A stretch of 64,000 bases of DNA, taken from contig NZ_CP095073.1 of NCBI RefSeq assembly GCF_022919095.1, forward strand, positions 558,001 to 622,000. The letters are read 5' to 3'. The notes beneath the pieces were generated by a model. It did no database searches, had not been told where the DNA came from, and saw only the letters and a program-made list of their open reading frames with translations. This DNA comes from Halobacillus salinarum (GTDB lineage: Bacteria; Bacillota; Bacilli; Bacillales; Halobacillaceae). Shown here piece by piece: positions 1-64,000 of this stretch (position 1 is its first letter; each line of letters begins with the position of its first letter). Position numbers and translations under genes: made by a program.

Positions 1-28
1 GAAAGTTAAATACAAGAACATTAGACAT
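1..28 (-). CDS. 5' end of an unidentified gene running off the left edge
   Basis: On the minus strand an ATG at 28-26 is preceded at a good distance by AAAGGAGAG (complement of 34-42), a strong ribosome binding site. The frame reads MSNVLVFNF and stays open to the window edge. Only nine codons are visible, so no function can be given. It would be transcribed in the same direction as the AbrB-family gene at 181-1245, but a terminator at 145-174 separates them. Confidence 0.45.
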
Positions 29-144
29 TAAGCTCTCTCCTTTAACCTTGAGTTAATTCATGAATCGTACCACTGCGGTTTACCCCGCGTAAAGCAATGA
101 CCTTTCATAACGCGTGAGTTGATTCGTTTTTACTAGCTGCGCAT

Positions 145-174
145 AAAAAATCCCCTTACTTTTTCATAAGGGGA
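145..174 (-). terminator. Intrinsic terminator of the AbrB-family gene
   Basis: Perfect 8-bp inverted repeat TCCCCTTA/TAAGGGGA (151-158/167-174) with an A run on its left, which is a U run on the minus transcript. It lies just downstream of the stop of the minus-strand gene at 181-1245. Confidence 0.8.
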
Positions 175-180
175 GGATAG

Positions 181-1245
181 TTAATTTGGTTCAGCTTCCG
201 CAGGCTCTTCTTTCGTGACGAGTAAAGGAATGAGCATCGGAATAATGAGAATGATCGCGAGCAGTCTGGTTACCTGCATGGCCGCTACAATACTTGCATC
301 AAGACCGAGCGAGGCAGCGACAGACGCCATTTGCGGAGCTCCAGCCGGAACAATCGCAAGCAGGCTCGTAATGAAATCAAGCGGGGTCATCAAGTAAAAA
401 ACAAAGGTGATGATAAATGTTAAGATAAAGAAAGCACCTAAAACGCCGAGACTCGTCCAGCCGATTCTTTTAATCTCAACGAGTGATTCCCTGTCAAAGC
501 GCACGCCGATAATCACGCCAAGGATGGCCATGCCGGCGCCAACCATGACATTCGGCATCGCGGGCAGCGTCTTAACAAAGGTAATAAAAACAAAGCCAAA
601 GATGATTGAGTATAAAAACGGCGCCAGCGGAATCCGCCACTTGCTGGCGACAAACAAAGTGAAGGCTGCCAGCAGAATGAAAATGATGAGGGCTTCCCAC
701 ATCGGCACCTCACTATGCACCGTTTGCACAGGAGAGGCGCTTTCGGTTTCCTCTGTAGAAATAAACGAAGACATCACCCCGGCTACGATCGGAATCGTAG
801 AAACGAGCATCATGATGCGTACCGTTTGAAAAGCCGCCACCATGCTTAAATTGGCTTTGTATTCCCGGCTTAACGCCATCATAATCGATGCGCCCGCAGG
901 CAGACAGCAGAACAAGGCGGTTTTAGCATCGAGGTTCGAGTATTTATCAAGAACCTTGCCTAAAAACCAGCTGGCAAGCAATAAGGTAACCATCGAAACG
1001 GCTAGGGGAAGCAGGTAGCTCGCCGCTTCTTTAAACATCGTCAATTGAATGCCGATGCCGATGCTCACACCAATTACAGCAAGCGACAGGTCAAAAAGCA
1101 GGTTCGGATAGCTGATGTCTGCAATGAGTAAACGGTAGCTGGCGCCGACAAGCATTGCTCCCAGCAGCCAGCCGGCTGGAATATGGAGCAGATCAAACAA
1201 ATAGCCGCCTGCAAACGCACAGAGCAATAAAAGAGTTTTTTTCAT
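181..1245 (-). CDS. AbrB-family membrane protein (putative transporter)
   Basis: A 354-residue, very hydrophobic protein with about ten membrane segments. It has two matching halves: PAGASIMMALSREYKANLSM in the first half corresponds to PAGAPQMASVAASLGLDASI in the second, followed in each by a VAA-QTVR / VAAMQVTR stretch. That is the internal duplication of the membrane AbrB family (unrelated to the transition-state DNA-binding protein AbrB). Members are annotated as possible ammonia-monooxygenase-associated or efflux proteins, but the substrate is not established. The gene stands alone, with its own terminator at 145-174 and divergent from the LysE-family gene. Family assignment is firm; function is unknown. 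Confidence 0.8.
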   Translation of the reverse strand: MKKTLLLLCAFAGGYLFDLLHIPAGWLLGAMLVGASYRLLIADISYPNLLFDLSLAVIGVSIGIGIQLTMFKEAASYLLPLAVSMVTLLLASWFLGKVLDKYSNLDAKTALFCCLPAGASIMMALSREYKANLSMVAAFQTVRIMMLVSTIPIVAGVMSSFISTEETESASPVQTVHSEVPMWEALIIFILLAAFTLFVASKWRIPLAPFLYSIIFGFVFITFVKTLPAMPNVMVGAGMAILGVIIGVRFDRESLVEIKRIGWTSLGVLGAFFILTFIITFVFYLMTPLDFITSLLAIVPAGAPQMASVAASLGLDASIVAAMQVTRLLAIILIIPMLIPLLVTKEEPAEAEPN

Positions 1246-1418
1246 AGATACACACCTTAATCAGAATTCTGAACAAGAAAAACATCTATTCAAAAGCGGA
1301 GAATAGATGTTCAAAGCGTCATACAAGCTTTTGGCCAGTTGAAAGTATTAGTAATCTTAGCATATTTGATCGAGCAATCCTAACATTTGAACTGCCATCC
1401 TTCAAAGGAGGAGATAAC

Positions 1419-2129
1419 GTGAAAAAGCGAATGTGGTTTCTGTTAATTATTATCATGCTCGCCGGTGTCATAGGGTTTTTTATCCCGGCTGGCGGCTCCG
1501 GGGTGCATTGGAAGGCTCTCGTTCCTGCCGCTTTTGTTATGGCTTCCATCCCCGGTGCGAATCAGCTGCTTTCATTCAGAAACGGTCTCAGACAAGGAAC
1601 CGCCGTAGCCATTTATGCGTCCGGCGGGCGATTTACAGCCTTTGCTTTAATGATCGGAGCGGTTGCCTTAGGATTAAGCGCGCTGCTCGAAACGTCCACG
1701 CTTATTTTTATCCTTTTAAAATGGGTGGGGGTGCTCTATTTAGCCTGGCTCGGGATCAGCACGCTGGTATCGAGTAAGAAAGAATATACCGATGACGAAC
1801 CAGCCTCCAGCCCGGAAAAGCGTAGTGCCCTTGGCTTTGCCAAGCAGGAATTCCTCGTCGCAGCTGCCAATCCGAAAGCCTTGCTGCTCTTTACGGTATT
1901 TCTTCCGCAGTTTATTGAAGCAGGCGGTCATGGAACCGGAGGCCAAATCATCCTGGCCGGAGCGGCGTACATTTTGATCGAGGCCCTGTGTGCCACGGTT
2001 TATGCCTTTATTGGCGGAAAGATGAGAGCCACTGGCTTGAGCGGAAAAATGAAAAAACGGCTGGACCGGATTACCGGCGGGAGCCTGCTTGGTCTTGCGC
2101 TCTGGCTTTCGACTGAAGAGCAAAAGTGA
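1419..2129 (+). CDS. LysE/RhtB-family exporter
   Basis: A 236-residue membrane protein with about six hydrophobic segments. Landmarks of the LysE/RhtB amino-acid exporter family are the ASIPGANQLLSFRNGLRQG stretch (family: PGP....R.G...G), KWVGVLYLAWLGI, and the NPKALLLFTVFLPQFI motif near residue 160. Start is GTG at 1419, set by AAAGGAGGAG eight bases upstream. The family pumps amino acids or related metabolites out of the cell, but the residues give no substrate. The first proline-glycine motif reads PGANQ rather than the common PGPN, a mild deviation. Monocistronic; the likely terminator (2379-2402) lies beyond a tandem repeat array. Confidence 0.8.
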   Translation: MKKRMWFLLIIIMLAGVIGFFIPAGGSGVHWKALVPAAFVMASIPGANQLLSFRNGLRQGTAVAIYASGGRFTAFALMIGAVALGLSALLETSTLIFILLKWVGVLYLAWLGISTLVSSKKEYTDDEPASSPEKRSALGFAKQEFLVAAANPKALLLFTVFLPQFIEAGGHGTGGQIILAGAAYILIEALCATVYAFIGGKMRATGLSGKMKKRLDRITGGSLLGLALWLSTEEQK

Positions 2130-2156
2130 GCGGGTCTGGGTCTGATGGATCGGATT

Positions 2157-2316
2157 TCAGCGGTATGTCAGCGGAAATGAAGTTTATTCAGCGGAAATCA
2201 GGATAATACAGCGCAAATGAGGATAATCCGGCGTAAATCATGATAATTAATCGATAATCAGAATAATTCAGCGGAAAGCGGGATAAATCAGCGTAAATGA
2301 GAATAATTCAGCGAGA
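2157..2316. repeat. 20-bp tandem repeat array
   Basis: Seven consecutive 20-bp units run from 2168 to 2307, with a shortened unit before (2157-2167) and a partial one after (2308-2313). The consensus is TCAGCGGAAATGAGGATAAT. Units diverge by a few bases but the period stays at exactly 20. Since 20 is not a multiple of three and there is no open frame, the array is not a coding repeat. It lies in the 3' intergenic region of the LysE-family gene, before that gene's probable terminator. Confidence 0.9.
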
Positions 2317-2378
2317 GCATCAGCTTCAATCAGCAGAACCCACCATTCATCGGCTCCCCTCATAGTGAAAAATCAAGG

Positions 2379-2402
2379 CTGAGCGTCATGCTCAGTTTTT
2401 TT
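2379..2402 (+). terminator. Intrinsic terminator after the repeat array
   Basis: Stem CTGAGC (2379-2384) / GCTCAG (2390-2395), five-base loop, then seven T. Probably ends the LysE-family transcript, so the repeat array would be transcribed. Confidence 0.7.
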
Positions 2403-2499
2403 ATGTTTTTGACAAGGAAGGAAATGAAACGACAAATATCGAAGTAGTCATTAACAGAAAATTTTGGAACTATTAACAAACAAAGGAATGGGGAGGTGC

Positions 2500-3072
2500 A
2501 TGATGAAACGGCTTGTGGCTATATTCACAGTCATTGCCGCCTTGTCTGCAGGCTGTTCAAATATAGCAGGGGATCACTCCAGCTCCTCTGATTCCCAGAA
2601 AGAGCAGCCATCAGGTTCACCGGAAGAAATCAGTAATAAATGGGAGATCAGCTCCACTTTTAAAATCCCTTATACTTCAAAGGATGGGACGAAAGCGGAG
2701 TATGTGCTGATAGGCAAGAAAAACCGCCTGGGCTTTTTGCTGGGTTCAGGGAAGCGGGGGAAAGCGAAGCCGGAGCTGATCGTTGAAGACCAGCCGTATA
2801 AGTACATGTGGCATTTTTGGGGAAAAAGTGAAGAGCTTAACGGGAATCTGACTGTGGTTGGTTTGAACGAAGCAGGAGAAAAACATAAAGTTCTCATGGA
2901 AGGCAATAAAAAAGTGTGGCAGTACCCGGGTTATACGCTTAACCCAAATCAAGGCGCAGACCATCACGTGCCGACTACGATGGAATTTTCTTCGGCTGGA
3001 TTATGGAAGCTGAAGGTTTATTTTAATGATGAACTGTTCGGGGATGTAGTCGTCAATGTGCAGCAGGCTTAA
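2500..3072 (+). CDS. Putative lipoprotein with a beta-rich extracellular domain (DUF4871-like)
   Basis: Two adjacent ATG codons (2500 and 2503) follow GGGGAGG closely and are preferred over an upstream TTG at 2464. The protein is about 190 residues. It has a short lipoprotein signal with lipobox LSAGC, a low-complexity Ser/Asp/Gln linker, and then a domain rich in beta-strand-like sequence (WEISSTFKIPY, AEYVLIGKKNRLGFL, YMWHFWG, FSSAGLWKLKVYFNDELFGDVVV). The closing segment resembles the end of an immunoglobulin-like fold. It is predicted to be anchored on the outer face of the membrane. I think it belongs to DUF4871, but that is recollection of the family rather than a search. No catalytic motif is visible. 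Confidence 0.7.
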   Translation: MMKRLVAIFTVIAALSAGCSNIAGDHSSSSDSQKEQPSGSPEEISNKWEISSTFKIPYTSKDGTKAEYVLIGKKNRLGFLLGSGKRGKAKPELIVEDQPYKYMWHFWGKSEELNGNLTVVGLNEAGEKHKVLMEGNKKVWQYPGYTLNPNQGADHHVPTTMEFSSAGLWKLKVYFNDELFGDVVVNVQQA

Positions 3073-3111
3073 CGACTCATTTTGAAAAAAATATACTTGG
3101 TATTCTTTTGC

Positions 3112-3137
3112 GTAGATGTTCCACGTGAAACATCTAC
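3112..3137. promoter_or_regulatory. parS: parS centromere-like site
   Basis: Bases 3117-3132 read TGTTCCACGTGAAACA, an exact match to the Bacillus parS consensus TGTTNCACGTGAAACA bound by ParB/Spo0J. The dyad extends five bases further on each side (GTAGA...TCTAC), making a 26-bp palindrome with a single mismatched pair. ParB loaded at parS recruits SMC and organises the origin region. Such sites cluster around oriC, so this suggests the window is origin-proximal. It lies in a gap between two small genes, although B. subtilis parS sites may also be inside genes. Confidence 0.9.
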
Positions 3138-3173
3138 ATCATGCAAGGCAATACAGGACGGTGGAGGAACACG

Positions 3174-3332
3174 ATGAGAAATTGGATGTATGTTGTATAT
3201 GCGATTGTTTTAGGACTTGTGTCCATTTTTACAGGAGAATTTGTCACGTTTATTATGCTTGGATTTATATTAATCAGTCTGCAAAATATTAATTTGAATT
3301 TGAAGAAGCTGTTGAAGCAGAAGCAGGAATAG
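3174..3332 (+). CDS. Small two-span membrane protein
   Basis: Start ATG at 3174 is set by GGTGGAGG. The 52-residue product has two adjacent hydrophobic segments (MYVVYAIVLGLVSIFTG and FVTFIMLGFILISLQNI) and a basic tail (KKLLKQKQE). I do not recognise a family. Similar small, unannotated membrane proteins are common in Bacillaceae. It ends before a very strong terminator at 3393-3431. Confidence 0.6.
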   Translation: MRNWMYVVYAIVLGLVSIFTGEFVTFIMLGFILISLQNINLNLKKLLKQKQE

Positions 3333-3392
3333 GGTGATGATGCCCCATTTTACATGAAGAACAATAGCTGTAAGACCATCTGTGGGGATGGT

Positions 3393-3431
3393 ATCAGGCT
3401 GTCGAGAAAGTCTCGCAGCCTGATATTTTTT
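3393..3431 (+). terminator. Strong intrinsic terminator
   Basis: Nested stems ATCAGGCTG/CAGCCTGAT (3393-3401/3416-3424) and CGAGA/TCTCG (3403-3407/3411-3415), then a T run to 3431. Just upstream, 3373-3391 nearly repeats the terminator hairpin at 3963-3984. Confidence 0.85.
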
Positions 3432-3504
3432 CTGGTTTCTTCCATTTTTCACCTTGACCATTTGTTATCCTATAGATAAAGAGTCTGTTTAGGCAGTGAT
3501 TTTT

Positions 3505-3795
3505 GGTTTCAATCAAGAAAAGCACGACAAAATGAAGTGAAAATCGTAACGATTGAAGAACTTGTGCCAGAAAACCAATTATTGCGAAAAATGGATCAAT
3601 ACAAAGATTTCTCCTTTATTCCCGAAAAAGTACGGCCCTGCTATTCCGAATATAATGGCCTAGGATGCGCTATTTCCGTTTGCGTGGAAAAGAAAAAGTC
3701 AAGGATGGCAGCACTGTCAGAACATGAAAAAGATTGCCCTCTATCTAGCAAATATGAGCGAGGTGAAGGAGAGTTTTTTTCTGTCTTTAAGACTA
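3505..3795 (+). pseudogene. Internally deleted IS1182-family transposase remnant
   Basis: The frame through 3537 reads QNEVKIVTIEELVPENQLLR followed by KMDQYKDFSFIPEKVRPCYSE, the usual N-terminus of IS1182-type transposases. After about residue 45 (near 3655) the sequence jumps to what reads, in two other frames, as RLRGKEKVKDG and CQNMKKIALYLANMSEVKES, the usual C-terminal end. The central catalytic DDE region is therefore absent and at least two frame changes have occurred. The element can make no functional transposase. Dispersed palindromic sequence follows immediately. Confidence 0.7.
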
Positions 3796-3797
3796 CC

Positions 3798-3914
3798 AAG
3801 GAGCTAGGTCCCTTCCACTCCTGCGGAAGAACGAGTGAGCCGAGATCGCCGAGCGTGGGTTTCGCGAGGAAGCTCGGGCGCTCGTCCGCGGAAAGGGAAG
3901 GGGCCATCGCTCCT
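3798..3914 (+). repeat. Dispersed palindromic element, copy 1
   Basis: Starts AAGGAGC and ends GCTCCT, with internal CCGAG...CTCGG and GGAAG/CTTCC-type dyads. It shares long near-identical stretches with 10310-10424 (GGAAGAACGAGTGA, TTCGCGAGGAAGCTCGGG, CGGAAAGGGAAGG) and weaker similarity to reverse-oriented copies near 61748 and 63160. No coding content. It behaves like a bacillar intergenic repeat. Confidence 0.8.
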
Positions 3915-3962
3915 TTCGGTAAGAAAAACTTGTAGAAAAACACCGGGTTTCTCTACAAGCTG

Positions 3963-3988
3963 AGACCATCTGTGGAGATGGTCTTTTT
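3963..3988 (+). terminator. Perfect 9-bp terminator hairpin
   Basis: AGACCATCT (3963-3971), loop GTGG, AGATGGTCT (3976-3984), then T run. A near copy of the hairpin lies at 3373-3391, on the other side of the IS remnant. Confidence 0.75.
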
Positions 3989-4053
3989 CTATGTCTGATA
4001 TAAAAATCCATAGACAGGGTATAGGAGATGCAGGAAAGATAGGAGGGATCATT

Positions 4054-5352
4054 TTGGGTTCAAGCATCCTCGCCATTCTCATCTTTATCCTTACATTAGG
4101 GCTTGTAATTTGGCAGCCTAAAAACCTTGGCATTGGCTGGACAGCTTGTGGCGGGGCTATTCTGGCACTCCTATGTGGTGCGGTCGATCTGAAGGATGTA
4201 GCTGTAGTGTCACAGACGGTCTGGAATGCCACTTTAGCATTTGTAGCTATTATGATTATATCGCTTGTCCTGGATGAAATCGGATTTTTTGAATGGGCAG
4301 CTCTTCATATGGCTCAGGCGGCAAAAGGAAATGGACGGAGAATGTTTGTGTACATGACGATGCTAGGAGCGGTAGTCTCGGCTCTATTTGCCAATGACGG
4401 TGCCGCGTTAATTCTGACTCCTATCGTGCTTGCGATGGTAAGGAATTTAAACCTAAGCGAGGCGAAGATCGTTCCCTTTGTTATGGCTGGAGGGTTTATT
4501 GCGGATGCTACCTCTCTGCCGCTGATCATCAGCAATTTAGTGAATATCGTGTCTGCCGATTTTTTTGGAATCAGCTTTGCTGAATATGCGTCCAGGATGA
4601 TCGTTCCGAACTTCTTCTCACTCGGAGCAAGCCTCGCCGTCTTGTATGTCTTCTTTCGAAAAGCTATCCCTGATCACTACGAGCTTACTGAAGTAAAGGA
4701 GCCTGGGAAAGCCGTTCTTGACCCGCGCATGTTCCGGATTTCCTGGGCTGTGTTAGCTGTGCTGCTGATCGGTTATTTCGTCAGCGAGCCGCTCGGTGTG
4801 CCTGTTTCGTTCATCGTGGGGGCTGTTGCTCTCGTATTCTTGCTGACCGCTAAAAGGAGCAGGGCGGTAAACGTGTGGAACATCGTTAAAGACGCCCCGT
4901 GGGCGATTGTTTTCTTCTCTGTGGGGATGTATGTCGTCGTGTACGGGTTAAAGAATGCAGGGCTGACACATTTCCTTTCTCAAGTCATTCAATTTACGGC
5001 AGAGAAAGGTTTATTTTCAGCAGCACTGTCCATGGGCTTTATCGCCGCTTTTTTATCGTCGATCATGAACAATCTGCCGACGGTGTTAATCGATGCCATC
5101 GCGATTCAAGGCGCGCATGCTTCTGGGACTGTAAAAGAGGCGCTTATTTACGCAAATGTCATCGGGTCTGATTTGGGGCCGAAAATCACGCCCATCGGTT
5201 CCCTTGCCACACTGCTATGGCTTCATGTGCTGGCGAAAAAGGGTGTCCACATTTCCTGGAGGTATTATTTCAAAACAGGGGCCATTCTTACAGTGCCGAC
5301 GCTTTTCATCACATTAACCGGACTCTTTCTCTGGCTGCTCCTCTTTTCATAG
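4054..5352 (+). CDS. ArsB-family arsenite/anion permease
   Basis: Hydrophobic protein with about ten to twelve membrane segments and hallmarks of the ArsB/NhaD ion-transporter superfamily: [52 protein letters not shown] and [20 protein letters not shown]. ArsB exports arsenite or antimonite, with or without an ArsA ATPase. The longest frame opens at ATG 3991, but that is only a few bases after a terminator. TTG at 4054 has a clear GATAGGAGGG site and gives 432 residues, close to the 429 of staphylococcal ArsB, so I prefer it. There is no arsR, arsC or other arsenic gene beside it, so arsenite specificity is inferred from family only. An ArsA-like ATPase occurs far away at 39898. Confidence 0.8.
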
Positions 5353-5401
5353 TGCTGTATTTTTTTAGACAAGAGACGACAATTTTCTATAATAATATAA
5401 C

Positions 5402-5435
5402 AAAAAAGCCTTCCTTTATCATGGAAGGTCTTTTT
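5402..5435. terminator. Bidirectional terminator between arsB-like gene and yjzC
   Basis: CCTTCC (5409-5414) / GGAAGG (5423-5428) flanked by an A run on the left and a T run on the right. It can serve the plus-strand permease and the minus-strand yjzC gene. Confidence 0.8.
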
Positions 5436-5451
5436 CGTGAGTGTGTGGCTA

Positions 5452-5634
5452 TTACGATACTTTTACCCAGTGTGCGGCTTCATTACTGGAAGGAGAAGGT
5501 GGGAATTGTTCACCTTTTTCCACTTTCACTTCCGTGTTATCCTGACTTGCGGATCCGCCACTCACTAAGCTGTCTACCTTGTAAGTGCCTGTTTCATGCG
5601 CTTTTTCGCCTGTTTTGTAAGTTTCCTTTGCCAT
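5452..5634 (-). CDS. YjzC-family small protein
   Basis: A 60-residue soluble protein with a near-ideal ribosome binding site (AGGAGGTGG on the minus strand). The KTGEKAHETGTYKVDSL start, the VKVEKGEQFPPSPS centre and the aromatic-basic end (AAHWVKVS) match the layout of the short Bacillus YjzC family (K.G.KAP..G.Y.......V.L.KGE.FP.......W). The family is conserved in spore-forming bacilli and has no established function that I know of. It is monocistronic with a shared terminator at its 3' end. Confidence 0.65.
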   Translation of the reverse strand: MAKETYKTGEKAHETGTYKVDSLVSGGSASQDNTEVKVEKGEQFPPSPSSNEAAHWVKVS

Positions 5635-5925
5635 GATAAATCCACCTCCTGAGTAGTTTAGAAAAGAGACGATTTTTGTCTCTTTCTTAGTAAAAGTGAT
5701 ACCCGGATTTAAGATAAAAATAAACCAGATTTCTATTTTTGTAAAATTTTTGTAATAATCTTTATTTATTATTTAAGAATAACAATAGGAGAAGGGTGAA
5801 TTTTTCTGGATCATCCTGAATATGGAAGGAATTCCGTTATATGTTTCGGATGATTTGAAGGTTTTATCTATAAACGGAAGGTTTTTGGAAAATCTAGAAG
5901 TATGTCATTAAAAGAGGTGTACGAA

Positions 5926-7170
5926 ATGCAGCAAGATTCTACTCAACCAAAGGTCAGCCGCTGGTGTATCGTCAGTATGGCTTCCATTCCGCTCGTCATG
6001 ACACTGGGGAATTCCATGCTTATTCCTGTGCTGCCGATTTTTGAAAACAAAGTAGGTATTACCTCCTTGCAATCAAGCATGATCATTACGAGTTATTCGT
6101 TAGCGGCGATCCTGCTCATTCCCGTAGCGGGTTATTTGTCTGACCGCTTCGGGAGAAAAATCGTGATTCTACCTTCCTTGATTCTTGCTTTAATCGGTGG
6201 ACTGATTGCCGGCTACGCTTCCTGGAAAATGGGTGATCCATACCTTTGGATCATGATTGGAAGGGTGCTGCAGGGGATGGGAGCTGCCGGGGCGATGCCG
6301 ATCATCCTGCCGCTAGTCGGAGACCTGTATAAAGATGATGAAAAGAAAACGAGCTCTTGTTTAGGCGTGATTGAAACGTCGAATACCTTTGGAAAAGTAC
6401 TCAGTCCCATCCTCGGCTCATTGTTTGCCGCTTTTCTCTGGTTTCTGCCCTTTTTTTCTATTTCTATTTTTAGTTTTCTTTCGATTGTGATGGTTTTTTT
6501 CTTTGTGAAAGTTCCTAAAGGAAAAGAAGAGAAGCCCGACCAGCTAAAAGTGTTTATCAAAAAGACCAAACAAATTTTTAAAAGAGAAGGGAAATGGCTC
6601 TATCCTGTATTTATGATGGGGGGCTACGCGATGCTGGTGCTGTTCGCGGTTCTGTTCTTTTTATCTGAGAATCTGGAAAAAACCCACGGGATTCACGGGG
6701 TGAAAAAAGGCTTCGTACTTGCGATTCCGCTGTTTGCCTTGTGTGTGACCTCCTACGTAACGGGAAGGAAAATCAAGGATAACACGATGGTCATGAAATG
6801 GGTGATGATGATTTGTTTAATTATGACAGCCATCACCGTTGCCTTTGTAGGATACGTAAGCGATGCTCTGTCGTTGCTGTTAATAACAACGAGTGTGCTC
6901 GGGATCGCGATCGGTGCGATTCTTCCTGCCCTGGATGCAATGATAACTGAGGGAATTGAAAAAGAGGAGCGCGGGACGATCACGTCATTTTACAGCTCGT
7001 CTCGATTTGTCGGGGTAGCAGCAGGACCGCCGGTGATGTCGCTTGTCATGAAGGATTACTTAAACGTCAGTAATCTGGCCGCTGGCGCGATTGGGGCTAT
7101 TTTGTTAGTGCTTGTTATTAAATTTATTCAAGGAAAAAAGGAACAGATGCCCGAGAAGGGGATCATTTAG
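5926..7170 (+). CDS. MFS transporter, DHA1 drug-exporter type
   Basis: A 12-span major facilitator. Motif A is present as GYLSDRFGRKIVI after span 2, and the motif C region (GVIETSNTFGKVLSPILGSL) lies in span 5, as in the 12-TM drug:H+ antiporters. ATG at 5926 is preferred because AAAGAGGTG precedes it at seven bases, whereas ATG 5902 has no convincing site; this gives 414 residues. The family expels drugs, siderophores or other metabolites; the substrate cannot be read from sequence. The 290-base AT-rich gap upstream holds a hairpin (AAGAGAC/GTCTCTT near 5664-5686) and no gene. Confidence 0.8.
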   Translation: MQQDSTQPKVSRWCIVSMASIPLVMTLGNSMLIPVLPIFENKVGITSLQSSMIITSYSLAAILLIPVAGYLSDRFGRKIVILPSLILALIGGLIAGYASWKMGDPYLWIMIGRVLQGMGAAGAMPIILPLVGDLYKDDEKKTSSCLGVIETSNTFGKVLSPILGSLFAAFLWFLPFFSISIFSFLSIVMVFFFVKVPKGKEEKPDQLKVFIKKTKQIFKREGKWLYPVFMMGGYAMLVLFAVLFFLSENLEKTHGIHGVKKGFVLAIPLFALCVTSYVTGRKIKDNTMVMKWVMMICLIMTAITVAFVGYVSDALSLLLITTSVLGIAIGAILPALDAMITEGIEKEERGTITSFYSSSRFVGVAAGPPVMSLVMKDYLNVSNLAAGAIGAILLVLVIKFIQGKKEQMPEKGII

Positions 7171-7214
7171 TGCGGTGAAGGAATAAAAATAATTCTGTCA
7201 AATTCCTTTAAAAA

Positions 7215-7283
7215 ATGGATGGTTGAGCGTAAAATAAAGACTAATCTTACCCCTGCTGTCAAAGGGAACAATCAACCATCCAT
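7215..7283 (+). promoter_or_regulatory. Long inverted repeat in the ilvE leader
   Basis: ATGGATGGTTGA (7215-7226) and TCAACCATCCAT (7272-7283) are perfect 12-bp complements separated by 45 bases. The right arm ends only a few bases before the AAAGGAG ribosome binding site of ilvE. In RNA this would be a hairpin that could affect translation; in DNA it could be a split operator. There is no T-box sequence. A poor CodY-like match (AATTCTGTCAAATTC, about 10 of 15) lies just upstream. Confidence 0.5.
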
Positions 7284-7301
7284 AATAAAGGAGTCCTGAC
7301 A

Positions 7302-8372
7302 ATGAGCAATTTCGACCTAACCATTCATGAATCTGACCATAAAAAACCGAAGCCGCAGACAGACCAGATCGCATTTGGAAGAACGTTTACGGATCACATG
7401 TTTATGATGGACTATGATACGGGGAAGGGCTGGCATGATCCTCGCATCGTCCCTTATGAACCTGTCACGTTAGATCCTGCTTCCATGATCTTTCACTATG
7501 GCCAGACGGTATTTGAAGGATTGAAAGCTTACCGGACGGCAGATGACCGCATCCTGTTGTTCCGCCCGGAGAAAAATTTGCAAAGACTCAATCAATCAAG
7601 TGATCGTCTAAGCATTCCGCCGATTGATGAAGAGGAAGTGATGGGGTATTTAAAAGAGTTAGTTAAACTCGAACGCGAGTGGGTGCCGGAAACGGACGGC
7701 ACATCGTTATACATACGGCCGTTTATTATCGCAACGGAGCCGAGCCTCGCCGTAGCCCCGTCCAAAACCTATATCTTTATGATTATCCTGTCACCTGTAG
7801 GATCTTATTTTCCCGGTGGCATTCATCCCGTCCAGATTAACGTCGAGGATCAATTCACCCGTGCTGTCAAAGGGGGAACAGGGATGGCTAAGACCGCAGG
7901 AAATTATTCCTCCGGTTATCAAGCGCAGGCGAAGGCGAGCGAAACAGGAAATGCTGATGTCCTTTGGCTGGACGGCATTGAAAAGCGGTACATTGAAGAA
8001 GTGGGCAGCATGAATATTTTCTTTAAAATCGACGGAGAAGTCGTGACACCGGCGTTAAACGGCAGTATTTTAAAGGGGATTACCCGAACGTCGATCCTCG
8101 AAGTGCTGAACGATTGGGGAGTTCCAGTGGTTGAGAGGAAGATTGCCATTGATGAGCTGTACGAAGCCTATCAGGCAGGAAAAGTCGAAGAAGCCTTTGG
8201 CACAGGGACCGCTGCCGTCATCTCCCCAGTCGGCGAGCTGAACTGGCAGGGGAAACAAATGGTGATCAACAACCGCGAGATTGGACCGCTCTCCCAGGAG
8301 CTTTATGACACCATCACCGGTATTCAACGGGGGAATCGAGAAGATGCGTACGGCTGGACTATAGAATTATAA
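7302..8372 (+). CDS. ilvE: Branched-chain amino acid aminotransferase
   Basis: A 356-residue fold-type IV PLP enzyme, the same length as B. subtilis YbgE/IlvE. It transfers the amino group between glutamate and the keto acids of valine, leucine and isoleucine in the cytoplasm. Landmarks are HYGQTVFEGLKAYR near residue 65, GTGMAKTAGNYSSGYQAQ containing the PLP lysine (about residue 196), EEVGSMNIFF, and GTGTAAVISPVG near residue 300. ATG 7302 follows AAAGGAG at a normal distance. It is monocistronic, with a strong terminator at 8378-8415 and an unusual inverted repeat in its leader. Assignment is secure. Confidence 0.95.
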   Translation: MSNFDLTIHESDHKKPKPQTDQIAFGRTFTDHMFMMDYDTGKGWHDPRIVPYEPVTLDPASMIFHYGQTVFEGLKAYRTADDRILLFRPEKNLQRLNQSSDRLSIPPIDEEEVMGYLKELVKLEREWVPETDGTSLYIRPFIIATEPSLAVAPSKTYIFMIILSPVGSYFPGGIHPVQINVEDQFTRAVKGGTGMAKTAGNYSSGYQAQAKASETGNADVLWLDGIEKRYIEEVGSMNIFFKIDGEVVTPALNGSILKGITRTSILEVLNDWGVPVVERKIAIDELYEAYQAGKVEEAFGTGTAAVISPVGELNWQGKQMVINNREIGPLSQELYDTITGIQRGNREDAYGWTIEL

Positions 8373-8377
8373 TAATG

Positions 8378-8415
8378 AAAGGCACCTGACTGCTGCGTGA
8401 AGTCAGGTGCCTTTT
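8378..8415 (+). terminator. ilvE terminator
   Basis: Perfect 14-bp stem AAAGGCACCTGACT / AGTCAGGTGCCTTT (8378-8391/8401-8414) followed by T residues. Confidence 0.9.
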
Positions 8416-8534
8416 CTATTTGCATGCCAGCTGATGCCCTTATGTTTACAGCTTCGTTTAAGCTGTCTTAACGACCAGGAAAAGCTCTTTTTTATGTTAA
8501 AAATTTATCAAAGGTAAACTTTTTCTATTATTAG

Positions 8535-8625
8535 AACTCGAACAAAGGCAGTGCAGCTTGGTGTACTCTCTGCCTGGGTGCTGGCCAATCGGCATCCTTT
8601 GACATCATCAATCGTTGTTCGAGTT
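8535..8625. ncRNA. Candidate structured RNA with a three-way junction
   Basis: P1 pairs AACTCGAACAA (8535-8545) with TTGTTCGAGTT (8615-8625). P2 pairs AGGCAG (8546-8551) with CTGCCT (8570-8575). P3 pairs GGGTGC (8576-8581) with GCATCC (8592-8597) with one G-U. P1, P2 and P3 abut with no linker bases, leaving a 17-base single-stranded joiner before the P1 return strand. It sits in the 350-base gap before the aldo/keto reductase gene. I do not recognise a known riboswitch class. Strand is undetermined because all stems work on either strand apart from the wobble. Confidence 0.35.
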
Positions 8626-8719
8626 TTATCCCGAAATTTTCCAAAAGGATTAAAGGAGTCCTGCGCTTGGATATCGAAATAAGTAAAAGTAGAGCGAGGA
8701 ATAGAAAGGTGGTTCAATA

Positions 8720-9703
8720 GTGAAGTACAACCCATTAGGAAGTACGGATTTGTCCATTAGCGAATTGAGCTTCGGCACTTGGGCGATCGGCGGAAGCTGG
8801 GGACAAACCAATGATACCGAAGCACTGAAGGCGATTGAGAAGGCCATCGATCATGGTGTTAATTTTTTTGATACAGCCGATGTTTATGGAGCAGGACACA
8901 GCGAGGAACTGCTCGCAAAAGCTACCAAAGGCAGGGAATCGGACATCCACATTGCCACGAAGTTCTGCCGCCAGGGGGATATTCACGATCCAGCCAACTA
9001 CTCGATGGAACAGGTTTCCTCTTATTTAGAAGACAGCTTACGGAGACTGAACAGGGACCAGGTCGACCTTTACCAGATCCATTGTCCTCCGTTTGAAATT
9101 ATGAAGGATGGCTCCGTATTTGATGTGCTCGAAAAACTGAAGCAAGACGGCAAGATCCGTTATTACGGGGTCAGCGTTGAAACGGTGGAGGAAGGCTTGT
9201 ATGTGTTAGAAAACTCTAATGCCAGTGCGCTGCAGGTCATTTTCAATATTTTCCGCCAGAAGCCGATGGAACAATTGTTTCCAAAAGCGTTGGAAAAACA
9301 GGCAGGTGTTCTTGCCCGTGTTCCGCTTGCGAGCGGCTTGTTAACGGGGAAATTCAATAAGGACCATACGTTTGAAGAAGACGATCACCGCAGCTTTAAC
9401 CAGAACGGCGAGGCGTTTAATGTCGGCGAGACGTTTGCCGGATTGGAATTCAACAAAGGCGTTGAACTGAGCCGCGAGCTTGAATGGATTGCTGTCGGCC
9501 GAGGCAACATGACGCAGGCTTCCATCCGCTGGATTCTCCAGCAAGAAGCCGTGACCAGTGCGATTCCTGGTTTCCGCAACGTCAGCCAGGTGGAAGACAA
9601 CCTTCAAGCATTAGAAGTGAAACCATTTACGGATAAAGAACTAGCAGATTTAAAAAGCTTTTACAAAGAGGAAGTACACGACTATATCCGTGGAGTTTAT
9701 TAA
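8720..9703 (+). CDS. Aldo/keto reductase
   Basis: A 327-residue NAD(P)H-dependent oxidoreductase of the AKR superfamily with a TIM-barrel fold. The four catalytic residues are visible: Asp51 and Tyr56 in FFDTADVYG, Lys81 in IATKF and His121 in YQIHCPP. The C-terminal NADP-binding stretch is QASIRWILQQEAVTSAIPGFRNVSQVEDN. It resembles the YhdN / YqkF / IolS group of Bacillus reductases. The natural substrate, an aldehyde or ketone, cannot be told. GTG 8720 follows AAAGGTGG. It is a single gene ended by a terminator at 9711-9742 and preceded by the possible structured RNA. Confidence 0.88.
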   Translation: MKYNPLGSTDLSISELSFGTWAIGGSWGQTNDTEALKAIEKAIDHGVNFFDTADVYGAGHSEELLAKATKGRESDIHIATKFCRQGDIHDPANYSMEQVSSYLEDSLRRLNRDQVDLYQIHCPPFEIMKDGSVFDVLEKLKQDGKIRYYGVSVETVEEGLYVLENSNASALQVIFNIFRQKPMEQLFPKALEKQAGVLARVPLASGLLTGKFNKDHTFEEDDHRSFNQNGEAFNVGETFAGLEFNKGVELSRELEWIAVGRGNMTQASIRWILQQEAVTSAIPGFRNVSQVEDNLQALEVKPFTDKELADLKSFYKEEVHDYIRGVY

Positions 9704-9710
9704 TAGGAAA

Positions 9711-9742
9711 AGGGCAGCCTGGAAAAATGGCTGCCCTTCTTT
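9711..9742 (+). terminator. Aldo/keto reductase terminator
   Basis: AGGGCAGCC (9711-9719) / GGCTGCCCT (9729-9737) with a short T-rich tail. Also lies downstream of the convergent VOC gene. Confidence 0.75.
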
Positions 9743-9760
9743 ACTAATCTGCTTGCAGCA

Positions 9761-10129
9761 TTACGGCACATTTACTTCACTCATCAAAGCATGGGTATTA
9801 TCCTCAGAATCATAAAAGAAAGCCATCCACGTTTCCGTTTGCTCCATTTTGGCAATCCGGTGCGGTTCTCCGGTAAAGAAGACACCTTTCGCCTTTAAAT
9901 CCTCATAAGCCTGTTGAATATGGTCCACTTGAAAATAGATGACCGAGCTTGCGTGGTTGAACATTTCCCGCTCCGGCAGTGTGAGCAGCAGCCGGACGCC
10001 CCGGCAGTTGAAAAATGCCATGTTGTCCGTGCGAAACAGCAGTTCAAGCTCCAAATGGTTCTGATAAAATTGCACCGCCCTGTCGAGGTCACTGACTGGG
10101 ATGCCGATCTGGCCGATTTTTTCAATCAT
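9761..10129 (-). CDS. VOC-superfamily (glyoxalase/dioxygenase-fold) protein
   Basis: A 122-residue protein with the paired beta-alpha-beta-beta-beta modules of the vicinal oxygen chelate fold. It opens IGQIGIPVSDLDRAVQFYQNHLELELL, has VIYFQVDHIQQAYEDLKAKGVFF in the middle and ends WMAFFYDSEDNTHALMSEV. Possible metal ligands are His in the central VDHI and Glu in the last strand. The family includes glyoxalases, extradiol dioxygenases and antibiotic-binding proteins, so reaction and substrate are open. It is transcribed convergently with the aldo/keto reductase. Confidence 0.8.
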   Translation of the reverse strand: MIEKIGQIGIPVSDLDRAVQFYQNHLELELLFRTDNMAFFNCRGVRLLLTLPEREMFNHASSVIYFQVDHIQQAYEDLKAKGVFFTGEPHRIAKMEQTETWMAFFYDSEDNTHALMSEVNVP

Positions 10130-10240
10130 GTTTCATTTCCCCTTTCTGTTTTTAGTGTACCAAGGTTTGTTGAGGCATTCTTTTCCATTCTCACTTTTTT
10201 TCTATACGTAAGCGGCGGGATCCCTATGTGCTGTTTAAAA

Positions 10241-10295
10241 ACTTTTGTCTCTTAGTACCTCTCTATATAGGAGAGGCCAAGGGAGAAGTTTTTTT
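10241..10295. terminator. Long imperfect hairpin with T run
   Basis: Centre CCTCTC (10259-10264) / GGAGAGG (10270-10276) extends outward by partial pairing to ACTT...AAGT, followed by seven T (10289-10295) and preceded by an A run. No plus-strand gene precedes it, so it may be the edge of a decayed mobile element rather than a working terminator. Confidence 0.4.
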
Positions 10296-10309
10296 AAAGC
10301 GTAAGACTT

Positions 10310-10424
10310 AAGGAGCAAGAACCCTGACACTCCTGTGGAAGAACGAGTGACCGGGATCACCGAGCATGGGGTTCGCGAGGAAGCTCGGGTGATCGTCCAC
10401 GGAAAGGGAAGGGTTCATGCTCCT
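10310..10424 (+). repeat. Dispersed palindromic element, copy 2
   Basis: Near-identical along its length to 3798-3914, with the same AAGGAGC start and GCTCCT end and the same orientation. It is the main content of the gap between the VOC gene and the sigma-54 activator. The rest of that gap is AT-rich with no open frame I can support. Confidence 0.8.
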
Positions 10425-10634
10425 GTTCGCAGGAAATATTTTGATTTGTCGGCTTTTTTTACTCCTTTTGCCAAACATATTTTAGTCTATTATAACGAAG
10501 ACACTAAAAAAATCCTCAGGAAAACGATAAAATAGAAAGCAGCGATCTATTTTAATCATGAAAGATTGGAAAAACTTCAACTATCCGTATTTTTGAAACC
10601 GTTATCAAATGAATAATATCAGGAGCGTGGACGC

Positions 10635-11999
10635 ATGCACTCTTTACTAGAAAACCATCGTCATGATTTGTTTAACACCTTTTTCGAAAGCCGTAACTTC
10701 TGTATCGTCATCGTCGATCATGAAGGGGTGGTTTCGTTTATGAATGAAAGCTACTGTGAGTTTCTTCACTTGGAAAGAGCCAGGATCATCGGCAAGCATG
10801 TGACAGATGTTATCGAAAATACCCGGATGCACCTTGTCGTCGAATCCGGGAAAGAAGAGATTGCTGATCTGCAGTTTATCCGCGGAAGCTATATGATCGC
10901 GAACCGTATTCCACTGCGTTCTGAGGGAAAAGTGATCGGCGCGATTGGCATGGTGCTGTTCAGGGATACCGAAGAATGGATGAAGATGAACAGCCACATT
11001 AAAGAGCTTCTCGCTGAGTTAAAAGCCTACCGCAGTCAGCTCGAACAAAAGAACGGTGCCGTTTATTCGCTCCATCATATTATCAGCCGTTCTCCTTTAG
11101 TCGAGCAGCTGAAGGACAAAGTGAAAAAAGTAGCCCCCGGGGATGCCTCTGTGCTTTTAAGAGGAGAAAGCGGAACGGGGAAGGAATTGTTTGCACACAG
11201 CATTCATCAGCTGAGTGAGAGGAGTACAGGGCCGTTTGTGAAAGTGAATTGTGCTGCCATTCCGGAACACTTGCTCGAATCCGAGCTGTTTGGCTATCAG
11301 GAAGGGGCGTTCACAGGAGCGAAACGGGGCGGAAAGCCTGGAAAATTCCAGCTGGCCGACGGAGGGACGTTGTTTTTGGATGAAATTGGCGACATGCCGG
11401 TCAACGCACAGGTCAAAATCCTCCGCGTCCTTCAGGAAGGAGAAGTAGAAGCAGTAGGAGCAGTGAAACCCCGGAAAATCGATGTCCGGATCATCGCTTC
11501 TACCCATCAGCCGCTCGAAGAATTGATTGCTGCACAAAAATTCCGGGAAGACCTTTTTTACCGGATCAATGTCGTGCAATTTCACATTCCCCCTCTAAGG
11601 GAGCGGGTGGAAGATGTTCGTTTGCTGTCCAAAGCGCTGCTTCATAAGCTCACCGGCCAAATCGGGAAACGCGTGACTGATTTTCATGAAGACGTGTACG
11701 AATGCTTTCGGCAGTATCATTGGCCGGGGAATGTGAGGGAACTTGAGAATGTCGTCGAGTCCTCGATTCACCTGACGAGCGGGGAAATGATTGCCATGGA
11801 AGACCTGCCTGAGCGCTTGCAGCCGCATTCCTATATCGGGAACGAAGGGTTTAGTTTGAAGGAAGTGTTGGAACGGACAGAAAAACAGGCCATTGAACGT
11901 GCCCTGTTAAAAGCAGATGGAGATAAGGTCGAAGCGGCAGGATTGCTGCAAATCGGGAAATCCAGTTTATATGACAAAGCTAAAAAGTACGGGTTGTAA
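10635..11999 (+). CDS. Sigma-54-dependent activator (PAS-AAA-Fis HTH)
   Basis: A 454-residue enhancer-binding protein. A PAS-like sensor domain covers about residues 10-115 ([20 protein letters not shown]). The AAA+ domain has Walker A GESGTGKE at 177-184, the sigma-54 contact loop GAFTGA at 224-229 and Walker [13 protein letters not shown] at 243-254. A Fis-type helix-turn-helix ends the protein ([20 protein letters not shown]). All motifs needed for ATP-driven opening of sigma-54 promoters are intact. It lies directly upstream of, and co-oriented with, the hydroxybutyrate operon, which has a -24/-12 promoter and three dyads between the two. It is therefore almost certainly that operon's activator. 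The PAS ligand is unknown; acetoacetate or 3-hydroxybutyrate is a guess. Confidence 0.92.
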
Positions 12000-12004
12000 G
12001 GCCG

Positions 12005-12120
12005 TTCCAGAATTCCGGAAAGTCATTCCGAGAAATTGGAATGGCTCTTTTTCTGCTCTGTTTGTAAGGGTTTACACAAAAATAAGAAAGCGCTTTTATC
12101 AATTTTCCGCAAATTCGGAA
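12005..12120 (+). promoter_or_regulatory. Three enhancer-like dyads for the sigma-54 activator, with a cre-like site
   Basis: Three 16-bp sites fit TTCCR-N6-YGGAA: 12005-12020, 12026-12041 and 12105-12120 (the last, TTCCGCAAATTCGGAA, keeps both outer arms perfectly). The first two start 21 bp apart, two helical turns, on the same face. Their centres are about 88, 167 and 188 bases upstream of the expected start point, typical for upstream activating sequences. The second site also overlaps a hairpin with a T tail that may terminate the activator gene. A cre-like sequence (AGAAAGCGCTTTTA, 12085-12098) lies between sites two and three. Confidence 0.7.
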
Positions 12121-12173
12121 TTTTTCCTGCAGGTACAGATGGCAAAACCTGCTGATATCAAGATTTTTAAAGT

Positions 12174-12190
12174 TGGCACGAATCTTGCAT
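12174..12190 (+). promoter_or_regulatory. Sigma-54 (-24/-12) promoter
   Basis: TGGCAC (12174-12179), five bases, TTGCAT (12185-12190): a full match to the sigma-54 consensus TGGCAC-N5-TTGCA/T. It drives the CoA-transferase operon starting at 12219. The GG and GC cores are at 12175-12176 and 12187-12188. Confidence 0.93.
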
Positions 12191-12218
12191 GTAGTACACA
12201 TGAAGGGAGTGTGAAGAA

Positions 12219-12917
12219 ATGAAAACAGTTTATTCATCATTTCAAGATGCAGTAGAAGAGATCCACGATCATGCAACGCTGATGGTCGGAGGGTTTGGTT
12301 TAGTAGGAATTCCGGAAAATTTAATTCTCGCTTTAGTAGAATCCAAGGTTAAGCACTTAACGGTCATCTCCAATAATTGCGGTGTCGATGACTGGGGTCT
12401 CGGACTGCTGCTGAAAAATAAACAAATCGATAAAATGATCGGTTCTTATGTCGGGGAAAATAAAGAATTTGAGCGCCAGGTGTTAGCTGGAGAATTAGAG
12501 GTGGAGCTCACGCCGCAAGGGACGCTTGCCGAAAGAATACGGGCAGGTGGGGCTGGAATCCCTGCTTTTTATACACCGGCTGGCGTTGGGACACCGATTG
12601 CAGAAGGAAAAGAAGTACGAACCTTTGACGGAAAAGAGTACTTGCTCCAGACCGGATTGCGAGCCGACTTCAGTTTAATCAGGGCGGAGAAGGGCGACCC
12701 ATTTGGCAATCTCACCTTTAACAAAACCGCTCGTAATTTTAACCCAATGATGGCCGCTGCCGGCAAGGTAACGATTGCGGAAGTGGAGCACTTCGTAAAA
12801 GCTGGAGAGCTTGAAGCAGACCAGGTTCATACGCCGGGCATCTATGTTCAGGGATTGATTGAAGGCCAGCAGGAAAAACGAATCGAACGGCTGACGGTAG
12901 CAGCCAGTACGAACTAG
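12219..12917 (+). CDS. scoA: 3-oxoacid CoA-transferase subunit A
   Basis: A 232-residue subunit of a type I CoA transferase. It begins with the conserved ATLMVGGFGLVGIPENLI region and contains LTVISNNCGVDDWGLGLLL and the KEYLLQTGLRADFSLIRA segment. With ScoB it moves CoA from succinyl-CoA (or acetyl-CoA) to acetoacetate, giving acetoacetyl-CoA in the cytoplasm. It is the first gene of the sigma-54 operon, with GAAGGGAG before ATG 12219, and sits 11 bases before scoB. B. subtilis has the same set of functions in its yxjC-scoAB-yxjF region, though without this regulator arrangement as far as I recall. Confidence 0.93.
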   Translation: MKTVYSSFQDAVEEIHDHATLMVGGFGLVGIPENLILALVESKVKHLTVISNNCGVDDWGLGLLLKNKQIDKMIGSYVGENKEFERQVLAGELEVELTPQGTLAERIRAGGAGIPAFYTPAGVGTPIAEGKEVRTFDGKEYLLQTGLRADFSLIRAEKGDPFGNLTFNKTARNFNPMMAAAGKVTIAEVEHFVKAGELEADQVHTPGIYVQGLIEGQQEKRIERLTVAASTN

Positions 12918-12928
12918 GAGGGAATCAC

Positions 12929-13603
12929 ATGGCAGTACATATGGATAAAGCAGCAGTAAGGGAAATGATCGCAAGGAGAGCTGAGCGGGAAATTGAAAGC
13001 GGTTTCTATGTCAATCTAGGCATCGGAATGCCAACGATGGTGGCGAATTATATTCAAGCTGACAAACAGGTCGTGCTGCAGTCGGAAAACGGCTTGCTTG
13101 GGATCGGTAAGTTTCCTGAAGAAGCGGAAGTGGATCCTGATTTAATTAATGCCGGCAAAGAAACGGTAACGGCAGCTCTTGGGTCTTCATACTGCAGCAG
13201 TGCAGAATCATTTGCGATGATCCGCGGCGGACATTTGGATTTGGCGATTCTCGGAGGCATGGAGGTGTCTGAGCGAGGCGACTTGGCCAATTGGATGATC
13301 CCGGGAAAAATGATTAAAGGCATGGGCGGTGCGATGGATATCGTTCATGGCGCGAAGAAAATCGTGATTATCATGGACCACGTGAACAAGCATGGCGAGC
13401 CGAAGATTCTAAAAGAATGCCGCCTGCCGCTGACCGGAAAACAGATTGTCAACCGTATCATTACAGATCGGGCCGTCATGGACGTCACGGACGAAGGACT
13501 CGTTCTCGTTGAAGTGATGAATGGCTGGACCATTGAAGAAATTAAGGACTCGACAGAAGCTGATCTGAAGGTTGACCCGGCGTTGTACGAACAAGCGCGT
13601 TAA
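12929..13603 (+). CDS. scoB: 3-oxoacid CoA-transferase subunit B
   Basis: A 224-residue partner of ScoA. It carries the catalytic glutamate at residue 53 in QSENGLLGIG, which forms the glutamyl-CoA thioester. Other family marks are NLGIGMPTMVANYI near the start and the RGGHLDLAILGGMEVS and GKMIKGMGGAMDIVHGAKK blocks. The start is ATG 12929 after AGGAGG; the gap from scoA is 11 bases, so the two are translated together. It supplies the active-site residue of the heteromeric enzyme. Confidence 0.93.
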   Translation: MAVHMDKAAVREMIARRAEREIESGFYVNLGIGMPTMVANYIQADKQVVLQSENGLLGIGKFPEEAEVDPDLINAGKETVTAALGSSYCSSAESFAMIRGGHLDLAILGGMEVSERGDLANWMIPGKMIKGMGGAMDIVHGAKKIVIIMDHVNKHGEPKILKECRLPLTGKQIVNRIITDRAVMDVTDEGLVLVEVMNGWTIEEIKDSTEADLKVDPALYEQAR

Positions 13604-13633
13604 CGAGGAAAAAGAGAAGGAGGAACATCGAGA

Positions 13634-14410
13634 ATGGTAGAGAATCAAGTGGTTTTTATTACAGGGGCAGCAAGTGGGATTGGGTACGAGATCGGAACCG
13701 AATTTGCGAAGCAGGGAGCTAAAGTGGCTTTCACGGATCTCAATGAAGAAAAAGTGAAGGAGGCTGCCCGTAAGCTGGAACAAGAGGGGCATGACTGTAT
13801 CGGGATCAAGTGCGATGTCACGAAGGAAGAAGAGCTGAAACAGTCGATTGATCAGACGGTGGAGCACTACGGGAGGCTTGATGTACTGATTAACAACGCG
13901 GGTTTGCAGCATGTGGCAGCCATTGAAGAATTCCCAACAGAGAAATTTGAGCTGATCACGAAGGTCATGCTGGTGGCCCCGTTTATGGCGATCAAGCATG
14001 CGTTTCCGATTATGAAAAAACAAGGCTCCGGCCGAATCATTAACATGGCTTCGATTAATGGGTTAATCGGTTTTGCCGGCAAGGCCGCCTACAACAGCGC
14101 GAAGCATGGCGTGATCGGCTTAACAAAAGTAGCCGCTCTTGAAGGGGCGGAAGCAGGGATTACCGTGAACGCGTTGTGCCCTGGCTATGTGGATACACCG
14201 CTCGTGAGAAATCAGCTTGAGGACCTGGCGGAAAACCGCGGCGTATCGATGGAAAAGGTGCTGGAACAGGTGATCTACCCATTAGTTCCCCAAAAGCGTC
14301 TGTTAACGGTACAGGAAATTGCGGATTACACGATGTTTTTAGCGAGCGGCAAAGCTCGCGGCGTCACAGGGCAGGCGGTCGTGCTTGATGGCGGCTATAC
14401 AGCCCAATAA
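13634..14410 (+). CDS. 3-hydroxybutyrate dehydrogenase (SDR family)
   Basis: A 258-residue classical short-chain dehydrogenase: TGAASGIG nucleotide-binding motif at 10-17, NNAG at 87-90, and catalytic Ser140, Tyr153 and Lys157 (MASINGLIGFAGKAAYNSAKHG). The long C-terminal loop with LCPGYVDTPLVRNQL matches 3-hydroxybutyrate dehydrogenases such as B. subtilis YxjF. It oxidises D-3-hydroxybutyrate to acetoacetate with NAD+. Its position between CoA transferase and thiolase supports this substrate: the product feeds ScoAB directly. It could also serve recycling of stored polyhydroxybutyrate. Confidence 0.88.
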   Translation: MVENQVVFITGAASGIGYEIGTEFAKQGAKVAFTDLNEEKVKEAARKLEQEGHDCIGIKCDVTKEEELKQSIDQTVEHYGRLDVLINNAGLQHVAAIEEFPTEKFELITKVMLVAPFMAIKHAFPIMKKQGSGRIINMASINGLIGFAGKAAYNSAKHGVIGLTKVAALEGAEAGITVNALCPGYVDTPLVRNQLEDLAENRGVSMEKVLEQVIYPLVPQKRLLTVQEIADYTMFLASGKARGVTGQAVVLDGGYTAQ

Positions 14411-14424
14411 TTGAAGGAGGGACA

Positions 14425-15618
14425 ATGATGAAACCTGTCTATATTATAGAAGGCGCGCGTACACCGTTTGGAAGCTTTGGCGGCCGTTTGAAGGACGTGT
14501 CCCCTACCAACCTCGGTGTAACAGCGAGCAAGGAAGCGATAAAAAGAAGCGGCATCGATCCAGAGCAGATTGATCTATCGGTGATCGGCAATGTGATTCA
14601 TTCTTCCAAGAACGCCCCGTACCTCGCCAGACATATTGCTCTTAAGTCAGGGTTAACACAAAATGCCCCGTCTTTAGCAGTCAATCGCCTGTGCGGTTCA
14701 GGGTTGCAATCGGTCGTATCTGCAGCACAGTCGATTGTGCTTGGAGAAGGGGAAACCGCCCTTGCCGGCGGAGTAGACAGTATGAGCCTTGCTCCGTATG
14801 CGCTTCGGGGCAGCCGTTTTGGCACGAAGCTCGGGAGTCCTCAAGTCGATGATATGCTCTGGGCAGCTTTAACCGATGAATACATCGGCTGCGGCATGGG
14901 TGTGACCGCTGAGAATCTGGCAGAAAAACATCACATCTCCCGGGAAGAGCAGGATCAGTATGCGGCATTCAGTCACCAACGAGCAAGTGAGGCGCGCCGT
15001 TCAGGTAAGTTTGACGAAGAAATTGCTCCCGTTGAAGTGAAAACGAGAAAAGGCACAGAAATGGTGGCTGCTGATGAACATATCCGCGAAGATACAACCG
15101 GAGAAGTTCTCTCAAAGCTGAAGCCTGCTTTTAAGAAGGAAGGAACGGTAACAGGAGGCAATGCCAGTGGCATTAACGACGGGGCGGGAGCGGTCGTCCT
15201 CGCTGGAGAAGATGCCGTAACGAACCTGTCTTTGAAACCGTTGTCAAAAATCATCTCCTGGGGTGTTGCCGGGGTTGATCCTTCTTACATGGGCATTGGC
15301 CCTGTACCCGCCATGAAAATGGCGCTAGAGAAAGCAGCGCTTACGATCGAGGACATGAGTGTCATTGAAGTCAACGAAGCCTTTGCGGCCCAGTATCTGG
15401 CTGTGGAAAAAGAAATGGGGCTTGACCGCTCGAAAGTCAACGTCAATGGCGGTGCCATCGCGCTCGGGCATCCGGTCGGTGCGAGTGGTACCCGTGTGCT
15501 TTATACGATGATGAAAGAACTCACACGCAGAAATGAACGATACGGCATCGCATCTCTTTGTATCGGTGGTGGCCAGGGAATTGCCATGATTGTGGAAAAT
15601 GTTCAAATGAATCAGTAA
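14425..15618 (+). CDS. Acetyl-CoA acetyltransferase (thiolase)
   Basis: A 397-residue degradative/biosynthetic thiolase. The acylated Cys90 lies in NRLCGSGLQS. The active-site His is in GGAIALGHPVGASG and the second Cys is in SLCIGGGQG near the C-terminus. It cleaves acetoacetyl-CoA with CoA into two acetyl-CoA, the last step of the pathway encoded by this operon. Two ATG codons (14425, 14428) follow GAAGGAGG; either could be used. It is co-transcribed with the dehydrogenase 15 bases upstream. Confidence 0.93.
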   Translation: MMKPVYIIEGARTPFGSFGGRLKDVSPTNLGVTASKEAIKRSGIDPEQIDLSVIGNVIHSSKNAPYLARHIALKSGLTQNAPSLAVNRLCGSGLQSVVSAAQSIVLGEGETALAGGVDSMSLAPYALRGSRFGTKLGSPQVDDMLWAALTDEYIGCGMGVTAENLAEKHHISREEQDQYAAFSHQRASEARRSGKFDEEIAPVEVKTRKGTEMVAADEHIREDTTGEVLSKLKPAFKKEGTVTGGNASGINDGAGAVVLAGEDAVTNLSLKPLSKIISWGVAGVDPSYMGIGPVPAMKMALEKAALTIEDMSVIEVNEAFAAQYLAVEKEMGLDRSKVNVNGGAIALGHPVGASGTRVLYTMMKELTRRNERYGIASLCIGGGQGIAMIVENVQMNQ

Positions 15619-15650
15619 GAATCTAATGATTAGAAATTGGGGGGAGTAAC

Positions 15651-16934
15651 GTGCTCGGAATATTTTTAGGACTCGCGGTATTAATGGCGCTTGCTTATTT
15701 AGGCTGGTCGATCATCTGGATTGCGCCGATTGCCGCCGGAGTGGTCGCTGTTACCGGCGGACTCGATCTGCTGGACGCTTATAAGGATACGTACATGGGC
15801 GGCTTTGTGTCGTTTGCGAAAGACTGGTTCCCCGTCTTTATGCTCGGGGCTGTGTTTGGAAAATTAATGGAGGACACCGGCATGGCAAGGTCGGTGGCTG
15901 TCGCGTTCACAAAGGTCATCGGCACAAAACGTGCCATCCTTGGTGTGCTCGTCTCTGCAGCTGTGCTTACGTATGGCGGAGTCAGCCTGTTTGTCGTTGT
16001 ATTTGCTGTCTATCCACTTGCCTTATCGTTGTTTCGTGAAGCAAATATCAGCCGCAAGCTGATTCCGGCTACCGTCGCGTTAGGCTCGTTTACCTTTACG
16101 ATGACGGCATTACCGGGGACGCCGCAAATCCAAAACCTGATCCCGATGGAATATTTTAAAACTACACCGACAGCTGCCCCGATTATGGGGATCGCGGCGG
16201 CGATTATTATGGCCGTTGGCGGATATTTATATTTAGTGTGGCAGGAGAAAAAGCTGACCGCCAAAGGGGACGTCTACACGGAACCGAAGGATAAGAAAGT
16301 GATGAACGAAGATGAGCACGTGCCTCATTTTATTCTTTCTATTCTTCCGCTGTTGACCGTACTTCTAACCTTAAATCTATTAAAATGGGATGTTGTCACC
16401 GCGCTCATTTCCGGAATTGTGTTGATTATGTTGTTGAACGTAACGAAATTCAAAAAGTTCGTTCCCTCGATTAACAGTGGGGCGAGCGGTTCGGTCATTG
16501 CCATTATTAATACGAGTGCCGCAGTCGGTTTCGGAACCGTTGTCCGTGCCGCGCCGGGATTTGAACGGTTGACCGAGCTTCTCATGGGTGTAAAGGGAAA
16601 TCCACTCATTTCAGAAGCTGTTGCGGTTAACGTACTCGCCGGGGCTACAGGTTCTGCTTCCGGAGGCATGGGAATTGCTTTGGAAGCGCTGGGCTCCAAA
16701 TATTATGAGATTGCGATGAATACAGGAATCAGCCCGGAAGCTTTTCACCGGGTGGCATCGATCTCCTCGGGCGGTTTAGATGCGCTTCCCCACAACGGAG
16801 CAGTGCTGACGCTGCTTGCGATTACAGGACTGACGCATAGAGACAGCTACAAAGATATTTTTGTAGTTGCCGTACTTATTCCGGTCGTCTCAGTAATCGT
16901 AGCTATTATTCTTGCTTCTATTGGTCTCATTTAA
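15651..16934 (+). CDS. GntP-family permease, probable 3-hydroxybutyrate/acetoacetate importer
   Basis: A 427-residue membrane protein with about twelve spans. It is related to gluconate permeases (GntP), with the characteristic FVSFAKDWFPVFMLGAVFGKLMEDTGMARSVA and AVAVNVLAGATGSASGGMGIALEAL segments. It resembles B. subtilis YxjC, which also neighbours scoAB and yxjF. As the last gene of the 3-hydroxybutyrate operon it most likely brings that acid or acetoacetate into the cell. This is inferred from context; the sequence alone would say gluconate-like organic acid. The start is a GTG at 15651 after GGGGGGAG. Confidence 0.83.
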   Translation: MLGIFLGLAVLMALAYLGWSIIWIAPIAAGVVAVTGGLDLLDAYKDTYMGGFVSFAKDWFPVFMLGAVFGKLMEDTGMARSVAVAFTKVIGTKRAILGVLVSAAVLTYGGVSLFVVVFAVYPLALSLFREANISRKLIPATVALGSFTFTMTALPGTPQIQNLIPMEYFKTTPTAAPIMGIAAAIIMAVGGYLYLVWQEKKLTAKGDVYTEPKDKKVMNEDEHVPHFILSILPLLTVLLTLNLLKWDVVTALISGIVLIMLLNVTKFKKFVPSINSGASGSVIAIINTSAAVGFGTVVRAAPGFERLTELLMGVKGNPLISEAVAVNVLAGATGSASGGMGIALEALGSKYYEIAMNTGISPEAFHRVASISSGGLDALPHNGAVLTLLAITGLTHRDSYKDIFVVAVLIPVVSVIVAIILASIGLI

Positions 16935-16944
16935 TGAACAAATA

Positions 16945-16997
16945 AAAAGAGGAGGGAAACGAGTGCTTAAATCAGGCAGGTGTTTCCCTCCTCTTTT
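16945..16997. terminator. Bidirectional terminator ending the hydroxybutyrate operon
   Basis: 16-bp perfect arms AAAAGAGGAGGGAAAC (16945-16960) and GTTTCCCTCCTCTTTT (16982-16997), so it works from either side. The convergent lipoprotein gene ends at 17002. Confidence 0.9.
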
Positions 16998-17001
16998 CTG
17001 T

Positions 17002-17706
17002 TTAAGCTTTTGAGAAAAGCGGCTCGATCTCTTTCGGCAGTGTTTCTGTTTCCCCTTGATGCCAGAACCACGTTTTGCCATCAAAGCGGACGGATTGCTT
17101 ATACGCGCCATTTTCTTTCGAGTAGAAAACAAGCTCATAATATTCTGGGTCTTTGTTTTCATCGGTGCGATCTGGTGTGAATCCTGGATCAGGCTCGCCT
17201 TTCTTTAATAGATTTATATATTTCTGAATCGATCCGGGATCTGAATGGGTGGTGACTTTAATCGGCGGCTGCTGGCCGTGATAGACTTCAATCCGGTCGA
17301 TTTCTGTTTCTTCAATTTTTTTAAAATCGTTCTTTTCCTCATCCCCGGAAGCCTGATACAGCCGGTAATCGTTGACTTCGTTTGGATCCTTGACAGCGAT
17401 CCAGGATGGATTTCCTTTCACTTGATAGAGGTTTGTACCTTTGTGCAAAAAGGCTGCATCGCCATTTTTTGTTTGATAAGAAGGATTCGTCACATTCTCA
17501 TCTACTTTAAAATTGACCTCTCCTACCTTATCGCCAAGCATGTCCGTGCTGCTTAAGACGCGGTCATTGACGCGGTGGTACTCAACTCCGTCCCATTTTA
17601 CAAAATCAACCCAGTCGATCACGGTTGAACTGCTTCCGCCGGGTGCCGGCCGCTGGCAAGCCGTTAAAAACAAAGCAAGGATAAGGACTGGCAGGATTTT
17701 TTTCAT
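17002..17706 (-). CDS. Uncharacterised lipoprotein
   Basis: A 234-residue secreted lipoprotein with signal MKKILPVLILALFLTAC and lipobox LTAC, followed by a short Pro/Gly/Ser linker. The rest is hydrophilic and strand-rich, with two recurring themes: DWVDFVKWDGVEYHRVND near the start and YYELVFYSKENGAYKQSVRFDGKTWFWHQ near the end. Such domains occur in several small Bacillus lipoproteins without known role. I do not recognise a named family. It faces the outside of the membrane and stands alone, convergent with the operon above. Confidence 0.75.
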   Translation of the reverse strand: MKKILPVLILALFLTACQRPAPGGSSSTVIDWVDFVKWDGVEYHRVNDRVLSSTDMLGDKVGEVNFKVDENVTNPSYQTKNGDAAFLHKGTNLYQVKGNPSWIAVKDPNEVNDYRLYQASGDEEKNDFKKIEETEIDRIEVYHGQQPPIKVTTHSDPGSIQKYINLLKKGEPDPGFTPDRTDENKDPEYYELVFYSKENGAYKQSVRFDGKTWFWHQGETETLPKEIEPLFSKA

Positions 17707-17877
17707 CGGTAGACCCCCTTTTAGCTATTCGTCGGATAAATTAGAAAAAGGTTACAAATTTGCCAATTTTTTGGTGTGGAAGGCTTTAAATAGAACTTTT
17801 CCTTTTAATTCCTGTGCTGAACTTATGTTAAACTTAAATTAACAACGAGTTACATTCTAATAAAGGAGTGGGTTTCG

Positions 17878-18312
17878 ATGGCAATGCAAATCCTTGTGGC
17901 TTATGATGGCAGTGAAATGAGTAATCATGCGGTAGAAGAAGCGAAAGCCAAAGCCAAAGAGCATCCTGGCTCTGTCATTCACGTGATCACGGTCGTTTTT
18001 GGTACGGGCCCGGTCACTAATGCTGCGTTTATGCGCAATATTGGACATGAACTTGCCGAAAAATATGAATCGGACATGGTCCAGGTGAGGACAGAAATTG
18101 AAGAAGCTCAATTAACCGCTGTTACGAACGTGTTAGTAGGAGAGACTAACCGCAATCCAGGAGCAACGATTTGCAACTATGCCAAAGAACACAAGATTGA
18201 TCTTATTATTATGGGAAATCGAGGTCTTGGCGGAGTTCAGAAGTTATTACTCGGAAGCGTCAGCAATCATGTCGTCAACCATTCCGCTTGTCCTGTATTA
18301 GTCATGAAATAA
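17878..18312 (+). CDS. Universal stress protein (UspA family)
   Basis: A 144-residue cytoplasmic protein with the Usp fold. It opens MQILVAYDGSEMSNHAVEEA and ends with the ATP-binding signature in MGNRGLGGVQKLLLGSVSNHVVNHSACPVLVMK (G-2X-G-9X-G-S). Usp proteins bind ATP or AMP and are induced by starvation and other stress; their exact role varies. ATG 17878 follows AAGGAGTGG. It is a single gene with a strong terminator at 18318-18357. Confidence 0.92.
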   Translation: MAMQILVAYDGSEMSNHAVEEAKAKAKEHPGSVIHVITVVFGTGPVTNAAFMRNIGHELAEKYESDMVQVRTEIEEAQLTAVTNVLVGETNRNPGATICNYAKEHKIDLIIMGNRGLGGVQKLLLGSVSNHVVNHSACPVLVMK

Positions 18313-18317
18313 CCAGC

Positions 18318-18357
18318 AAAGGTGCCTCTGCCCGCGAACGGGTGCGGGCACCTTTGT
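18318..18357 (+). terminator. Terminator after the universal stress protein
   Basis: AAAGGTGCC (18318-18326) / GGCACCTTT (18347-18355) with a further CCCGC/GCGGG stem inside. Confidence 0.8.
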
Positions 18358-18379
18358 TACGAAAAGAGGAGTGTTTCTG

Positions 18380-19623
18380 ATGAAGCTTGAGCAAACCCAG
18401 ACGACAAAGCTTTATATGACCAAAGAGCTTCGTCAGAATATTGAGCTTCTCACATATACCTATGCAGACTTAGAGCAATTCATAGAAGAGAAAACTCTTG
18501 AGAATCCGTTGCTTGAATTCAAGTCGATCGCCAACAAGGAAGATTACACTTCCTATCTTCCTAAACAAACGTTTGATTGGCGGACGGATATCCACGAGCA
18601 GCTTGGCTGGCTGGATATAAGCCGCCATCAGAAGCAGGTGCTTGCTGTACTGGTGGAGAGTTTAAGTGAGCGGGGATTTCTCGAAGAAACAGACCAGCAG
18701 CTTGCTGACGTCTTCTCTATAGAAGTAGAAGAGGTGCAAAATTCACGAAGGCAGCTGATGATGCTTGAACCTGAAGGGCTAGGCTCCCGGGGTGGCAGCA
18801 CTTTCTCACCTTTCAAGTACATAAGCATTTCCCTGAGGACCAGCTTCTTCACGAAATAGCAGCCCATCATTTACAAGACATCGCTGAGGAAAGTGATCTG
18901 TCTCTCTCGAAGCTATTCCACGTCTCAGCGGATAGAATAAAAGACGTCCGTCATAAACTTTCCAAGTGCAAGCCTTATCCGTGCCAGGGGCTGTCTGCTT
19001 CTCCTGCTTCTTACTTGCCGCCGGACGTTACAATTGCAGAAGAACAGGGAAACTTATATCTCTCCGTTCCAGAATTCCATTTGAGCTTGAACCACCATTA
19101 TGACCACTGGAAAGGCGGGGAAGCGAAAGAATTTCTGGAAGCCTGTTACAAGCAGGCTTCCATGCTGAAGCGGGCGGTTGAACATCGCCAGACGACGCTG
19201 ATCGCTATTATGGAAGTGCTCATAGCAAAGCAGCGCCGCTTTTTCACCGACGGCCCGGCTGTGTTAAAGCCTTTGACGATTAAAGAAGTAAGCGAAGAGC
19301 TGTTGATTCATGAATCAACGGTCAGCCGCGCCGTAAAGGATAAAATGATTCAAGCACCTGTCGGGATCGTTCCGTTGCAGCGCTTATTTTCCTCAAAGCT
19401 ATCAACTGTAGATGGACCGGATGTATCCAGTGCAGAAGTAAAGCATCTCCTCTTCGATTATATAAATAAAGAAGACAAGCGAAAGCCTCTCTCCGACCAC
19501 GCTCTTGCCGAAATGCTGAAAAAAACAAGGGGCATTTTAATTTCAAGAAGGACGGTGGCGAAATATCGCAAGCTGGAAAATATCCCTTCTTCTTCTGCCA
19601 GAAGAAAGCACTCCCAGTGGTAA
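18380..19623 (+). pseudogene. sigL: RNA polymerase sigma-54 factor (SigL/RpoN), interrupted by a frameshift
   Basis: The first part (ATG 18380, RBS AAGAGGAG) reads as the sigma-54 activator-interaction region MKLEQTQTTKLYMTKELRQN and runs to MLEPEGLGSR at about 18788. Past the G run 18789-18792 the correct protein continues in another frame: WQHFLTFQVHKHFPEDQLLHEIAAHHLQDIA and on, open without a stop to 19623. That part holds the core-binding region, the promoter-binding helix-turn-helix (VSEELLIHESTVSRAVKDK) and the RpoN box SRRTVAKYR. One extra G in the run restores a single frame of 414 residues, near the 436 of B. subtilis SigL. As written, only a truncated protein with foreign tail GGSTFSPFK would form. 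This is either a real inactivation or a sequencing error. Confidence 0.9.
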
Positions 19624-19693
19624 ACACCTTGCTTAACCTCTTTTTTTGTGAAAAAATAAAGGTGTTTAAAGATGCAACAAATGAGGGTGGGCT

Positions 19694-21436
19694 ATGATTA
19701 AGACCTTATTGATTGCTCCTTACCAGGGGCTGGCTGAAATTGGGAAAAATTATAAACGGTACGATGAAGAACTGCACATCGATATAAAAATCGGCAACCT
19801 CGAAGATGGCGTCAGCATAGCCAAGGCGGCTGAAGCAGAAGGGTATGAGATGATTATCAGCCGTGGAGGTACGGCTAGTTTAATTGAAGAGCAGGTAAAC
19901 CTTCCTGTCGTTGATATTAAGATCAGCGGCTATGACATGCTGCGGGTTTTTACCTTATTGAAAGGCATGCAGGGCAAAGCTGCGCTAGTTGGTTTTCCTA
20001 ATATTACAAGAGGAGCATCAACGATTTGCAGTATCCTTGATATGGACGTATCGACGATCACGATCGGCAGCCGGACGGAAGTAGAAAAGCTGGTGAGTGA
20101 TTTGAAGCAGGATCATTACTCAGTGGTCATAGGAGACGTTGTAACCGTTCGCCAGGCCGAGCAGATCGGCCTGCAGGGAATATTAATTACGTCAGGAAAA
20201 GAAGCACTGATGGAAGCTTTTGAAGAAGCGAAACGACTGTACCGCTTAATCCAGCGTGTTCACTCGCAGGCTTCCGTTTATTCAGAAGTCATTGAAGGCT
20301 TTCCTCAGCCGATTGCTGTCATCGATACTAGGGATACGGTGATTGTGAAAAATAAATCCTTTCGTACAGAGATGGACGCTGAAGTTTTGAACACGGCGGG
20401 TTTTGAAACGCTTATGAAAAAAATCAGCACCGAACAAAAGAGTCATTGGGAAAAAGCTTCCTTAAGGGAAGAGAGTTACCACATATATGGGTACCCTTTA
20501 AACGATTATCTTGTAGGGGCTGTATTTCAAAAAGAACTGGTTCAAGAACGAGCGGGATTGCAAATCAAATCCAATCTCTCTTACATACCGATTTCCGGGA
20601 AGAGCCAGGTCGCAAAAAACTTAAGAGAAAATATAAAAAGATATACCGAGCTCGACTCTCCATTGTGGATTGAAGGAGAACAAGGGACGGGACGCATGAT
20701 GTATGCGTGTAATCTGCACTTCGAAACCTACGGGCATTCCTCTCCTTTATTGTCGGTGGATTTAGCTGAGGTGAACGTAACAGAAGCAGCCGCAATTTTT
20801 TCAGGAAAAAGCAAGCAGCTTCCTTCTGAGGGCAGTGTCGTCTTTCGTAATGTTCAGGCGATGGAGCAGGGAAGTCAAAGCCGCTTCAAAAAGCTCGCAT
20901 CTGAGCTTGCGGGCACGTACAAAGTGTTTATCCTTTCCGATGCAGCAATGGCTGTGAAAGTGGATAAGGGAGAGTTTGACCACGAGCTTTATTATAAAGT
21001 ACCGCAGGCATCGATCTACCTGCCGCCTTTAAGGGACCGGGTTGAAGATGTTAAGGAATTGGTGCAGGCATTTATCACGGAAAACCACATGAAATATGGG
21101 TATGAAACGATCGGCATCAGGGAAGACGCCTTAAAGCCTTTATATGAATATGACTGGCCTGGAAATGTGGATCAGCTTAAGCAGATCGCAGAGAAATTGA
21201 TGATTACCAGCAGCAAGTCCTATATCGAATCCGAAGATGTAGGAAAGGTGATGAAGGATCTTGTGGAAGCCCCTGTACAGGATTACCACAATACGATCCC
21301 TTTAGAAGGTACGTTAAAAGACATGGAGCAGCAGATCATTCATAAGGTGATGCAGCAGGAAGGAAATAACCAGTCCCATGTTGCAAAACGGCTCGGCATG
21401 AATCGAACGACATTATGGCGCAAGCTTAATTCATAA
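19694..21436 (+). CDS. PrpR-N-domain regulator with a degenerate sigma-54-type AAA domain
   Basis: A 580-residue regulator. Residues 1-190 match the PrpR N-terminal sensor (DGVSIAKAAEAEGYEMIISRGGTA, then a response-like second lobe), followed by a PAS-like segment (200-290), an AAA-like domain (300-500) and a Fis-type HTH (NNQSHVAKRLGMNRTTLWRKL). The AAA part is worn: the Walker A equivalent reads GEQGTGR at 328-334 with the lysine lost, no GAFTGA loop is present, and the Walker B position reads SVVFRNVQAM without acidic residues. It therefore should not activate sigma-54 promoters and likely works with the housekeeping sigma factor. It precedes and probably controls the acid-sugar operon, with a four-carbon acid or its phosphate as the likely ligand. 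Confidence 0.88.
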   Translation: MIKTLLIAPYQGLAEIGKNYKRYDEELHIDIKIGNLEDGVSIAKAAEAEGYEMIISRGGTASLIEEQVNLPVVDIKISGYDMLRVFTLLKGMQGKAALVGFPNITRGASTICSILDMDVSTITIGSRTEVEKLVSDLKQDHYSVVIGDVVTVRQAEQIGLQGILITSGKEALMEAFEEAKRLYRLIQRVHSQASVYSEVIEGFPQPIAVIDTRDTVIVKNKSFRTEMDAEVLNTAGFETLMKKISTEQKSHWEKASLREESYHIYGYPLNDYLVGAVFQKELVQERAGLQIKSNLSYIPISGKSQVAKNLRENIKRYTELDSPLWIEGEQGTGRMMYACNLHFETYGHSSPLLSVDLAEVNVTEAAAIFSGKSKQLPSEGSVVFRNVQAMEQGSQSRFKKLASELAGTYKVFILSDAAMAVKVDKGEFDHELYYKVPQASIYLPPLRDRVEDVKELVQAFITENHMKYGYETIGIREDALKPLYEYDWPGNVDQLKQIAEKLMITSSKSYIESEDVGKVMKDLVEAPVQDYHNTIPLEGTLKDMEQQIIHKVMQQEGNNQSHVAKRLGMNRTTLWRKLNS

Positions 21437-21450
21437 AGCTTGCGTTTTAT
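21419..21450 (+). terminator. Terminator overlapping the end of the PrpR-like gene
   Basis: Nine-base arms CGCAAGCTT (21419-21427) and AAGCTTGCG (21436-21444), loop of eight containing the start of the stop codon, then TTTT. Separates the regulator from the catabolic genes. Confidence 0.8.
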
Positions 21451-21575
21451 TGTTGCAAAAATAAACATACATCTTTGCGTTTTGTTTAAAAACAAGCAAT
21501 AATTTCTCTTTTTTTATGTTTTACTGTTGCAAAAATAAATTGTAAGCGTTATTATTAAACTTGTAATCGCTTTTA
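21444..21575 (+). promoter_or_regulatory. Control region of the acid-sugar operon: direct repeats and two cre sites
   Basis: A 22-bp sequence ending in TGTTGCAAAAATAAA occurs twice, at 21444-21465 and 21518-21539, with one mismatch and 74 bp (seven turns) between starts. It is the obvious candidate operator for the PrpR-like regulator. Two CcpA cre matches follow: TGTAAGCGTTATTA (21541-21554) and TGTAATCGCTTTTA (21562-21575), each 13 of 14 to TGWAANCGNTNWCA. I find no sigma-54 promoter here. Confidence 0.65.
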
Positions 21576-21631
21576 TCATTATTTTGTGTTTTATTTTGTA
21601 ACAGTTATGTTATGATCAAGGAGGAGAAAAG

Positions 21632-22636
21632 ATGAAAATTAAAGCAACGCTGGAAAGAATTCCTGGTGGAATGATGGTTGTCCCATTGTTAATCGCCGCT
21701 ATTATTAATACGGCTGCTCCGGATTTACTACGGATCGGCAACTTTACGCAATCTTTATTCGTCGATGGAGCAGGTACGCTTATCGCTTTGTTCCTGTTGT
21801 GTACAGGAGCACAAATCAATCTTCGTACGGTAGGAGTGAGTTTAGGAAAAGGAGCTACCTTACTCACAGTCAAGTGGGTCGTGGGGGCAGCGTTTGGTTT
21901 GCTTGCTTACTTGCTGGCAGGATCGAATGGTCTGTGGCTTGGCCTTGCGCCGATTGCCATTGTCGCTGCCATGACTAATAGTAATGGCGGGCTCTACATT
22001 GCGATTGTCGGCCAGTATGGCAACAAAACCGATCGCGCCGCTTATTCATTGCTTGCCTTAAATGACGGTCCTTTCTTTACGATGGTAGCATTATCCATTT
22101 TTGGAGCGATGGGCTTTGTTGATGGTCTGTTCTCCTTGGCGTCATTTATCTCCGTGCTGCTTCCGATTATCGTTGGAATGGTGCTCGGGAACCTTGATGA
22201 AGAAATGAGGGAATTCCTTGATAAAGGAAGTTCCATGCTGATCCCGTTTTTCGCGTTTGCGTTAGGAATGGGCATTGATTTTGGGAAAATCATTGAAGGC
22301 GGATTATCCGGAATTCTGCTTGGAGTGGCGACAACGCTGATTACGGGTACTGCTGGTTATTTCGTATTTAAAGCATTTAAATGGAATCCGATTGCCGGAG
22401 CTGCGGAAGGTTCAACCGCAGGAAATGCTGTGGCGACCCCTGCCGCTATTGCCGCTGCCAACGCCAGCTTTGCCAGTGTGACGGAACTGGCTACGGTCCA
22501 AGTCGCTGCCTCTACAGTAACGACAGCGATTCTGCTCCCGATTTATATCGGCTTCTTAGTGAAGAGACTCGAACGTAAAGGGGTGCAGTTGCCGGACGAT
22601 TATTCAAGCGACTCTGAACACCAGGTGACAGCTTAG
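21632..22636 (+). CDS. KdgT-like 2-keto-3-deoxygluconate permease family transporter
   Basis: A 334-residue membrane protein with about ten spans, of the KdgT family (LFVDGAGTLIALFLLCTGAQINLRTVG; LAPIAIVAAMTNSNGGLYIAIVGQYG; GAAEGSTAGNAVATPAAIAAANASF). Family members take up 2-keto-3-deoxygluconate with protons, but paralogues next to DUF1537 kinases are thought to import four-carbon acids such as threonate or erythronate. Here the neighbours make the latter more likely. ATG 21632 follows AAGGAGGAG. First gene of a three-gene operon. Confidence 0.87.
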   Translation: MKIKATLERIPGGMMVVPLLIAAIINTAAPDLLRIGNFTQSLFVDGAGTLIALFLLCTGAQINLRTVGVSLGKGATLLTVKWVVGAAFGLLAYLLAGSNGLWLGLAPIAIVAAMTNSNGGLYIAIVGQYGNKTDRAAYSLLALNDGPFFTMVALSIFGAMGFVDGLFSLASFISVLLPIIVGMVLGNLDEEMREFLDKGSSMLIPFFAFALGMGIDFGKIIEGGLSGILLGVATTLITGTAGYFVFKAFKWNPIAGAAEGSTAGNAVATPAAIAAANASFASVTELATVQVAASTVTTAILLPIYIGFLVKRLERKGVQLPDDYSSDSEHQVTA

Positions 22637-22665
22637 AAAGTTTTGCAAGGAAATGGGGAATTTCG

Positions 22666-24003
22666 ATGAGTTATCGTTTTGGAATGATCGCCGATGATTT
22701 AACTGGTGCTAACGACAGCGGCGTTCAATTGAAAGAAAAGGGACTCGCCACCTCTGTATTTTTCGAGCTCCCTGACTCCCGTATGGAGCTTGGCGAATCG
22801 ATTGTGATCGATACAGACTCCCGGGCCTTAGACCTTCAAGAAGCAATGGAAGCAACAAAGTCTGCGGCCCGGTTTTTAATAGAGAAGGGCTACCCGCACA
22901 TTTATAAAAAAATGGATTCCACACTCCGCGGGTATGTGGGAGAGGAATTAGAATCCATCCGAGAGGTATATGCCCCGGAATTTGTCGTGGTAGCCCCTGC
23001 CTTTCCGCCATATGGCCGTACGACGAAGGACGGCGTCCACTATTTACACGGACAGCCGGTATCCGGTACGGAACTTGCTTATGATCCTAAGCATCCAGTG
23101 AAGGAGGCTCATCTGCCATCCTTAATCGAGGCATCTACTGGGAAGCAAACCGCTTTACTTACAGCAGATGTTCTCCATAAAAGTGAAGACGACTGGATGT
23201 ATTATATAAATCAATTAAAAGATAGAGAGACACCGTACCTCATTTGTGATGCTGAGAGTATGGAAGATTTGCGTAAGATAGCAGAGAGAATAAGTAGAAT
23301 TAGTAACAAAGTGATTTGGGCAGGATCAGCAGGATTAGCTGAAGTCCTTCCTGAGGTGCTTGGGATTGAAACACAGGAAAACAATCACTTAGAAGAAGTC
23401 GTGCCGGGTGGACCGGTACTCACTGTATGCGGCAGCCTGTCACAAACTACACAGGAGCAAGTGCTCTATGCTGCAGAACAGACTGGCGTCCATCCTGTCA
23501 TTGTGGATACAGAACAAATGCTGAAAGATTCATGGAATGAATATGCAGAAGTCTATTGCCGGGCCGCTGTTGAGGCCTTTCAAGCTGGGCGGGATGTTGT
23601 CCTTTACGTCCCTTCCACGTTAGAAATTAGAGAGAAAGTTGCCCGGCTGGCTGAGGAGAAGCAGCTGAACACCTTGCAAATTGGAAAACGAATTTCACAT
23701 GAGCTTGGAAAGCTGACAGATCGCATTCTTACTAGTTACCCAGCTTTAAGCTCCCTCGTATTAACCGGCGGGGACACAGCTAAGGATGTAGCGAGAAGCC
23801 TGGGGGCTAAAGGCATTCAGTTATACCGCCAGCTGGAAGCGGGCATTCCCCTCGGTGAGCTTTTAGGCAGCAAACGTAAAGTGCATGTGGTTACGAAAGC
23901 GGGAGCTTTTGGAACAGATGCTTCCATTTACCGGGCAATGATCAATCTGAAAGGGGAAAATCAGGATGAACAACAAACCAATCATCGGTATCACTATGGG
24001 TGA
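22666..24003 (+). CDS. Four-carbon acid sugar kinase (DUF1537)
   Basis: A 445-residue ATP-dependent kinase. The N-terminal domain has the signature GMIADDLTGANDSGVQLKEKG with KKMDSTLRGYVGEEL further on. The C-terminal nucleotide-binding domain has VCGSLSQTT, LVLTGGDTAKDVARSLG and KAGAFG. DUF1537 enzymes phosphorylate D-threonate, D-erythronate or similar acids at the 4-hydroxyl. Paired with the PdxA-like gene downstream, it should be DtnK/DenK-like. Which epimer is used cannot be decided from sequence. The reading frame overlaps the next gene by 38 bases, pointing to translational coupling. Confidence 0.88.
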   Translation: MSYRFGMIADDLTGANDSGVQLKEKGLATSVFFELPDSRMELGESIVIDTDSRALDLQEAMEATKSAARFLIEKGYPHIYKKMDSTLRGYVGEELESIREVYAPEFVVVAPAFPPYGRTTKDGVHYLHGQPVSGTELAYDPKHPVKEAHLPSLIEASTGKQTALLTADVLHKSEDDWMYYINQLKDRETPYLICDAESMEDLRKIAERISRISNKVIWAGSAGLAEVLPEVLGIETQENNHLEEVVPGGPVLTVCGSLSQTTQEQVLYAAEQTGVHPVIVDTEQMLKDSWNEYAEVYCRAAVEAFQAGRDVVLYVPSTLEIREKVARLAEEKQLNTLQIGKRISHELGKLTDRILTSYPALSSLVLTGGDTAKDVARSLGAKGIQLYRQLEAGIPLGELLGSKRKVHVVTKAGAFGTDASIYRAMINLKGENQDEQQTNHRYHYG

Positions 24004-24973
24004 CGGAGCAGGGGTCGGTCCTGAGATTATCGTCAAGAGCCTTGCTTCGGAAGAAATAAGACAGCAAGCCATCCCGCTCGTGATCGGAGATCAGAAGCGG
24101 CTGGAGCAAGCCCGGGACATCCTCGGCGCTGATTTGACCTTCCGTACGGCTGATAAAGAGACTTCCTTTGCTCAGGAGCTTGAAGACAATACCGTGTACT
24201 GTCTCGATTTGAACCTGCTTTCTGAGGATCTTCCGTTCGGGGAGGTCGCTGCAGAAGCGGGGCATGCAGCCTTTGAATATTTGAAAACAGCGATTGAACT
24301 CGCCAATGCTGGTAAAATCGATGCCATCTGCACGGCGCCGCTCAACAAAGAAGCGCTCCACAAGGGAGGGCACTTATACCCGGGCCATACAGAAATTTTA
24401 GCAGAACTCACGGATACGCAGAACTTCTCTATGATGCTGTCTTCTCCGAAACTGAAAGTCATTCACGTCACGACCCATATTGGTCTCAAGGATGCGATCG
24501 ACCGAATCGAACCGGAGCGGGTGTACGACGTCATTAAAATGGCGCATCAGACGCTCAGTCAATCAGGAGTGAAAGATCCGAAAATTGCTGTGTGCGGGAT
24601 TAATCCTCACGCGGGAGAAAATGGATTGTTCGGGTACGGAGAAGAAGAAGAGAAGGTTATTCCTGGTGTAGAACGGGCCCAGTCAGAAGGAATCAACGTC
24701 CAGGGGCCGCTGCCAGCGGATACGTTGTTTTTCCGTGCCGTAAGAGGAGATTTTGATATCGTGGTGGCGATGTACCACGATCAGGGACACGGCCCGATTA
24801 AAGTCCTCGGCCTTGATGCAGGGGTCAACATTACCGTCGGTCTGCCGATTATTCGTACAAGCGTAGACCATGGAACCGCCTTTGATATCGCTGGAAAAGG
24901 TGCGGCCGATGAAAAAAGCATGCTCGAAGCTCTTCGACAGGCCATCGAATTAGCTCCTCAACGAATTCAATAG
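23966..24973 (+). CDS. PdxA-like 4-phosphate dehydrogenase (threonate/erythronate catabolism)
   Basis: A 335-residue NAD-dependent, metal-binding dehydrogenase of the PdxA family. Metal-ligand histidines sit in PGHTEILAEL, MYHDQGHGPIK and the TSVDHGTAFDIAGKG stretch. Authentic PdxA acts in vitamin B6 synthesis, but paralogues beside DUF1537 kinases (PdxA2) oxidise the 4-phosphate of threonate or erythronate. The product decarboxylates to dihydroxyacetone phosphate, which enters glycolysis. Bacillaceae make B6 by the PdxST route, so a catabolic role fits better. It starts inside the kinase gene at ATG 23966 with AAAGGGG upstream. A terminator follows. Confidence 0.88.
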   Translation: MNNKPIIGITMGDGAGVGPEIIVKSLASEEIRQQAIPLVIGDQKRLEQARDILGADLTFRTADKETSFAQELEDNTVYCLDLNLLSEDLPFGEVAAEAGHAAFEYLKTAIELANAGKIDAICTAPLNKEALHKGGHLYPGHTEILAELTDTQNFSMMLSSPKLKVIHVTTHIGLKDAIDRIEPERVYDVIKMAHQTLSQSGVKDPKIAVCGINPHAGENGLFGYGEEEEKVIPGVERAQSEGINVQGPLPADTLFFRAVRGDFDIVVAMYHDQGHGPIKVLGLDAGVNITVGLPIIRTSVDHGTAFDIAGKGAADEKSMLEALRQAIELAPQRIQ

Positions 24974-24983
24974 CTTAGCTTTT

Positions 24984-25030
24984 CAGCTTACAGTAAAAAC
25001 GTTCTTGTTTTTACTGTAAGCTGTTTTTTT
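24984..25030 (+). terminator. Terminator of the acid-sugar operon
   Basis: Perfect 17-bp arms CAGCTTACAGTAAAAAC (24984-25000) and GTTTTTACTGTAAGCTG (25007-25023), then seven T. Confidence 0.95.
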
Positions 25031-25318
25031 CTCAGGATCCGTTTTAGTGACCCCAAGTGACTCACGATAGCTTTTGCAGAATGCAGGGCAGGCTTAAAAA
25101 AACATGGCGGCATCTTGGAAGTCGAAGAGGAGGAACTGCTGGAAAAGGATCGATTAGGTTCGGCATGCCCAGTGCCATCCTCCAACTGACCTTTTGCCTG
25201 CAGGAGAGTAGAAAGCAAACGTTTCTCTTTTCGAAATCTGAATCGTTATGGACAGCATTTGTGTATGCCAAAAGCACCCCCTCTAAAGTGGTGAATCAAA
25301 AAACCCCCAAATTAAATG
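25031..25318. other. Gap with no supportable gene
   Basis: About 290 bases between a terminator and the next promoter. One plus-strand frame reads KKHGGILEVEEEELLEKDRL, which looks protein-like and may be the decayed end of a lost gene, but it has no start or partner and I cannot name it. Confidence 0.3.
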
Positions 25319-25377
25319 TTGAAAAACGCTTACATTTCCTTTATACTTCAACTAAATCGATTTACTAAACCGGTTTA
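25319..25377 (+). promoter_or_regulatory. Promoter, cre and tandem LacI-type operators of the kinase/isomerase operon
   Basis: TTGAAA (25319-25324), 17 bases, TATACT (25342-25347). A cre-like GAAAAACGCTTACA (25321-25334) overlaps the -35 region. Two 12-bp palindromes follow the start point: TAAATCGATTTA (25353-25364) and TAAACCGGTTTA (25366-25377). The latter recurs at 29607-29618, so it is probably the operator of the LacI protein encoded at 28566. Confidence 0.75.
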
Positions 25378-25403
25378 CCTAAGTTTTGGAAAGGGGTTGC
25401 TTC

Positions 25404-26186
25404 ATGAATAAAGTGATCGTCCCCTTAAACGCCTTCGCCGATCAGGATGTGTATAACAAGGGGCAGGCAGCCTTTATTGCTCCGATTTTCAACGGCGGAG
25501 CGTACGGGGTGGAAATACGAAGAGAGCTTATTAAAAATCTGAACACAGAGCTCGCCGTACTTAAAGACAGGCTGAAGGATTATGGCTTGTTTGTCGTGTA
25601 CTCGGCTCCGGCCGGGCTCTGGTGCGAAAATGGGGAATTGAACTCCGAAGAACTGGAGCTCATCTGCCAGGAAGCTTCCGGTCTCGGGGCCAGCCTGCTT
25701 AAGGTCTCTCTAGGAAACTATCAAGCTTCCCGTTCGCCTTTCGATTCGTTGCGGGAGTTGATCGATCGGTGGTCGCCTCAACTTGAGATTCTTATAGAGA
25801 ATGACCAAACGGACTATGGCGGCCGTCTTGAAGTGTTGAAGGACTTTTTTACAACCGCTTCCAACGAAGGGGTCTCGATAGAGATGACGTTTGATGTTGG
25901 AAACTGGAAGTTTGTCAATGAAGAGATGGATGAGGCTCTACAGGCGCTGGGTCACCGGGTGCGTTATCTGCACCTTAAATACGTAACAGAAAGACATGGA
26001 GAACTCGTCACGCTTCCGCTGCTTGAAGATGAAGAGGAGCAATGGAAGCAGGCCGCCGGTCAGTTTTCAGCGGAGATTCTGAAAGCGCTTGAATTTCCGG
26101 TTCAGGATGAAAAAGACGTAGCGGCTTATGTAGAGATGGTAGGAAGAGCTGGATTAGAAAGCGAGGATGGAGTATGGAAAAATTAG
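25404..26186 (+). CDS. Sugar phosphate isomerase/epimerase (TIM barrel)
   Basis: A 260-residue protein of the xylose-isomerase-like TIM-barrel superfamily (AP endonuclease 2 fold). Metal-ligand acids are recognisable in ILIENDQTDYGG, MTFDVGNWKF and the HLKYV strand. Such enzymes interconvert keto and aldo sugars or epimerise them at C3. ATG 25404 follows AAAGGGG. It is the first gene under the LacI-operator promoter and overlaps the next gene by 13 bases. The exact substrate is unknown; its neighbours suggest a step leading to a 2-keto-3-deoxy or ketohexose intermediate. Confidence 0.78.
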   Translation: MNKVIVPLNAFADQDVYNKGQAAFIAPIFNGGAYGVEIRRELIKNLNTELAVLKDRLKDYGLFVVYSAPAGLWCENGELNSEELELICQEASGLGASLLKVSLGNYQASRSPFDSLRELIDRWSPQLEILIENDQTDYGGRLEVLKDFFTTASNEGVSIEMTFDVGNWKFVNEEMDEALQALGHRVRYLHLKYVTERHGELVTLPLLEDEEEQWKQAAGQFSAEILKALEFPVQDEKDVAAYVEMVGRAGLESEDGVWKN

Positions 26187-27133
26187 ATGTCGTAACGTTT
26201 GGTGAAGCAATGGCTATGTTTTATGCAGAAGAAACCGGCCCCCTTCACAGAGTCAGCCGGTTTATCCGCGAATTAGCGGGAGCCGAAACCAATTTTGCGA
26301 TTGGTATGGCTAAGCTTGGTTTTCGATCAGGATGGGTGAGTAAAGTCGGCAATGATGCCTTTGGAAAATTTGTCATGGAACGGCTGCAGGAAGAAGGGGT
26401 CAACGTTGAACACGTCCTTGCCTCTTCCGAGCATCCTACCGGCTTTCAGCTTAAATCCAAAGTCTTTGAAGGCGATCCCGAGGTTCAATACTTTCGGAAA
26501 GGATCAGCGGCCAGCCGTTTAAAAACAGAAGATTTTAACGAAGGATATTTTAAGAAAGCAGATCACCTTCATATGACAGGGATTCCGCTCGCGGTCTCGT
26601 CATCGGTTCGAGCATTTGCAGAACATACGCTTGATTTTATGAAGAAGGAAGGAAAAACTGTTTCTTTTGATCCGAATTTACGTCCTTCCCTATGGAACAC
26701 CGAGCAGGAAATGACAGCTGTCACCAACGAAGCTGCTGCTAAAGCAGACGTTTTGCTGCCCGGGATTGAGGAAGGTCAGGTACTTACCGGCTGTTCCACT
26801 CCGGAAGAAATCGCCGCTTTTTATATTGACCTTGGGGTTCAGCTCGTCGTCGTTAAACTCGGCGAAGAAGGTGCTTACTATCAAACTAAGACAGATCGCG
26901 GTTACGTGCAGGGCATCAAAGTGGCTCACGTCGTGGATACCGTTGGCGCAGGAGACGGCTTTGCCGTAGGACTTGTCAGCGGGCTGCTGGAACAAAGAGA
27001 GATTAAGGATGCCGTGTTCAGAGGAAATGCGATTGGGGCTCTAGCTGTCCAGTCCCCGGGGGATAACGATGGCTATCCTGATAAAAATAGTCTCGAAGAT
27101 TTTATGAATACTCACTTAAAAGGAGCGAAGTAA
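26174..27133 (+). CDS. kdgK: PfkB-family kinase, 2-keto-3-deoxygluconate kinase type
   Basis: A 319-residue ribokinase-family enzyme. The N-terminal motif is RELAGAETNFAIGMAKLGFRSGWVSKVGNDAFG and the C-terminal signature with the catalytic Asp is DTVGAGDGFAVGLVSG. The overall pattern, with VTFGEAMAMFYAEETGPLHRV at the start, is that of bacterial KdgK. KDG kinase makes 2-keto-3-deoxy-6-phosphogluconate. No KDPG aldolase gene is nearby, so either that step is encoded elsewhere or the kinase acts on a different ketose here. Translationally coupled to the isomerase gene. Confidence 0.8.
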   Translation: MEKLDVVTFGEAMAMFYAEETGPLHRVSRFIRELAGAETNFAIGMAKLGFRSGWVSKVGNDAFGKFVMERLQEEGVNVEHVLASSEHPTGFQLKSKVFEGDPEVQYFRKGSAASRLKTEDFNEGYFKKADHLHMTGIPLAVSSSVRAFAEHTLDFMKKEGKTVSFDPNLRPSLWNTEQEMTAVTNEAAAKADVLLPGIEEGQVLTGCSTPEEIAAFYIDLGVQLVVVKLGEEGAYYQTKTDRGYVQGIKVAHVVDTVGAGDGFAVGLVSGLLEQREIKDAVFRGNAIGALAVQSPGDNDGYPDKNSLEDFMNTHLKGAK

Positions 27134-27134
27134 G

Positions 27135-28430
27135 ATGAAACAAACTCTAGCAAAACAGCGCTGGATTCGGTTGATTCCTATTGCTTTTATTACGTACAGT
27201 CTTGCTTACCTTGACCGGGCCAACTACGGGTTCGGTGCCGCTGCAGGTCTAGCTAAGGATCTGCACATTACACCGGGAATCTCCTCCTTATTAGGATCCC
27301 TGTTCTTCCTTGGGTATTTCTTTTTTCAAATACCCGGGGCGCACTATGCGGAAAATAAAAGTGCAAAAGTCCTGATTTTCTGGTCTTTAATCCTCTGGGG
27401 AATTCTGGCCAGCTTAACCGGAATGATTTCGAATGTAAATTTCTTATTTGCGATCAGATTCTTACTTGGCGTTGTTGAAAGCGCTGTTATGCCGGCGATG
27501 CTTGTGTTCTTAAGTCACTGGTTTACAAAAGAGGAGCGGTCGCGTGCCAATACGTTCCTCATTCTCGGTAACCCGGCAACGGTGCTTTGGATGTCGATCG
27601 TATCTGGTTATCTGCTGCACTCCTTCGGCTGGAGATGGATGTTTATTTTAGAAGGTGTGCCCGCGATCATCTGGGCCTTTATTTGGTGGAAACTTGTGAA
27701 TGATGAACCGAAAGATGCCAAATGGTTATCTAATGGGGAGAAGGTCTCCCTTCAGGAAGCATTGGATAAAGAGCAGCAGGGAATTAAACCTGTCAAAAAC
27801 TATCGAGAAGCGTTTAAGAATAAAACCGTTGTGCTGTTAAGTCTGCAATATGCCTTATGGAGTATTGGTGTGTATGGCTTTGTTATGTGGCTGCCGTCTA
27901 TTATTAAAGCCGCTCCGAATATGGACATCGTTTCTACAGGCTGGCTGTCTGCCGTGCCGTACGTATTAGCCGTCATTCTTATGCTTACAGGCTCTTATTT
28001 TTCTGACAAAATGCTAAGGCGCAGCATCTTTGTCTGGCCGTTTCTATTAGTCGGTGCCGTTGCATTCTACTGCTCCTATTTACTAGGAACAAGCAACTTC
28101 TGGCTGTCGTTTGTCTTGTTAATCATTGCCGGCGGTGCGATGTATGCTCCGTACGGACCATTTTTCGCGATTATCCCAGAGCTACTGCCTCGAAACGTGG
28201 CTGGTGGTGCGATGGCTTTAATCAATAGTATGGGAGCGCTTGGTTCTTTCGTTGGCTCCTATTTGGTCGGTTATTTAAACGGACTGACAGGCGGATTTGG
28301 AGCTTCGTATATTTTCATGTCCGGTTCACTTTTAGCTTCAGCAATCTTGACGATCTGGGCGGCTAGTGCTGGAGAAAAACGCAAGAAATCCCCGGCAGAA
28401 CAAGTGAATTTAAAAAGCAAAACAGTCTAA
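27135..28430 (+). CDS. MFS transporter, anion:cation symporter (hexuronate/aldonate) type
   Basis: A 12-span, 431-residue transporter of the ACS family. The N-terminal signature YLDRANYGFGAAAGLAKDL and FFLGYFFFQIPGAHYAE match hexuronate (ExuT), glucarate and galactonate permeases. Members import sugar acids with protons. It starts one base after the kinase stop codon and is the last gene before a terminator-like hairpin. It indicates that the substrate of this cluster is an organic sugar acid. Confidence 0.85.
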   Translation: MKQTLAKQRWIRLIPIAFITYSLAYLDRANYGFGAAAGLAKDLHITPGISSLLGSLFFLGYFFFQIPGAHYAENKSAKVLIFWSLILWGILASLTGMISNVNFLFAIRFLLGVVESAVMPAMLVFLSHWFTKEERSRANTFLILGNPATVLWMSIVSGYLLHSFGWRWMFILEGVPAIIWAFIWWKLVNDEPKDAKWLSNGEKVSLQEALDKEQQGIKPVKNYREAFKNKTVVLLSLQYALWSIGVYGFVMWLPSIIKAAPNMDIVSTGWLSAVPYVLAVILMLTGSYFSDKMLRRSIFVWPFLLVGAVAFYCSYLLGTSNFWLSFVLLIIAGGAMYAPYGPFFAIIPELLPRNVAGGAMALINSMGALGSFVGSYLVGYLNGLTGGFGASYIFMSGSLLASAILTIWAASAGEKRKKSPAEQVNLKSKTV

Positions 28431-28446
28431 CTTGACTATGACATAG

Positions 28447-28488
28447 AAGGATGAGATGCCGGTGGATGTGTCCCGGCATCCATCCTTT
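28447..28488 (+). terminator. Strong hairpin after the transporter gene
   Basis: AAGGATG...CATCCTT outer and GATGCCGG...CCGGCATC inner arms between 28447 and 28487. The T tail is weak, so termination may be partial. Confidence 0.6.
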
Positions 28489-28565
28489 CCCATGGGTCAG
28501 GGTAGATAAAACAAGGAGGTCATATTACAATAGAAGGACAATGCTATTGAAAAAAGGTTGATGAC

Positions 28566-29555
28566 ATGGAAAGAGTGACGATGGCAGACGTTGCGAAGGA
28601 AGCAGGTGTTTCCAAAAGCACGGTCTCCCAGTTTTTGAACAAACGCTATGAATATATGGGCGAAGAAACAAGAAGAAAAATTCAGCAAGCTATCACCGAG
28701 CTTGGTTACCAGCCCAATTATTTAGCACGCAGCTTAAAACAGAAAAGAACGTCGATGATCGGGATTATTGTCGCCAACATCAAGCACCGTTTTTCAACGG
28801 AAGTCAGTCATGCGATTGAAGAGTACTGCTATGATGCAGATATCCAGGCGATCGTATGCAATGCCGATGATGATCCGGTGAAGGAAAAGAAGTATATCGA
28901 AATGCTGATGGCTAAACAAGTCGATGGGTTGATCATTTTTCCAACCGGGAAAAATATAGAGCTTTACGACAGTATGATTCATGCTAAATATCCGGTCGTG
29001 TTTATGGACCGGAAAGCAGGCGATATCAATCTTCCGAGGATTGTCTCGAATAACATTGAGAGTGCGTATCAAGCAGTGGAACACTTCGTGAAACAGGGAC
29101 ATACACGCATTTCCATCGTTACCCAATCGTTAACGATTACACCGAGAGCGGAACGGGTGGAAGGCTACAAAAGGTGTCTTGAAGATTATCAGATCGACTG
29201 GAATGAGGATTACGTCATTAATAACCCGATCAGCGATCTGCAGGAAGAGCTTGAAAAAATGTTTTCCTCCAATCATCCGCCTACGGCTTTGCTGGCGGGG
29301 AACGACCGAGTGTTTCTTGAGCTTCTGAAGTTTACGAAGCGAAAAGAGATGACCATCCCGGACGATTTTTCCTTGATCGTATTTGATAATATTCAGTACG
29401 CAGCGGTCTCCACCCCTGCGGTCTCTACCATTTCACAGCCTGCTGCGGAAATGGGGAGAAAAGCAGCGGAATTGTTGCTGAAGCAGATCCAAAAAGAACC
29501 GGTGGAAGCAAAGGAACATGTTTATCCTTGTGAGTTAGTCATTCGGGAGACGTAA
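28566..29555 (+). CDS. LacI-family repressor
   Basis: A 329-residue regulator. The N-terminal helix-turn-helix is MADVAKEAGVSKSTVSQFLNKR with hinge LGYQPNYLARSLK, followed by a periplasmic-binding-protein-like ligand domain (GIIVANIKHRFSTEVSHAIEEYC). It resembles KdgR-type repressors. Two copies of TAAACCGGTTTA, one before the isomerase operon and one before hxlA, flank the gene and are probably its operators. The inducer is likely a phosphorylated or free sugar acid intermediate. Confidence 0.9.
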   Translation: MERVTMADVAKEAGVSKSTVSQFLNKRYEYMGEETRRKIQQAITELGYQPNYLARSLKQKRTSMIGIIVANIKHRFSTEVSHAIEEYCYDADIQAIVCNADDDPVKEKKYIEMLMAKQVDGLIIFPTGKNIELYDSMIHAKYPVVFMDRKAGDINLPRIVSNNIESAYQAVEHFVKQGHTRISIVTQSLTITPRAERVEGYKRCLEDYQIDWNEDYVINNPISDLQEELEKMFSSNHPPTALLAGNDRVFLELLKFTKRKEMTIPDDFSLIVFDNIQYAAVSTPAVSTISQPAAEMGRKAAELLLKQIQKEPVEAKEHVYPCELVIRET

Positions 29556-29567
29556 AGGAATAACGAG

Positions 29568-29605
29568 TGCAGCAAAGCCTTCAAGCACTCTGCTGCGCCT
29601 TTTTA
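29568..29605 (+). terminator. Probable terminator of the lacI-type gene
   Basis: GCAGCA / TGCTGC arms around a 16-base loop, followed by TTTTT at 29600-29604. It directly precedes the second TAAACCGGTTTA operator. Confidence 0.5.
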
Positions 29606-29606
29606 C

Positions 29607-29618
29607 TAAACCGGTTTA
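29607..29618. promoter_or_regulatory. Second TAAACCGGTTTA operator, upstream of hxlA
   Basis: Perfect 12-bp palindrome identical to 25366-25377, and in the same CTAAACCGGTTTA context. It lies 27 bases before the hxlA start, implying the hxl genes belong to the same regulon. Confidence 0.75.
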
Positions 29619-29644
29619 TTAAAAATGAAACAGGAGGAGTTGGC

Positions 29645-30271
29645 ATGAACATTCAACTGGCGCTGGACCGGCTGACCATTGAAGAAGCTGTATCCATTGC
29701 GGGAGAAGTAGAAGGCGATGTCGATTGGATTGAAGTGGGCACTTCATTGATCAAAGAATTTGGTATGGATAGTGTGAAAAGGATGAAAGCCCGTTTTCCC
29801 AACAAAACGATCCTTGCCGATATGAAAACGATTGATAACGCCAAATATGAAGCAGAACTTTGTTTCGAGGCAGGAGCGGATGTCATGACTGTTATGGGAG
29901 CAGCGTCTCCCGCTACCATTGAAGCCTGTCTGGAAACAGCAGGGAAATATAAGCGAGAAGTCATGATTGATTTATTACATCTGTCTGACAGTCAAAAAGA
30001 AAAGCTGCTTCCGTTTGAAACGGCGATCTTTTGTGAGCATGTTAGTAAAGATGAACAGGAAATGGGCGGCCAAAAGAATGAATTGGCCCGTTCGATGTTC
30101 CAGGGGCTGAGAATGGCGGTCGCCGGAGGAATTACGGAAGCTTCCTTTAATAAGCTGCAAATGCTGCGTCCGGAGGTTGTTATAATTGGCTCAGCGATCA
30201 CGAAAGCAGCCGACCGCAAGGCAGCTGCATCCCGGCTGAAGCAATTAAGCAAACAGGAGGAGGTCAAATAA
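29645..30271 (+). CDS. hxlA: 3-hexulose-6-phosphate synthase family enzyme
   Basis: A 208-residue TIM-barrel protein of the OMP-decarboxylase suprafamily, near the 210 of B. subtilis HxlA. ATG 29645 follows CAGGAGGAG and is preferred to an upstream start at 29567 that would cover the operator. The DxKTxD catalytic motif is ADMKTID (Asp59, Lys61, Asp64), the variant seen in hexulose-phosphate synthases rather than the KIAD of ketogulonate-phosphate decarboxylases. HPS condenses formaldehyde with ribulose 5-phosphate, or runs in reverse to supply pentose phosphate. Its co-regulation with a sugar-acid cluster raises the possibility of a catabolic, reverse or decarboxylating role. Confidence 0.82.
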   Translation: MNIQLALDRLTIEEAVSIAGEVEGDVDWIEVGTSLIKEFGMDSVKRMKARFPNKTILADMKTIDNAKYEAELCFEAGADVMTVMGAASPATIEACLETAGKYKREVMIDLLHLSDSQKEKLLPFETAIFCEHVSKDEQEMGGQKNELARSMFQGLRMAVAGGITEASFNKLQMLRPEVVIIGSAITKAADRKAAASRLKQLSKQEEVK

Positions 30272-30819
30272 TGGGAAAAATGGAGACGATTCTCTCAGAA
30301 ATTCAATCGGTGACAAGTCTCATAGACGAAGCTGAATTAACTGAAATCGCGGCTGACCTGCAGAGGACAGGAAGAATTTTTGTCATCGGTGAAGGACGCT
30401 CTGGTTTGATGGCAAAATCATTTGCGATGCGTCTTATGCACTTAGGAGCTGAGGTTTATGTGATTGGCGAAACGATCACACCTTCCATTAAGGAAGATGA
30501 TATGCTCGTCGCGATTTCAGGCTCTGGATCAACGAAAAGCGTCGTGTGGACAGCGGAAAAAGCGAAAAAACTCGGCTGTCAGGTCATTGCTGTAACGACC
30601 AACCCTGACTCCGACCTAGCTTCCCACGCCTCTAAAGTGCTGCGTGTGCCAGCAGCTACGAAATACCGCCGGGAGGACGAACGGCAGACGATTCAGCCGC
30701 TCGGGTCTTTATTTGACCAATGTGCCCATATCGTTTTTGATACGATCTGCCTCAGCTACGCAGAGCTTAAAGACATCGGTCATGATCAAGCCTTCAAGCA
30801 GCACAGCAACGTCGAGTAG
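30271..30819 (+). CDS. hxlB: 6-phospho-3-hexuloisomerase (SIS domain)
   Basis: A 182-residue single-SIS-domain protein, near the 185 of B. subtilis HxlB. Phosphosugar-binding motifs are VIGEGRSGLMAKSFAMRLMHLG and VAISGSGSTKSVV. It interconverts D-arabino-3-hexulose 6-phosphate and fructose 6-phosphate. The start codon overlaps the hxlA stop codon, so the two are coupled. Terminator at 30835-30873. Confidence 0.87.
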   Translation: MGKMETILSEIQSVTSLIDEAELTEIAADLQRTGRIFVIGEGRSGLMAKSFAMRLMHLGAEVYVIGETITPSIKEDDMLVAISGSGSTKSVVWTAEKAKKLGCQVIAVTTNPDSDLASHASKVLRVPAATKYRREDERQTIQPLGSLFDQCAHIVFDTICLSYAELKDIGHDQAFKQHSNVE

Positions 30820-30834
30820 CTGTAGAAAACAATC

Positions 30835-30873
30835 ACTTGTGGAGAAGCCTCTGGTTTTTTCACAAGTTTTTTT
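30835..30873 (+). terminator. Terminator after hxlB
   Basis: ACTTGTG (30835-30841) / CACAAGT (30861-30867) followed by six T. Confidence 0.75.
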
Positions 30874-30981
30874 ATGCCCGCGGATTTACTACCTTCCCCT
30901 TAACCGCAATGGAATCTCTTTTGTCCAAATAACGAAGGCAGAAGATCCACTCAAAAACTTTTCTCAAAAAATATAAATGTA

Positions 30982-31010
30982 TTCAAAAATAAACAAAGGT
31001 ATGTTATGGT
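30982..31010 (+). promoter_or_regulatory. Probable promoter of the rhamnose genes
   Basis: TTCAAA (30982-30987), 17 bases, TATGGT (31005-31010) with an extended TG one base before the -10. A comparable TG-T-TATAGT sits at 35981-35989 before rhaR. No cre site is apparent here. Confidence 0.45.
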
Positions 31011-31056
31011 TTAAACAGAACAAAAAACAGAAAATTCAAAAGTTGGAGGGATCAAG

Positions 31057-33126
31057 TTGGTTGAAAACTTGTGGAATACCAATCAAGCAGAACAATTAGA
31101 CTCAGGACTGCAGGAGCTCGTCTATCGTTCTAATCTTCTCGGTGCAGACCGTTCTGTCTGCAATTTTGGCGGGGGAAACACCTCGATGAAAACGGTCGAA
31201 AAGGATTTCCGCGGCAAGGACGTGGATGTCATGTGGGTAAAAGGCAGCGGCTCAGACTTAGCAACCATGAAAGAGCAAAACTTTACAGCGCTGCGCTTAG
31301 ACGATATTCAACCGCTCTTAGAACGAGAGGAAATGTCTGATGAGGAAATGGTCGAATACCTCGGGCATTGTATGATTAATCATCGTCATCCTCGTTCTTC
31401 CATTGAAACGCTGCTTCACGCTTTTCTTCCATTTAAACACGTCGATCACACTCATCCGGATGCAATTATCAGCATTTGCTGTGCCGATAACGGGAAGCAG
31501 ATCGCGGAAGAATTGTTTGGCGACCGGTTCGTCTGGGTTCCTTATATCCGGCCGGGATTTACGTTATCCAAAATGATTGCCGAAGGAGTCGCGAACAATC
31601 CGCAGGCAGAGCTTGTCTTAATGGAGAAGCATGGATTGGTCACATGGGGAGAGACGTCCGGAGAAGCGTATGAGCAGACGATTAAGGTCATCCAGGAAGC
31701 CGAATTATTTGTCCACGATAAGGTCGAAAAAGTAAGCGCCTTCAACGGAGAGAAGTACTCGTCACTTTCGGAATCAGAGGCAGAGAAGCTGTTGGCAAAA
31801 GTGATGCCGGTCATCCGCGGATCCGTAAGCGATGAGAAGAAGATGCTCTTAACCTGTGATCGTGGTGAGGACGTGATGGAGTTTGTGAATAGTCATGACG
31901 CGCCCGGGCTTTCTCAAGTCGGCGCCGCCTGTCCGGATCATCTCGTCCATACAAAACGGGTGCCGTTATACGTCGATTGGAACCCGCAGGAAGAACACGA
32001 AGAACAGCTGGTTGAAAAGCTTCAGTCAGGTATTGAAGCCTTCAAGGAAGAGTACCGGGCTTATTTTGAACGGAATAAGAAAGAGGGCGACCAGATGGTG
32101 GAGCCTGCTCCGCGCGTCGTGCTCATTCCGGGGATCGGGATGGTGAATACAGGGAAAGACGTGAAAAATTCCAGAGTCAGCGGAGCTTTGTACCACCGGG
32201 CGATTGCTGTCATGAAAGGGGCTGCAGCTCTAGGAAGCTTTGTTTCTCTTAATGAGCAGGAATCCTACCAGGTCGAGTACTGGCCGCTTGAACTCTACAA
32301 GCTTTCTCTCGCTCCACCGGAAGCCGAATTTTCACGACACATTGCGTTTGTAACCGGAGGGGCTGGCGGAATCGGAAGTGCTGCCTGCCGTCGTTTCGTC
32401 CAAGACGGAGCTCATGTTGTGATCGCCGACTTGAACATCGAAGGCGCAGAAAAGCTGGCAGCTGAGATCAACGAAGAGTTCGGAGTGGACCGTGCGCTTG
32501 CCGTGAAAATGGATGTGACGAAAGAAGAAGAAGTGGAGGAAGCTTTTGCGAAGACGGTGTTAGCCTATGGAGGACTTGATACCATCGTGAATAACGCGGG
32601 ACTCGCGACTTCCAGTCCGATTTCCGAAACGACGCTGAAGGAATGGAATTTAAATATGAATGTCCTGGGAACAGGATATTTCCTCGTCGGCCGCGAAGCT
32701 TTTAGAAAAATGGAGCAGCAGGGCATTGGCGGAAGTATGGTGTTTATCGGTTCGAAAAACTCCGTGTACGCCGGAAAAAATGCTTCTGCATACAGCTCCG
32801 TGAAAGCATTGGAAGCCCACCTTGCCAGATGTCTCGCTGCAGAAGGAGGTCAGCATGGCATAAGAGTCAATTCGGTGCTGCCGGATGCTGTGCTTCAAGG
32901 CTCGGCGATTTGGAATTCAAGCTGGCGGAATGAAAGGGCTGCCGCTTACGGCATAGACCCGGATGAATTAGAAGAGCACTACCGTAAACGGACTACGCTC
33001 CAAGTCAACATTTATCCGGAGGATATTGCCGATTCGATTGCCTTTTTTGCTTCCTCACATTCTGAGAAAACGACAGGATGTATGATCACCGTAGATGGCG
33101 GTGTTCCGGCAGCCTTTACGAGATAA
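31057..33126 (+). CDS. rhaEW: Bifunctional rhamnulose-1-phosphate aldolase / lactaldehyde dehydrogenase-type SDR
   Basis: A 689-residue fusion like B. subtilis YuxG/RhaEW. Residues to about 400 form a class II aldolase with metal histidines in KHVDHTHPDA (near residue 130); it splits rhamnulose 1-phosphate into dihydroxyacetone phosphate and L-lactaldehyde. From about 430 a short-chain dehydrogenase follows: TGGAGGIG, NNAG, and the catalytic Ser/Tyr/Lys in GSKNSVYAGKNASAYSSVKA. It should act on lactaldehyde. Start is TTG 31057 after TTGGAGGG. It has its own terminator at 33134-33169, so it is a separate unit from rhaB onward. Confidence 0.93.
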   Translation: MVENLWNTNQAEQLDSGLQELVYRSNLLGADRSVCNFGGGNTSMKTVEKDFRGKDVDVMWVKGSGSDLATMKEQNFTALRLDDIQPLLEREEMSDEEMVEYLGHCMINHRHPRSSIETLLHAFLPFKHVDHTHPDAIISICCADNGKQIAEELFGDRFVWVPYIRPGFTLSKMIAEGVANNPQAELVLMEKHGLVTWGETSGEAYEQTIKVIQEAELFVHDKVEKVSAFNGEKYSSLSESEAEKLLAKVMPVIRGSVSDEKKMLLTCDRGEDVMEFVNSHDAPGLSQVGAACPDHLVHTKRVPLYVDWNPQEEHEEQLVEKLQSGIEAFKEEYRAYFERNKKEGDQMVEPAPRVVLIPGIGMVNTGKDVKNSRVSGALYHRAIAVMKGAAALGSFVSLNEQESYQVEYWPLELYKLSLAPPEAEFSRHIAFVTGGAGGIGSAACRRFVQDGAHVVIADLNIEGAEKLAAEINEEFGVDRALAVKMDVTKEEEVEEAFAKTVLAYGGLDTIVNNAGLATSSPISETTLKEWNLNMNVLGTGYFLVGREAFRKMEQQGIGGSMVFIGSKNSVYAGKNASAYSSVKALEAHLARCLAAEGGQHGIRVNSVLPDAVLQGSAIWNSSWRNERAAAYGIDPDELEEHYRKRTTLQVNIYPEDIADSIAFFASSHSEKTTGCMITVDGGVPAAFTR

Positions 33127-33133
33127 ACCTTGG

Positions 33134-33169
33134 AAAAGTGTAATGGGGAAGATTCTTTATTACACTTTT
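33134..33169 (+). terminator. Terminator after rhaEW
   Basis: AAAAGTGTAAT (33134-33144) / ATTACACTTTT (33159-33169) with a T-rich tail; stem of eleven pairs. Confidence 0.85.
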
Positions 33170-33220
33170 CTTCTTCTTTTCCTGCTTGCAGCAGGAGGAA
33201 GGTATTTAGTGACCGATTAT

Positions 33221-33234
33221 TGAAAGCGTTTTAA
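33221..33234. promoter_or_regulatory. cre site upstream of rhaB
   Basis: TGAAAGCGTTTTAA matches the CcpA cre consensus TGWAANCGNTNWCA at 13 of 14 positions. It lies about 30 bases before the rhaB start, suggesting glucose repression of the rhaBARM part. Confidence 0.7.
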
Positions 33235-33262
33235 ATTGAACCGTTAATAAAGGGTGAATCGA

Positions 33263-34678
33263 ATGACAATTTACAGTTTAGCTGTTGATATCGGAGCCTC
33301 GAGTGGAAGGCTGATTCTCGGAAGCGTGGATGACGGTCGTTTATGGCTGGATGAGGTGCACCGGTTTGATAACCACGTTACAAAAAAAGGGGCGTATGAC
33401 TCTTGGGATATCCACCACCTCTTTCATGAAATTAAAAGTGGAATCCATAAATGTAAAGCCCGGGGAATTGAGCCTGCAAGCATTGGAATTGATACGTGGG
33501 CGGTTGATTTTGTCCTCCTGGATGAAAAGGATGAGCTGCTTATGGATCCCGTGTCCTATCGGGATCCGCGCACCGATGGAAAGATGGAGGAAGTGTTTGA
33601 AACGATTTCCAAAGAACGGCTTTATTTAGAAACAGGCATCCAGTTTCAAAAATTTAATACCATTTATCAATTGTATGCATTAAAAGAACAGCATCCGGAA
33701 ATTCTGGACAAGGCCAAAACCTTCCTTATGATCCCTGATTATTTAAACTTCCTTTTGACAGGGGTAAAAGCCAATGAATACACCAATGCGACTTCTACAC
33801 AGCTGGTCAATGCATTTACGAAGCATTGGGATAAGGAATTGCTTGCCACCCTCGGAATCAACCAGGACATGTTTCAGGAGATCCAGACGCCGGCAACTGA
33901 GCTCGGACGTCTGAAGGAGGAGATCGCAGAAGAGTTCGGCTTTTCTATGAAGGTGGTGCTGCCGGCTACGCATGACACCGGTTCTGCCGTTATCTCTGTA
34001 CCCCAGCAGGAGGACACCATTTACATCAGCTCTGGAACGTGGTCGTTGATTGGTGTTGAGAACCATTTTCCCATTTGTGTCACGAAAGCCCTCGATTACA
34101 ATTTTACGAATGAAGGCGGAATGGATTATCAGTTCCGGTTTCTGAAAAACATCATGGGCCTTTGGATGATCCAAGAGGTGAAACGCAATTACAACGATCA
34201 GTATTCTTTTTCTGATTTAGTAGAAATGGCTGAAGCAGCAAGCAGCATGCACTCAATCGTAGACGTGAACGACGACCGGTTTTTAAAGCCTGACCATATG
34301 GTGGCAGCGATCCAGGAATACTGCAGGGAAACTTCCCAGCCTGTGCCAAACGATCCTGGAGAGGTAGCGAAATGCATCTTTGACAGCCTTGCTGCCAGCT
34401 ATCAAACGTCCGTCGCAGAAATTGAAGACATTTTTGAAAGGGAATTCAAAAAAATTAATGTCATTGGCGGCGGTTCCCAAAACGAATTTCTCAACCAGTT
34501 GATCGCTGACGTCACCCAGAAGCCCGTTGACGCTGGTCCTGTGGAAGCGACGGCTATTGGGAATATTATCGCCCAGAAGATTGCGTTAGGAGAAATCAGG
34601 GATGTGGACGAAGCGAGAGCGATTACGAAACAGTCTTTTTCAATAAAAACTTATCAACCTAAAGTAAAGGAGCGATAA
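33263..34678 (+). CDS. rhaB: L-rhamnulokinase
   Basis: A 471-residue FGGY-family sugar kinase. The N-terminal phosphate motif is AVDIGASSGRLILG, the middle holds IGIDTWAVDFVLLD, and the C-terminal domain has TYISSGTWSLIGVE-type and NVIGGGSQNEFLNQLIADVT sequences. It phosphorylates L-rhamnulose at C1. ATG 33263 is preferred over GTG 33254 because AAAGGGTG stands at the right distance. rhaA begins three bases after its stop, so both share one transcript. Confidence 0.94.
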   Translation: MTIYSLAVDIGASSGRLILGSVDDGRLWLDEVHRFDNHVTKKGAYDSWDIHHLFHEIKSGIHKCKARGIEPASIGIDTWAVDFVLLDEKDELLMDPVSYRDPRTDGKMEEVFETISKERLYLETGIQFQKFNTIYQLYALKEQHPEILDKAKTFLMIPDYLNFLLTGVKANEYTNATSTQLVNAFTKHWDKELLATLGINQDMFQEIQTPATELGRLKEEIAEEFGFSMKVVLPATHDTGSAVISVPQQEDTIYISSGTWSLIGVENHFPICVTKALDYNFTNEGGMDYQFRFLKNIMGLWMIQEVKRNYNDQYSFSDLVEMAEAASSMHSIVDVNDDRFLKPDHMVAAIQEYCRETSQPVPNDPGEVAKCIFDSLAASYQTSVAEIEDIFEREFKKINVIGGGSQNEFLNQLIADVTQKPVDAGPVEATAIGNIIAQKIALGEIRDVDEARAITKQSFSIKTYQPKVKER

Positions 34679-34681
34679 CCA

Positions 34682-35935
34682 ATGACAGTACAAGAAGCCT
34701 ATGAGGAAGCGAAAAAAAGCTACGAGAAGTGGGGAGTCGATGTCGAGGAGGCTCTTCGCCGGTTACAATCGATCCCGATTTCAATTCACTGCTGGCAGGG
34801 AGATGATATCGGCGGTTTTGAAGTGAACGCCAATGAGCTCTCCGGCGGGATTGATGTGACAGGAAATTATCCTGGTAAAGCCGGCACTCCTGAAGAACTG
34901 CGCAGCGATCTTGAGAAAGCGCTGTCTCTCATCCCGGGACAACACCGGATTAACCTGCACGCCATTTATGCGGAGACAGAGGGGGAAGTCGTTGACCGCG
35001 ATGAGCTTGAACCTAAACATTTTGCAAACTGGGTGAACTGGGCTAAAGAGCAAGGGTTAGGTTTAGACTTCAACCCGACCCTTTTCTCCCATCCGAAAGC
35101 GGCGGATGATTTAACCTTGTCTCATCCAAATGAGGAAATCAGGGAATTCTGGATCAATCACTGCAAAGCAAGCCGCAAAATCGGCGAGTATTTCGGCAAA
35201 GAGCTGGGTACAGCTGCGCTTACGAATATTTGGATTCCTGATGGCTACAAAGATCTTCCGAGTGATCGCTTAACCCCTCGGAAGCGGCTGAAGGATTCCC
35301 TCGACCGCATCTTTCAATCCGAAATTAGTGAAAATTATAATTTGGATTCCGTCGAAAGCAAGTTGTTTGGGATTGGTTCGGAAGCGTATGTAGTGGGTTC
35401 CCATGAATTCTATTTCGGCTATGCCTTGCAGAATCATAAGCTTTGTCTGTTGGATACCGGGCATTTCCACCCGACTGAAATGGTGTCAAATAAGATTTCA
35501 GCGATGCTGATGTACACAGACCAATTAGCGCTGCATGTATCAAGACCGGTACGCTGGGACAGTGACCACGTCGTCTTGTTAGATGAAGAATTAAAAGAAA
35601 TTGCGCTGGAACTGGTACGTTGTGATGCGCTCGATCAAGTGAGGATCGGCCTTGATTTCTTTGATGCCAGCATCAACCGGGTGGCAGCATGGACCATCGG
35701 GACAAGGAACATGATTAAAGCTTTATTATACGCGCTGCTCATGCCGAACGACCATTTACAGAAGCTGCAGGAGGAAGGTGACTTTACAGAACGGCTCACT
35801 TTATTGGAAGAATTCAAGACGTATCCGTTTGGAGCGATTTGGGATTACTATTGCAGCCAGATGGAAGTTCCTGTGAAAGAGACGTGGCTGAATGAAGTCC
35901 GCACCTATGAAAAAGAGGTGCTTACTAAGCGCTGA
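34682..35935 (+). CDS. rhaA: L-rhamnose isomerase
   Basis: A 417-residue TIM-barrel aldose-ketose isomerase, the usual family length. The signature [14 protein letters not shown] is near residue 35, with metal-binding residues in the [13 protein letters not shown] and [19 protein letters not shown] stretches and [15 protein letters not shown] further on. It converts L-rhamnose to L-rhamnulose in the cytoplasm. It follows rhaB directly and precedes the DeoR regulator by about 130 bases. Confidence 0.96.
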
Positions 35936-36066
35936 TTTTATAACGTTAAACGCCTGCCAGGTGCCTGCTGTGAAGGGATATGTTATAGTGAAGAAGTAAG
36001 AAAATGAACGTAATTCCACATAAAACCACACAAATAAAACTTTAAGCAGGACCGGGGGGTTTTGGC

Positions 36067-36837
36067 GTGTTAGTAGCCGAACGGCAGCGTAAAATTGTCG
36101 ATTTAGTGAATGAGAAATTAAGCATACGCGTTACAGAGTTAAGCAGGCACTTTTCTGTAACCGAAGAAACGATACGCAGAGATTTGGAAAAGCTGGAAAA
36201 ACAAAACCTGCTGCGAAGAAGCCATGGCGGCGCCGTCAGCGTGCAGGAAGAGCAATCAGAAACGTCTTATTTGGAACGTGAAATTACAAATGCACATGAA
36301 AAGAGGGCCATCGCCCTTGAAGCCGTCAAACAAATCATACCAGGGGAAAAGATTATTCTCGATGCGAGCACTACCGCCTGGTATATGGCAAAAGAGCTTC
36401 CTGATCTGCCTTTGACGGTCATCACGAACTCTGTCAAAGTCGCCGTTGAGCTGAGCAAAAAGGAGAAAGTCAATGTGATTTCTACCGGAGGAATGCTGCT
36501 GCCTAAATCTCTCTCGTTCGTGGGTCCGCTTGCGGAAAACTCCTTAACTACCTATCACGTCGATAAGGCTTTCATTTCGTGCAAAGGCGTCCACTTGCGC
36601 GGCGGCCTGACGGATTCAAATGAGTGGCAGGCCCTCATTAAAAGACAGATGATGAACATCGCTGATGAAACAGTGCTGATGGTAGACTCATCAAAATTTG
36701 ATATCCGTACCTTCGTCCAAATCGGCAGGCTTGCGGATGTCTCTTCCGTTCTTACAGACGACCATGTGAGAGCGGATTATGTGAATGCCTTCGAAGAACT
36801 GAACATCCCTATTAAAACCGTTACTTTGATGAATTAA
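36067..36837 (+). CDS. rhaR: DeoR-family regulator of rhamnose genes
   Basis: A 256-residue DeoR-type repressor. The N-terminal winged helix is AERQRKIVDLVNEKLSIRVTELSRHFSVTEETIRRDLEKLE with the RRSHGGAV end, and the C-terminal sugar-phosphate sensor domain has DASTTAWYMAKEL and MVDSSKFD. B. subtilis has an equivalent regulator (RhaR/YulB) within its rha operon, although the gene order there differs. The probable inducer is rhamnulose 1-phosphate by analogy. Start is GTG 36067 after a purine-rich site. A TGTTATAGT extended -10 at 35981 may give it a separate promoter. Confidence 0.87.
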   Translation: MLVAERQRKIVDLVNEKLSIRVTELSRHFSVTEETIRRDLEKLEKQNLLRRSHGGAVSVQEEQSETSYLEREITNAHEKRAIALEAVKQIIPGEKIILDASTTAWYMAKELPDLPLTVITNSVKVAVELSKKEKVNVISTGGMLLPKSLSFVGPLAENSLTTYHVDKAFISCKGVHLRGGLTDSNEWQALIKRQMMNIADETVLMVDSSKFDIRTFVQIGRLADVSSVLTDDHVRADYVNAFEELNIPIKTVTLMN

Positions 36838-36863
36838 AATTTTCTATTAGGAGCTTGGAACTT

Positions 36864-37178
36864 ATGATACGGAAAGCGTCCGTGATGTATGTCAACAAAG
36901 GTTCTTATGAGGAATATAAGCGAAGACACGATGAACTATGGCCGGAAATGAATGCCGCTCTGAAAGAGCATGGCGCTCATAATTACTCCATTTTTTTAAA
37001 CGAGCAGACCGGCGAGCTGTTTGCCTATCTTGAAATTGAAGATGAAGAAAAATGGGAGCAAATGAGCGGGACCGACGTGTGCCGGCGGTGGTGGGCGTAT
37101 ATGGCGGATATTATGGAGACGAATGACGATCACAGTCCAGTATCTGTCGAATTGAAGGATATGTTTTACTTGCCATAA
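36864..37178 (+). CDS. rhaM: L-rhamnose mutarotase
   Basis: A 104-residue ferredoxin-like-fold protein that interconverts the anomers of L-rhamnose. Family residues are visible in MIRKASVMYVNKGSYEEYKRRHDELWPEM (Tyr and the catalytic His) and in the double tryptophan of CRRWWAYMADIM. ATG 36864 is taken as start. Last gene of the rhaBARM stretch; a weak hairpin (GAGCTTGC/GCAAGCTT) follows at about 37191-37226. The 400 bases after it hold only the next promoter region. Confidence 0.93.
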   Translation: MIRKASVMYVNKGSYEEYKRRHDELWPEMNAALKEHGAHNYSIFLNEQTGELFAYLEIEDEEKWEQMSGTDVCRRWWAYMADIMETNDDHSPVSVELKDMFYLP

Positions 37179-37464
37179 AGAATCAAAAAGAGCTTGCCGG
37201 GAAACCAAAAAATTTCTCTGCAAGCTTTAGTTATGTGGATTTTCCGCTTGTTCACTCTTGGAAAATGAACGATAGAATCTGCTGGCGGGCCGGGAGTTGA
37301 AAGCTTCCGGTTCTTTCTTGTGTCAGCAGCTAATCTTTTCCTGTACACCCACAAAATCCAATGGATATTTTTGTTTAAGTTTGAAACAGATGCGTAATAT
37401 ACAAAATTACAGAAATAAATAAAAATAAAAACTAGTAATAAAAAATAAAATATGTCTGTTTGTA

Positions 37465-37521
37465 TTGACTTTTCTGTCAATTATCGATACTCTGTTCATA
37501 GAATAAAAATAAAGCGCTTTA
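37465..37521 (+). promoter_or_regulatory. Promoter and palindromic operator of the MFS gene next to rhaM
   Basis: TTGACT (37465-37470), 17 bases, TACTCT (37488-37493). The -35 is part of the dyad ATTGAC-N6-GTCAAT (37464-37481). The perfect palindrome TAAAGCGCTTTA (37510-37521), cre-like or a LacI-type operator, lies just past the start point. The palindrome is solid; the -10 is weak. Confidence 0.5.
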
Positions 37522-37576
37522 ATTTTTATTATTCTGAAAACTATTACAGAAAAGATAATTGAAAGGAGATGAAGCA

Positions 37577-38893
37577 GTGGGAAGAATAGGAAGTAAAAGT
37601 ACCACTGGTTGGAAAGCGACCATTTCTGTTTCCATGGCGAACTATATCGAAGCAGGTTCGATCATCGCGGCTGCCAGCAGCCTGTCTCTTTGGCAGGCCT
37701 ATCTCGGACTGAGCAGTCTTTCTATCGGACTGCTCAGTGCCGTGAGTGCCAACGCTTTTGGCGCGGCAATCGGCGCTTTAATCGGCGGTTATTTGTGTGA
37801 CAAATATGGCAGGAAATTTATTTATACGTACGATTTGCTTGTATATATGCTCGGAGTGCTGCTGATCGCCTGTTCGTTCAATTTTCCGATGCTGTTAATT
37901 GGAACCGTTATCACAGGTGTGGCAGTCGGAGCAGGGGTTCCTGCTTCCTGGACGTATATTGCGGAAGAAGCCCCTCATGAAAAGCGGGCGGCACACGTCG
38001 GAACGGCGCAGTTCGCCTGGTCTGTCGGACCGACTTTAACCTTTTTGCTTGCCGTATTGCTTGCTCCACTGGGACTGCTAGGGAGCCGTCTGATCTTTGT
38101 CCATTTACTCATCATCGCTTTTATTACTTGGTATATTCGTCAGGGACTATCTGAATCTACCATTTGGAAAGCCAACAAAACAAAGGAAAAAGAACAGGCT
38201 CAAACAAAGGCCCTGTCGAAACGAGCGTTTAAAGACTTATTCAGCCTCAAGGTCAACCGTGAAGCGTTGTTTCTATTAATCGGAATTTATTTATTCTGGA
38301 ACTTAACTGCTGGAGCGATGGGATATTTCATGCCTTACATTTATGAAAATGTAGGCGGGCTGTCAGGAGTTCAGGCCAACCTGCTTCAAGTATTTCTTTG
38401 GGGACTCACCGTTCTCACCACATACTTTGGCTTTATGAAGCTCGGGGACAAATACAGCAGAAGATTGATCTTTGCTATCGGAGCGATCATGGGCATAGCA
38501 GCCTGGCTGATTCTCACATTTGCTCCGATGAACTGGTTTTCCCTTTTTGCTTTTGTCATTTTATGGGGGAGTGCCGCTGGAATTGGCGCCCAGGCATTTT
38601 ACGGCCTGTGGGCAAGCGAGCTGTTCCCGACTACTTACAGGGCGGGAGCTCAAGGGTTCATGTATTTCCTTGTAAGAACAGGAATCGCAATATGGTCGTT
38701 TGTGCTGCCGACCGTTATGGACAAGCTTGGATTTCAAATCGCGGGGATTACGATGATTGTCTTTCTCGTTATTCATTTCGTCATCGGCGTCTGGCTGGCA
38801 CCGGATACCCAGGGCAAATCTCTTGAACAGATAGAAAAAGAACGATTCGGAAAGAAAATGGATAGCGCAAGTAAAGATGCTTCCCTTTCATAG
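37577..38893 (+). CDS. MFS sugar transporter, possible rhamnose importer
   Basis: A 438-residue, 12-span major facilitator. Motif A is GGYLCDKYGRKFIYTYD and the central repeat is GLSESTIWKANKTKEKEQ followed by the second six spans; WASELFPTTYRAGAQGFMYFLVRTG near the end recalls the metabolite/sugar porter groups. GTG 37577 follows GAAAGGAGAT. Because it is next to rhaM and no other rhamnose transporter is in the locus, uptake of L-rhamnose or rhamnosides is the best guess. It has its own promoter and operator, so independent regulation and another substrate remain possible. Confidence 0.75.
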   Translation: MGRIGSKSTTGWKATISVSMANYIEAGSIIAAASSLSLWQAYLGLSSLSIGLLSAVSANAFGAAIGALIGGYLCDKYGRKFIYTYDLLVYMLGVLLIACSFNFPMLLIGTVITGVAVGAGVPASWTYIAEEAPHEKRAAHVGTAQFAWSVGPTLTFLLAVLLAPLGLLGSRLIFVHLLIIAFITWYIRQGLSESTIWKANKTKEKEQAQTKALSKRAFKDLFSLKVNREALFLLIGIYLFWNLTAGAMGYFMPYIYENVGGLSGVQANLLQVFLWGLTVLTTYFGFMKLGDKYSRRLIFAIGAIMGIAAWLILTFAPMNWFSLFAFVILWGSAAGIGAQAFYGLWASELFPTTYRAGAQGFMYFLVRTGIAIWSFVLPTVMDKLGFQIAGITMIVFLVIHFVIGVWLAPDTQGKSLEQIEKERFGKKMDSASKDASLS

Positions 38894-38963
38894 GGGGCAG
38901 ACATACCCTTACTTTTAGTATTTAAGGTGAAAGAAATAGCTGGAATCCCGGTTGTGAGTATGA

Positions 38964-39003
38964 AGTATCATCTCCCCTTTGTTTAAAAAGGGGAGATGAT
39001 ACT
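38964..39003 (+). terminator. 17-bp perfect hairpin after the MFS gene
   Basis: Arms AGTATCATCTCCCCTTT (38964-38980) and AAAGGGGAGATGATACT (38987-39003), loop of six. The tail (CTCGCTTTT) has few T. The remaining sequence to 39197 has no supportable gene. Confidence 0.65.
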
Positions 39004-39197
39004 CGCTTTTCACGGCAATTCAGGAAGCAGGGACGTTCGATGTTGGCATCTCTTGTGCCAGCATCGGACTGTCCTACATAAATCCAATTATATAGTCAGC
39101 ATATATCCGATCATCCTTACCGGAGAAGATGGTTTTATAATTGTAAAGTATGGATTCAACTTGACAAACGAAACAAACAGTTATACAGTAAAACCAT

Positions 39198-39223
39198 AAT
39201 ACTTCGTAAGACGAATTATTCGG
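39198..39223. promoter_or_regulatory. MarR-type operator upstream of marR
   Basis: 26-bp sequence matching 39846-39871 at 21 of 26 positions. It contains a dyad TTCGT-N3-ACGAA (39203-39215) and lies 12 bases before the marR start. Autoregulation is expected. Confidence 0.7.
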
Positions 39224-39234
39224 CAGGTGATACA

Positions 39235-39720
39235 ATGACTGATTTTGATAATCTGGAAGATCTATTTTTTAATCATATCGAAAAATTATTTTTCCCTGAA
39301 GAATGGCTTAAACTTGATTTGAAATTTTCTAAATCAGAGATTTTAACAATGTTATATCTTTATAAACGGAAAGAAATTACGATGAGGGAAATCGTAGAGT
39401 ATTTAAATTCTCCTATGAGTACGGCGACAGGAATTGCGGATCGACTCGTAAAGAACGGTTTTATACACAGGTGTAGAAGTGAACATGATCGAAGGATCGT
39501 GATTTTGAAGCTCTCTGAAAAAGGAACTGGTTTGGTTAAAGAGATTATGAATATGGTTTCAAGTTATGTGAATGTCGTTTTAGACAATTTGACAGAAGAA
39601 GAGAAACAATTCCTAACTCAGATTGTATTAAAAATCATTAGTAGTGTTCAGAAAAAGTTAAGTGAAGATCATGTCCAGCCGGAAGATAATCATTCGATTA
39701 AAAAAATCGAGATTGAATAG
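39235..39720 (+). CDS. MarR-family transcriptional regulator
   Basis: A 161-residue winged-helix protein. The DNA-binding part is MREIVEYLNSPMSTATGIADRLVKNGFIHRCRSEHDRRIVILKLSEKG, with the classic DRR wing. MarR proteins repress stress, efflux or degradation genes and release DNA on binding small molecules or on oxidation. A 26-bp operator-like sequence precedes both this gene and the ArsA-type ATPase gene 177 bases downstream, so the two form one regulated unit. The signal is unknown. The coding sequence is AT-richer by eye than the flanking catabolic genes, a possible sign of transfer. Confidence 0.87.
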   Translation: MTDFDNLEDLFFNHIEKLFFPEEWLKLDLKFSKSEILTMLYLYKRKEITMREIVEYLNSPMSTATGIADRLVKNGFIHRCRSEHDRRIVILKLSEKGTGLVKEIMNMVSSYVNVVLDNLTEEEKQFLTQIVLKIISSVQKKLSEDHVQPEDNHSIKKIEIE

Positions 39721-39845
39721 CTTCTGTAGGAAAAGCTTGGGAGGCTTGGATTTTCATTTAACCAATATTTCGTAATCCGTACGATCCATTGTAAGAAATA
39801 TTAAGTTTTTTGGCGACAGTAGCTGAAATGCTTAATTTTTTGATA

Positions 39846-39871
39846 AATACTTCGTTTTACGTACTATTCGG
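39846..39871. promoter_or_regulatory. Second MarR-type operator, upstream of the ArsA-like ATPase
   Basis: Shares AATACTTCGT and ATTCGG ends with 39198-39223, 21 of 26 identical; half-site TTCGT-N3-ACGTA. A weaker relative (TTTCGTAATCCGTACGA) occurs at 39768-39784. Confidence 0.7.
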
Positions 39872-39897
39872 TTAATGAATAAAAAGGAGGAAGAAAC

Positions 39898-41073
39898 ATG
39901 AGAATTATTTTGTACACGGGAAAAGGCGGAGTGGGAAAAACAAGTGTGGCGGCTGCAACAGCGGTTAAATGTGCAAAAGAGGGAAAGAAAACGCTTGTCA
40001 TCAGTACAGATCCAGCACATAGTCTGGGAGATTCCCTTGATATGAAGCTGACAAATGAGCCAGTAGAGGCAGCTGCGAATTTGTGGGCGCATGAAATCGA
40101 TACGATTCATGAAGTGGAAGAGGGATGGGGAAAGGTTCAGAGTTATCTGACGGAACTTTTTACAAGTAAAGCAGTGAAAGATATTACTACACAAGAGTTA
40201 ACGGTTTTTCCTGGTATGGAGGACCTTCTCAGCCTATTAAGAATTTTAAAATATTATAAAGAAGATTTTTATGATGTCATTATTATTGATTGCGCCCCAA
40301 CAGGAGAAACACTAGCATTACTGAGTTTTCCGGAAATGCTTCGCTGGTGGATGGAAAAACTTTTCCCTTTGAAAAAGAAGGCTGTTAAAGTTGTTGGACC
40401 GATAGCCCAATCGATTACGAAAATCCCGATGCCTTCTGGGCAAGTGTTAGAGGAAATTGATAGAATGTATTACCAATTAGATGAAATGAAACAGATTTTT
40501 TCCGAACGGGATACAACAAGTATTCGAGTCGTGGTGAATCCAGAAAAAATGGTCATAAAAGAAGCGCAGCGGAGCTTTACTTATTTGAATCTATACGATT
40601 TCAATATCGATGCCGTTGTCATCAATCGTGTTATACCTGATGAGGTGACGGATACGTATTTTCAATCATGGAAGGACATCCAAAAGAAATACAAAAAAGA
40701 CATTAAAGAAAGCTTTAGTCCCATTCCTATTTATAATGCCCCCCTTTTTGAGAAGGAAGTAGTTGGAATGACGATGCTTGACCGAATGGGGAAGGAAGTT
40801 TTCAAAGAGGAGGATCCGATTGAAATCAAGTATAAAGGTCGAGCCCAAAAGATAATCAGCGATGGGGACGGTTACATGATGGAGATTGAGATGCCGTTTG
40901 TTCAGAAAAATGAGCTGTCACTAAATCAGAAGGGGGATGAGCTCATAATAAAAATCGGGAATATCAAACGCAATATTACCTTGCCTAGAACGCTGTTAGA
41001 CTATTCTATCTATAAAGCGAAATTTGAGAATGAAAAATTACGAATTTATTTTGGGGGCGGTCAAAATGAATGA
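39898..41073 (+). CDS. ArsA/TRC40-family ATPase with a C-terminal HSP20-like domain
   Basis: A 391-residue P-loop ATPase of the deviant Walker A type: GKGGVGKT at 8-15, STDPAHSLGDSLD near 36 and DCAPTGETLALLSFPEMLRWW near 132. After about residue 310 it has a beta-sandwich typical of the ArsA HSP20-like domain (YMMEIEMPFVQKNELSLNQKGDELIIKIGNIKRNITLP). It has one ATPase half only, unlike the duplicated E. coli ArsA. Only two cysteines are visible (one early, one in DCAPTG), so neither the metalloid site of ArsA nor the CxxC of Get3 is present. Arsenic transport is unlikely; chaperoning of hydrophobic or membrane cargo is a reasonable inference. It is co-transcribed with the small gene that overlaps its end. 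Confidence 0.85.
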   Translation: MRIILYTGKGGVGKTSVAAATAVKCAKEGKKTLVISTDPAHSLGDSLDMKLTNEPVEAAANLWAHEIDTIHEVEEGWGKVQSYLTELFTSKAVKDITTQELTVFPGMEDLLSLLRILKYYKEDFYDVIIIDCAPTGETLALLSFPEMLRWWMEKLFPLKKKAVKVVGPIAQSITKIPMPSGQVLEEIDRMYYQLDEMKQIFSERDTTSIRVVVNPEKMVIKEAQRSFTYLNLYDFNIDAVVINRVIPDEVTDTYFQSWKDIQKKYKKDIKESFSPIPIYNAPLFEKEVVGMTMLDRMGKEVFKEEDPIEIKYKGRAQKIISDGDGYMMEIEMPFVQKNELSLNQKGDELIIKIGNIKRNITLPRTLLDYSIYKAKFENEKLRIYFGGGQNE

Positions 41074-41278
41074 ATCCTTTATTAAATGTTTAATCAAGCA
41101 TAAGTTGAAAGTATCTAAAAGTGTAATGGATCATTTACCTCCAGAGTTATCAAAACAAATCATGGGTGCGGGAAAAACAATTCTGGAAGCCGTTAATGAA
41201 GGAATTAAAGAAATAGAGAATACTCCCACAGAAGATACAAAGAAATCAAGTGAATTGAAGAATGTTTCAATTGATTAA
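41066..41278 (+). CDS. Small partner protein of the ArsA-like ATPase
   Basis: A 70-residue, charged protein starting at ATG 41066, eight bases inside the ATPase gene, so translation is probably coupled. It has a basic helix (CLIKHKLKVSKSVMDHL), a central amphipathic helix (MGAGKTILEAVNEGIKEIE) and an acidic, disordered-looking tail. It has no membrane segment and no family I recognise. The overlap suggests a partner or regulator of the ATPase. Confidence 0.7.
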   Translation: MNESFIKCLIKHKLKVSKSVMDHLPPELSKQIMGAGKTILEAVNEGIKEIENTPTEDTKKSSELKNVSID

Positions 41279-41372
41279 TTGATCACTTTTCATATGACCC
41301 TTCAAGTTTTCAACTTTCCTGAGCTTTAACCTTATCTTCAGGTTCGCTCGGAGTAGATTTTTCTACAGACTG

Positions 41373-41399
41373 CAGCTGGTAAATCCCGGCTGTTTTTTT
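41373..41399 (+). terminator. Terminator of the marR/ArsA-like unit
   Basis: CAGCTGG (41373-41379) / CCGGCTG (41386-41392) with one G-U pair, then seven T. Confidence 0.75.
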
Positions 41400-41505
41400 A
41401 TTTGCCTTTATAAGGCTGTGCTTAACACAAAATTTACATTAGATTTACATTTGTAATATAATGCAATAAGAACTTCTAATGCGTTACTTGATGGAGAGTG
41501 AAGGT

Positions 41506-43593
41506 ATGAAACAAGCTATGCAAAAGGTCGGCGCCGGTATTGCGTTCGTGGTGGGAAATCTATTTATCTCGTTGCTGGTTCTATCGATTTATCAGTGGGC
41601 GAGTCATTCGTTTCAAACCAATCCAGCAATCGACTGGGTTCAAGTACATACAAAATTTTTCGGGATGCTCGTATTAATTGGAGGAGGGTTGCTGTTATTA
41701 ACAGTCCCTCTCCAGTTGAAGCTGCTGGTAAAGATCCAGGAGCATAAAGTCCTTATGAGAGGATGTAAAATCCTCATCTTACTCGTGATGCTCATTGCTT
41801 CCGCAGTTTTTGTGAACTTTATTTTTCAAGCAGCAGAGGAATTTATGCACCCGGACAGGGCAATCGACTGGATTCAGGAAAACCGTGCCCGCTTCCTGAT
41901 CGGTGTGCTCTATTTGTTTTTGTTTGCCTGTCTGTTTTATTTTGTTTTCGGAAATGTGTATTTATCGATGATTCTTTTTACCACAGTAGGAACTGCACTT
42001 GCTTATGTCCATTACAACAAAATGAACTTTCGCAGCGAGCCCCTTTATCCGGCTGACTTTCAACAGCTTGGCCATATGAAGGAAGTGCTGCCGATGATCG
42101 CTGGTTACTTATCGTTTGGACGGATTACGGCTGTCCTTGTGGCTATTGTCATCCTGCTGTTTTTAGTGCCGTTTCTCCCGAAGATCAAAACGGTTTGGTG
42201 GGCGAGACTAGTGCTCATTCCTGTCACTGCATTTCTCTTGTACAGTTGTACGTATTACGAAAGCACTTTTGTTAAACAAGGGTTGGAGAAGTTGGAGATT
42301 AAAGCGGTAGGCTGGAACCAGCTTACAAACTTTAAGAAAAATGGCTTTCTGTTTGCCTTTGTCTCGAATCTTCAGGGTGATCAGTTTAAAGAGCCGGACA
42401 AGTATAACAAATCACAAGTCACAGAAATTGCCCAGGAGCTCCAAAAGGAAAGTGCGGTCAGCGTTTTTAATCCGGATACAAAACCTAAGGAAAAACCTAA
42501 TATCATTTATTTAATGAGTGAGGCGTTTTGGGATCCGACAAGACTTCCGAATGTTACATTCAGTGCGGATCCGATGCCTCATATCAGGAAACTGATGAAA
42601 GAGTACCCATCCGGAAATATTTTGTCCCCTATGTTTGGCGGTGGCACGGCTAATGTAGAATTTGAGGCACTGACAGGGTACTCCATGGCCTTTCTAAAAG
42701 AAGGAACGATTCCTTATCAGGAGATGATCGAAAAACAGCCGCCTGTCCCTACGTTAGTGTCGACACTGAACAATATGGGCTATTACACGACCGCTTATCA
42801 TCCGAATAATAAAGTGTTTTATAAGCGGAACCGCGTGTACGACCGGTTTGGGTTTAATGATTTTATCAGCGTGGAGGACATTACCTTCAAGAAATATTCG
42901 GGCAGGTATGTGGCTGATGAATCTGTGTCGAAAGAAATATTGAAGGTACTTAAAGATCATAAGGAGCCGACCTTTGTTCATAGCGTAACGATGCAGAATC
43001 ACTTTCCGTACCGCGGTGATCGCTATGAACATCCGGATATTGAAGTTTCAGGATTATCTAAAGAGCAGACACCGGTACTTGAAGAATATGTCGAAGGAAT
43101 CCGCAGATCGGACGTAGCCATGCAGATGCTGGTTGACGAGCTTGAACAATTGGATGAACCGACCATTGTCGTCTTCTGGGGCGATCACTTGCCGATCCTC
43201 GGGGACAATAAAGCATTATATAAAGAAACGCATTTCGCTGAGGGAAAGTCAAAAGCGGAAGAGGACGTCATGTACTCCAAGACTCCGATGTTCATGTATG
43301 CGAATTTTCCAATCGAACAAAAGGATCTGGGGACGGTGAGTCCTGTATTCTTCCCATCCATGGTGCTTCAATATGCAGGGCTGGAGGTATCCCCTTTCTA
43401 CTCGTTCTTATCGGAAGTGCACAGTGAGTTTAACGGAATCAAATCAAATGTGAAGCTCGATGACGAGAATCAGATCATTACTGATTTAACGGATAAACAA
43501 AAGCAGCTGCTCAATCAATACCGTCTGCTGGAATATGATTTATTAGCAGGAAAACAGTATACGGAATCTCTCTTGTATAACGGAAACCCGTAG
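41506..43593 (+). CDS. LTA-synthase-family membrane sulfatase-fold protein
   Basis: A 695-residue protein with five N-terminal membrane segments and a large extracellular alkaline-phosphatase-like domain. Family sites are IYLMSEAFWD (metal-ligand Glu), GGGTANVEFEALTG with the nucleophile threonine near residue 380, HSVTMQNHFPY, and VVFWGDHLPILG with Asp/His metal ligands. LtaS-type enzymes move glycerol-phosphate from phosphatidylglycerol to build or prime lipoteichoic acid. The protein diverges from main LtaS and could be a primase-like or other phosphoglycerol transferase. ATG 41506 with GTGAAGG is preferred over ATG 41479. Single gene with terminator at 43695-43725. Confidence 0.88.
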   Translation: MKQAMQKVGAGIAFVVGNLFISLLVLSIYQWASHSFQTNPAIDWVQVHTKFFGMLVLIGGGLLLLTVPLQLKLLVKIQEHKVLMRGCKILILLVMLIASAVFVNFIFQAAEEFMHPDRAIDWIQENRARFLIGVLYLFLFACLFYFVFGNVYLSMILFTTVGTALAYVHYNKMNFRSEPLYPADFQQLGHMKEVLPMIAGYLSFGRITAVLVAIVILLFLVPFLPKIKTVWWARLVLIPVTAFLLYSCTYYESTFVKQGLEKLEIKAVGWNQLTNFKKNGFLFAFVSNLQGDQFKEPDKYNKSQVTEIAQELQKESAVSVFNPDTKPKEKPNIIYLMSEAFWDPTRLPNVTFSADPMPHIRKLMKEYPSGNILSPMFGGGTANVEFEALTGYSMAFLKEGTIPYQEMIEKQPPVPTLVSTLNNMGYYTTAYHPNNKVFYKRNRVYDRFGFNDFISVEDITFKKYSGRYVADESVSKEILKVLKDHKEPTFVHSVTMQNHFPYRGDRYEHPDIEVSGLSKEQTPVLEEYVEGIRRSDVAMQMLVDELEQLDEPTIVVFWGDHLPILGDNKALYKETHFAEGKSKAEEDVMYSKTPMFMYANFPIEQKDLGTVSPVFFPSMVLQYAGLEVSPFYSFLSEVHSEFNGIKSNVKLDDENQIITDLTDKQKQLLNQYRLLEYDLLAGKQYTESLLYNGNP

Positions 43594-43694
43594 AGGTTTT
43601 TCATGGAATTCCGCATTTCAGTGGGGTAGATATTACGAGACCTCGGTGGAAAAGCGGGCGATCCAAAGTTCAAATTTCCTCCTCAACAAATTGA

Positions 43695-43725
43695 AAGTCT
43701 TCAGGAAACCCTGAAGACTTTTTTT
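43695..43725 (+). terminator. Terminator after the LTA-synthase-like gene
   Basis: AAGTCTTCAGG (43695-43705) / CCTGAAGACTT (43710-43720), loop AAAC, T run. Overlaps the end of the convergent symporter gene. Confidence 0.9.
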
Positions 43726-44962
43726 ACGTTTCTGAGGAAGCAGTGAACTTAGAAGACTTCTCCGTGCGATTAATGATCGAAGTTCCGACGAGATCACCGG
43801 TGACATTTAGAGCCGTACAGCCCATACCGACAAGCACATCGACAGCTGTTAAAAGAGCAACAGCTTCCATGGGCAGTCCCACCTGTGAAAAGACCGTTGC
43901 AATCATGATAATACCCGCTCCAGGAACTCCTGCGGTTCCAACAGAGGCAAGCGTTCCGACAATCACAATTTGCAGGATTGCGGTAAAACTTAACGGATCA
44001 TTAATAACGTTGGCTGCAAAAACAGCAGACACCGCAATCCGAATTGCCGCACCATCCATATTAATCGTGGCTCCGAGCGGGAGGCTGAATCCGTATAGGC
44101 TTTTTTTGAGACCGAGTCCTCTTGCAGCATCTAAGGTCAGCGGCAGCGTACCTGAACTGCTTTGCGTTACAAAAGCTGTCAGCATTGGTGTGCGGGCTTT
44201 TGAGAAAAACGACGCTGGGCGGATTTTTGCCAAAGTAAGAAATAGAATATAGAGCACAAGCTGGACGTGAAGCGCCGCGTACAATACGAGAATAAATTTT
44301 CCCAGAGATAATAGAGTCTCTGTGCCTTGATTGCCGACAACTTTAGCAATAATAGCAAAAATCCCAATCGGTACATACTGAAGAATCCCTTTCATGACAA
44401 CGAGTGTAGCTTCATTCAGGCCGCTTGCTACTTGATAAACCTGCTCCCCGATCTCTTTATACGAATCAGAAGCTCTTAAAAAGGAAATCGCAATCCCGAA
44501 TACAATTGCAGTAAAAATAATTCCGAGAAGATTCATTTCCGTAAAGGCTGTTATGATATTATCAGGGACAATATTTAATAAGACCTGAACAACTCCAGGA
44601 TTCTCGGGTGTTTCGAAGCTTTCGTTTCCGGTTAAAGAAGTACCTGACCCAGGGTTGAAAATGCTTGCTATGAGTATTCCGGCGATCATAGCTGCTGCTG
44701 ACGTGATGAGATAATAGAGAAAGACTTTTCCTCCCATCCGTCCGAGACTGCTAATACTCGTCTGGTTGACGCCGATGATCAAGGTGAACAGAATGAGCGG
44801 GAGAATCACAAACTTTAATAACCGCATCAATAAATCTCCCAAAGGTGCTAATACAGCTGCGTCCTCACCGAAAATCAACCCGACGACTATACCGGCGGTT
44901 AAGGCAATGGTGATCTTTTTAATCAGAGACGCTTCTAAATAACCTTGCCAAATTTTTTTCAT
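43724..44962 (-). CDS. Dicarboxylate/amino acid:cation symporter (DAACS)
   Basis: A 412-residue transporter of the glutamate transporter fold. Conserved reentrant-loop and substrate-binding sequences are FVTQSSSGTLPLTLDAARGLGL (serine-rich hairpin), GATINMDGAAIRIAVSAVF (the NMDG sodium motif) and GTAGVPGAGIIMIATVF, with TALNVTGDLVGTSIINR in the last helix. It imports glutamate, aspartate or C4-dicarboxylates with Na+ or H+. The start at 44962 has AAAGGAGG in front; the longer frame to 44995 lacks one. Single gene. Confidence 0.93.
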   Translation of the reverse strand: MKKIWQGYLEASLIKKITIALTAGIVVGLIFGEDAAVLAPLGDLLMRLLKFVILPLILFTLIIGVNQTSISSLGRMGGKVFLYYLITSAAAMIAGILIASIFNPGSGTSLTGNESFETPENPGVVQVLLNIVPDNIITAFTEMNLLGIIFTAIVFGIAISFLRASDSYKEIGEQVYQVASGLNEATLVVMKGILQYVPIGIFAIIAKVVGNQGTETLLSLGKFILVLYAALHVQLVLYILFLTLAKIRPASFFSKARTPMLTAFVTQSSSGTLPLTLDAARGLGLKKSLYGFSLPLGATINMDGAAIRIAVSAVFAANVINDPLSFTAILQIVIVGTLASVGTAGVPGAGIIMIATVFSQVGLPMEAVALLTAVDVLVGMGCTALNVTGDLVGTSIINRTEKSSKFTASSET

Positions 44963-45124
44963 GCTTGAACCTCCTTTAAGATAGTTAAAATTCATGAAAT
45001 CAGATAAGCTTACTCAGTATTCAGTTCTATAAAAATAGCTGATCCTTGCCATTCCTGTCAAAATCTTTGCTTCTGTGACAGGGAGTTCCTATAAAATCAT
45101 TCAAATAAAAAGGAGAGATATTAC

Positions 45125-46312
45125 GTGTCTGCTTCCCAGGTTGTCCTGTTGCTAAGTATCGGTTATATCATATTTACCATTGATAAAAAGCAAAAAAACC
45201 TTCCCGTTCCTGTTCTCCTCCTGTTGACGGGGATGATCTTATCTTTTGTTCCTTATTTTGCAACTATTCAAGTATCTGAAACGGTGATTTATGATGTGTT
45301 TCTTCCGGGTTTGTTATTTACGTCAGCCTATACATATTCTCCTCAGGCGCTGCGCAAGTATGCCGGTATTATTGGTGTGCTCAGCACCGTCGGTTTAATC
45401 TCGACAGCTTTATTGCTGGGATTGCTTATGTATGTAGTCGCTGGCTGGTTTTTTCCTATTTCCTTGGCCGGTGCTTTTCTCGCTGCTTCCATTCTGACTC
45501 CGACGGACCCTGTCTCTGTAGTCTCAATTCTGAAGCAGTCATCAAATGACCCGAGTGTCGCTGATGTTGTGGATGGGGAGTCGATGATTAATGATGGAAC
45601 GAGTGTCGTGTTATTCGGGGTGCTTGCAGGCATGTATGTCAACAGTCAATCTTTTCATATATGGTCCTTCTTTGGCGAATTTCTTTATGTATCTATTGGA
45701 GGGATCGTTCTCGGACTGGGGATAGGCTGGCTTTGCAGCCGGGCCGTTCATATTACGCATCACAAACAGTATCAGGTCATGCTCAGTATTGTCACTGCCT
45801 ATGGGATCTTTCATCTGGCAGAACATCTCGGCTTTTCCGGAGTACTGGCTACGGTAACAGCCGGGATCATGATTTCCTGGGAGTTTGACCACATGAATAA
45901 AGAAGATCATTACAGGGAGGCCCTGGCTGGGTTCTGGGATGTTGTGGAACCATCGCTGCTCTCGCTTGTGTTTTTATTAATTGGAATTGAAGCTACGAAA
46001 TACTTAACGTCGATTTCCTGGATCCTTGCCATTGTCATATTTATGGGCTCCGTTGTAGTAAGGTTTATGGTGGTTGCTGCTTCCATGCAATTATTCAGCG
46101 GATGGCGGGAATTTATTGATTGGAAACGGGCTTCGCTTATTTCGTGGGCGGGTATACGGGGAACGATGTCTGTGTTCCTTTTGTTAAGCCTTCACGCCCA
46201 GCTCCTTGGAAAAGGGGATCAACTATTGTCTATCAGTTTCGCGGTAGTCGTGCTGTCATTAGTCCTGCAGAGCATCGGGATTTATCCTTTAGCTAGAAAA
46301 ATGGTGAAATAA
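45125..46312 (+). CDS. Cation:proton antiporter, CPA1 (NhaP) type
   Basis: A 395-residue membrane protein with about twelve spans. The CPA1 marks are FLAASILTPTDPVSVVSIL (the TPTDPV ion site) and DGESMINDGTSVVLFGV (the ND motif), with SWAGIRGTMSVFLLLSL in a late span, matching the family WxGxRG. It exchanges Na+ or K+ for H+ and supports pH and salt homeostasis. This is in keeping with a salt-tolerant bacillus. No C-terminal TrkA domain is present. Start GTG 45125 after AAAGGAGAG. Confidence 0.92.
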   Translation: MSASQVVLLLSIGYIIFTIDKKQKNLPVPVLLLLTGMILSFVPYFATIQVSETVIYDVFLPGLLFTSAYTYSPQALRKYAGIIGVLSTVGLISTALLLGLLMYVVAGWFFPISLAGAFLAASILTPTDPVSVVSILKQSSNDPSVADVVDGESMINDGTSVVLFGVLAGMYVNSQSFHIWSFFGEFLYVSIGGIVLGLGIGWLCSRAVHITHHKQYQVMLSIVTAYGIFHLAEHLGFSGVLATVTAGIMISWEFDHMNKEDHYREALAGFWDVVEPSLLSLVFLLIGIEATKYLTSISWILAIVIFMGSVVVRFMVVAASMQLFSGWREFIDWKRASLISWAGIRGTMSVFLLLSLHAQLLGKGDQLLSISFAVVVLSLVLQSIGIYPLARKMVK

Positions 46313-46339
46313 AAAATCTCCCGTGTAAAAACGGGAGAT
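46311..46339 (-). terminator. Terminator of the DHA2 exporter gene
   Basis: ATCTCCCGT (46316-46324) / ACGGGAGAT (46331-46339) with the A run 46311-46316, i.e. a U run on the minus transcript. Confidence 0.85.
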
Positions 46340-46347
46340 GGATTTCA

Positions 46348-47757
46348 CTATACACCGTATTCTTTTTCCGGCTGGGAATGCTTAATGAAAAAGGCTAAGA
46401 TGACACCGACAAGGGCGATAAGCGTCGCAGCGATAAAGGAAACGTTCACGCCGTGTATCAGACCGGTGACTCCTTCCGATGGATGCGCCTGATTCGTCAT
46501 AATGGAGACGAGCAGAGCGGTACCAACGGCGCCGGAAACCTGTCTCATCGTATTGTTCATTGCTGTTCCGTGCGGCATTAAATGCTGTGGCAGCTGATTT
46601 AACCCTGCTGTAGTTACAGGCATCATCACCATAGCTATCCCGAACATTCTTACTGCATTCACCACAGCGAGGTACGTGAATGTGGTCTCGGGAGTAATGT
46701 CTGTGAACATATAGGTGGAAAAGGCAAGCAGCGCAAGTCCGATAACCGCCAGCCACTTTGCGCCAAACTTGTCAAACAGCCGCCCGGTAATCGGGTTCAT
46801 AATTCCCATGAGCAAGGCGCCTGGAAGCAGCATTAAGCCTGATTCGAATGCTGTGAATCCAAGCATGTTCTGCATAAGGATCGGCAGGATAACCGCTCCG
46901 CCAATCATCGCAATAAAGGTCACCATGCCCAGGGCCGTCGTTAACGTGAAAATCTTATACTTGAAAATCCGGAATTCAAGAATGGGTTTTTCAAGTTTCA
47001 ATTGGCGCAGGATAAACAGCGTCAGGGCTATCGCTCCAACGATGAGCGAAATAATGACCTCAGGGTGTCCCCAGCCTCCATTACCAGCTACACTAAATCC
47101 GTAAAGCAATCCTCCGAAGCCGAAGGTCGATAAAATAATTGACAGTGTATCCACGCGAGGAAACGTCTGTTTGGTTACGTTCTTTAAGATAAAGTAAGCA
47201 AGGAACATATCTAAGATAGCGATCGGTAAAATAATATAGAATAAACTTCTCCAAGGAAAATGCTCGACTAAGTATCCTGACAGTGTGGGCCCGATAGCTG
47301 GAGCAAAGGCAATTACTAACCCGAACATTCCCATCGCTGCCCCTCGCTTTTCAATCGGGAAGACAAGAAACAGTATGGTCTGCATAAGCGGAAGGATAAT
47401 TCCCGCTCCTGATGCCTGCAGAATTCTTCCTAATAAAAGGACAATAAAGTTTGGTGCGAGCGCACAGATGAGAGTTCCAACTGCAAACAGTCCTACGGCC
47501 GTCATAAACAGTCTCCGTGTTGTAAATCGTTCAATTAAAAAAGCAGTAATAGGGATCATGATGCCATTTACTAGCATAAAAATCGACTGCAGCCACTGGG
47601 CCGTATTTGCATCAAGCTGAAGGTCAGCCATGATTTTCGGCAGCGCAGTAGCAAGCAATGTTTGGTTTAAGATTGCAACGAATGCACCAGAAATTAATAC
47701 AATCATCAACGGTACCCGGTTGATGGCTTCCTGCTGCTGTGCTTGTTCTTCCGCCAT
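46348..47757 (-). CDS. MFS multidrug exporter, DHA2 (EmrB/QacA) type
   Basis: A 469-residue, 14-span exporter. Features of the DHA2 family: LMIVLISGAFVAILNQTLLATALPKIMADL in span 1 (motif D1), the motif A variant after span 2 and GAGIILPLMQTILFLVFP plus GLVIAFAPAIGPTLSGYLVEHF (motif C) in span 5. It is close in layout to Bacillus LmrB-like transporters for lincosamides and other drugs. No regulator gene adjoins it. Substrate unknown. Confidence 0.9.
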   Translation of the reverse strand: MAEEQAQQQEAINRVPLMIVLISGAFVAILNQTLLATALPKIMADLQLDANTAQWLQSIFMLVNGIMIPITAFLIERFTTRRLFMTAVGLFAVGTLICALAPNFIVLLLGRILQASGAGIILPLMQTILFLVFPIEKRGAAMGMFGLVIAFAPAIGPTLSGYLVEHFPWRSLFYIILPIAILDMFLAYFILKNVTKQTFPRVDTLSIILSTFGFGGLLYGFSVAGNGGWGHPEVIISLIVGAIALTLFILRQLKLEKPILEFRIFKYKIFTLTTALGMVTFIAMIGGAVILPILMQNMLGFTAFESGLMLLPGALLMGIMNPITGRLFDKFGAKWLAVIGLALLAFSTYMFTDITPETTFTYLAVVNAVRMFGIAMVMMPVTTAGLNQLPQHLMPHGTAMNNTMRQVSGAVGTALLVSIMTNQAHPSEGVTGLIHGVNVSFIAATLIALVGVILAFFIKHSQPEKEYGV

Positions 47758-47922
47758 GTCAATATTCCTTCTTTCTTTTCAAATAATTACCTAACAACTG
47801 ATTTTAGCACACTTCCCTGCTTTCTTTTAGTAACCTGCTCACAGAATGAAAAGAGGAAAAAATTTATTTATGTAGAAACCATTAACGTATTCTTTACAAT
47901 ATGTCCGGAAGGAGAAGATTTC

Positions 47923-48789
47923 ATGCTTGCATTCAAAACGCTCAATGAGGTGCCCCTTAAAGAAGCGGCTGAGATTTGGAATTTATGTTTTGAAGGGTAT
48001 TCCATGAATGTTTCTGTCACTACTGAAGGGCTGATTCAACGGTTCACAGCTGATGGGCTGTCTGTTGAACTTTCTTTTATTGCTTACAAGGATCACAAGC
48101 CGGCCGGCATCGTGCTGAACGGAATCCGGGAGCAGCAGGGGAAAATGCGCGCCTGGAATGGAGGGACAGGCATCCCTGTTTCCTATCGGGGGAAAGGCTT
48201 AGGCAGGGAGCTGATTGAACATGCCTTGCAGCTTTATCAAGAGCGCGATGTAACCACAGCCAGTCTGGAAGCGCTCAGCGATAACGGGAGAGCGATTAAG
48301 CTCTATGAAAAAATGGGTTATAAAAAGATAGAGACTCTGCTTTTTTTACAGCAGGAAGGTACACTTCAAACAGCTGCAAACCAGCAGGGTTTCCAGTTAG
48401 AGACGTCCATCGCTTCACAAGCTCAGTACCTAAAGTTTTCTCCTAAGCGTGTGCCGTGGCAATGTCAATGGCCGTCGCTCCGTCTGGACGGTGAGCTTGC
48501 CGTCGTGAAGAAGGAAGGAGAAGTGCTTGCTTATCTGTTATATAAACGGCGCTATGACGAAGAGGGCAGGTTGAAAACGATTCTTTTGTTTCAAACAGGC
48601 GGGGAGGAGCAGCATCCAGCCTATCGAGAAGCTCTGGAGTTTGGACTAGGGCGGATCTTTCAGCCGCGCATCCATTGCAAGCGGATGACGTTTAATTTTC
48701 CTGAATCCAGCTGTACCGCTGTAAAGCTCTTGAAAGGTCGAGGATTTGAAACGAGCATGCGACAGGTTTATATGGAGAAAAAACTGTAA
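47923..48789 (+). CDS. GNAT-family N-acetyltransferase
   Basis: The true start is ATG 47923 after GGAAGGAGAAG; the long upstream frame overlaps the divergent exporter gene. The 288-residue product has an acetyl-CoA-binding motif A in GGTGIPVSYRGKGLGRELIEHALQL (R/Q-x-x-G-x-G/A type) followed by NGRAIKLYEKMGYKKIE. The last 120 residues form a second, divergent GNAT-like half. Substrate cannot be told. Single gene ended by the hairpin at 48792-48826. Confidence 0.87.
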   Translation: MLAFKTLNEVPLKEAAEIWNLCFEGYSMNVSVTTEGLIQRFTADGLSVELSFIAYKDHKPAGIVLNGIREQQGKMRAWNGGTGIPVSYRGKGLGRELIEHALQLYQERDVTTASLEALSDNGRAIKLYEKMGYKKIETLLFLQQEGTLQTAANQQGFQLETSIASQAQYLKFSPKRVPWQCQWPSLRLDGELAVVKKEGEVLAYLLYKRRYDEEGRLKTILLFQTGGEEQHPAYREALEFGLGRIFQPRIHCKRMTFNFPESSCTAVKLLKGRGFETSMRQVYMEKKL

Positions 48790-48791
48790 AA

Positions 48792-48826
48792 AAAGACGGC
48801 TCGGAAGATTAACTCCGGCCGTCTTT
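48792..48826. terminator. Bidirectional terminator
   Basis: AAAGACGGC (48792-48800) / GCCGTCTTT (48818-48826) with a CGGA/TCCG inner stem; between convergent GNAT and symporter genes. Confidence 0.85.
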
Positions 48827-48833
48827 CATTTGA

Positions 48834-50444
48834 TTAAACGATTTTTGAATATTCTTCTTGCGTGTGATTTGCCGGTTTAGTAAAACTCATGCAGGCAATG
48901 AACAAACCGGATACAATCAGTGTTAACACAAGTCCGAGTAAACCCGAACGGTATAATTCGTGAAAGAAACCCGCGGTGAGAAGGATTAAAACGACTGCTC
49001 CAGCTAAAGCATACGTGCCCAGATGCTTGACGGATCCTTTCCATTTCCATTCGTTAGAAGAATCAAGCAGGCTGATGAAAACAATGGTCACGATGTTGGC
49101 GATCATTCCGATCCACACCGGATGGATGTTCAAATAAAAGCCATTAATCGCCCAGCCGCCAAGGTGGTACCAGAGAAGGCCGGCGGCAGAGCCGGTAAAT
49201 AAGGAAACAAAAGCGGCCCGCTTCGTTACGACCGGCCAAAAAATAGCTGCAACAACTGGAGCGAAGGTGGCAGAGTTCCGCGTCACCCAGGCAAGCACAT
49301 TCCACCATGCCGATTGTTCTGCACGCAGCATAGCAAATCCGATCATAAGCAGAGTTAATAACAGCAGGGACCATTTCGTGTACTTGACCAGCTGCTGTTC
49401 AGTTGCTTTCGGGTTGATTGCCTTCCCGACGTCCCGGCCAAGACTGGTTGCTCCGGAAAACTGACACGGAGCCCCCCAGCTGAGCGCTGCTGCCCAGAAA
49501 CCGAGGAAAAACAATCCAACAAGCGGGGCGGGAAGTGTATCCATCAAGTACATAGGAACGGCGATCAACCCACGTGTTTCTCCAGGGACAGCTTGGGCTG
49601 CAGCAAGCCCGAATAAAACCGCGCCGGCAATTAAAGGAATACCTAACAGAGAAGCATAAAGCAGACCGTTACGTCCCTGTTTAGCCGTTTTGCAGGAAAG
49701 TGCCATTTGGAAGGCGGCCTGGGCAAGGATGACATTGAATAAAAACGTGCCAAACCAAGCAAGGATGGTTTGCATTCCGACACTGCCGACATGGGCATAC
49801 TGAGGTTTTTCCTGAAACAATTCCTTCAGTCCGTCGACCCCTGGATTTACAAAGAAAGCGTAGGTGCCGATGGCAAGCATGATGAAAAAGATCACGACAT
49901 TGCTTAATTGCGTCAATCCAACGGACCACATGCCGCCGAACTGTAAATATGCAAATAACAAAGTCGCAGTGAGCACGACAGACCATACAAGAGAAATGCC
50001 TGTAAAAACCGAGAGCGCTGAAGCAAAAGCTAATGCGGTAGCGACCGACCACATCGGAAAAGTGAATGCCGTAATGGCACCGGCTAAGCCGCGGACTTTT
50101 TCTCCGTACCGGTCTCCGAGCAGACCGGAAATCGTGACAAGTGCTTTTTTCCTGAAAGGTGCAATCAATACTAAAGCGATAATCAGGACCTGCACGGTTT
50201 CTGCAACCCCGTACCACACAGCTGAGACTCCGTGAAGATAACTCAATTCAATAATGGCAATATAAGAGGAACCCGAAAACAATCCCGTGATACAAACGGT
50301 AACAAACAGCGTATTAAAGCTGCGGCCGCCTACAAAATAGCCATTTCCATCGGCGGCTTTTTTCCTTGCGACCTGGCTGATAAAAATTAAATAAACGGTA
50401 TAAACAAGAGCAAACCCGATAAACCAATAACCAACCGTCGTCAT
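48834..50444 (-). CDS. Sodium:solute symporter (SSS family) under SAM riboswitch control
   Basis: A 536-residue, 13-14-span Na+-coupled transporter. SSS family segments include KAADGNGYFVGGRSFN at the end of the first loop, GLFSGSSYIAIIELSYLHG, and LSWGAPCQFSGATSLGRDVGKAINPKATEQQ followed by the KYTKWSLLLLTLLM span. The substrate of SSS proteins (sugars, proline, pantothenate, others) is not readable from sequence. The leader, however, carries an S-box riboswitch with terminator and antiterminator. Genes under S-box control serve methionine or cysteine supply or SAM recycling, so methionine or a methionine precursor is the leading candidate substrate. ATG 50444 follows AAAAGGAGG. Confidence 0.88.
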   Translation of the reverse strand: MTTVGYWFIGFALVYTVYLIFISQVARKKAADGNGYFVGGRSFNTLFVTVCITGLFSGSSYIAIIELSYLHGVSAVWYGVAETVQVLIIALVLIAPFRKKALVTISGLLGDRYGEKVRGLAGAITAFTFPMWSVATALAFASALSVFTGISLVWSVVLTATLLFAYLQFGGMWSVGLTQLSNVVIFFIMLAIGTYAFFVNPGVDGLKELFQEKPQYAHVGSVGMQTILAWFGTFLFNVILAQAAFQMALSCKTAKQGRNGLLYASLLGIPLIAGAVLFGLAAAQAVPGETRGLIAVPMYLMDTLPAPLVGLFFLGFWAAALSWGAPCQFSGATSLGRDVGKAINPKATEQQLVKYTKWSLLLLTLLMIGFAMLRAEQSAWWNVLAWVTRNSATFAPVVAAIFWPVVTKRAAFVSLFTGSAAGLLWYHLGGWAINGFYLNIHPVWIGMIANIVTIVFISLLDSSNEWKWKGSVKHLGTYALAGAVVLILLTAGFFHELYRSGLLGLVLTLIVSGLFIACMSFTKPANHTQEEYSKIV

Positions 50445-50464
50445 AATAAATCCTCCTTTTCAAT

Positions 50465-50497
50465 AAAAAACGGCCACTTCAAAAGGAAGAGGCCGTT
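50465..50497 (-). terminator. Riboswitch-controlled terminator and overlapping antiterminator
   Basis: On the minus transcript AACGGCC pairs with GGCCGTT around a CTTCC/GGAAG-type inner stem, followed by a U run (A run 50465-50470). The alternative hairpin GGAAGAG / CTCTTCC (50499-50505 with 50485-50491) would block it and shares bases with the 3' strand of the aptamer P1. Confidence 0.85.
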
Positions 50498-50502
50498 ACT
50501 CT

Positions 50503-50606
50503 TCCTCATCTCTCAGACTTCTGTCTGCTGGAGTTAGCACCTTGTCATTATGGACAGGTTGCTGCAGGATCGCGGGACCAAGTTCCTCCCCTGCTCTTGA
50601 TAAGGA
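50503..50606 (-). promoter_or_regulatory. SAM-I (S-box) riboswitch
   Basis: Read on the minus strand: TCCTTATC at the 5' end pairs with GATGAGGA at the 3' end (P1). The conserved S-box sequences are present: CTTATCAAGAG (50604-50594), GGGGAGG, GCAACC, and AAGGTGCTAACTCC followed by CTGAGAGATGAG. S-adenosylmethionine binding stabilises P1 and favours the terminator at 50465-50497, turning the symporter gene off when SAM is plentiful. Confidence 0.95.
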
Positions 50607-50704
50607 TGTATTCCGTATAAATTTGTCTAACACATTACCGCAGTAAACAGATAAAGTCAATGCGATTTCATGAATATAGGTTGAAAGAAGGATTCATCTA
50701 TTTG

Positions 50705-51751
50705 TTAGTCTGCTACTTTGGACGGAGCAGTGCTTACGGCTTTGCTGGTTGATTCTCCCGGCACCAGCTTTGCTGGGAGGAGAATTTCCTGACACGGTTC
50801 GTCCTTGTTTGCCATCCGCCAGATCAATCGGTTAACGGCGGTCCGTCCAAACAGTTTAAGGTCAATATCCATCGAAGTAATTCTTGGTGTAGAAAGCTGC
50901 GAGAGCTGGCCGTTATCGAAACTGCAAATAGAAACATCATCAGGCACATGAATCCCGAGCTGCTTTAATCCGGAATTGACTAGATAACCAAGGCCGTCGT
51001 TGACGCAAAACCAGGCCGTGGGCTGTTTGGGGAGCTGTTCGATAAAGCGGTTAATGACGTCATCTTCTTCACGGGCATCTTTAAACAAAAATTCCTCGTT
51101 TACAGGAACGTTGTAATCCTTCAATGCGAGGAGAAACCCTTCCAGACGCTCCTGGTAGCTCGGAGAAAAATCTACGTTTCCTACATAGCCGATATTCTTA
51201 TGGCCAAGCTCTAATAAGTGCTGGGCGGCTCTGTATGCCCCGAAGCGGTTATTGGTAAGAATGGCATCAGCTTCAATATTAGGGTGATGGTGATCGACTA
51301 GAACAGTCGGTACACCTGTATTAATGACTTCCTGAATATAATCATTGTTTAAATGGGAGAGAATCAATACGCCATCAACCGAACGATCTTTTAAAAAGGA
51401 TGGCAGCGATAAGCTTTCTTCGGACTTTTTATTAATGGACTGTAATAATAAGTTTTTCGTTTGTTTCTGGGCTTCTTCTTCAACCGTCAAATAGATTTCA
51501 CCAAAAAAGCTTTTCATGGAGAAAGCAAATTCAGAAGCAATCAATCCAATATTTCCTGATACAGCAGACTCCGCGTCGTTTGCCTGAGAGCCTTTCGGGA
51601 CGTAGTTGTATCCCAGCTTATCGGCGGTTTTGTAAACTTGTTTTCTTGTAGCATCACTGACTCCGGGTTTTCCGGTTAATGCCTGGGATACAGAGTTCTT
51701 CGATATATTCAGCTCATCGGCAATATCCTGCATGGTCACTCTTTTTGCCAT
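50705..51751 (-). CDS. LacI-family repressor of the mannoside operon
   Basis: A 348-residue regulator with N-terminal HTH VTMQDIADELNISKNSVSQALTGKPGVSDATRKQVYKTADKLGYN and a sugar-binding-protein-like domain (GVPTVLVDHHHPNIEADAILTNN; DDVSICSFDNGQLS). The start at 51751 (MAKRVTM) is preferred over 51787, because the extra N-terminal twelve residues overlap an operator and are atypical for LacI proteins. It is divergent from the mannoside genes, and three TAACGTTA-centred sites lie in between, one beside its own start. A manno-oligosaccharide is the likely inducer. Confidence 0.9.
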   Translation of the reverse strand: MAKRVTMQDIADELNISKNSVSQALTGKPGVSDATRKQVYKTADKLGYNYVPKGSQANDAESAVSGNIGLIASEFAFSMKSFFGEIYLTVEEEAQKQTKNLLLQSINKKSEESLSLPSFLKDRSVDGVLILSHLNNDYIQEVINTGVPTVLVDHHHPNIEADAILTNNRFGAYRAAQHLLELGHKNIGYVGNVDFSPSYQERLEGFLLALKDYNVPVNEEFLFKDAREEDDVINRFIEQLPKQPTAWFCVNDGLGYLVNSGLKQLGIHVPDDVSICSFDNGQLSQLSTPRITSMDIDLKLFGRTAVNRLIWRMANKDEPCQEILLPAKLVPGESTSKAVSTAPSKVAD

Positions 51752-51787
51752 AAAAGGTTCAACCTTTCTATTAGATGATTCGTTCAT

Positions 51788-51949
51788 TTGTAACGTTACA
51801 AAACAATATACGTTAATTTGATCAGTTTATCAATAGGTTTGCTTATTTGTAGCTATTTTAAGAATATTTCGATCAACCGTTGACATTACAAGTTAACGGT
51901 GTATAATTCTTTGTAACGTTACTGATTGGCGTTTTTGTTAACGTTACAA
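51788..51949 (+). promoter_or_regulatory. Divergent control region: promoter with TAACGTTA operators
   Basis: Promoter TTGACA (51880-51885), 16 bases, TATAAT (51902-51907). LacI-type operators: TTGTAACGTTACAA (51788-51801, perfect palindrome, next to lacI), TTGTAACGTTACTG (51911-51924, across the expected start point) and TAACGTTA with CAA arm (51936-51949). An AACCGTT...AACGGT pair (51875-51900) flanks the spacer. The spacing of operators one and two, about 123 bp, would permit looping. Confidence 0.85.
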
Positions 51950-52094
51950 GTAATTTGTAATCATGGGCCAGTTATCATTATCTTACTAAAATTTGTTAAT
52001 CGCTTCCAATTCATTGAGGAAGCTTTACTTATTCACAAACATGAAAGGGTTTTCAGAAAACTACTATATGAAGCTTGGAGGAGAAAAAAGCATT

Positions 52095-53159
52095 ATGAAT
52101 GTAATTCGATTTCAGGAGAATCCACTGATCACTCCGCAGCAGGTGAAGCCTTATCACAATGACCATGAAGTGATTGGCGTTTTCAACGCAGGAGTAGCTG
52201 AATACAATGGCGAAGTCCTTTTGCTTCTAAGGGTGGCCGAACGCCCTTTGACAACGGACAAGGAAGTAATTAAAGCCCCTTATATTGATTTATCGAGTGG
52301 AACAGGAAAGCTGCAGATGGCAGAGCTCGATCTAAAGGATCCCCGCTATGATTTTTCCGATCCACGATCGATTACTTACGCAAAGAGTGGGAGAGCAGCT
52401 TATTTAACTTCTCTTTCCTACATTCGAATCGCCCGCAGTAAGGATGGCAGGCATTTTACAATTGATGATGAACCATTGATCTACCCTGAGAACGAACGGG
52501 AGGTGTGGGGCATTGAAGACCCACGGGTCACACAGATCGATGATACGTATTACATTCAATATAGTGCAGTTTCGCCTGAGGGTATCGGAGTTGGCCTTAT
52601 TTCAACGAAAAACTTCTCCAGCATGAAAAGGCATGGATTAATGCTTCATCCAGAGAATAAGGATGTCGCCATTTTTCCGGAAAAAATCAATGGCAAGTAT
52701 TACTGTCTTCACAGGCCTGTTCCTAAAGGCATCGGACGTCCGGAGATTTGGATTGCCGAGTCTGATAATCTGCTTTACTGGGGAAATCATCAATATTTAC
52801 TGGGATTAAGTGAAGACGGCTGGGATAACGGGCGAATCGGCGGCGGAGCCGTTCCCATACGGACTGAAAAAGGCTGGCTGGAAATTTACCATGCGGCTGA
52901 TAAAAACAACCGTTACTGTCTCGGAGCCGTGCTGCTGGACCTTCAGAACCCGGCACAAATCCTTGCTAAAACAAAAGAGCCCATCTTAACGCCTGAGAGT
53001 GATTATGAAACAAGCGGATTTTTTGGCAATGTTGTTTTCACTTGCGGGGCTGTCGTGGAGGAGCAGGAAATTACAGTTTATTATGGAGCTTCTGACACTT
53101 CCATGGCCGCAGCCACGATGAATCTTGAAGATATTTTTTCACAACTGACTTATCGCTGA
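52095..53159 (+). CDS. GH130 beta-mannoside phosphorylase family enzyme
   Basis: A 354-residue five-bladed beta-propeller. Typical GH130 stretches: FNAGVAEYNGEVLLLLRV, YDFSDPRSI, GIEDPRVTQIDDTYYIQYSA (the Asp acting as proton donor), LHRPVPKGIGRPEIWIAESDNLLYWG and GGAVPIRTEKGWLEIYHA. GH130 enzymes phosphorolyse beta-1,4- or beta-1,2-mannosyl bonds, giving mannose 1-phosphate. ATG 52095 with GGAGGAG upstream is chosen; the longer frame starts at 51993 without support. First gene of the operon. Confidence 0.9.
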   Translation: MNVIRFQENPLITPQQVKPYHNDHEVIGVFNAGVAEYNGEVLLLLRVAERPLTTDKEVIKAPYIDLSSGTGKLQMAELDLKDPRYDFSDPRSITYAKSGRAAYLTSLSYIRIARSKDGRHFTIDDEPLIYPENEREVWGIEDPRVTQIDDTYYIQYSAVSPEGIGVGLISTKNFSSMKRHGLMLHPENKDVAIFPEKINGKYYCLHRPVPKGIGRPEIWIAESDNLLYWGNHQYLLGLSEDGWDNGRIGGGAVPIRTEKGWLEIYHAADKNNRYCLGAVLLDLQNPAQILAKTKEPILTPESDYETSGFFGNVVFTCGAVVEEQEITVYYGASDTSMAAATMNLEDIFSQLTYR

Positions 53160-53173
53160 AAGGAGGTGCCGTC

Positions 53174-54121
53174 TTGTACCGCGTGGAAAGTTTGTTAACA
53201 GAATACCGGGCAAACCGTTTAGTAAAAGAAGCGGAAAAACTGATTTTTGCTGGGGTAGGGAAGAGAGATGTCTACAACATTACAGCTCCTTTTGAAGACA
53301 ACGGAAAACGGATCATCGCCGGAAGAGTCGAAGCACGCGACTCGGAAAATTCAGAGGTCGTTTTCTTCTCTGAGCAAAATGGAGAATGGCGTCCTGAACC
53401 GGGACTCCCAACGTATTCCTTGCAGGATCCGTTTGTTTCGAAAATCCATGATGAGCTCGTGTTTGGCGGGGTGGAGATTTTTCCTCATCCGACAAACGAA
53501 GGCGCGTTATCATGGCGGACCGTTTTTTATAAAGGGGATGGATTATCCGGCTTAACCCGTTTTGCATCAGGACCTGATGGCATGAAGGATATCCGCTTAG
53601 TCGAGCTTGAGGATAAAAGCATTGGTGTGTTCACAAGGCCTCAGGGAGAAAAAGGCGGCCGGGGGAAAATGGGCTATACTTCTATATCCCAACTCGAAGA
53701 GCTGCAAGCGGAAACCATCGCTGAAGCTCCGTTGATTGAATCACATTTCGCTGATGAAGAATGGGGCGGGGCTAACGAAGTACGGCTTTTGAAAAATAAC
53801 GAAATAGGCGTGCTCGGTCACATGGCAGCGTTTGATGAAGCCGGGAACCGTCATTATTATCCCATTGTATTTCAATACGATCCTGTGCATAATCAAATTT
53901 CCCATATGAAAATCATTGCTTGCCGTGATGATTTTCCAGAAGGAGAAGCGAAAAGGCCGGATTTAACCGACGTGTTGTTCAGTGGTGGCATCGAACGCTT
54001 AAACAACCAGGAAGCTGCACTTTATGTAGGAGCGAGTGATGCGGAAGCATACAGAGCCGTCATTTTTGATCCATTTGTCAGTTTGGAACAACAAAACAGC
54101 TTATTTAGGAGGGGAATGTAA
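53174..54121 (+). CDS. DUF1861 family protein
   Basis: A 315-residue protein, predominantly beta-strand, opening AEKLIFAGVGKRDVYNITAPFEDNGKRIIAGRVEARDSENSEVVFF. It contains several repeated DxxxR...F-type blades (LQDPFVSKIHDELVFGGVEIFPHP; WGGANEVRLLKNNEIGVLGH). It looks like a five-bladed propeller related to GH43/GH130-like proteins, and I believe it is DUF1861. No activity is established to my knowledge. It sits between the phosphorylase and the ABC binding protein and has TTG 53174 after AAAGGAGGTG. A mannoside-processing or binding role is inferred from position. Confidence 0.82.
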   Translation: MYRVESLLTEYRANRLVKEAEKLIFAGVGKRDVYNITAPFEDNGKRIIAGRVEARDSENSEVVFFSEQNGEWRPEPGLPTYSLQDPFVSKIHDELVFGGVEIFPHPTNEGALSWRTVFYKGDGLSGLTRFASGPDGMKDIRLVELEDKSIGVFTRPQGEKGGRGKMGYTSISQLEELQAETIAEAPLIESHFADEEWGGANEVRLLKNNEIGVLGHMAAFDEAGNRHYYPIVFQYDPVHNQISHMKIIACRDDFPEGEAKRPDLTDVLFSGGIERLNNQEAALYVGASDAEAYRAVIFDPFVSLEQQNSLFRRGM

Positions 54122-54123
54122 TC

Positions 54124-55437
54124 GTGAAGAAAAATAACTGGGCACGTTTAATCGTGATGGTAGTAGTGATTGCACTTGTAGCTTCAGGCTGTAAATCTGG
54201 AGGCGGCGAGGGAAGTAAAGATGGAAGTGTAAGCATTCAATTCTGGTCTGCGCCGAACCCGACGCAGCAGGCGTTTTGGAAAGAGATGGCGGATGAATAC
54301 ATGAAGGAAAACGATAAAGTCACCATTAAAGTAACACCAATGCCTGAGAGCCCGTCGTCAGAAGCAGGTATCCAGTCGGCGATTGCTGCGGGTAATGCGC
54401 CGACGATTTCTGAAAATATCTCCCGTGGGTTTGCTGCTCAATTAGCTGCGTCGAGTGCGATTGTGCCGCTTGAAGAGTTCGATGGCTATGATGAATTAAT
54501 CAAAGATCGGAAAATGACCGACACCATTTCCACATGGAAATTTGCTGACGGCAGCCAGTACGTGCTGCCTATTTACACAAACGCAATGCTGTTCAGCTGG
54601 CGAATGGATATTCTTAAAGAACTTGGATATGAAGAACCTCCGAAGACGTACAGTGAAGTCCTTGAAGTGGGAGAAAAATTAAAAGAAAAGCATCCGGATA
54701 AATTCCTCTGGGCCCGTGCTGATCTAGTTAAGCCTACGTGGTGGGCTAGATGGTTTGATTTCTTCATGCTTTATAACGCCGCGTCTTCAGGCAATAATTT
54801 CGTCGAGGGCAGCAAATTTATTGCTGACGATCAAGCGGGTATCGACACATTATCATTTATGAGTGATTTAAGTAACAAAGACCTGCTGTTAACCCGGGAA
54901 GCGACCGATCCGTTCGAAACCGGTCAATCGATCATGATGGATTTAGGTCCGTGGACCTTTACTTACTGGGCCGATAAGTTTCCGGAAATGAAGTATGGCG
55001 AGACTTATGAGCTTTCTATGCCGCCAGTACCTGATGATATGAATCCTGAGAACGCAAAAACCTTTGCCGATACAAAAGGGCTGTCCATTTACGCTTCGGC
55101 AACAAAAGAAGAGCAGCAGGCCGCGTTTGATTTTGTTAAATGGGTCTATTCAAATCCTGAAAATGATTTGAAGTGGCTGAAGGACACTAGTCTTCCACCT
55201 GCACGTGACGATTTGTCCAGTAATGACACCTTTACCGCTTATTTCGAGGAAAACCCTCAATTAGTGAAATTTGCTAAAAATATTCCAAATGCTGTACCTC
55301 CGATTGATAATGAAAAGACGGTAGAAATTCAAGAAGCGATTGGAAAACAGGCGGTTAATCCTGTAGTTAAAGGAGATAAAGATCCGGAAGCTGCATGGAA
55401 GGACATGAAGGATGCTATTGACGGGGTGTTGAAGTAA
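54124..55437 (+). CDS. ABC transporter sugar-binding lipoprotein
   Basis: A 437-residue extracellular solute-binding protein (cluster 1, family SBP_bac_1). The lipoprotein signal ends in lipobox VASGC. Mature-domain marks are IQFWSAPNPTQQAFWKEMADEY near the start and FDFVKWVYSNPENDLKWLKD near the end. It captures an oligosaccharide outside the cell for the two permeases encoded next. The gene set points to manno-oligosaccharides. Start GTG 54124 after AGGAGGGG. No ATPase is encoded here, so a shared MsmX-type ATPase from elsewhere is required. Confidence 0.92.
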   Translation: MKKNNWARLIVMVVVIALVASGCKSGGGEGSKDGSVSIQFWSAPNPTQQAFWKEMADEYMKENDKVTIKVTPMPESPSSEAGIQSAIAAGNAPTISENISRGFAAQLAASSAIVPLEEFDGYDELIKDRKMTDTISTWKFADGSQYVLPIYTNAMLFSWRMDILKELGYEEPPKTYSEVLEVGEKLKEKHPDKFLWARADLVKPTWWARWFDFFMLYNAASSGNNFVEGSKFIADDQAGIDTLSFMSDLSNKDLLLTREATDPFETGQSIMMDLGPWTFTYWADKFPEMKYGETYELSMPPVPDDMNPENAKTFADTKGLSIYASATKEEQQAAFDFVKWVYSNPENDLKWLKDTSLPPARDDLSSNDTFTAYFEENPQLVKFAKNIPNAVPPIDNEKTVEIQEAIGKQAVNPVVKGDKDPEAAWKDMKDAIDGVLK

Positions 55438-56316
55438 ATGAATAGAGAAAATGCGAGGCTGGGGTGGCTGTTTGCCAGCCCCTACCTCATCTATACAGCA
55501 ATTTTCTTTTTATTTCCGTTATTATGGGCGACTTATTTAGCTTTTACGAACTGGAATTTAATTGCGCCGGATTATGATTTTGTAGGCGTTCAGAACTTTA
55601 TTGAAGCTTTTTTCAGTAAAAGTGTTAGAGCCGCTTTTTTTGTCACGTATAAATTTTTAGTGATGTTCGTGCCTATTGTCATTGCGGGTGCCTTGTTTCT
55701 TGCCGTCATAATTCATGCACTGCCTAAATTTAAAGGGCTGTTTTCTGTGGCCTTCTTCCTGCCTTACTTGGCATCAGGAGTAGCGTCAGCGATTGTCGTG
55801 AATGGAGTGCTGTCTTACAACAGTCCGTTAAACATCTGGCTCAGAGGGACATTTGGCCTGGATATCGACTGGCTCGGCTCCACCATTCTTGCTCCATTAA
55901 TCATTGCATTAATGATGGCATGGAAATTCGCAGGCTACTATGCACTTTTGTTTGTAGCCGGACTTGAGAGCATTCCTAAGGAAATTTATGAAGCGGCGGC
56001 CATCGATGGAGCCGTGGGCTGGAAACGGTTTTGGCACGTGACGATTCCGATGCTGTACCCATCTTTTTATACGGTCTCCATCTTAGCCGTGGGGTTAATG
56101 TTTGGGATTTTTACGGAACCTTATGTATTAACCGGCGGGGGACCGGAACTATCCACCCATACGTGGCAGCTGGAGATCTATAATCAAGCCTTTCAACAGC
56201 TGAATGCGGGTTATGGAACGGCGATCGCGGTCATCAATTCTGTCGTCACGTTCGGATCCATTCTAGTGTTCCGTAAAATTCTCGAGAAGTGGGGGGCAAA
56301 ACATGGCTGGGAATAG
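55438..56316 (+). CDS. ABC sugar permease, MalF/LacF type
   Basis: A 292-residue inner permease with six membrane segments. The EAA loop reads YEAAAIDGAVGWKRFWHVTIPML near residue 180, the site that contacts the ATPase. The start abuts the stop of the binding-protein gene, and it overlaps the next permease by 14 bases. Forms the channel together with the next protein. Confidence 0.93.
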   Translation: MNRENARLGWLFASPYLIYTAIFFLFPLLWATYLAFTNWNLIAPDYDFVGVQNFIEAFFSKSVRAAFFVTYKFLVMFVPIVIAGALFLAVIIHALPKFKGLFSVAFFLPYLASGVASAIVVNGVLSYNSPLNIWLRGTFGLDIDWLGSTILAPLIIALMMAWKFAGYYALLFVAGLESIPKEIYEAAAIDGAVGWKRFWHVTIPMLYPSFYTVSILAVGLMFGIFTEPYVLTGGGPELSTHTWQLEIYNQAFQQLNAGYGTAIAVINSVVTFGSILVFRKILEKWGAKHGWE

Positions 56317-57133
56317 AACGTTCAAATTAACGCTGCTGTATATTTTAGCCTCTGTCGTCTTGGTTATCATGGTTGCTCCTTACGTGTATATGGTGCTCGG
56401 ATCTCTTGCCCCCTGGGATCAAGTGGATCGGAAAATCATTCCTACAGAACTTACGCTGAAATCGTATAAATGGCTGTTTTTTGGCGGCGAAGGAGTGCTG
56501 GCACGACCGTGGCTGCGGGCGTTATTTAATAGTGTCTTTGTTACGCTGACTTCCACGATTTTAATGATGGCGACGGCCATTCTTGTCGGTTATTCATTAG
56601 CGAAATTAAGATTTAAAGGCAGCCGGTTTATCAACAACGTAATTTTATTTCAAATGTTTTATCCGGCCATCATTCTGCTCATCCCTCTGTTTTTAATCAT
56701 TCGTTATTTTGGGATGTACGACACGTATTGGGCGATGATTCTGCCGAAAGCAGTAAATTTGTGGGCGATCTTTATGTACACGAATTTCTTCCGCAGTCTC
56801 CCTGATGAACTGCTTGAGGCAGCAAAGATGGATGGAGCCAGCCAGTTTAAAATTGTCTGGAGGGTCGTCCTGCCGATGTCCCGTTCGATTACCACTATTA
56901 TCTTCCTGTTTTTATTTATGGAACGCTGGGTGGAGCTCTTATGGGATATGCTTGTCGTCAACAGCGAGAATATGCTCACATTAAACGTGCTGCTCGCGCA
57001 GATGTTTGGCCCTTATGGAGGTTACCCAGGTCCGATGTATGCAGCTTCCGTTCTGCTGACGATGCCTATTCTGATTCTGTTTATTATCTTTAGTAAAAAC
57101 TTTAAGGATGGCATGCAGTTTGTCCTGAAGTGA
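56303..57133 (+). CDS. ABC sugar permease, MalG/LacG type
   Basis: A 276-residue second permease with six membrane segments. Its EAA loop is LLEAAKMDGASQFKIVWRVVLPMS, and the protein opens FKLTLLYILASVVLVIMVAPYVYMVLGSL as MalG-type proteins do. Translationally coupled to the MalF-type gene. A terminator-like hairpin follows (57140-57173), though the mannosidase gene beyond it is likely still part of the same unit by readthrough or has its own promoter. Confidence 0.93.
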   Translation: MAGNRTFKLTLLYILASVVLVIMVAPYVYMVLGSLAPWDQVDRKIIPTELTLKSYKWLFFGGEGVLARPWLRALFNSVFVTLTSTILMMATAILVGYSLAKLRFKGSRFINNVILFQMFYPAIILLIPLFLIIRYFGMYDTYWAMILPKAVNLWAIFMYTNFFRSLPDELLEAAKMDGASQFKIVWRVVLPMSRSITTIIFLFLFMERWVELLWDMLVVNSENMLTLNVLLAQMFGPYGGYPGPMYAASVLLTMPILILFIIFSKNFKDGMQFVLK

Positions 57134-57139
57134 TCGTTC

Positions 57140-57173
57140 AAGGTGCCGAGCCTCAAGGCTGGGTGCCTTTTTT
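57140..57173 (+). terminator. Hairpin between the permease and mannosidase genes
   Basis: AAGGTGCC...GGTGCCTT outer arms (two G-U pairs) and GAGCC/GGCT inner arms around TCAA, followed by six T. May reduce transcription into the mannosidase gene. Confidence 0.7.
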
Positions 57174-57210
57174 CATTTTAGTCGTGTAACATTTACGAGG
57201 AGGTAGAGGT

Positions 57211-59717
57211 ATGAATTTATCAGAAGGCTGGAAGCTGCACGATGTTGAGGAAGGAAAGGTCAGCGATTTGACAGTAGCGGATCCCGATTATATTGACCAT
57301 TACTGGATGAAAGCAGAAGTTCCGGGTGACGTCCACTCCACATTGCTCGCTCGTAACTTGATTGAAGATCCGTTCTTTGGACACAACGACCTTAAATGTA
57401 AATGGGTGGAGGATAAAACGTGGTGGTACAGAAAAGAATTTATCTTTTTTAGAAAAGATCACCCGGGCACACGGCAGCAGTTGACCTTTGAAGGTTTGGA
57501 CACTTTTGCCACGATTTATGTCAATGGAGTCGAACTTGGATCAACGGAAAATATGTTTATCGCTCATCACTTTGATGTCACCCGTGAGCTCAGGGAAGGC
57601 AGAAACGTCATCGCTGTCAAATTTGCCTCGGTTGCCGAACGAGTCAAAGAAAAAGAAAAAAACTACTGGGCCGGATTTGGCAAGGATAGAATATGGACGA
57701 GAAAAGCCCAATACCATTTCGGCTGGGACTGGGGTCCGCAAATCGTCACCTGTGGAATATGGAGAGACGTCTTACTAGAAACAAAACAGGAGGCGGAAAT
57801 CGAAAATGTCTATGCAAGAACGAGAGAAGCTTCTAAAGAAGCGGCAACCATCCAAGTGGACGTGGTTACAAGCAGGCTGGCCGATGTGAACGAGGAGCTT
57901 TCGCTCACGGTGTTAGTAAAAGGCAAGGAAAAGACAGATTCCTATACCGTTGAGGCAGGAAGGGACGGCAGGACTACGGTCCAGTTAGACGTCGCAAATC
58001 CTGAATTATGGTGGACGCATGACCTTGGCGACCCGTTTTTATATGAGCTTGAAGTCCTCCTGGCCAAGGATGACGCAGTGCTTGACCATTACAATTGCAC
58101 TTTCGGCATTCGGGAGCTTGAGCTGAAACAAAAAGATGATGAAGGCAATGAGCGGTTTACTTTTGTATTAAACGGTGTAGAACTGTTTGCGAAAGGGGCC
58201 AATTGGATTCCGGTAGACAGCTTTCCTGGATCAGTGCCAGATTCACGGTATAATCATCTAATCGGACTTGCGAAAGAAGCCAATATGAATATGCTGCGCG
58301 TCTGGGGCGGGGGATCTACGAGAAGGATATCTTCTATGAAGAATGCAGCCGGCACGGCCTATTAGTCTGGCAGGATTTTATGTTTGCCTGCGCGTTATAT
58401 CCGGATTACAACAAAAACTTCATGAATAACGTAAGAGAAGAAGCAGAAGCGGTCATCACGAAGCTGAGAAACCACCCGTGCTTAGCGTTATGGTGCGGCA
58501 ATAATGAAAATGACTGGCTGTATGAAGTGGAATACGCCTCAGGCCGGATCGACACTCCTTTTTACGGGGAAAAAATTTATCATCAATTGCTGCCAGAGCT
58601 GTTAAGTAAGCTGGATCCGAACCGCTTTTACTGGCCGAGCAGCCCGTATGGCGGCAACGATCATGATTCTGAAGAAATAGGAGACCGGCATAACTGGCAG
58701 GTGTGGCACGGGAACATTGAACCGAGGAAATTCGGTGAGCCGGCCACGCAGAATTACAGCGTCGAGGGCGTTTCTTTTAAAAACTATAAACAGGATTTTA
58801 CGCTGTTCAGCAGTGAGTTTGGCATGCATGCCTCCGCGAATGCTTTCACTTTAAAAAAATACCTTCCCGCGGGAGAGTTTTATTGGGGAAGCGCGGAAAT
58901 GGCTTATAGGAATAAGGACGATCATCATCACAAAGGTTTGCTGCTCATGGAAGGATATACAGGAATACCGCAATCGATCAACGAATACATCGATTACTCG
59001 ATGCTGACACAGGCGGAAGGGCTGAAGCTCGCTGTGGAGCATTACCGCAGGCAAAAGCCTGTAACGAGCGGAGCGCTCATCTGGCAGCTCAACGATTGCT
59101 GGCCGGGAACAAGCTGGTCGATGATCGATTATGAGCTGCTCCCGAAGGCTTCATACTACTACAGCAAAAAATTCTTTGCACCAAAGCACCTGAACTTAGA
59201 CGTGGCACCCGGTGGAACGATTACCCTTTGGGTTTTGAACGATTTGATTGCCGAGTGGAAGGATGTGGTTGTGCTGGAAAGCTATTCTTTTCAAGGGGAA
59301 AGGATATGCAGGAAAGAAATCCCGTTCGAACTCGGAGCAAATCAAACACTCAAGCTGGCAGAGTTTGCGGAAGCAGACGTTTTGAATGGCTGTCTCCCGG
59401 AGGAAATAGTCGTCTGCGTGAGCAGTTCATCCGGCGCATGTGACAAAAATCTCTATTATTTAAAGGATCAGAAAGACTTAGTCCTCCCGCCGACCGTCCT
59501 ATCCGTCACAAGGGTACATGAAAAAAATGAAATTCATATTTCGACGGACGGTCTGGCAAGGTTCGTTAAGCTTATTCCTTATGACAAATCCATCATTACC
59601 TCCGACAACTTTTTTGATCTCCTCCCGGGAGAAACAAAAAAGGTTTCGGTGAAACAACTGGATGATGCCGGTATGGATTTAGATCAAATAGAGGTAACTT
59701 GCTTAAACAAACAATAA
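57211..59717 (+). pseudogene. GH2 beta-mannosidase interrupted by a frameshift
   Basis: The first part (57211 onward, RBS GAGGAGGTAGAGG) reads as a GH2 N-terminus (HYWMKAEVPGDVHSTLLARN) and reaches MNMLRVWGGG near 58308. The same protein continues in another frame as IYEKDIFYEECSRHGLLVWQDFMFACALYPDY and on to 59717. One extra G in the G run 58309-58313 joins the parts into 835 residues, a normal family length. Catalytic glutamates are both present in the second part (CGNNEND acid/base; FSSEFGMH nucleophile). It would release mannose from manno-oligosaccharides imported by the ABC system. As written it would be truncated before the active site. True mutation or sequencing error cannot be told apart here. 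Confidence 0.9.
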
Positions 59718-59785
59718 ACCTTTCCGAAAAGGGGATAGCTGCGAAAACTTTAAGGCTTAGACTAGTCGAAGAAGATCATAATCCG

Positions 59786-60481
59786 TCACGTTACATTAGG
59801 CGCTTTTATGTTTCCGTCACGCTTAATTACTTGCATTTGTCTTTGTCCATCCATTTGCACAAGCAGGACATCATTAAGTGTTGTCACAGTGAAAGCCTTC
59901 AACTGAGACATCAGCCAAGCTTCATTCTGGTTCAAAAAAGCAAGGTTTTCGTGAATGATTTTCCCGTCAATAACGAGTGGGAAGCTTAGGGAGACGGAAC
60001 TCGGCGGAAGGTGGATATCGCTTGGCTGCAAGGGTCTGGCCTGGGATTTAGGTACGACAGAGAGTTTCCCGTTTGGTTCAATGATCGCAAATTGAACGTC
60101 AGCAATATTTTGGTATCCTTGAAGTCTTAATTCTGAGAGCAGCAAAGGAATGTTCATGCGGGCATTTTTTAATGATTTTTCTACAATGCTGCCATTGGCG
60201 ACTACAATCACAGGGAGGGAATCGATATTATAAAAAAATTTCTTCAAAGAAATGAAGCCGAGCAGGATAGTCGAGATAGTCAGCGTAATGACTCCTATTG
60301 TCGATTTGGAAGGAATTTTATAGACCAATGGTTCGGCAGCGACTGTAGTGATCAGCATAATAGCTGCCAGGTCGTACGACGTCATATTGGAAATGGATTT
60401 TTTTCCGATCAGACGAATGGCCGTCCAAGTCACAATTAACATAAACACACAGCGGGTGATATAAGCAGTGGCTTCCATCAT
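59786..60481 (-). CDS. DUF421 (YetF-like) membrane protein
   Basis: A 231-residue protein with three N-terminal membrane segments and a soluble C-terminal half. The family pattern is visible in RLIGKKSISNMTSYDLAAIMLITTVAAEPLV and LPVIVVANGSIVEKSLKNARMNIPLLLSELRLQGYQNIADVQFAIIEPNGKLSVV. YetF/YdfR-type proteins have recently been tied to spore germinosome-type water or ion functions in Bacillus; the exact role here is unknown. It follows the DUF4363 gene by seven bases on the same strand, forming a two-gene operon. Confidence 0.88.
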   Translation of the reverse strand: MMEATAYITRCVFMLIVTWTAIRLIGKKSISNMTSYDLAAIMLITTVAAEPLVYKIPSKSTIGVITLTISTILLGFISLKKFFYNIDSLPVIVVANGSIVEKSLKNARMNIPLLLSELRLQGYQNIADVQFAIIEPNGKLSVVPKSQARPLQPSDIHLPPSSVSLSFPLVIDGKIIHENLAFLNQNEAWLMSQLKAFTVTTLNDVLLVQMDGQRQMQVIKRDGNIKAPNVT

Positions 60482-60488
60482 GATCTCC

Positions 60489-60860
60489 TTATGGCTCCGG
60501 GGTGATTTGATTCATATTTTCCCAGAGGTCTTGAGAAATCTCCGTATAGGTAAGCACTTTCTCAGCATCGTGGGCTTGACTGCCGGCAGCGACGTGCTCA
60601 AGAGCTTCCTCAAATAATGTATAGTCGTTCTCCCCGTAATTCAAGGCTATAATGCCTCTGTAATGCTCCCAATCCTTTTTTAATTCTTCAGCCGTTAATT
60701 TTGCTTCCGCCCATTGTTCGTGATTTGCTGCTGCTTTCATTTTTTCAATATTCGCTTCGATCCCAATGTGGTCCCATACGAGTTGTTTGATTAGGAAATA
60801 ACAAACAAACGTTGTTAAAATAAAGAAGATCAGCAGGTAATCAATCGTTTTAGTTTTCAT
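60489..60860 (-). CDS. DUF4363 family protein
   Basis: A 123-residue protein with one N-terminal membrane anchor (TIDYLLIFFILTTFVCYFLIKQLV) and a helical extracytoplasmic part rich in Glu/Trp/Lys (HEQWAEAKLTAEELKKDWEHYRGIIALNYGENDYTLFEEALEHV). The ATG at 60860 after CTGGAGGATG is preferred; the longer frame to 60974 overlaps the divergent permease. DUF4363 and DUF421 genes commonly sit together in Bacillaceae, suggesting their products act as one complex, function unknown. Confidence 0.85.
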   Translation of the reverse strand: MKTKTIDYLLIFFILTTFVCYFLIKQLVWDHIGIEANIEKMKAAANHEQWAEAKLTAEELKKDWEHYRGIIALNYGENDYTLFEEALEHVAAGSQAHDAEKVLTYTEISQDLWENMNQITPEP

Positions 60861-60958
60861 GGCGCATCCTCCAGAGATGTAACTACCTGTTATTCTTGCC
60901 ATAGCCTGATTAATTAAAACGTGCGAGAATCCGCTTGAAGGAGAGAGGAGTGAGGGAA

Positions 60959-61705
60959 ATGTTTGATCTTTCATTATTTCAATGGATAATGGTCCTTATT
61001 TGTACTATTTTCATAGGATTTACGAAAACAGGGCTTTCCAGTTTGGGTATTCTCGTTGTAACGATTCTGATGTACATATTTCCTGCTAAAGCATCGGTTG
61101 GTATATTACTTCCTATGTTAATTGTCGGAGACTTGTTTGCGGTTACCTACTTTCGGAAAAGTGTCGTTTGGAGGTATTTGCTTTCGCTGCTTCCTTGGGT
61201 ATTAATCGGGATTGTGGCCGGCTATTTTGTGTTGGATCAAGTGAACAGTGAACAGCTGAAGCCGATGATTGGAGCGCTGGTGCTTGCTTTAATTATTCTG
61301 CATTTCAGCAGGGAACGTCTTGGGGAAAAGTTTAATGAAATGCTTCCAGATTCGATATGGTTTACTTCGTTAATGGGAATTCTCGCCGGATTTACAACGA
61401 TGATTGGCAATGCGGCCGGCGGTGTGATGGCGATTTACTTAATTGTGAAAGGACTGCCTAAGCAGGAGTTTGTTGGGACAGGCGCGTGGTTCTTCCTGTT
61501 CGTCAATCTTATTAAAGTTCCGTTCTACATCTATTTAGGGTTGATTACTACGGAGACGATTTCTTTTAATTTGTGGTTGATTCCTACGATTTTAATAGGA
61601 GCACTGATTGGGGTTAAAGTGCTTAAGCTTCTCCCGCAGCGCACGTTCCAGATGCTGGTGCTTGCATTTGCGGCCATCGGAGCGATACGGTTGTTATTTG
61701 TGTAA
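60959..61705 (+). CDS. TauE/SafE-family (TSUP) anion permease
   Basis: A 248-residue protein with eight predicted spans in two repeats. Motifs are GFTKTGLSSLGILVVTIL in the first and FTTMIGNAAGGVMAIYLIVKGLPKQEFVGTGAWFF in the second. The family exports sulfite, sulfoacetate or other organic anions, some members importing them. ATG 60959 is set by GAGAGAGGAGTGAGGG. Monocistronic and divergent from DUF4363; nothing nearby reveals the substrate. Confidence 0.9.
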   Translation: MFDLSLFQWIMVLICTIFIGFTKTGLSSLGILVVTILMYIFPAKASVGILLPMLIVGDLFAVTYFRKSVVWRYLLSLLPWVLIGIVAGYFVLDQVNSEQLKPMIGALVLALIILHFSRERLGEKFNEMLPDSIWFTSLMGILAGFTTMIGNAAGGVMAIYLIVKGLPKQEFVGTGAWFFLFVNLIKVPFYIYLGLITTETISFNLWLIPTILIGALIGVKVLKLLPQRTFQMLVLAFAAIGAIRLLFV

Positions 61706-61747
61706 AGAGCAAGTCCTCAGGCTGTTGAAAAAGTCTCACCTTGATTA

Positions 61748-61864
61748 GTAGGGAGGGGGCAGGGAAACGCTCGCTTTCCGCAGGCGACGGCGAGCTTCCT
61801 CGGTCATACGACCGCCGTGATCTCGCCCTGTCTCTTCCTCCTGCAGGAGTCTCCCATTTCCCCC
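61748..61864 (-). repeat. Dispersed palindromic element, copy 3 (reverse orientation)
   Basis: Its reverse complement shares ACTCCTGC, GAGATC and the GAGGAAGCTCG / GCGGAAAG blocks with copies at 3798 and 10310, at lower identity. The following 61870-62195 stretch has no supportable gene. It carries TCTCTACAAGCTGAG (also at 3951-3965) and ends with an AGGGCTTGCTT/AAGCAAGCCCT hairpin (62156-62182), so it may be decayed mobile DNA. Confidence 0.65.
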
Positions 61865-62198
61865 TTCACTTTATGAGAATTTATTCCATTTTTATCCACA
61901 TAATATAAGTTTTGTTGAAGTTTGGTAAAGAAACCATTGCAGCATGAAATGACTAGCTAATAATGGCTTTAACCAACAAGGGGCGGTCCGAGATCTCGCA
62001 GTGCGTTTTTCTCGAGGGAGCTGTTTTATTAAAGCTGTTCGATTAAATTCGGCACGCCCTTGTGTCGTGAAAGGCTGTGGAAAACGAAGGGATATTTGCC
62101 CGAGGGGCATAAAAGACCAACTTATTGAAAAAACTTGAGGTCTCTCTACAAGCTGAGGGCTTGCTTTTAATAAGCAAGCCCTTTCGTTTATGGTCATA

Positions 62199-62996
62199 TT
62201 ATCGGCGGTCGCCTCCGAGTAAATCAAACAGCCCTCCGGCAATACTGCCTTCACCTTTTGAGCCGCCTTCCTTCGGCATGGCAGCAAACACACGGCTGGC
62301 CAGTCGGCTGAATGGAAGAGACTGAATCCAAACCGTTCCCGGTCCTCGTAAAGTGGCATAGAAAAGTCCTTCTCCGCCAAATAAAGCGGTTTTAACTTTT
62401 CCTACATATTCAATGTTATAGTCTACACCGCCGGTCATTGCGACGAGGCAGCCCGTGTCGACCCGGAGCATTTCCCCAGGGGATAATACACGTTTGTGCA
62501 TCGTGCCTCCCGCATGGACAAACCCCATGCCGTCACCCTCCAGCTTTTGCATAATGAAGCCTTCTCCTCCGAAGAATCCCGTGCCGATTTTGCGTTGAAA
62601 CTCTATGCCAATGGAAACGCCTTTAGCGGCAGCCAGGAAAGCATCCTTTTGGCAGATCAATTTCCCATCGAGTTCACTTAAATCCATAGGGATAATTTTC
62701 CCTGGGTACGGAGAAGCAAAAGCTACATGTTTCTTTCCTTGCCCAACGTTTGTAAATGCTGTCATGAACAGACTTTCTCCAGTAATCACGCGTCGCCCTG
62801 CTCCGAATAATTTCCCCATGAGTCCGTTGCCATCGCTGTCAGATCCATCACCGAATATCGTTTCCATTTCCACCTGGTCATCCATCATCATTAAGCTGCC
62901 TGCTTCTGCGATTACGGTTTCTTCAGGATCAAGCTCCACTTCAACGAATTGCATGTCATCCCCATAAAGCTTGTAATCAATCTCGTGATTATTCAT
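62199..62996 (-). CDS. AIM24/TIGR00266-family protein
   Basis: A 265-residue, glycine-rich, beta-strand protein. The family features are FVEVELDPEETVIAEAGSLMMMDDQVEMET at the start, then repeated GxLFGAGRRVITGESLFMTAFTNVG, GKLICQKDAFLAAAKGVSIGIEFQRKIGTGFFGGEGFIMQKLEGDG and LRVDTGCLVAMTGGVDYNIEYVGKVKTALFGGEGLFYATLRGPG. It ends in a Gly/Ser tail (PKEGGSKGEGSIAGGLFDLLGG). Role not established. ATG 62996 with AAAGGAAGC is preferred to TTG 63017. Confidence 0.88.
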   Translation of the reverse strand: MNNHEIDYKLYGDDMQFVEVELDPEETVIAEAGSLMMMDDQVEMETIFGDGSDSDGNGLMGKLFGAGRRVITGESLFMTAFTNVGQGKKHVAFASPYPGKIIPMDLSELDGKLICQKDAFLAAAKGVSIGIEFQRKIGTGFFGGEGFIMQKLEGDGMGFVHAGGTMHKRVLSPGEMLRVDTGCLVAMTGGVDYNIEYVGKVKTALFGGEGLFYATLRGPGTVWIQSLPFSRLASRVFAAMPKEGGSKGEGSIAGGLFDLLGGDRR

Positions 62997-63159
62997 CTCT
63001 CCAGCTTCCTTTCTCAATTAGGGTTCTTAACTGCCTTTAGCTCTTGACGAGTATGTATTTCGATGTCTTTCAGCATAAGTCCTGCTAATGAGAATGAAAG
63101 AAAATACCGAAGGACAGCTAAATATTGACTTTATCGATCGGGCTGAATGGTCGCTCAGG

Positions 63160-63256
63160 AAATACATTCCGCTTTTCGCGGGCGGCGGGTGAGTCTGCTC
63201 GTGCTTTTGCACCGGGGTCTCACCGACCCTTCCTCCCGTAGAAGACTCCGGGTATT
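63160..63256 (-). repeat. Dispersed palindromic element, copy 4 (reverse orientation)
   Basis: Shows the TTCCGC...CGGGCGGCGGGTGAG...TCCTCCCG...AGACTCCGGG pattern of the reverse-oriented family member at 61748. Most diverged of the four copies. The adjoining 63260-63470 stretch holds no gene I can support. Confidence 0.5.
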
Positions 63257-63477
63257 TCCTACGCTGGAATGGTTAATCCACTTCTATAACACTCTTCGTT
63301 TTTATCAACGTGGACAGCTGCACACACAAGCGAGGACCACACGTCCTGGGCCAACATCGAAATGGCCGGCGTTCTGAAGACCTGAGGGAAGTGAAACAAG
63401 CTGTCGGAACGGATATTCTTCCATTTTCTAAATCAATTGTCGAAAGGAATGAATAGGAACTGAATAAGAATAACCAT

Positions 63478-63532
63478 AAAAAACCCGAACGATGGGGAAA
63501 TCTTATCTTGAAAAATTTCCCCATCGTTCGGG
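63478..63532 (-). terminator. Terminator of the YtxH-type gene
   Basis: Perfect 18-bp arms CCCGAACGATGGGGAAAT (63484-63501) and ATTTCCCCATCGTTCGGG (63515-63532), with an A run on the left that is a U run for minus-strand transcripts. Confidence 0.9.
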
Positions 63533-63575
63533 TAATAGGATGGCTGAGCCATTTTTGTGCCCGCCACTATAATAA

Positions 63576-64000
63576 TTAACGACGAATCGTTCCTGGCTCG
63601 TGGGCTTCTTCTTTTTCTTCAGAAGAAGTCGTCAGTTCTTCTTTAGCTTCTGCTGTTTTATCTCCTACTTCTTTTAGATCTTCTTTCACATCCTGAGCAG
63701 TGGACAGCATATCTTGGGAGTCGTCTTTAATGGTTTGTGCCTGCTGCTTTAATTCTTTGCCTTCATTATCTATGATTTCCTGAACCGTGGAGAATACATC
63801 TTTAATCACAGTTGCTGTGCGGCGCACGCGGTCAAGAACTTCATCTTTCTTACCGGAAGGGTCTTCCTTTACCTCTGACGTATACTGGGAGACCGTGTCT
63901 TTCGTTTGCGAAGTTTTCTGTTTTAACCTTCTGCGTTCTTGAGGGTCTTTAATTAGAATAAAAGCGCCTCCGATGACTGCACCTGCAAGAATGGCTAACG
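63576..64000 (-). CDS. YtxH-domain protein, 5' end beyond the window
   Basis: The minus-strand frame is open from 64000 to 63576 with no start in sight, so the gene is cut by the right edge; GTG at 63827 is internal. The visible 141 residues begin LAILAGAVIGGAFILIKDP, the end of a single membrane/glycine-rich helix typical of YtxH proteins. A long charged coiled-coil-like region follows (VKEDLKEVGDKTAEAKEELT), ending EPGTIRR. YtxH proteins are small general-stress-type or gas-vesicle-like membrane proteins of Bacillus with no defined biochemical role. It has a strong terminator at 63478-63532. Confidence 0.8.
   Translation of the reverse strand, partial: LAILAGAVIGGAFILIKDPQERRRLKQKTSQTKDTVSQYTSEVKEDPSGKKDEVLDRVRRTATVIKDVFSTVQEIIDNEGKELKQQAQTIKDDSQDMLSTAQDVKEDLKEVGDKTAEAKEELTTSSEEKEEAHEPGTIRR

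Follow-up and report, generated by a model that had tools for sequence, protein, structure and literature searches.

Which compound a sodium:solute symporter (SSS) carries can seldom be read from its sequence. In the 64,000-nucleotide stretch of Halobacillus salinarum DNA analyzed here (hereafter the window), an SSS-family gene lies behind an S-box, raising the question of what a symporter under SAM control would import. We consider it likely that the locus couples a SAM-I attenuator to a Na+ symporter importing a compound that refills the methionine/SAM pool. The S-box is real, conserved and otherwise ordinary; its target is unusual.

A cmscan search of the whole window returned RF00162 as the sole Rfam match at cut-off, covering model positions 1–108 of 108 with 86.8 bits (gathering cut-off 44.4; E 3.4e-19). 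Consistently, the free minimum of the leader (50461–50606; ViennaRNA) contained P1–P4 and the terminator at −53.5 kcal/mol, and enforcing the antiterminator gave −43.3 kcal/mol, a cost of ~10 kcal/mol. When the transcript ended at 50483, with the terminator 3′ arm not yet made, the same program returned the antiterminator with P1 open (−40.2 kcal/mol). The antiterminator shares bases with the P1 3′ strand (50503–50507) and with the terminator 5′ arm, so the two states are mutually exclusive. The match and the folds bear out the first-pass annotation, which had placed a complete S-box with a terminator and an exclusive antiterminator at 50465–50606, the span that aptamer and terminator cover together. 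As judged from sequence, predicted fold and conservation, the leader is thus confirmed as a SAM-I riboswitch of the transcription attenuation type.

A longer piece reaching the ribosome-binding site (50445–50620) had a minimum of −55 (z −2.46; 4 of 200 shuffles equally stable) that kept the terminator and lacked P1, because the aptamer 5′ end paired with bases past the terminator; those competing bases are transcribed only after read-through. The symporter gene begins 24 nt past the terminator hairpin, its ATG at 50444 following AAAGGAGG. The terminator hairpin was absent from the five sites given by a simple consensus terminator scan. A promoter scan of 48700–50760 yielded no sigma-A promoter reaching threshold; the candidate between the LacI-type gene and the symporter matches 8 of 12 consensus bases and therefore falls under that threshold.

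Table 1 Features of the symporter locus in the window
Feature	Position	Strand	Basis and remarks
Sodium:solute symporter gene, 536 aa, SSS subfamily	48834..50444	(-)	PF00474, 75.2 bits
Shine-Dalgarno sequence AAAGGAGG	50452..50459	(-)	sequence; 7 nt before ATG
Terminator U-rich tail	50461..50468	(-)	sequence
Intrinsic terminator hairpin	50469..50497	(-)	-15.6 kcal/mol; inverted repeat I3
Antiterminator helix	50483..50507 (50499-50507 with 50483-50491)	(-)	minimum-energy fold, transcript cut at 50483
SAM-I (S-box) aptamer, P1-P4 complete	50503..50606	(-)	RF00162 match and free minimum fold
Candidate sigma-A promoter, TTGACT - 17 nt - TAATGT	50632..50660	(-)	by eye, 8/12 consensus bases
LacI-type regulator gene, upstream of symporter	50705..51787	(-), same direction as symporter	ORF list and Pfam

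SAM binding by this aptamer is predicted from its RNA family and the direction of regulation from its architecture, of which SAM-dependent shut-off is the ordinary reading. When SAM is plentiful, the aptamer would bind it, P1 would form and the antiterminator 5′ arm would be held; with P1 formed, the terminator would form and the symporter would not be made. When SAM is low, the antiterminator would form and the symporter gene would be transcribed. The LeuT-fold Na+ symporter would then import a compound refilling the methionine/SAM pool, with methionine itself, its oxidised or methylthio relatives and other organosulfur or methylated precursors as candidate cargoes. An OsmC-family thiol protein may act alongside the symporter in many relatives.

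Similar to other transcription-terminating SAM-I riboswitches of Bacillota, the leader combines a full aptamer, a terminator and an antiterminator with a target fitting methionine/sulfur supply; unlike theirs, the target is an SSS-family symporter. Parts of PMC11477304 and PMC2940859 report an ABC methionine importer and the NhaC-type MetT as S-box transporters, in agreement with the first-pass remark that known S-box transporters are mostly of other families. The present symporter differs from MetT in not being an NhaC protein, as SSF is its only Pfam match at E 0.001. In a term search, "methionine" and "riboswitch" were absent from the body of a review published in 2021 on prokaryotic SSS members (PMC7918813), and no description of an S-box upstream of an SSS gene was found among the matches listed in the open-access literature.

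The SSS assignment of the downstream gene, also made in the first pass, holds at 75.2 bits against a PF00474 cut-off of 22.8. No NCBIfam cut-off was reached by the protein (score/cut-off: putP, 36.4/515.5; panF, 57.6/328.05; PRK10484, 78.4/401; VC_2705, 59.7/320.75). An AlphaFold model (38 sequences) had a pLDDT of 80.3 and, among solved structures, matched CHT1 best (9bim, Z 39.8 over 460 residues); SiaT followed the same fold (5nva, Z 35.3 over 447 residues), and SGLT, NIS and SMCT1 were also matched. As modelled, the symporter has the SSS-type LeuT fold. It shares this fold with the solved SSS/SLC5 proteins (CHT1, bacterial CHT 9rws, SiaT, SGLT, NIS and SMCT1) but differs from them in having 14–19% identity and a choline cage mostly not retained in an alignment that is not firm. 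A PDB profile search with the symporter found nothing at E 1e-10 and seven chains at 0.01. Residues E82 and W132 are invariant across 38 sequences. Coupling to Na+ is predicted from membership of the SSS family.

To place the pairing in a wider setting, 40 orthologue loci were compared (the window, 26 loci from a genome scan and 13 from further genomes), and 12 more came from a phylum search. Searching with the symporter gave hits in 15 genomes out of 44 in the family and in 8 out of 398 in the class (E 1e-100); the phylum search, with the L090 protein as query, gave hits in 13 of 299 genomes (E 1e-60), each count including the own genome. Each genome was counted once, except that two contigs of one Arthrobacter metagenome-assembled genome (MAG; L054 and L055) both stand within the 40. 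Repeats (L060–L064 and L073–L079) and shorter copies (L059 of L091; L065–L072 of L080–L087) were not counted.

An S-box at the Rfam cut-off preceded the symporter in 32 of the 40 loci, namely the window, 18 of the 26 genome-scan loci and all 13 further loci, which excludes a chance pairing. Of the nine further loci with SSS matches in the Halobacillus salinarum genome, none carries an S-box within ~1.5 kb. Among Bacilli loci, assigned by organism name or kinship, the count is 32 of 34, and the two without an S-box at cut-off belong to Bacillus aerolatus (L047) and Domibacillus (L048). The six non-Bacilli loci comprise three from groundwater MAGs, the two Arthrobacter contigs and one from Cryobacterium. 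Given that the S-box pairing recurs in related bacteria, the symporter is probably a SAM-repressed importer serving the methionine/SAM pool.

The expression platforms are conserved as well. All 32 S-box leaders had a terminator; in 27 of them, a perfect antiterminator helix (at least 6 bp) overlapped both P1 and the terminator. Among 96 leader shuffles, which preserve base composition only, one formed a terminator at least as stable as −11 kcal/mol, and it lacked such an antiterminator. The strict antiterminator test failed in L044, L045, L046, L049 and L088; folding gave an imperfect helix in the first four. Between the window clade and a clade at ~60% identity, the platforms are unlike in sequence and identical in topology. 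On a tree, the S-box label needs three changes (29 rows with, 7 without); this tree was built by a quick method, has very long outgroup branches, was used for the S-box count alone, leaves out L034 and L037, and has the Arthrobacter copy entered as lacking an S-box. Alignment A1 leaves out L036 and L055.

Could the riboswitch be a decayed or non-functional copy? Decay does occur among relatives, as Bacillus aerolatus retains only an S-box remnant. The window S-box is full length, scores 86.8 bits and has both terminator and antiterminator, and we find a decayed copy here scarcely credible. The remnant itself (L047:3785–3888) scored 31.7 bits with model R1, with which alone it was visible; by eye, it retains some of the core together with the P1 3′ strand and has lost the P1 5′ strand.

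None of the 12 phylum-search orthologues, from other Bacillota, has an S-box at the Rfam cut-off or with model R1, indicating that the role of the protein is not everywhere bound to the riboswitch. In these loci (L255–L266), the only regulatory match at cut-off was a T-box in L263, ~3.7 kb ahead of the symporter, where it precedes ORFs resembling proB-proA-proC by eye. Likewise, no regulatory Rfam match at cut-off was found in L047, L048, L051–L053 or L057; L048 carries a Bacillaceae-1 RNA. In the Arthrobacter MAG, a SAM-type aptamer (L054:3363–3466) scored 43.4 bits against the cut-off of 44.4 (E 1.4e-6). This MAG has at least two RF00162 hits (150 of 376 candidates scored), both before the OsmC-SSS pair on its two contigs, and the riboswitch together with OsmC-SSS resembles a riboswitch-operon unit gained by horizontal transfer. 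Among 394 actinobacterial genomes, the symporter was found in one, the query-centre genome itself, and within the class of one groundwater MAG it was found in 3 of 117. A search of plasmids gave no match at E 1e-40.

In Halobacillus salinarum the symporter stands alone, with no OsmC or met genes adjoining. Elsewhere, 22 of the 40 loci have an OsmC-family gene on the same strand and no more than 150 bp away (12 downstream, 10 upstream), with no adjacent OsmC in the other 18; in seven loci (L080–L084, L086 and L090), the OsmC gene sits between S-box and symporter. Pfam confirmed the OsmC identity in L044, L050, L053, L054 and L057. L045 and L046, which are outside the 22, have a third type of OsmC that precedes the S-box and lies ~0.3 kb upstream of the symporter. 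A second OsmC subfamily, barely like the first (25 of 150 residues identical), adjoins the symporter in 10 of the 12 phylum loci (4 upstream, 6 downstream; Pfam for two). As a control, OsmC paralogues away from the symporter gave no Rfam match at cut-off in the 20 loci examined (50 OsmC-positive genomes). The adjacency suggests that OsmC and symporter work together, and its recurrence with two dissimilar OsmC subfamilies offers a concrete sulfur/methyl-metabolism setting for OsmC proteins.

An OsmC gene downstream of a SAM riboswitch is also described in part of PMC5069961, which connects the bhmT-osmC-ordL genes of Ca. Pelagibacter ubique with SAM riboswitches and reports osmC mRNA as the most induced transcript of sulfur-limited exponential cells, 50-fold up under DMSP limitation. 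That system differs in its riboswitch classes (SAM-II/SAM-V) and in belonging to an alphaproteobacterium, and "symporter" is absent from the main text of the paper. Ca. Pelagibacter osmC connects OsmC with SAM supply independently of the present loci.

In genome G354 (L089), S-box, SSS gene, metQ, metN and metI stand in a row, with one S-box in 16 kb; MetQ is above the TIGR00363 cut-off, and MetN (399.2 of 499.7) and MetI (188.6 of 212) are best matches under their cut-offs. Two orthologues without an S-box, L265 and L266, are co-directional with genes for a URO-D methyltransferase, an MtgC-like corrinoid protein, an MtgA-like methyltransferase and TauE. L266 also has a corrinoid activator, and its SSS ORF is truncated (337 aa, matching over residues 1–254 only). 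The URO-D and corrinoid proteins tested stayed under their NCBIfam cut-offs, and the two methyltetrahydrofolate methyltransferases exceeded theirs. Corrinoid methyltransferase clusters (URO-D type MtaA/MtbA/CmuA-like, MtgC-like, MtgA-like) can thus contain SSS orthologues; in contrast to the window, these two clusters have no S-box, and the window has no such methyltransferase genes. In further phylum loci, a GcvH gene lies near the symporter (L259–L261, L263 and L264), as do dihydrolipoyl dehydrogenase (L259–L261 and L264) and LipS1 (L261 and L264). OsmC beside the symporter, the row of S-box, SSS and metQ-metN-metI, and the two orthologues in corrinoid methyltransferase clusters are new here.

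At least 11 S-boxes were found in the genome (150 of 246 candidates scored), one before the symporter; the other ten precede metI-metC-metF-metH, a BHMT-like gene, two cysH operons, metNPQ, two metE types, metY, msrA and metK. These targets were assigned by eye, and two were checked by search: the BHMT-like product (160.3 bits to 1umy) and MsrA (TIGR00401, 197.1 bits; cut-off 108.1). Four more symporter-bearing genomes (G441, G442, G447 and G448) have at least 43 S-boxes. G447 (at the L044 locus) and G448 each have one S-box with an SSS gene behind it, and both genes belong to the symporter's subfamily; by eye, none was seen in G441 or G442. Own genome included, 3 of 54 S-boxes have an SSS target, with 41 of the 43 downstream stretches inspected by eye; in G447, the stretches behind 17 of 19 S-boxes were inspected, some ended by a contig edge.

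Regulation and neighbours together suggest methionine/SAM supply as the substrate class. The first-pass proposal of methionine or a sulfur precursor as substrate is thus upheld in its general idea by the conservation, the G354 row and the other S-box genes, and not as regards methionine itself. A narrow reading, in which the symporter carries methionine as such (L-methionine and perhaps D-methionine or free methionine sulfoxide), is possible but on balance doubtful. It would suit the G354 row, the msrA S-box of all 44 family genomes, and Pseudalkalibacillus caeni, which has both msrA and SSS-osmC under S-boxes. However, metNPQ (assigned by eye) already stands behind an S-box in Halobacillus salinarum, so methionine looks redundant; every family genome has the msrA S-box whereas 15 of 44 have the symporter, so msrA does not single out the symporter; and plain methionine leaves the OsmC and corrinoid-methyltransferase neighbours unexplained. 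Methionine sulfoxide as the specific substrate, tried by way of the msrA S-box, was dropped as not discriminating. The OsmC and corrinoid-methyltransferase contexts leave room, by inference, for a methylthio or methylated compound. Speculatively, and with rather low expectation, the symporter might represent a new SSS subfamily that imports a methylthio or methylated organosulfur compound (e.g., a methylthio-carboxylate) and works with an OsmC thiol protein. Sulfur or methyl groups would pass to methionine under a SAM riboswitch in Bacilli and into corrinoid/tetrahydrofolate methyl transfer in other Bacillota, and the riboswitch-OsmC-transporter module would also have moved into an actinobacterium.

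Two readings draw on choline-related chemistry, and both appear very improbable to us. If the symporter imported glycine betaine or a similar methyl donor for BHMT-dependent methionine synthesis, the BHMT-like gene under an S-box in Halobacillus salinarum, a choline transporter as the closest solved fold and the Ca. Pelagibacter bhmT-osmC-ordL arrangement (part of PMC5069961) would find a place. Co-occurrence speaks against it: a BHMT-like protein occurs in 39 of 44 family genomes, in 14 of 15 with the symporter and 25 of 29 without; among 33 further genomes with the symporter, only one has it (E 1e-30). Betaine/BHMT as a general partner was rejected on these counts. The symporter could also be a choline or osmolyte transporter that happened to gain an S-box, as CHT1 is the best PDB match by both sequence profile and fold. 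The CHT1 choline cage consists of W62, Y91, W141 and W254 (part of PMC11589582); our alignments, not firm at identity below 20%, keep only W141 (W132 here) and place F56, E82 and A241 at W62, Y91 and W254, respectively. Moreover, the genome has a separate CHT relative (L027:1255–2916) whose product matches the bacterial choline transporter 9rws with 1127.5 bits over residues 1–553, and 32 of 34 Bacilli loci have an S-box. Choline as substrate is disfavoured by the cage residues and the separate CHT relative. Returning to supply of the methionine/SAM pool as the preferred reading, the conserved SAM riboswitch narrows an SSS subfamily to this role and to a short list of candidate compounds.

Some further observations concern the surroundings of these genes. 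Beyond the LacI-type gene, the ORFs at 51993–58365 of the window resemble a glycoside-utilisation locus by eye, with two hydrolase- or phosphorylase-like proteins, an ABC sugar transporter and a beta-mannosidase-like protein. Across the family, msrA is preceded by an S-box in 44 of 44 genomes (own genome, L019; L195–L238), so methionine repair looks SAM-controlled throughout it. Of the 30 loci examined for the BHMT-like gene (own genome, L013:5434–6480; L094–L123), 24 have an S-box no more than 1.5 kb away from it. In Pseudalkalibacillus caeni (L174), an S-box also precedes a gene for a molybdopterin oxidoreductase (PF00174, 90.6 bits) with weak similarity to MsrP (29 bits against a cut-off of 207).
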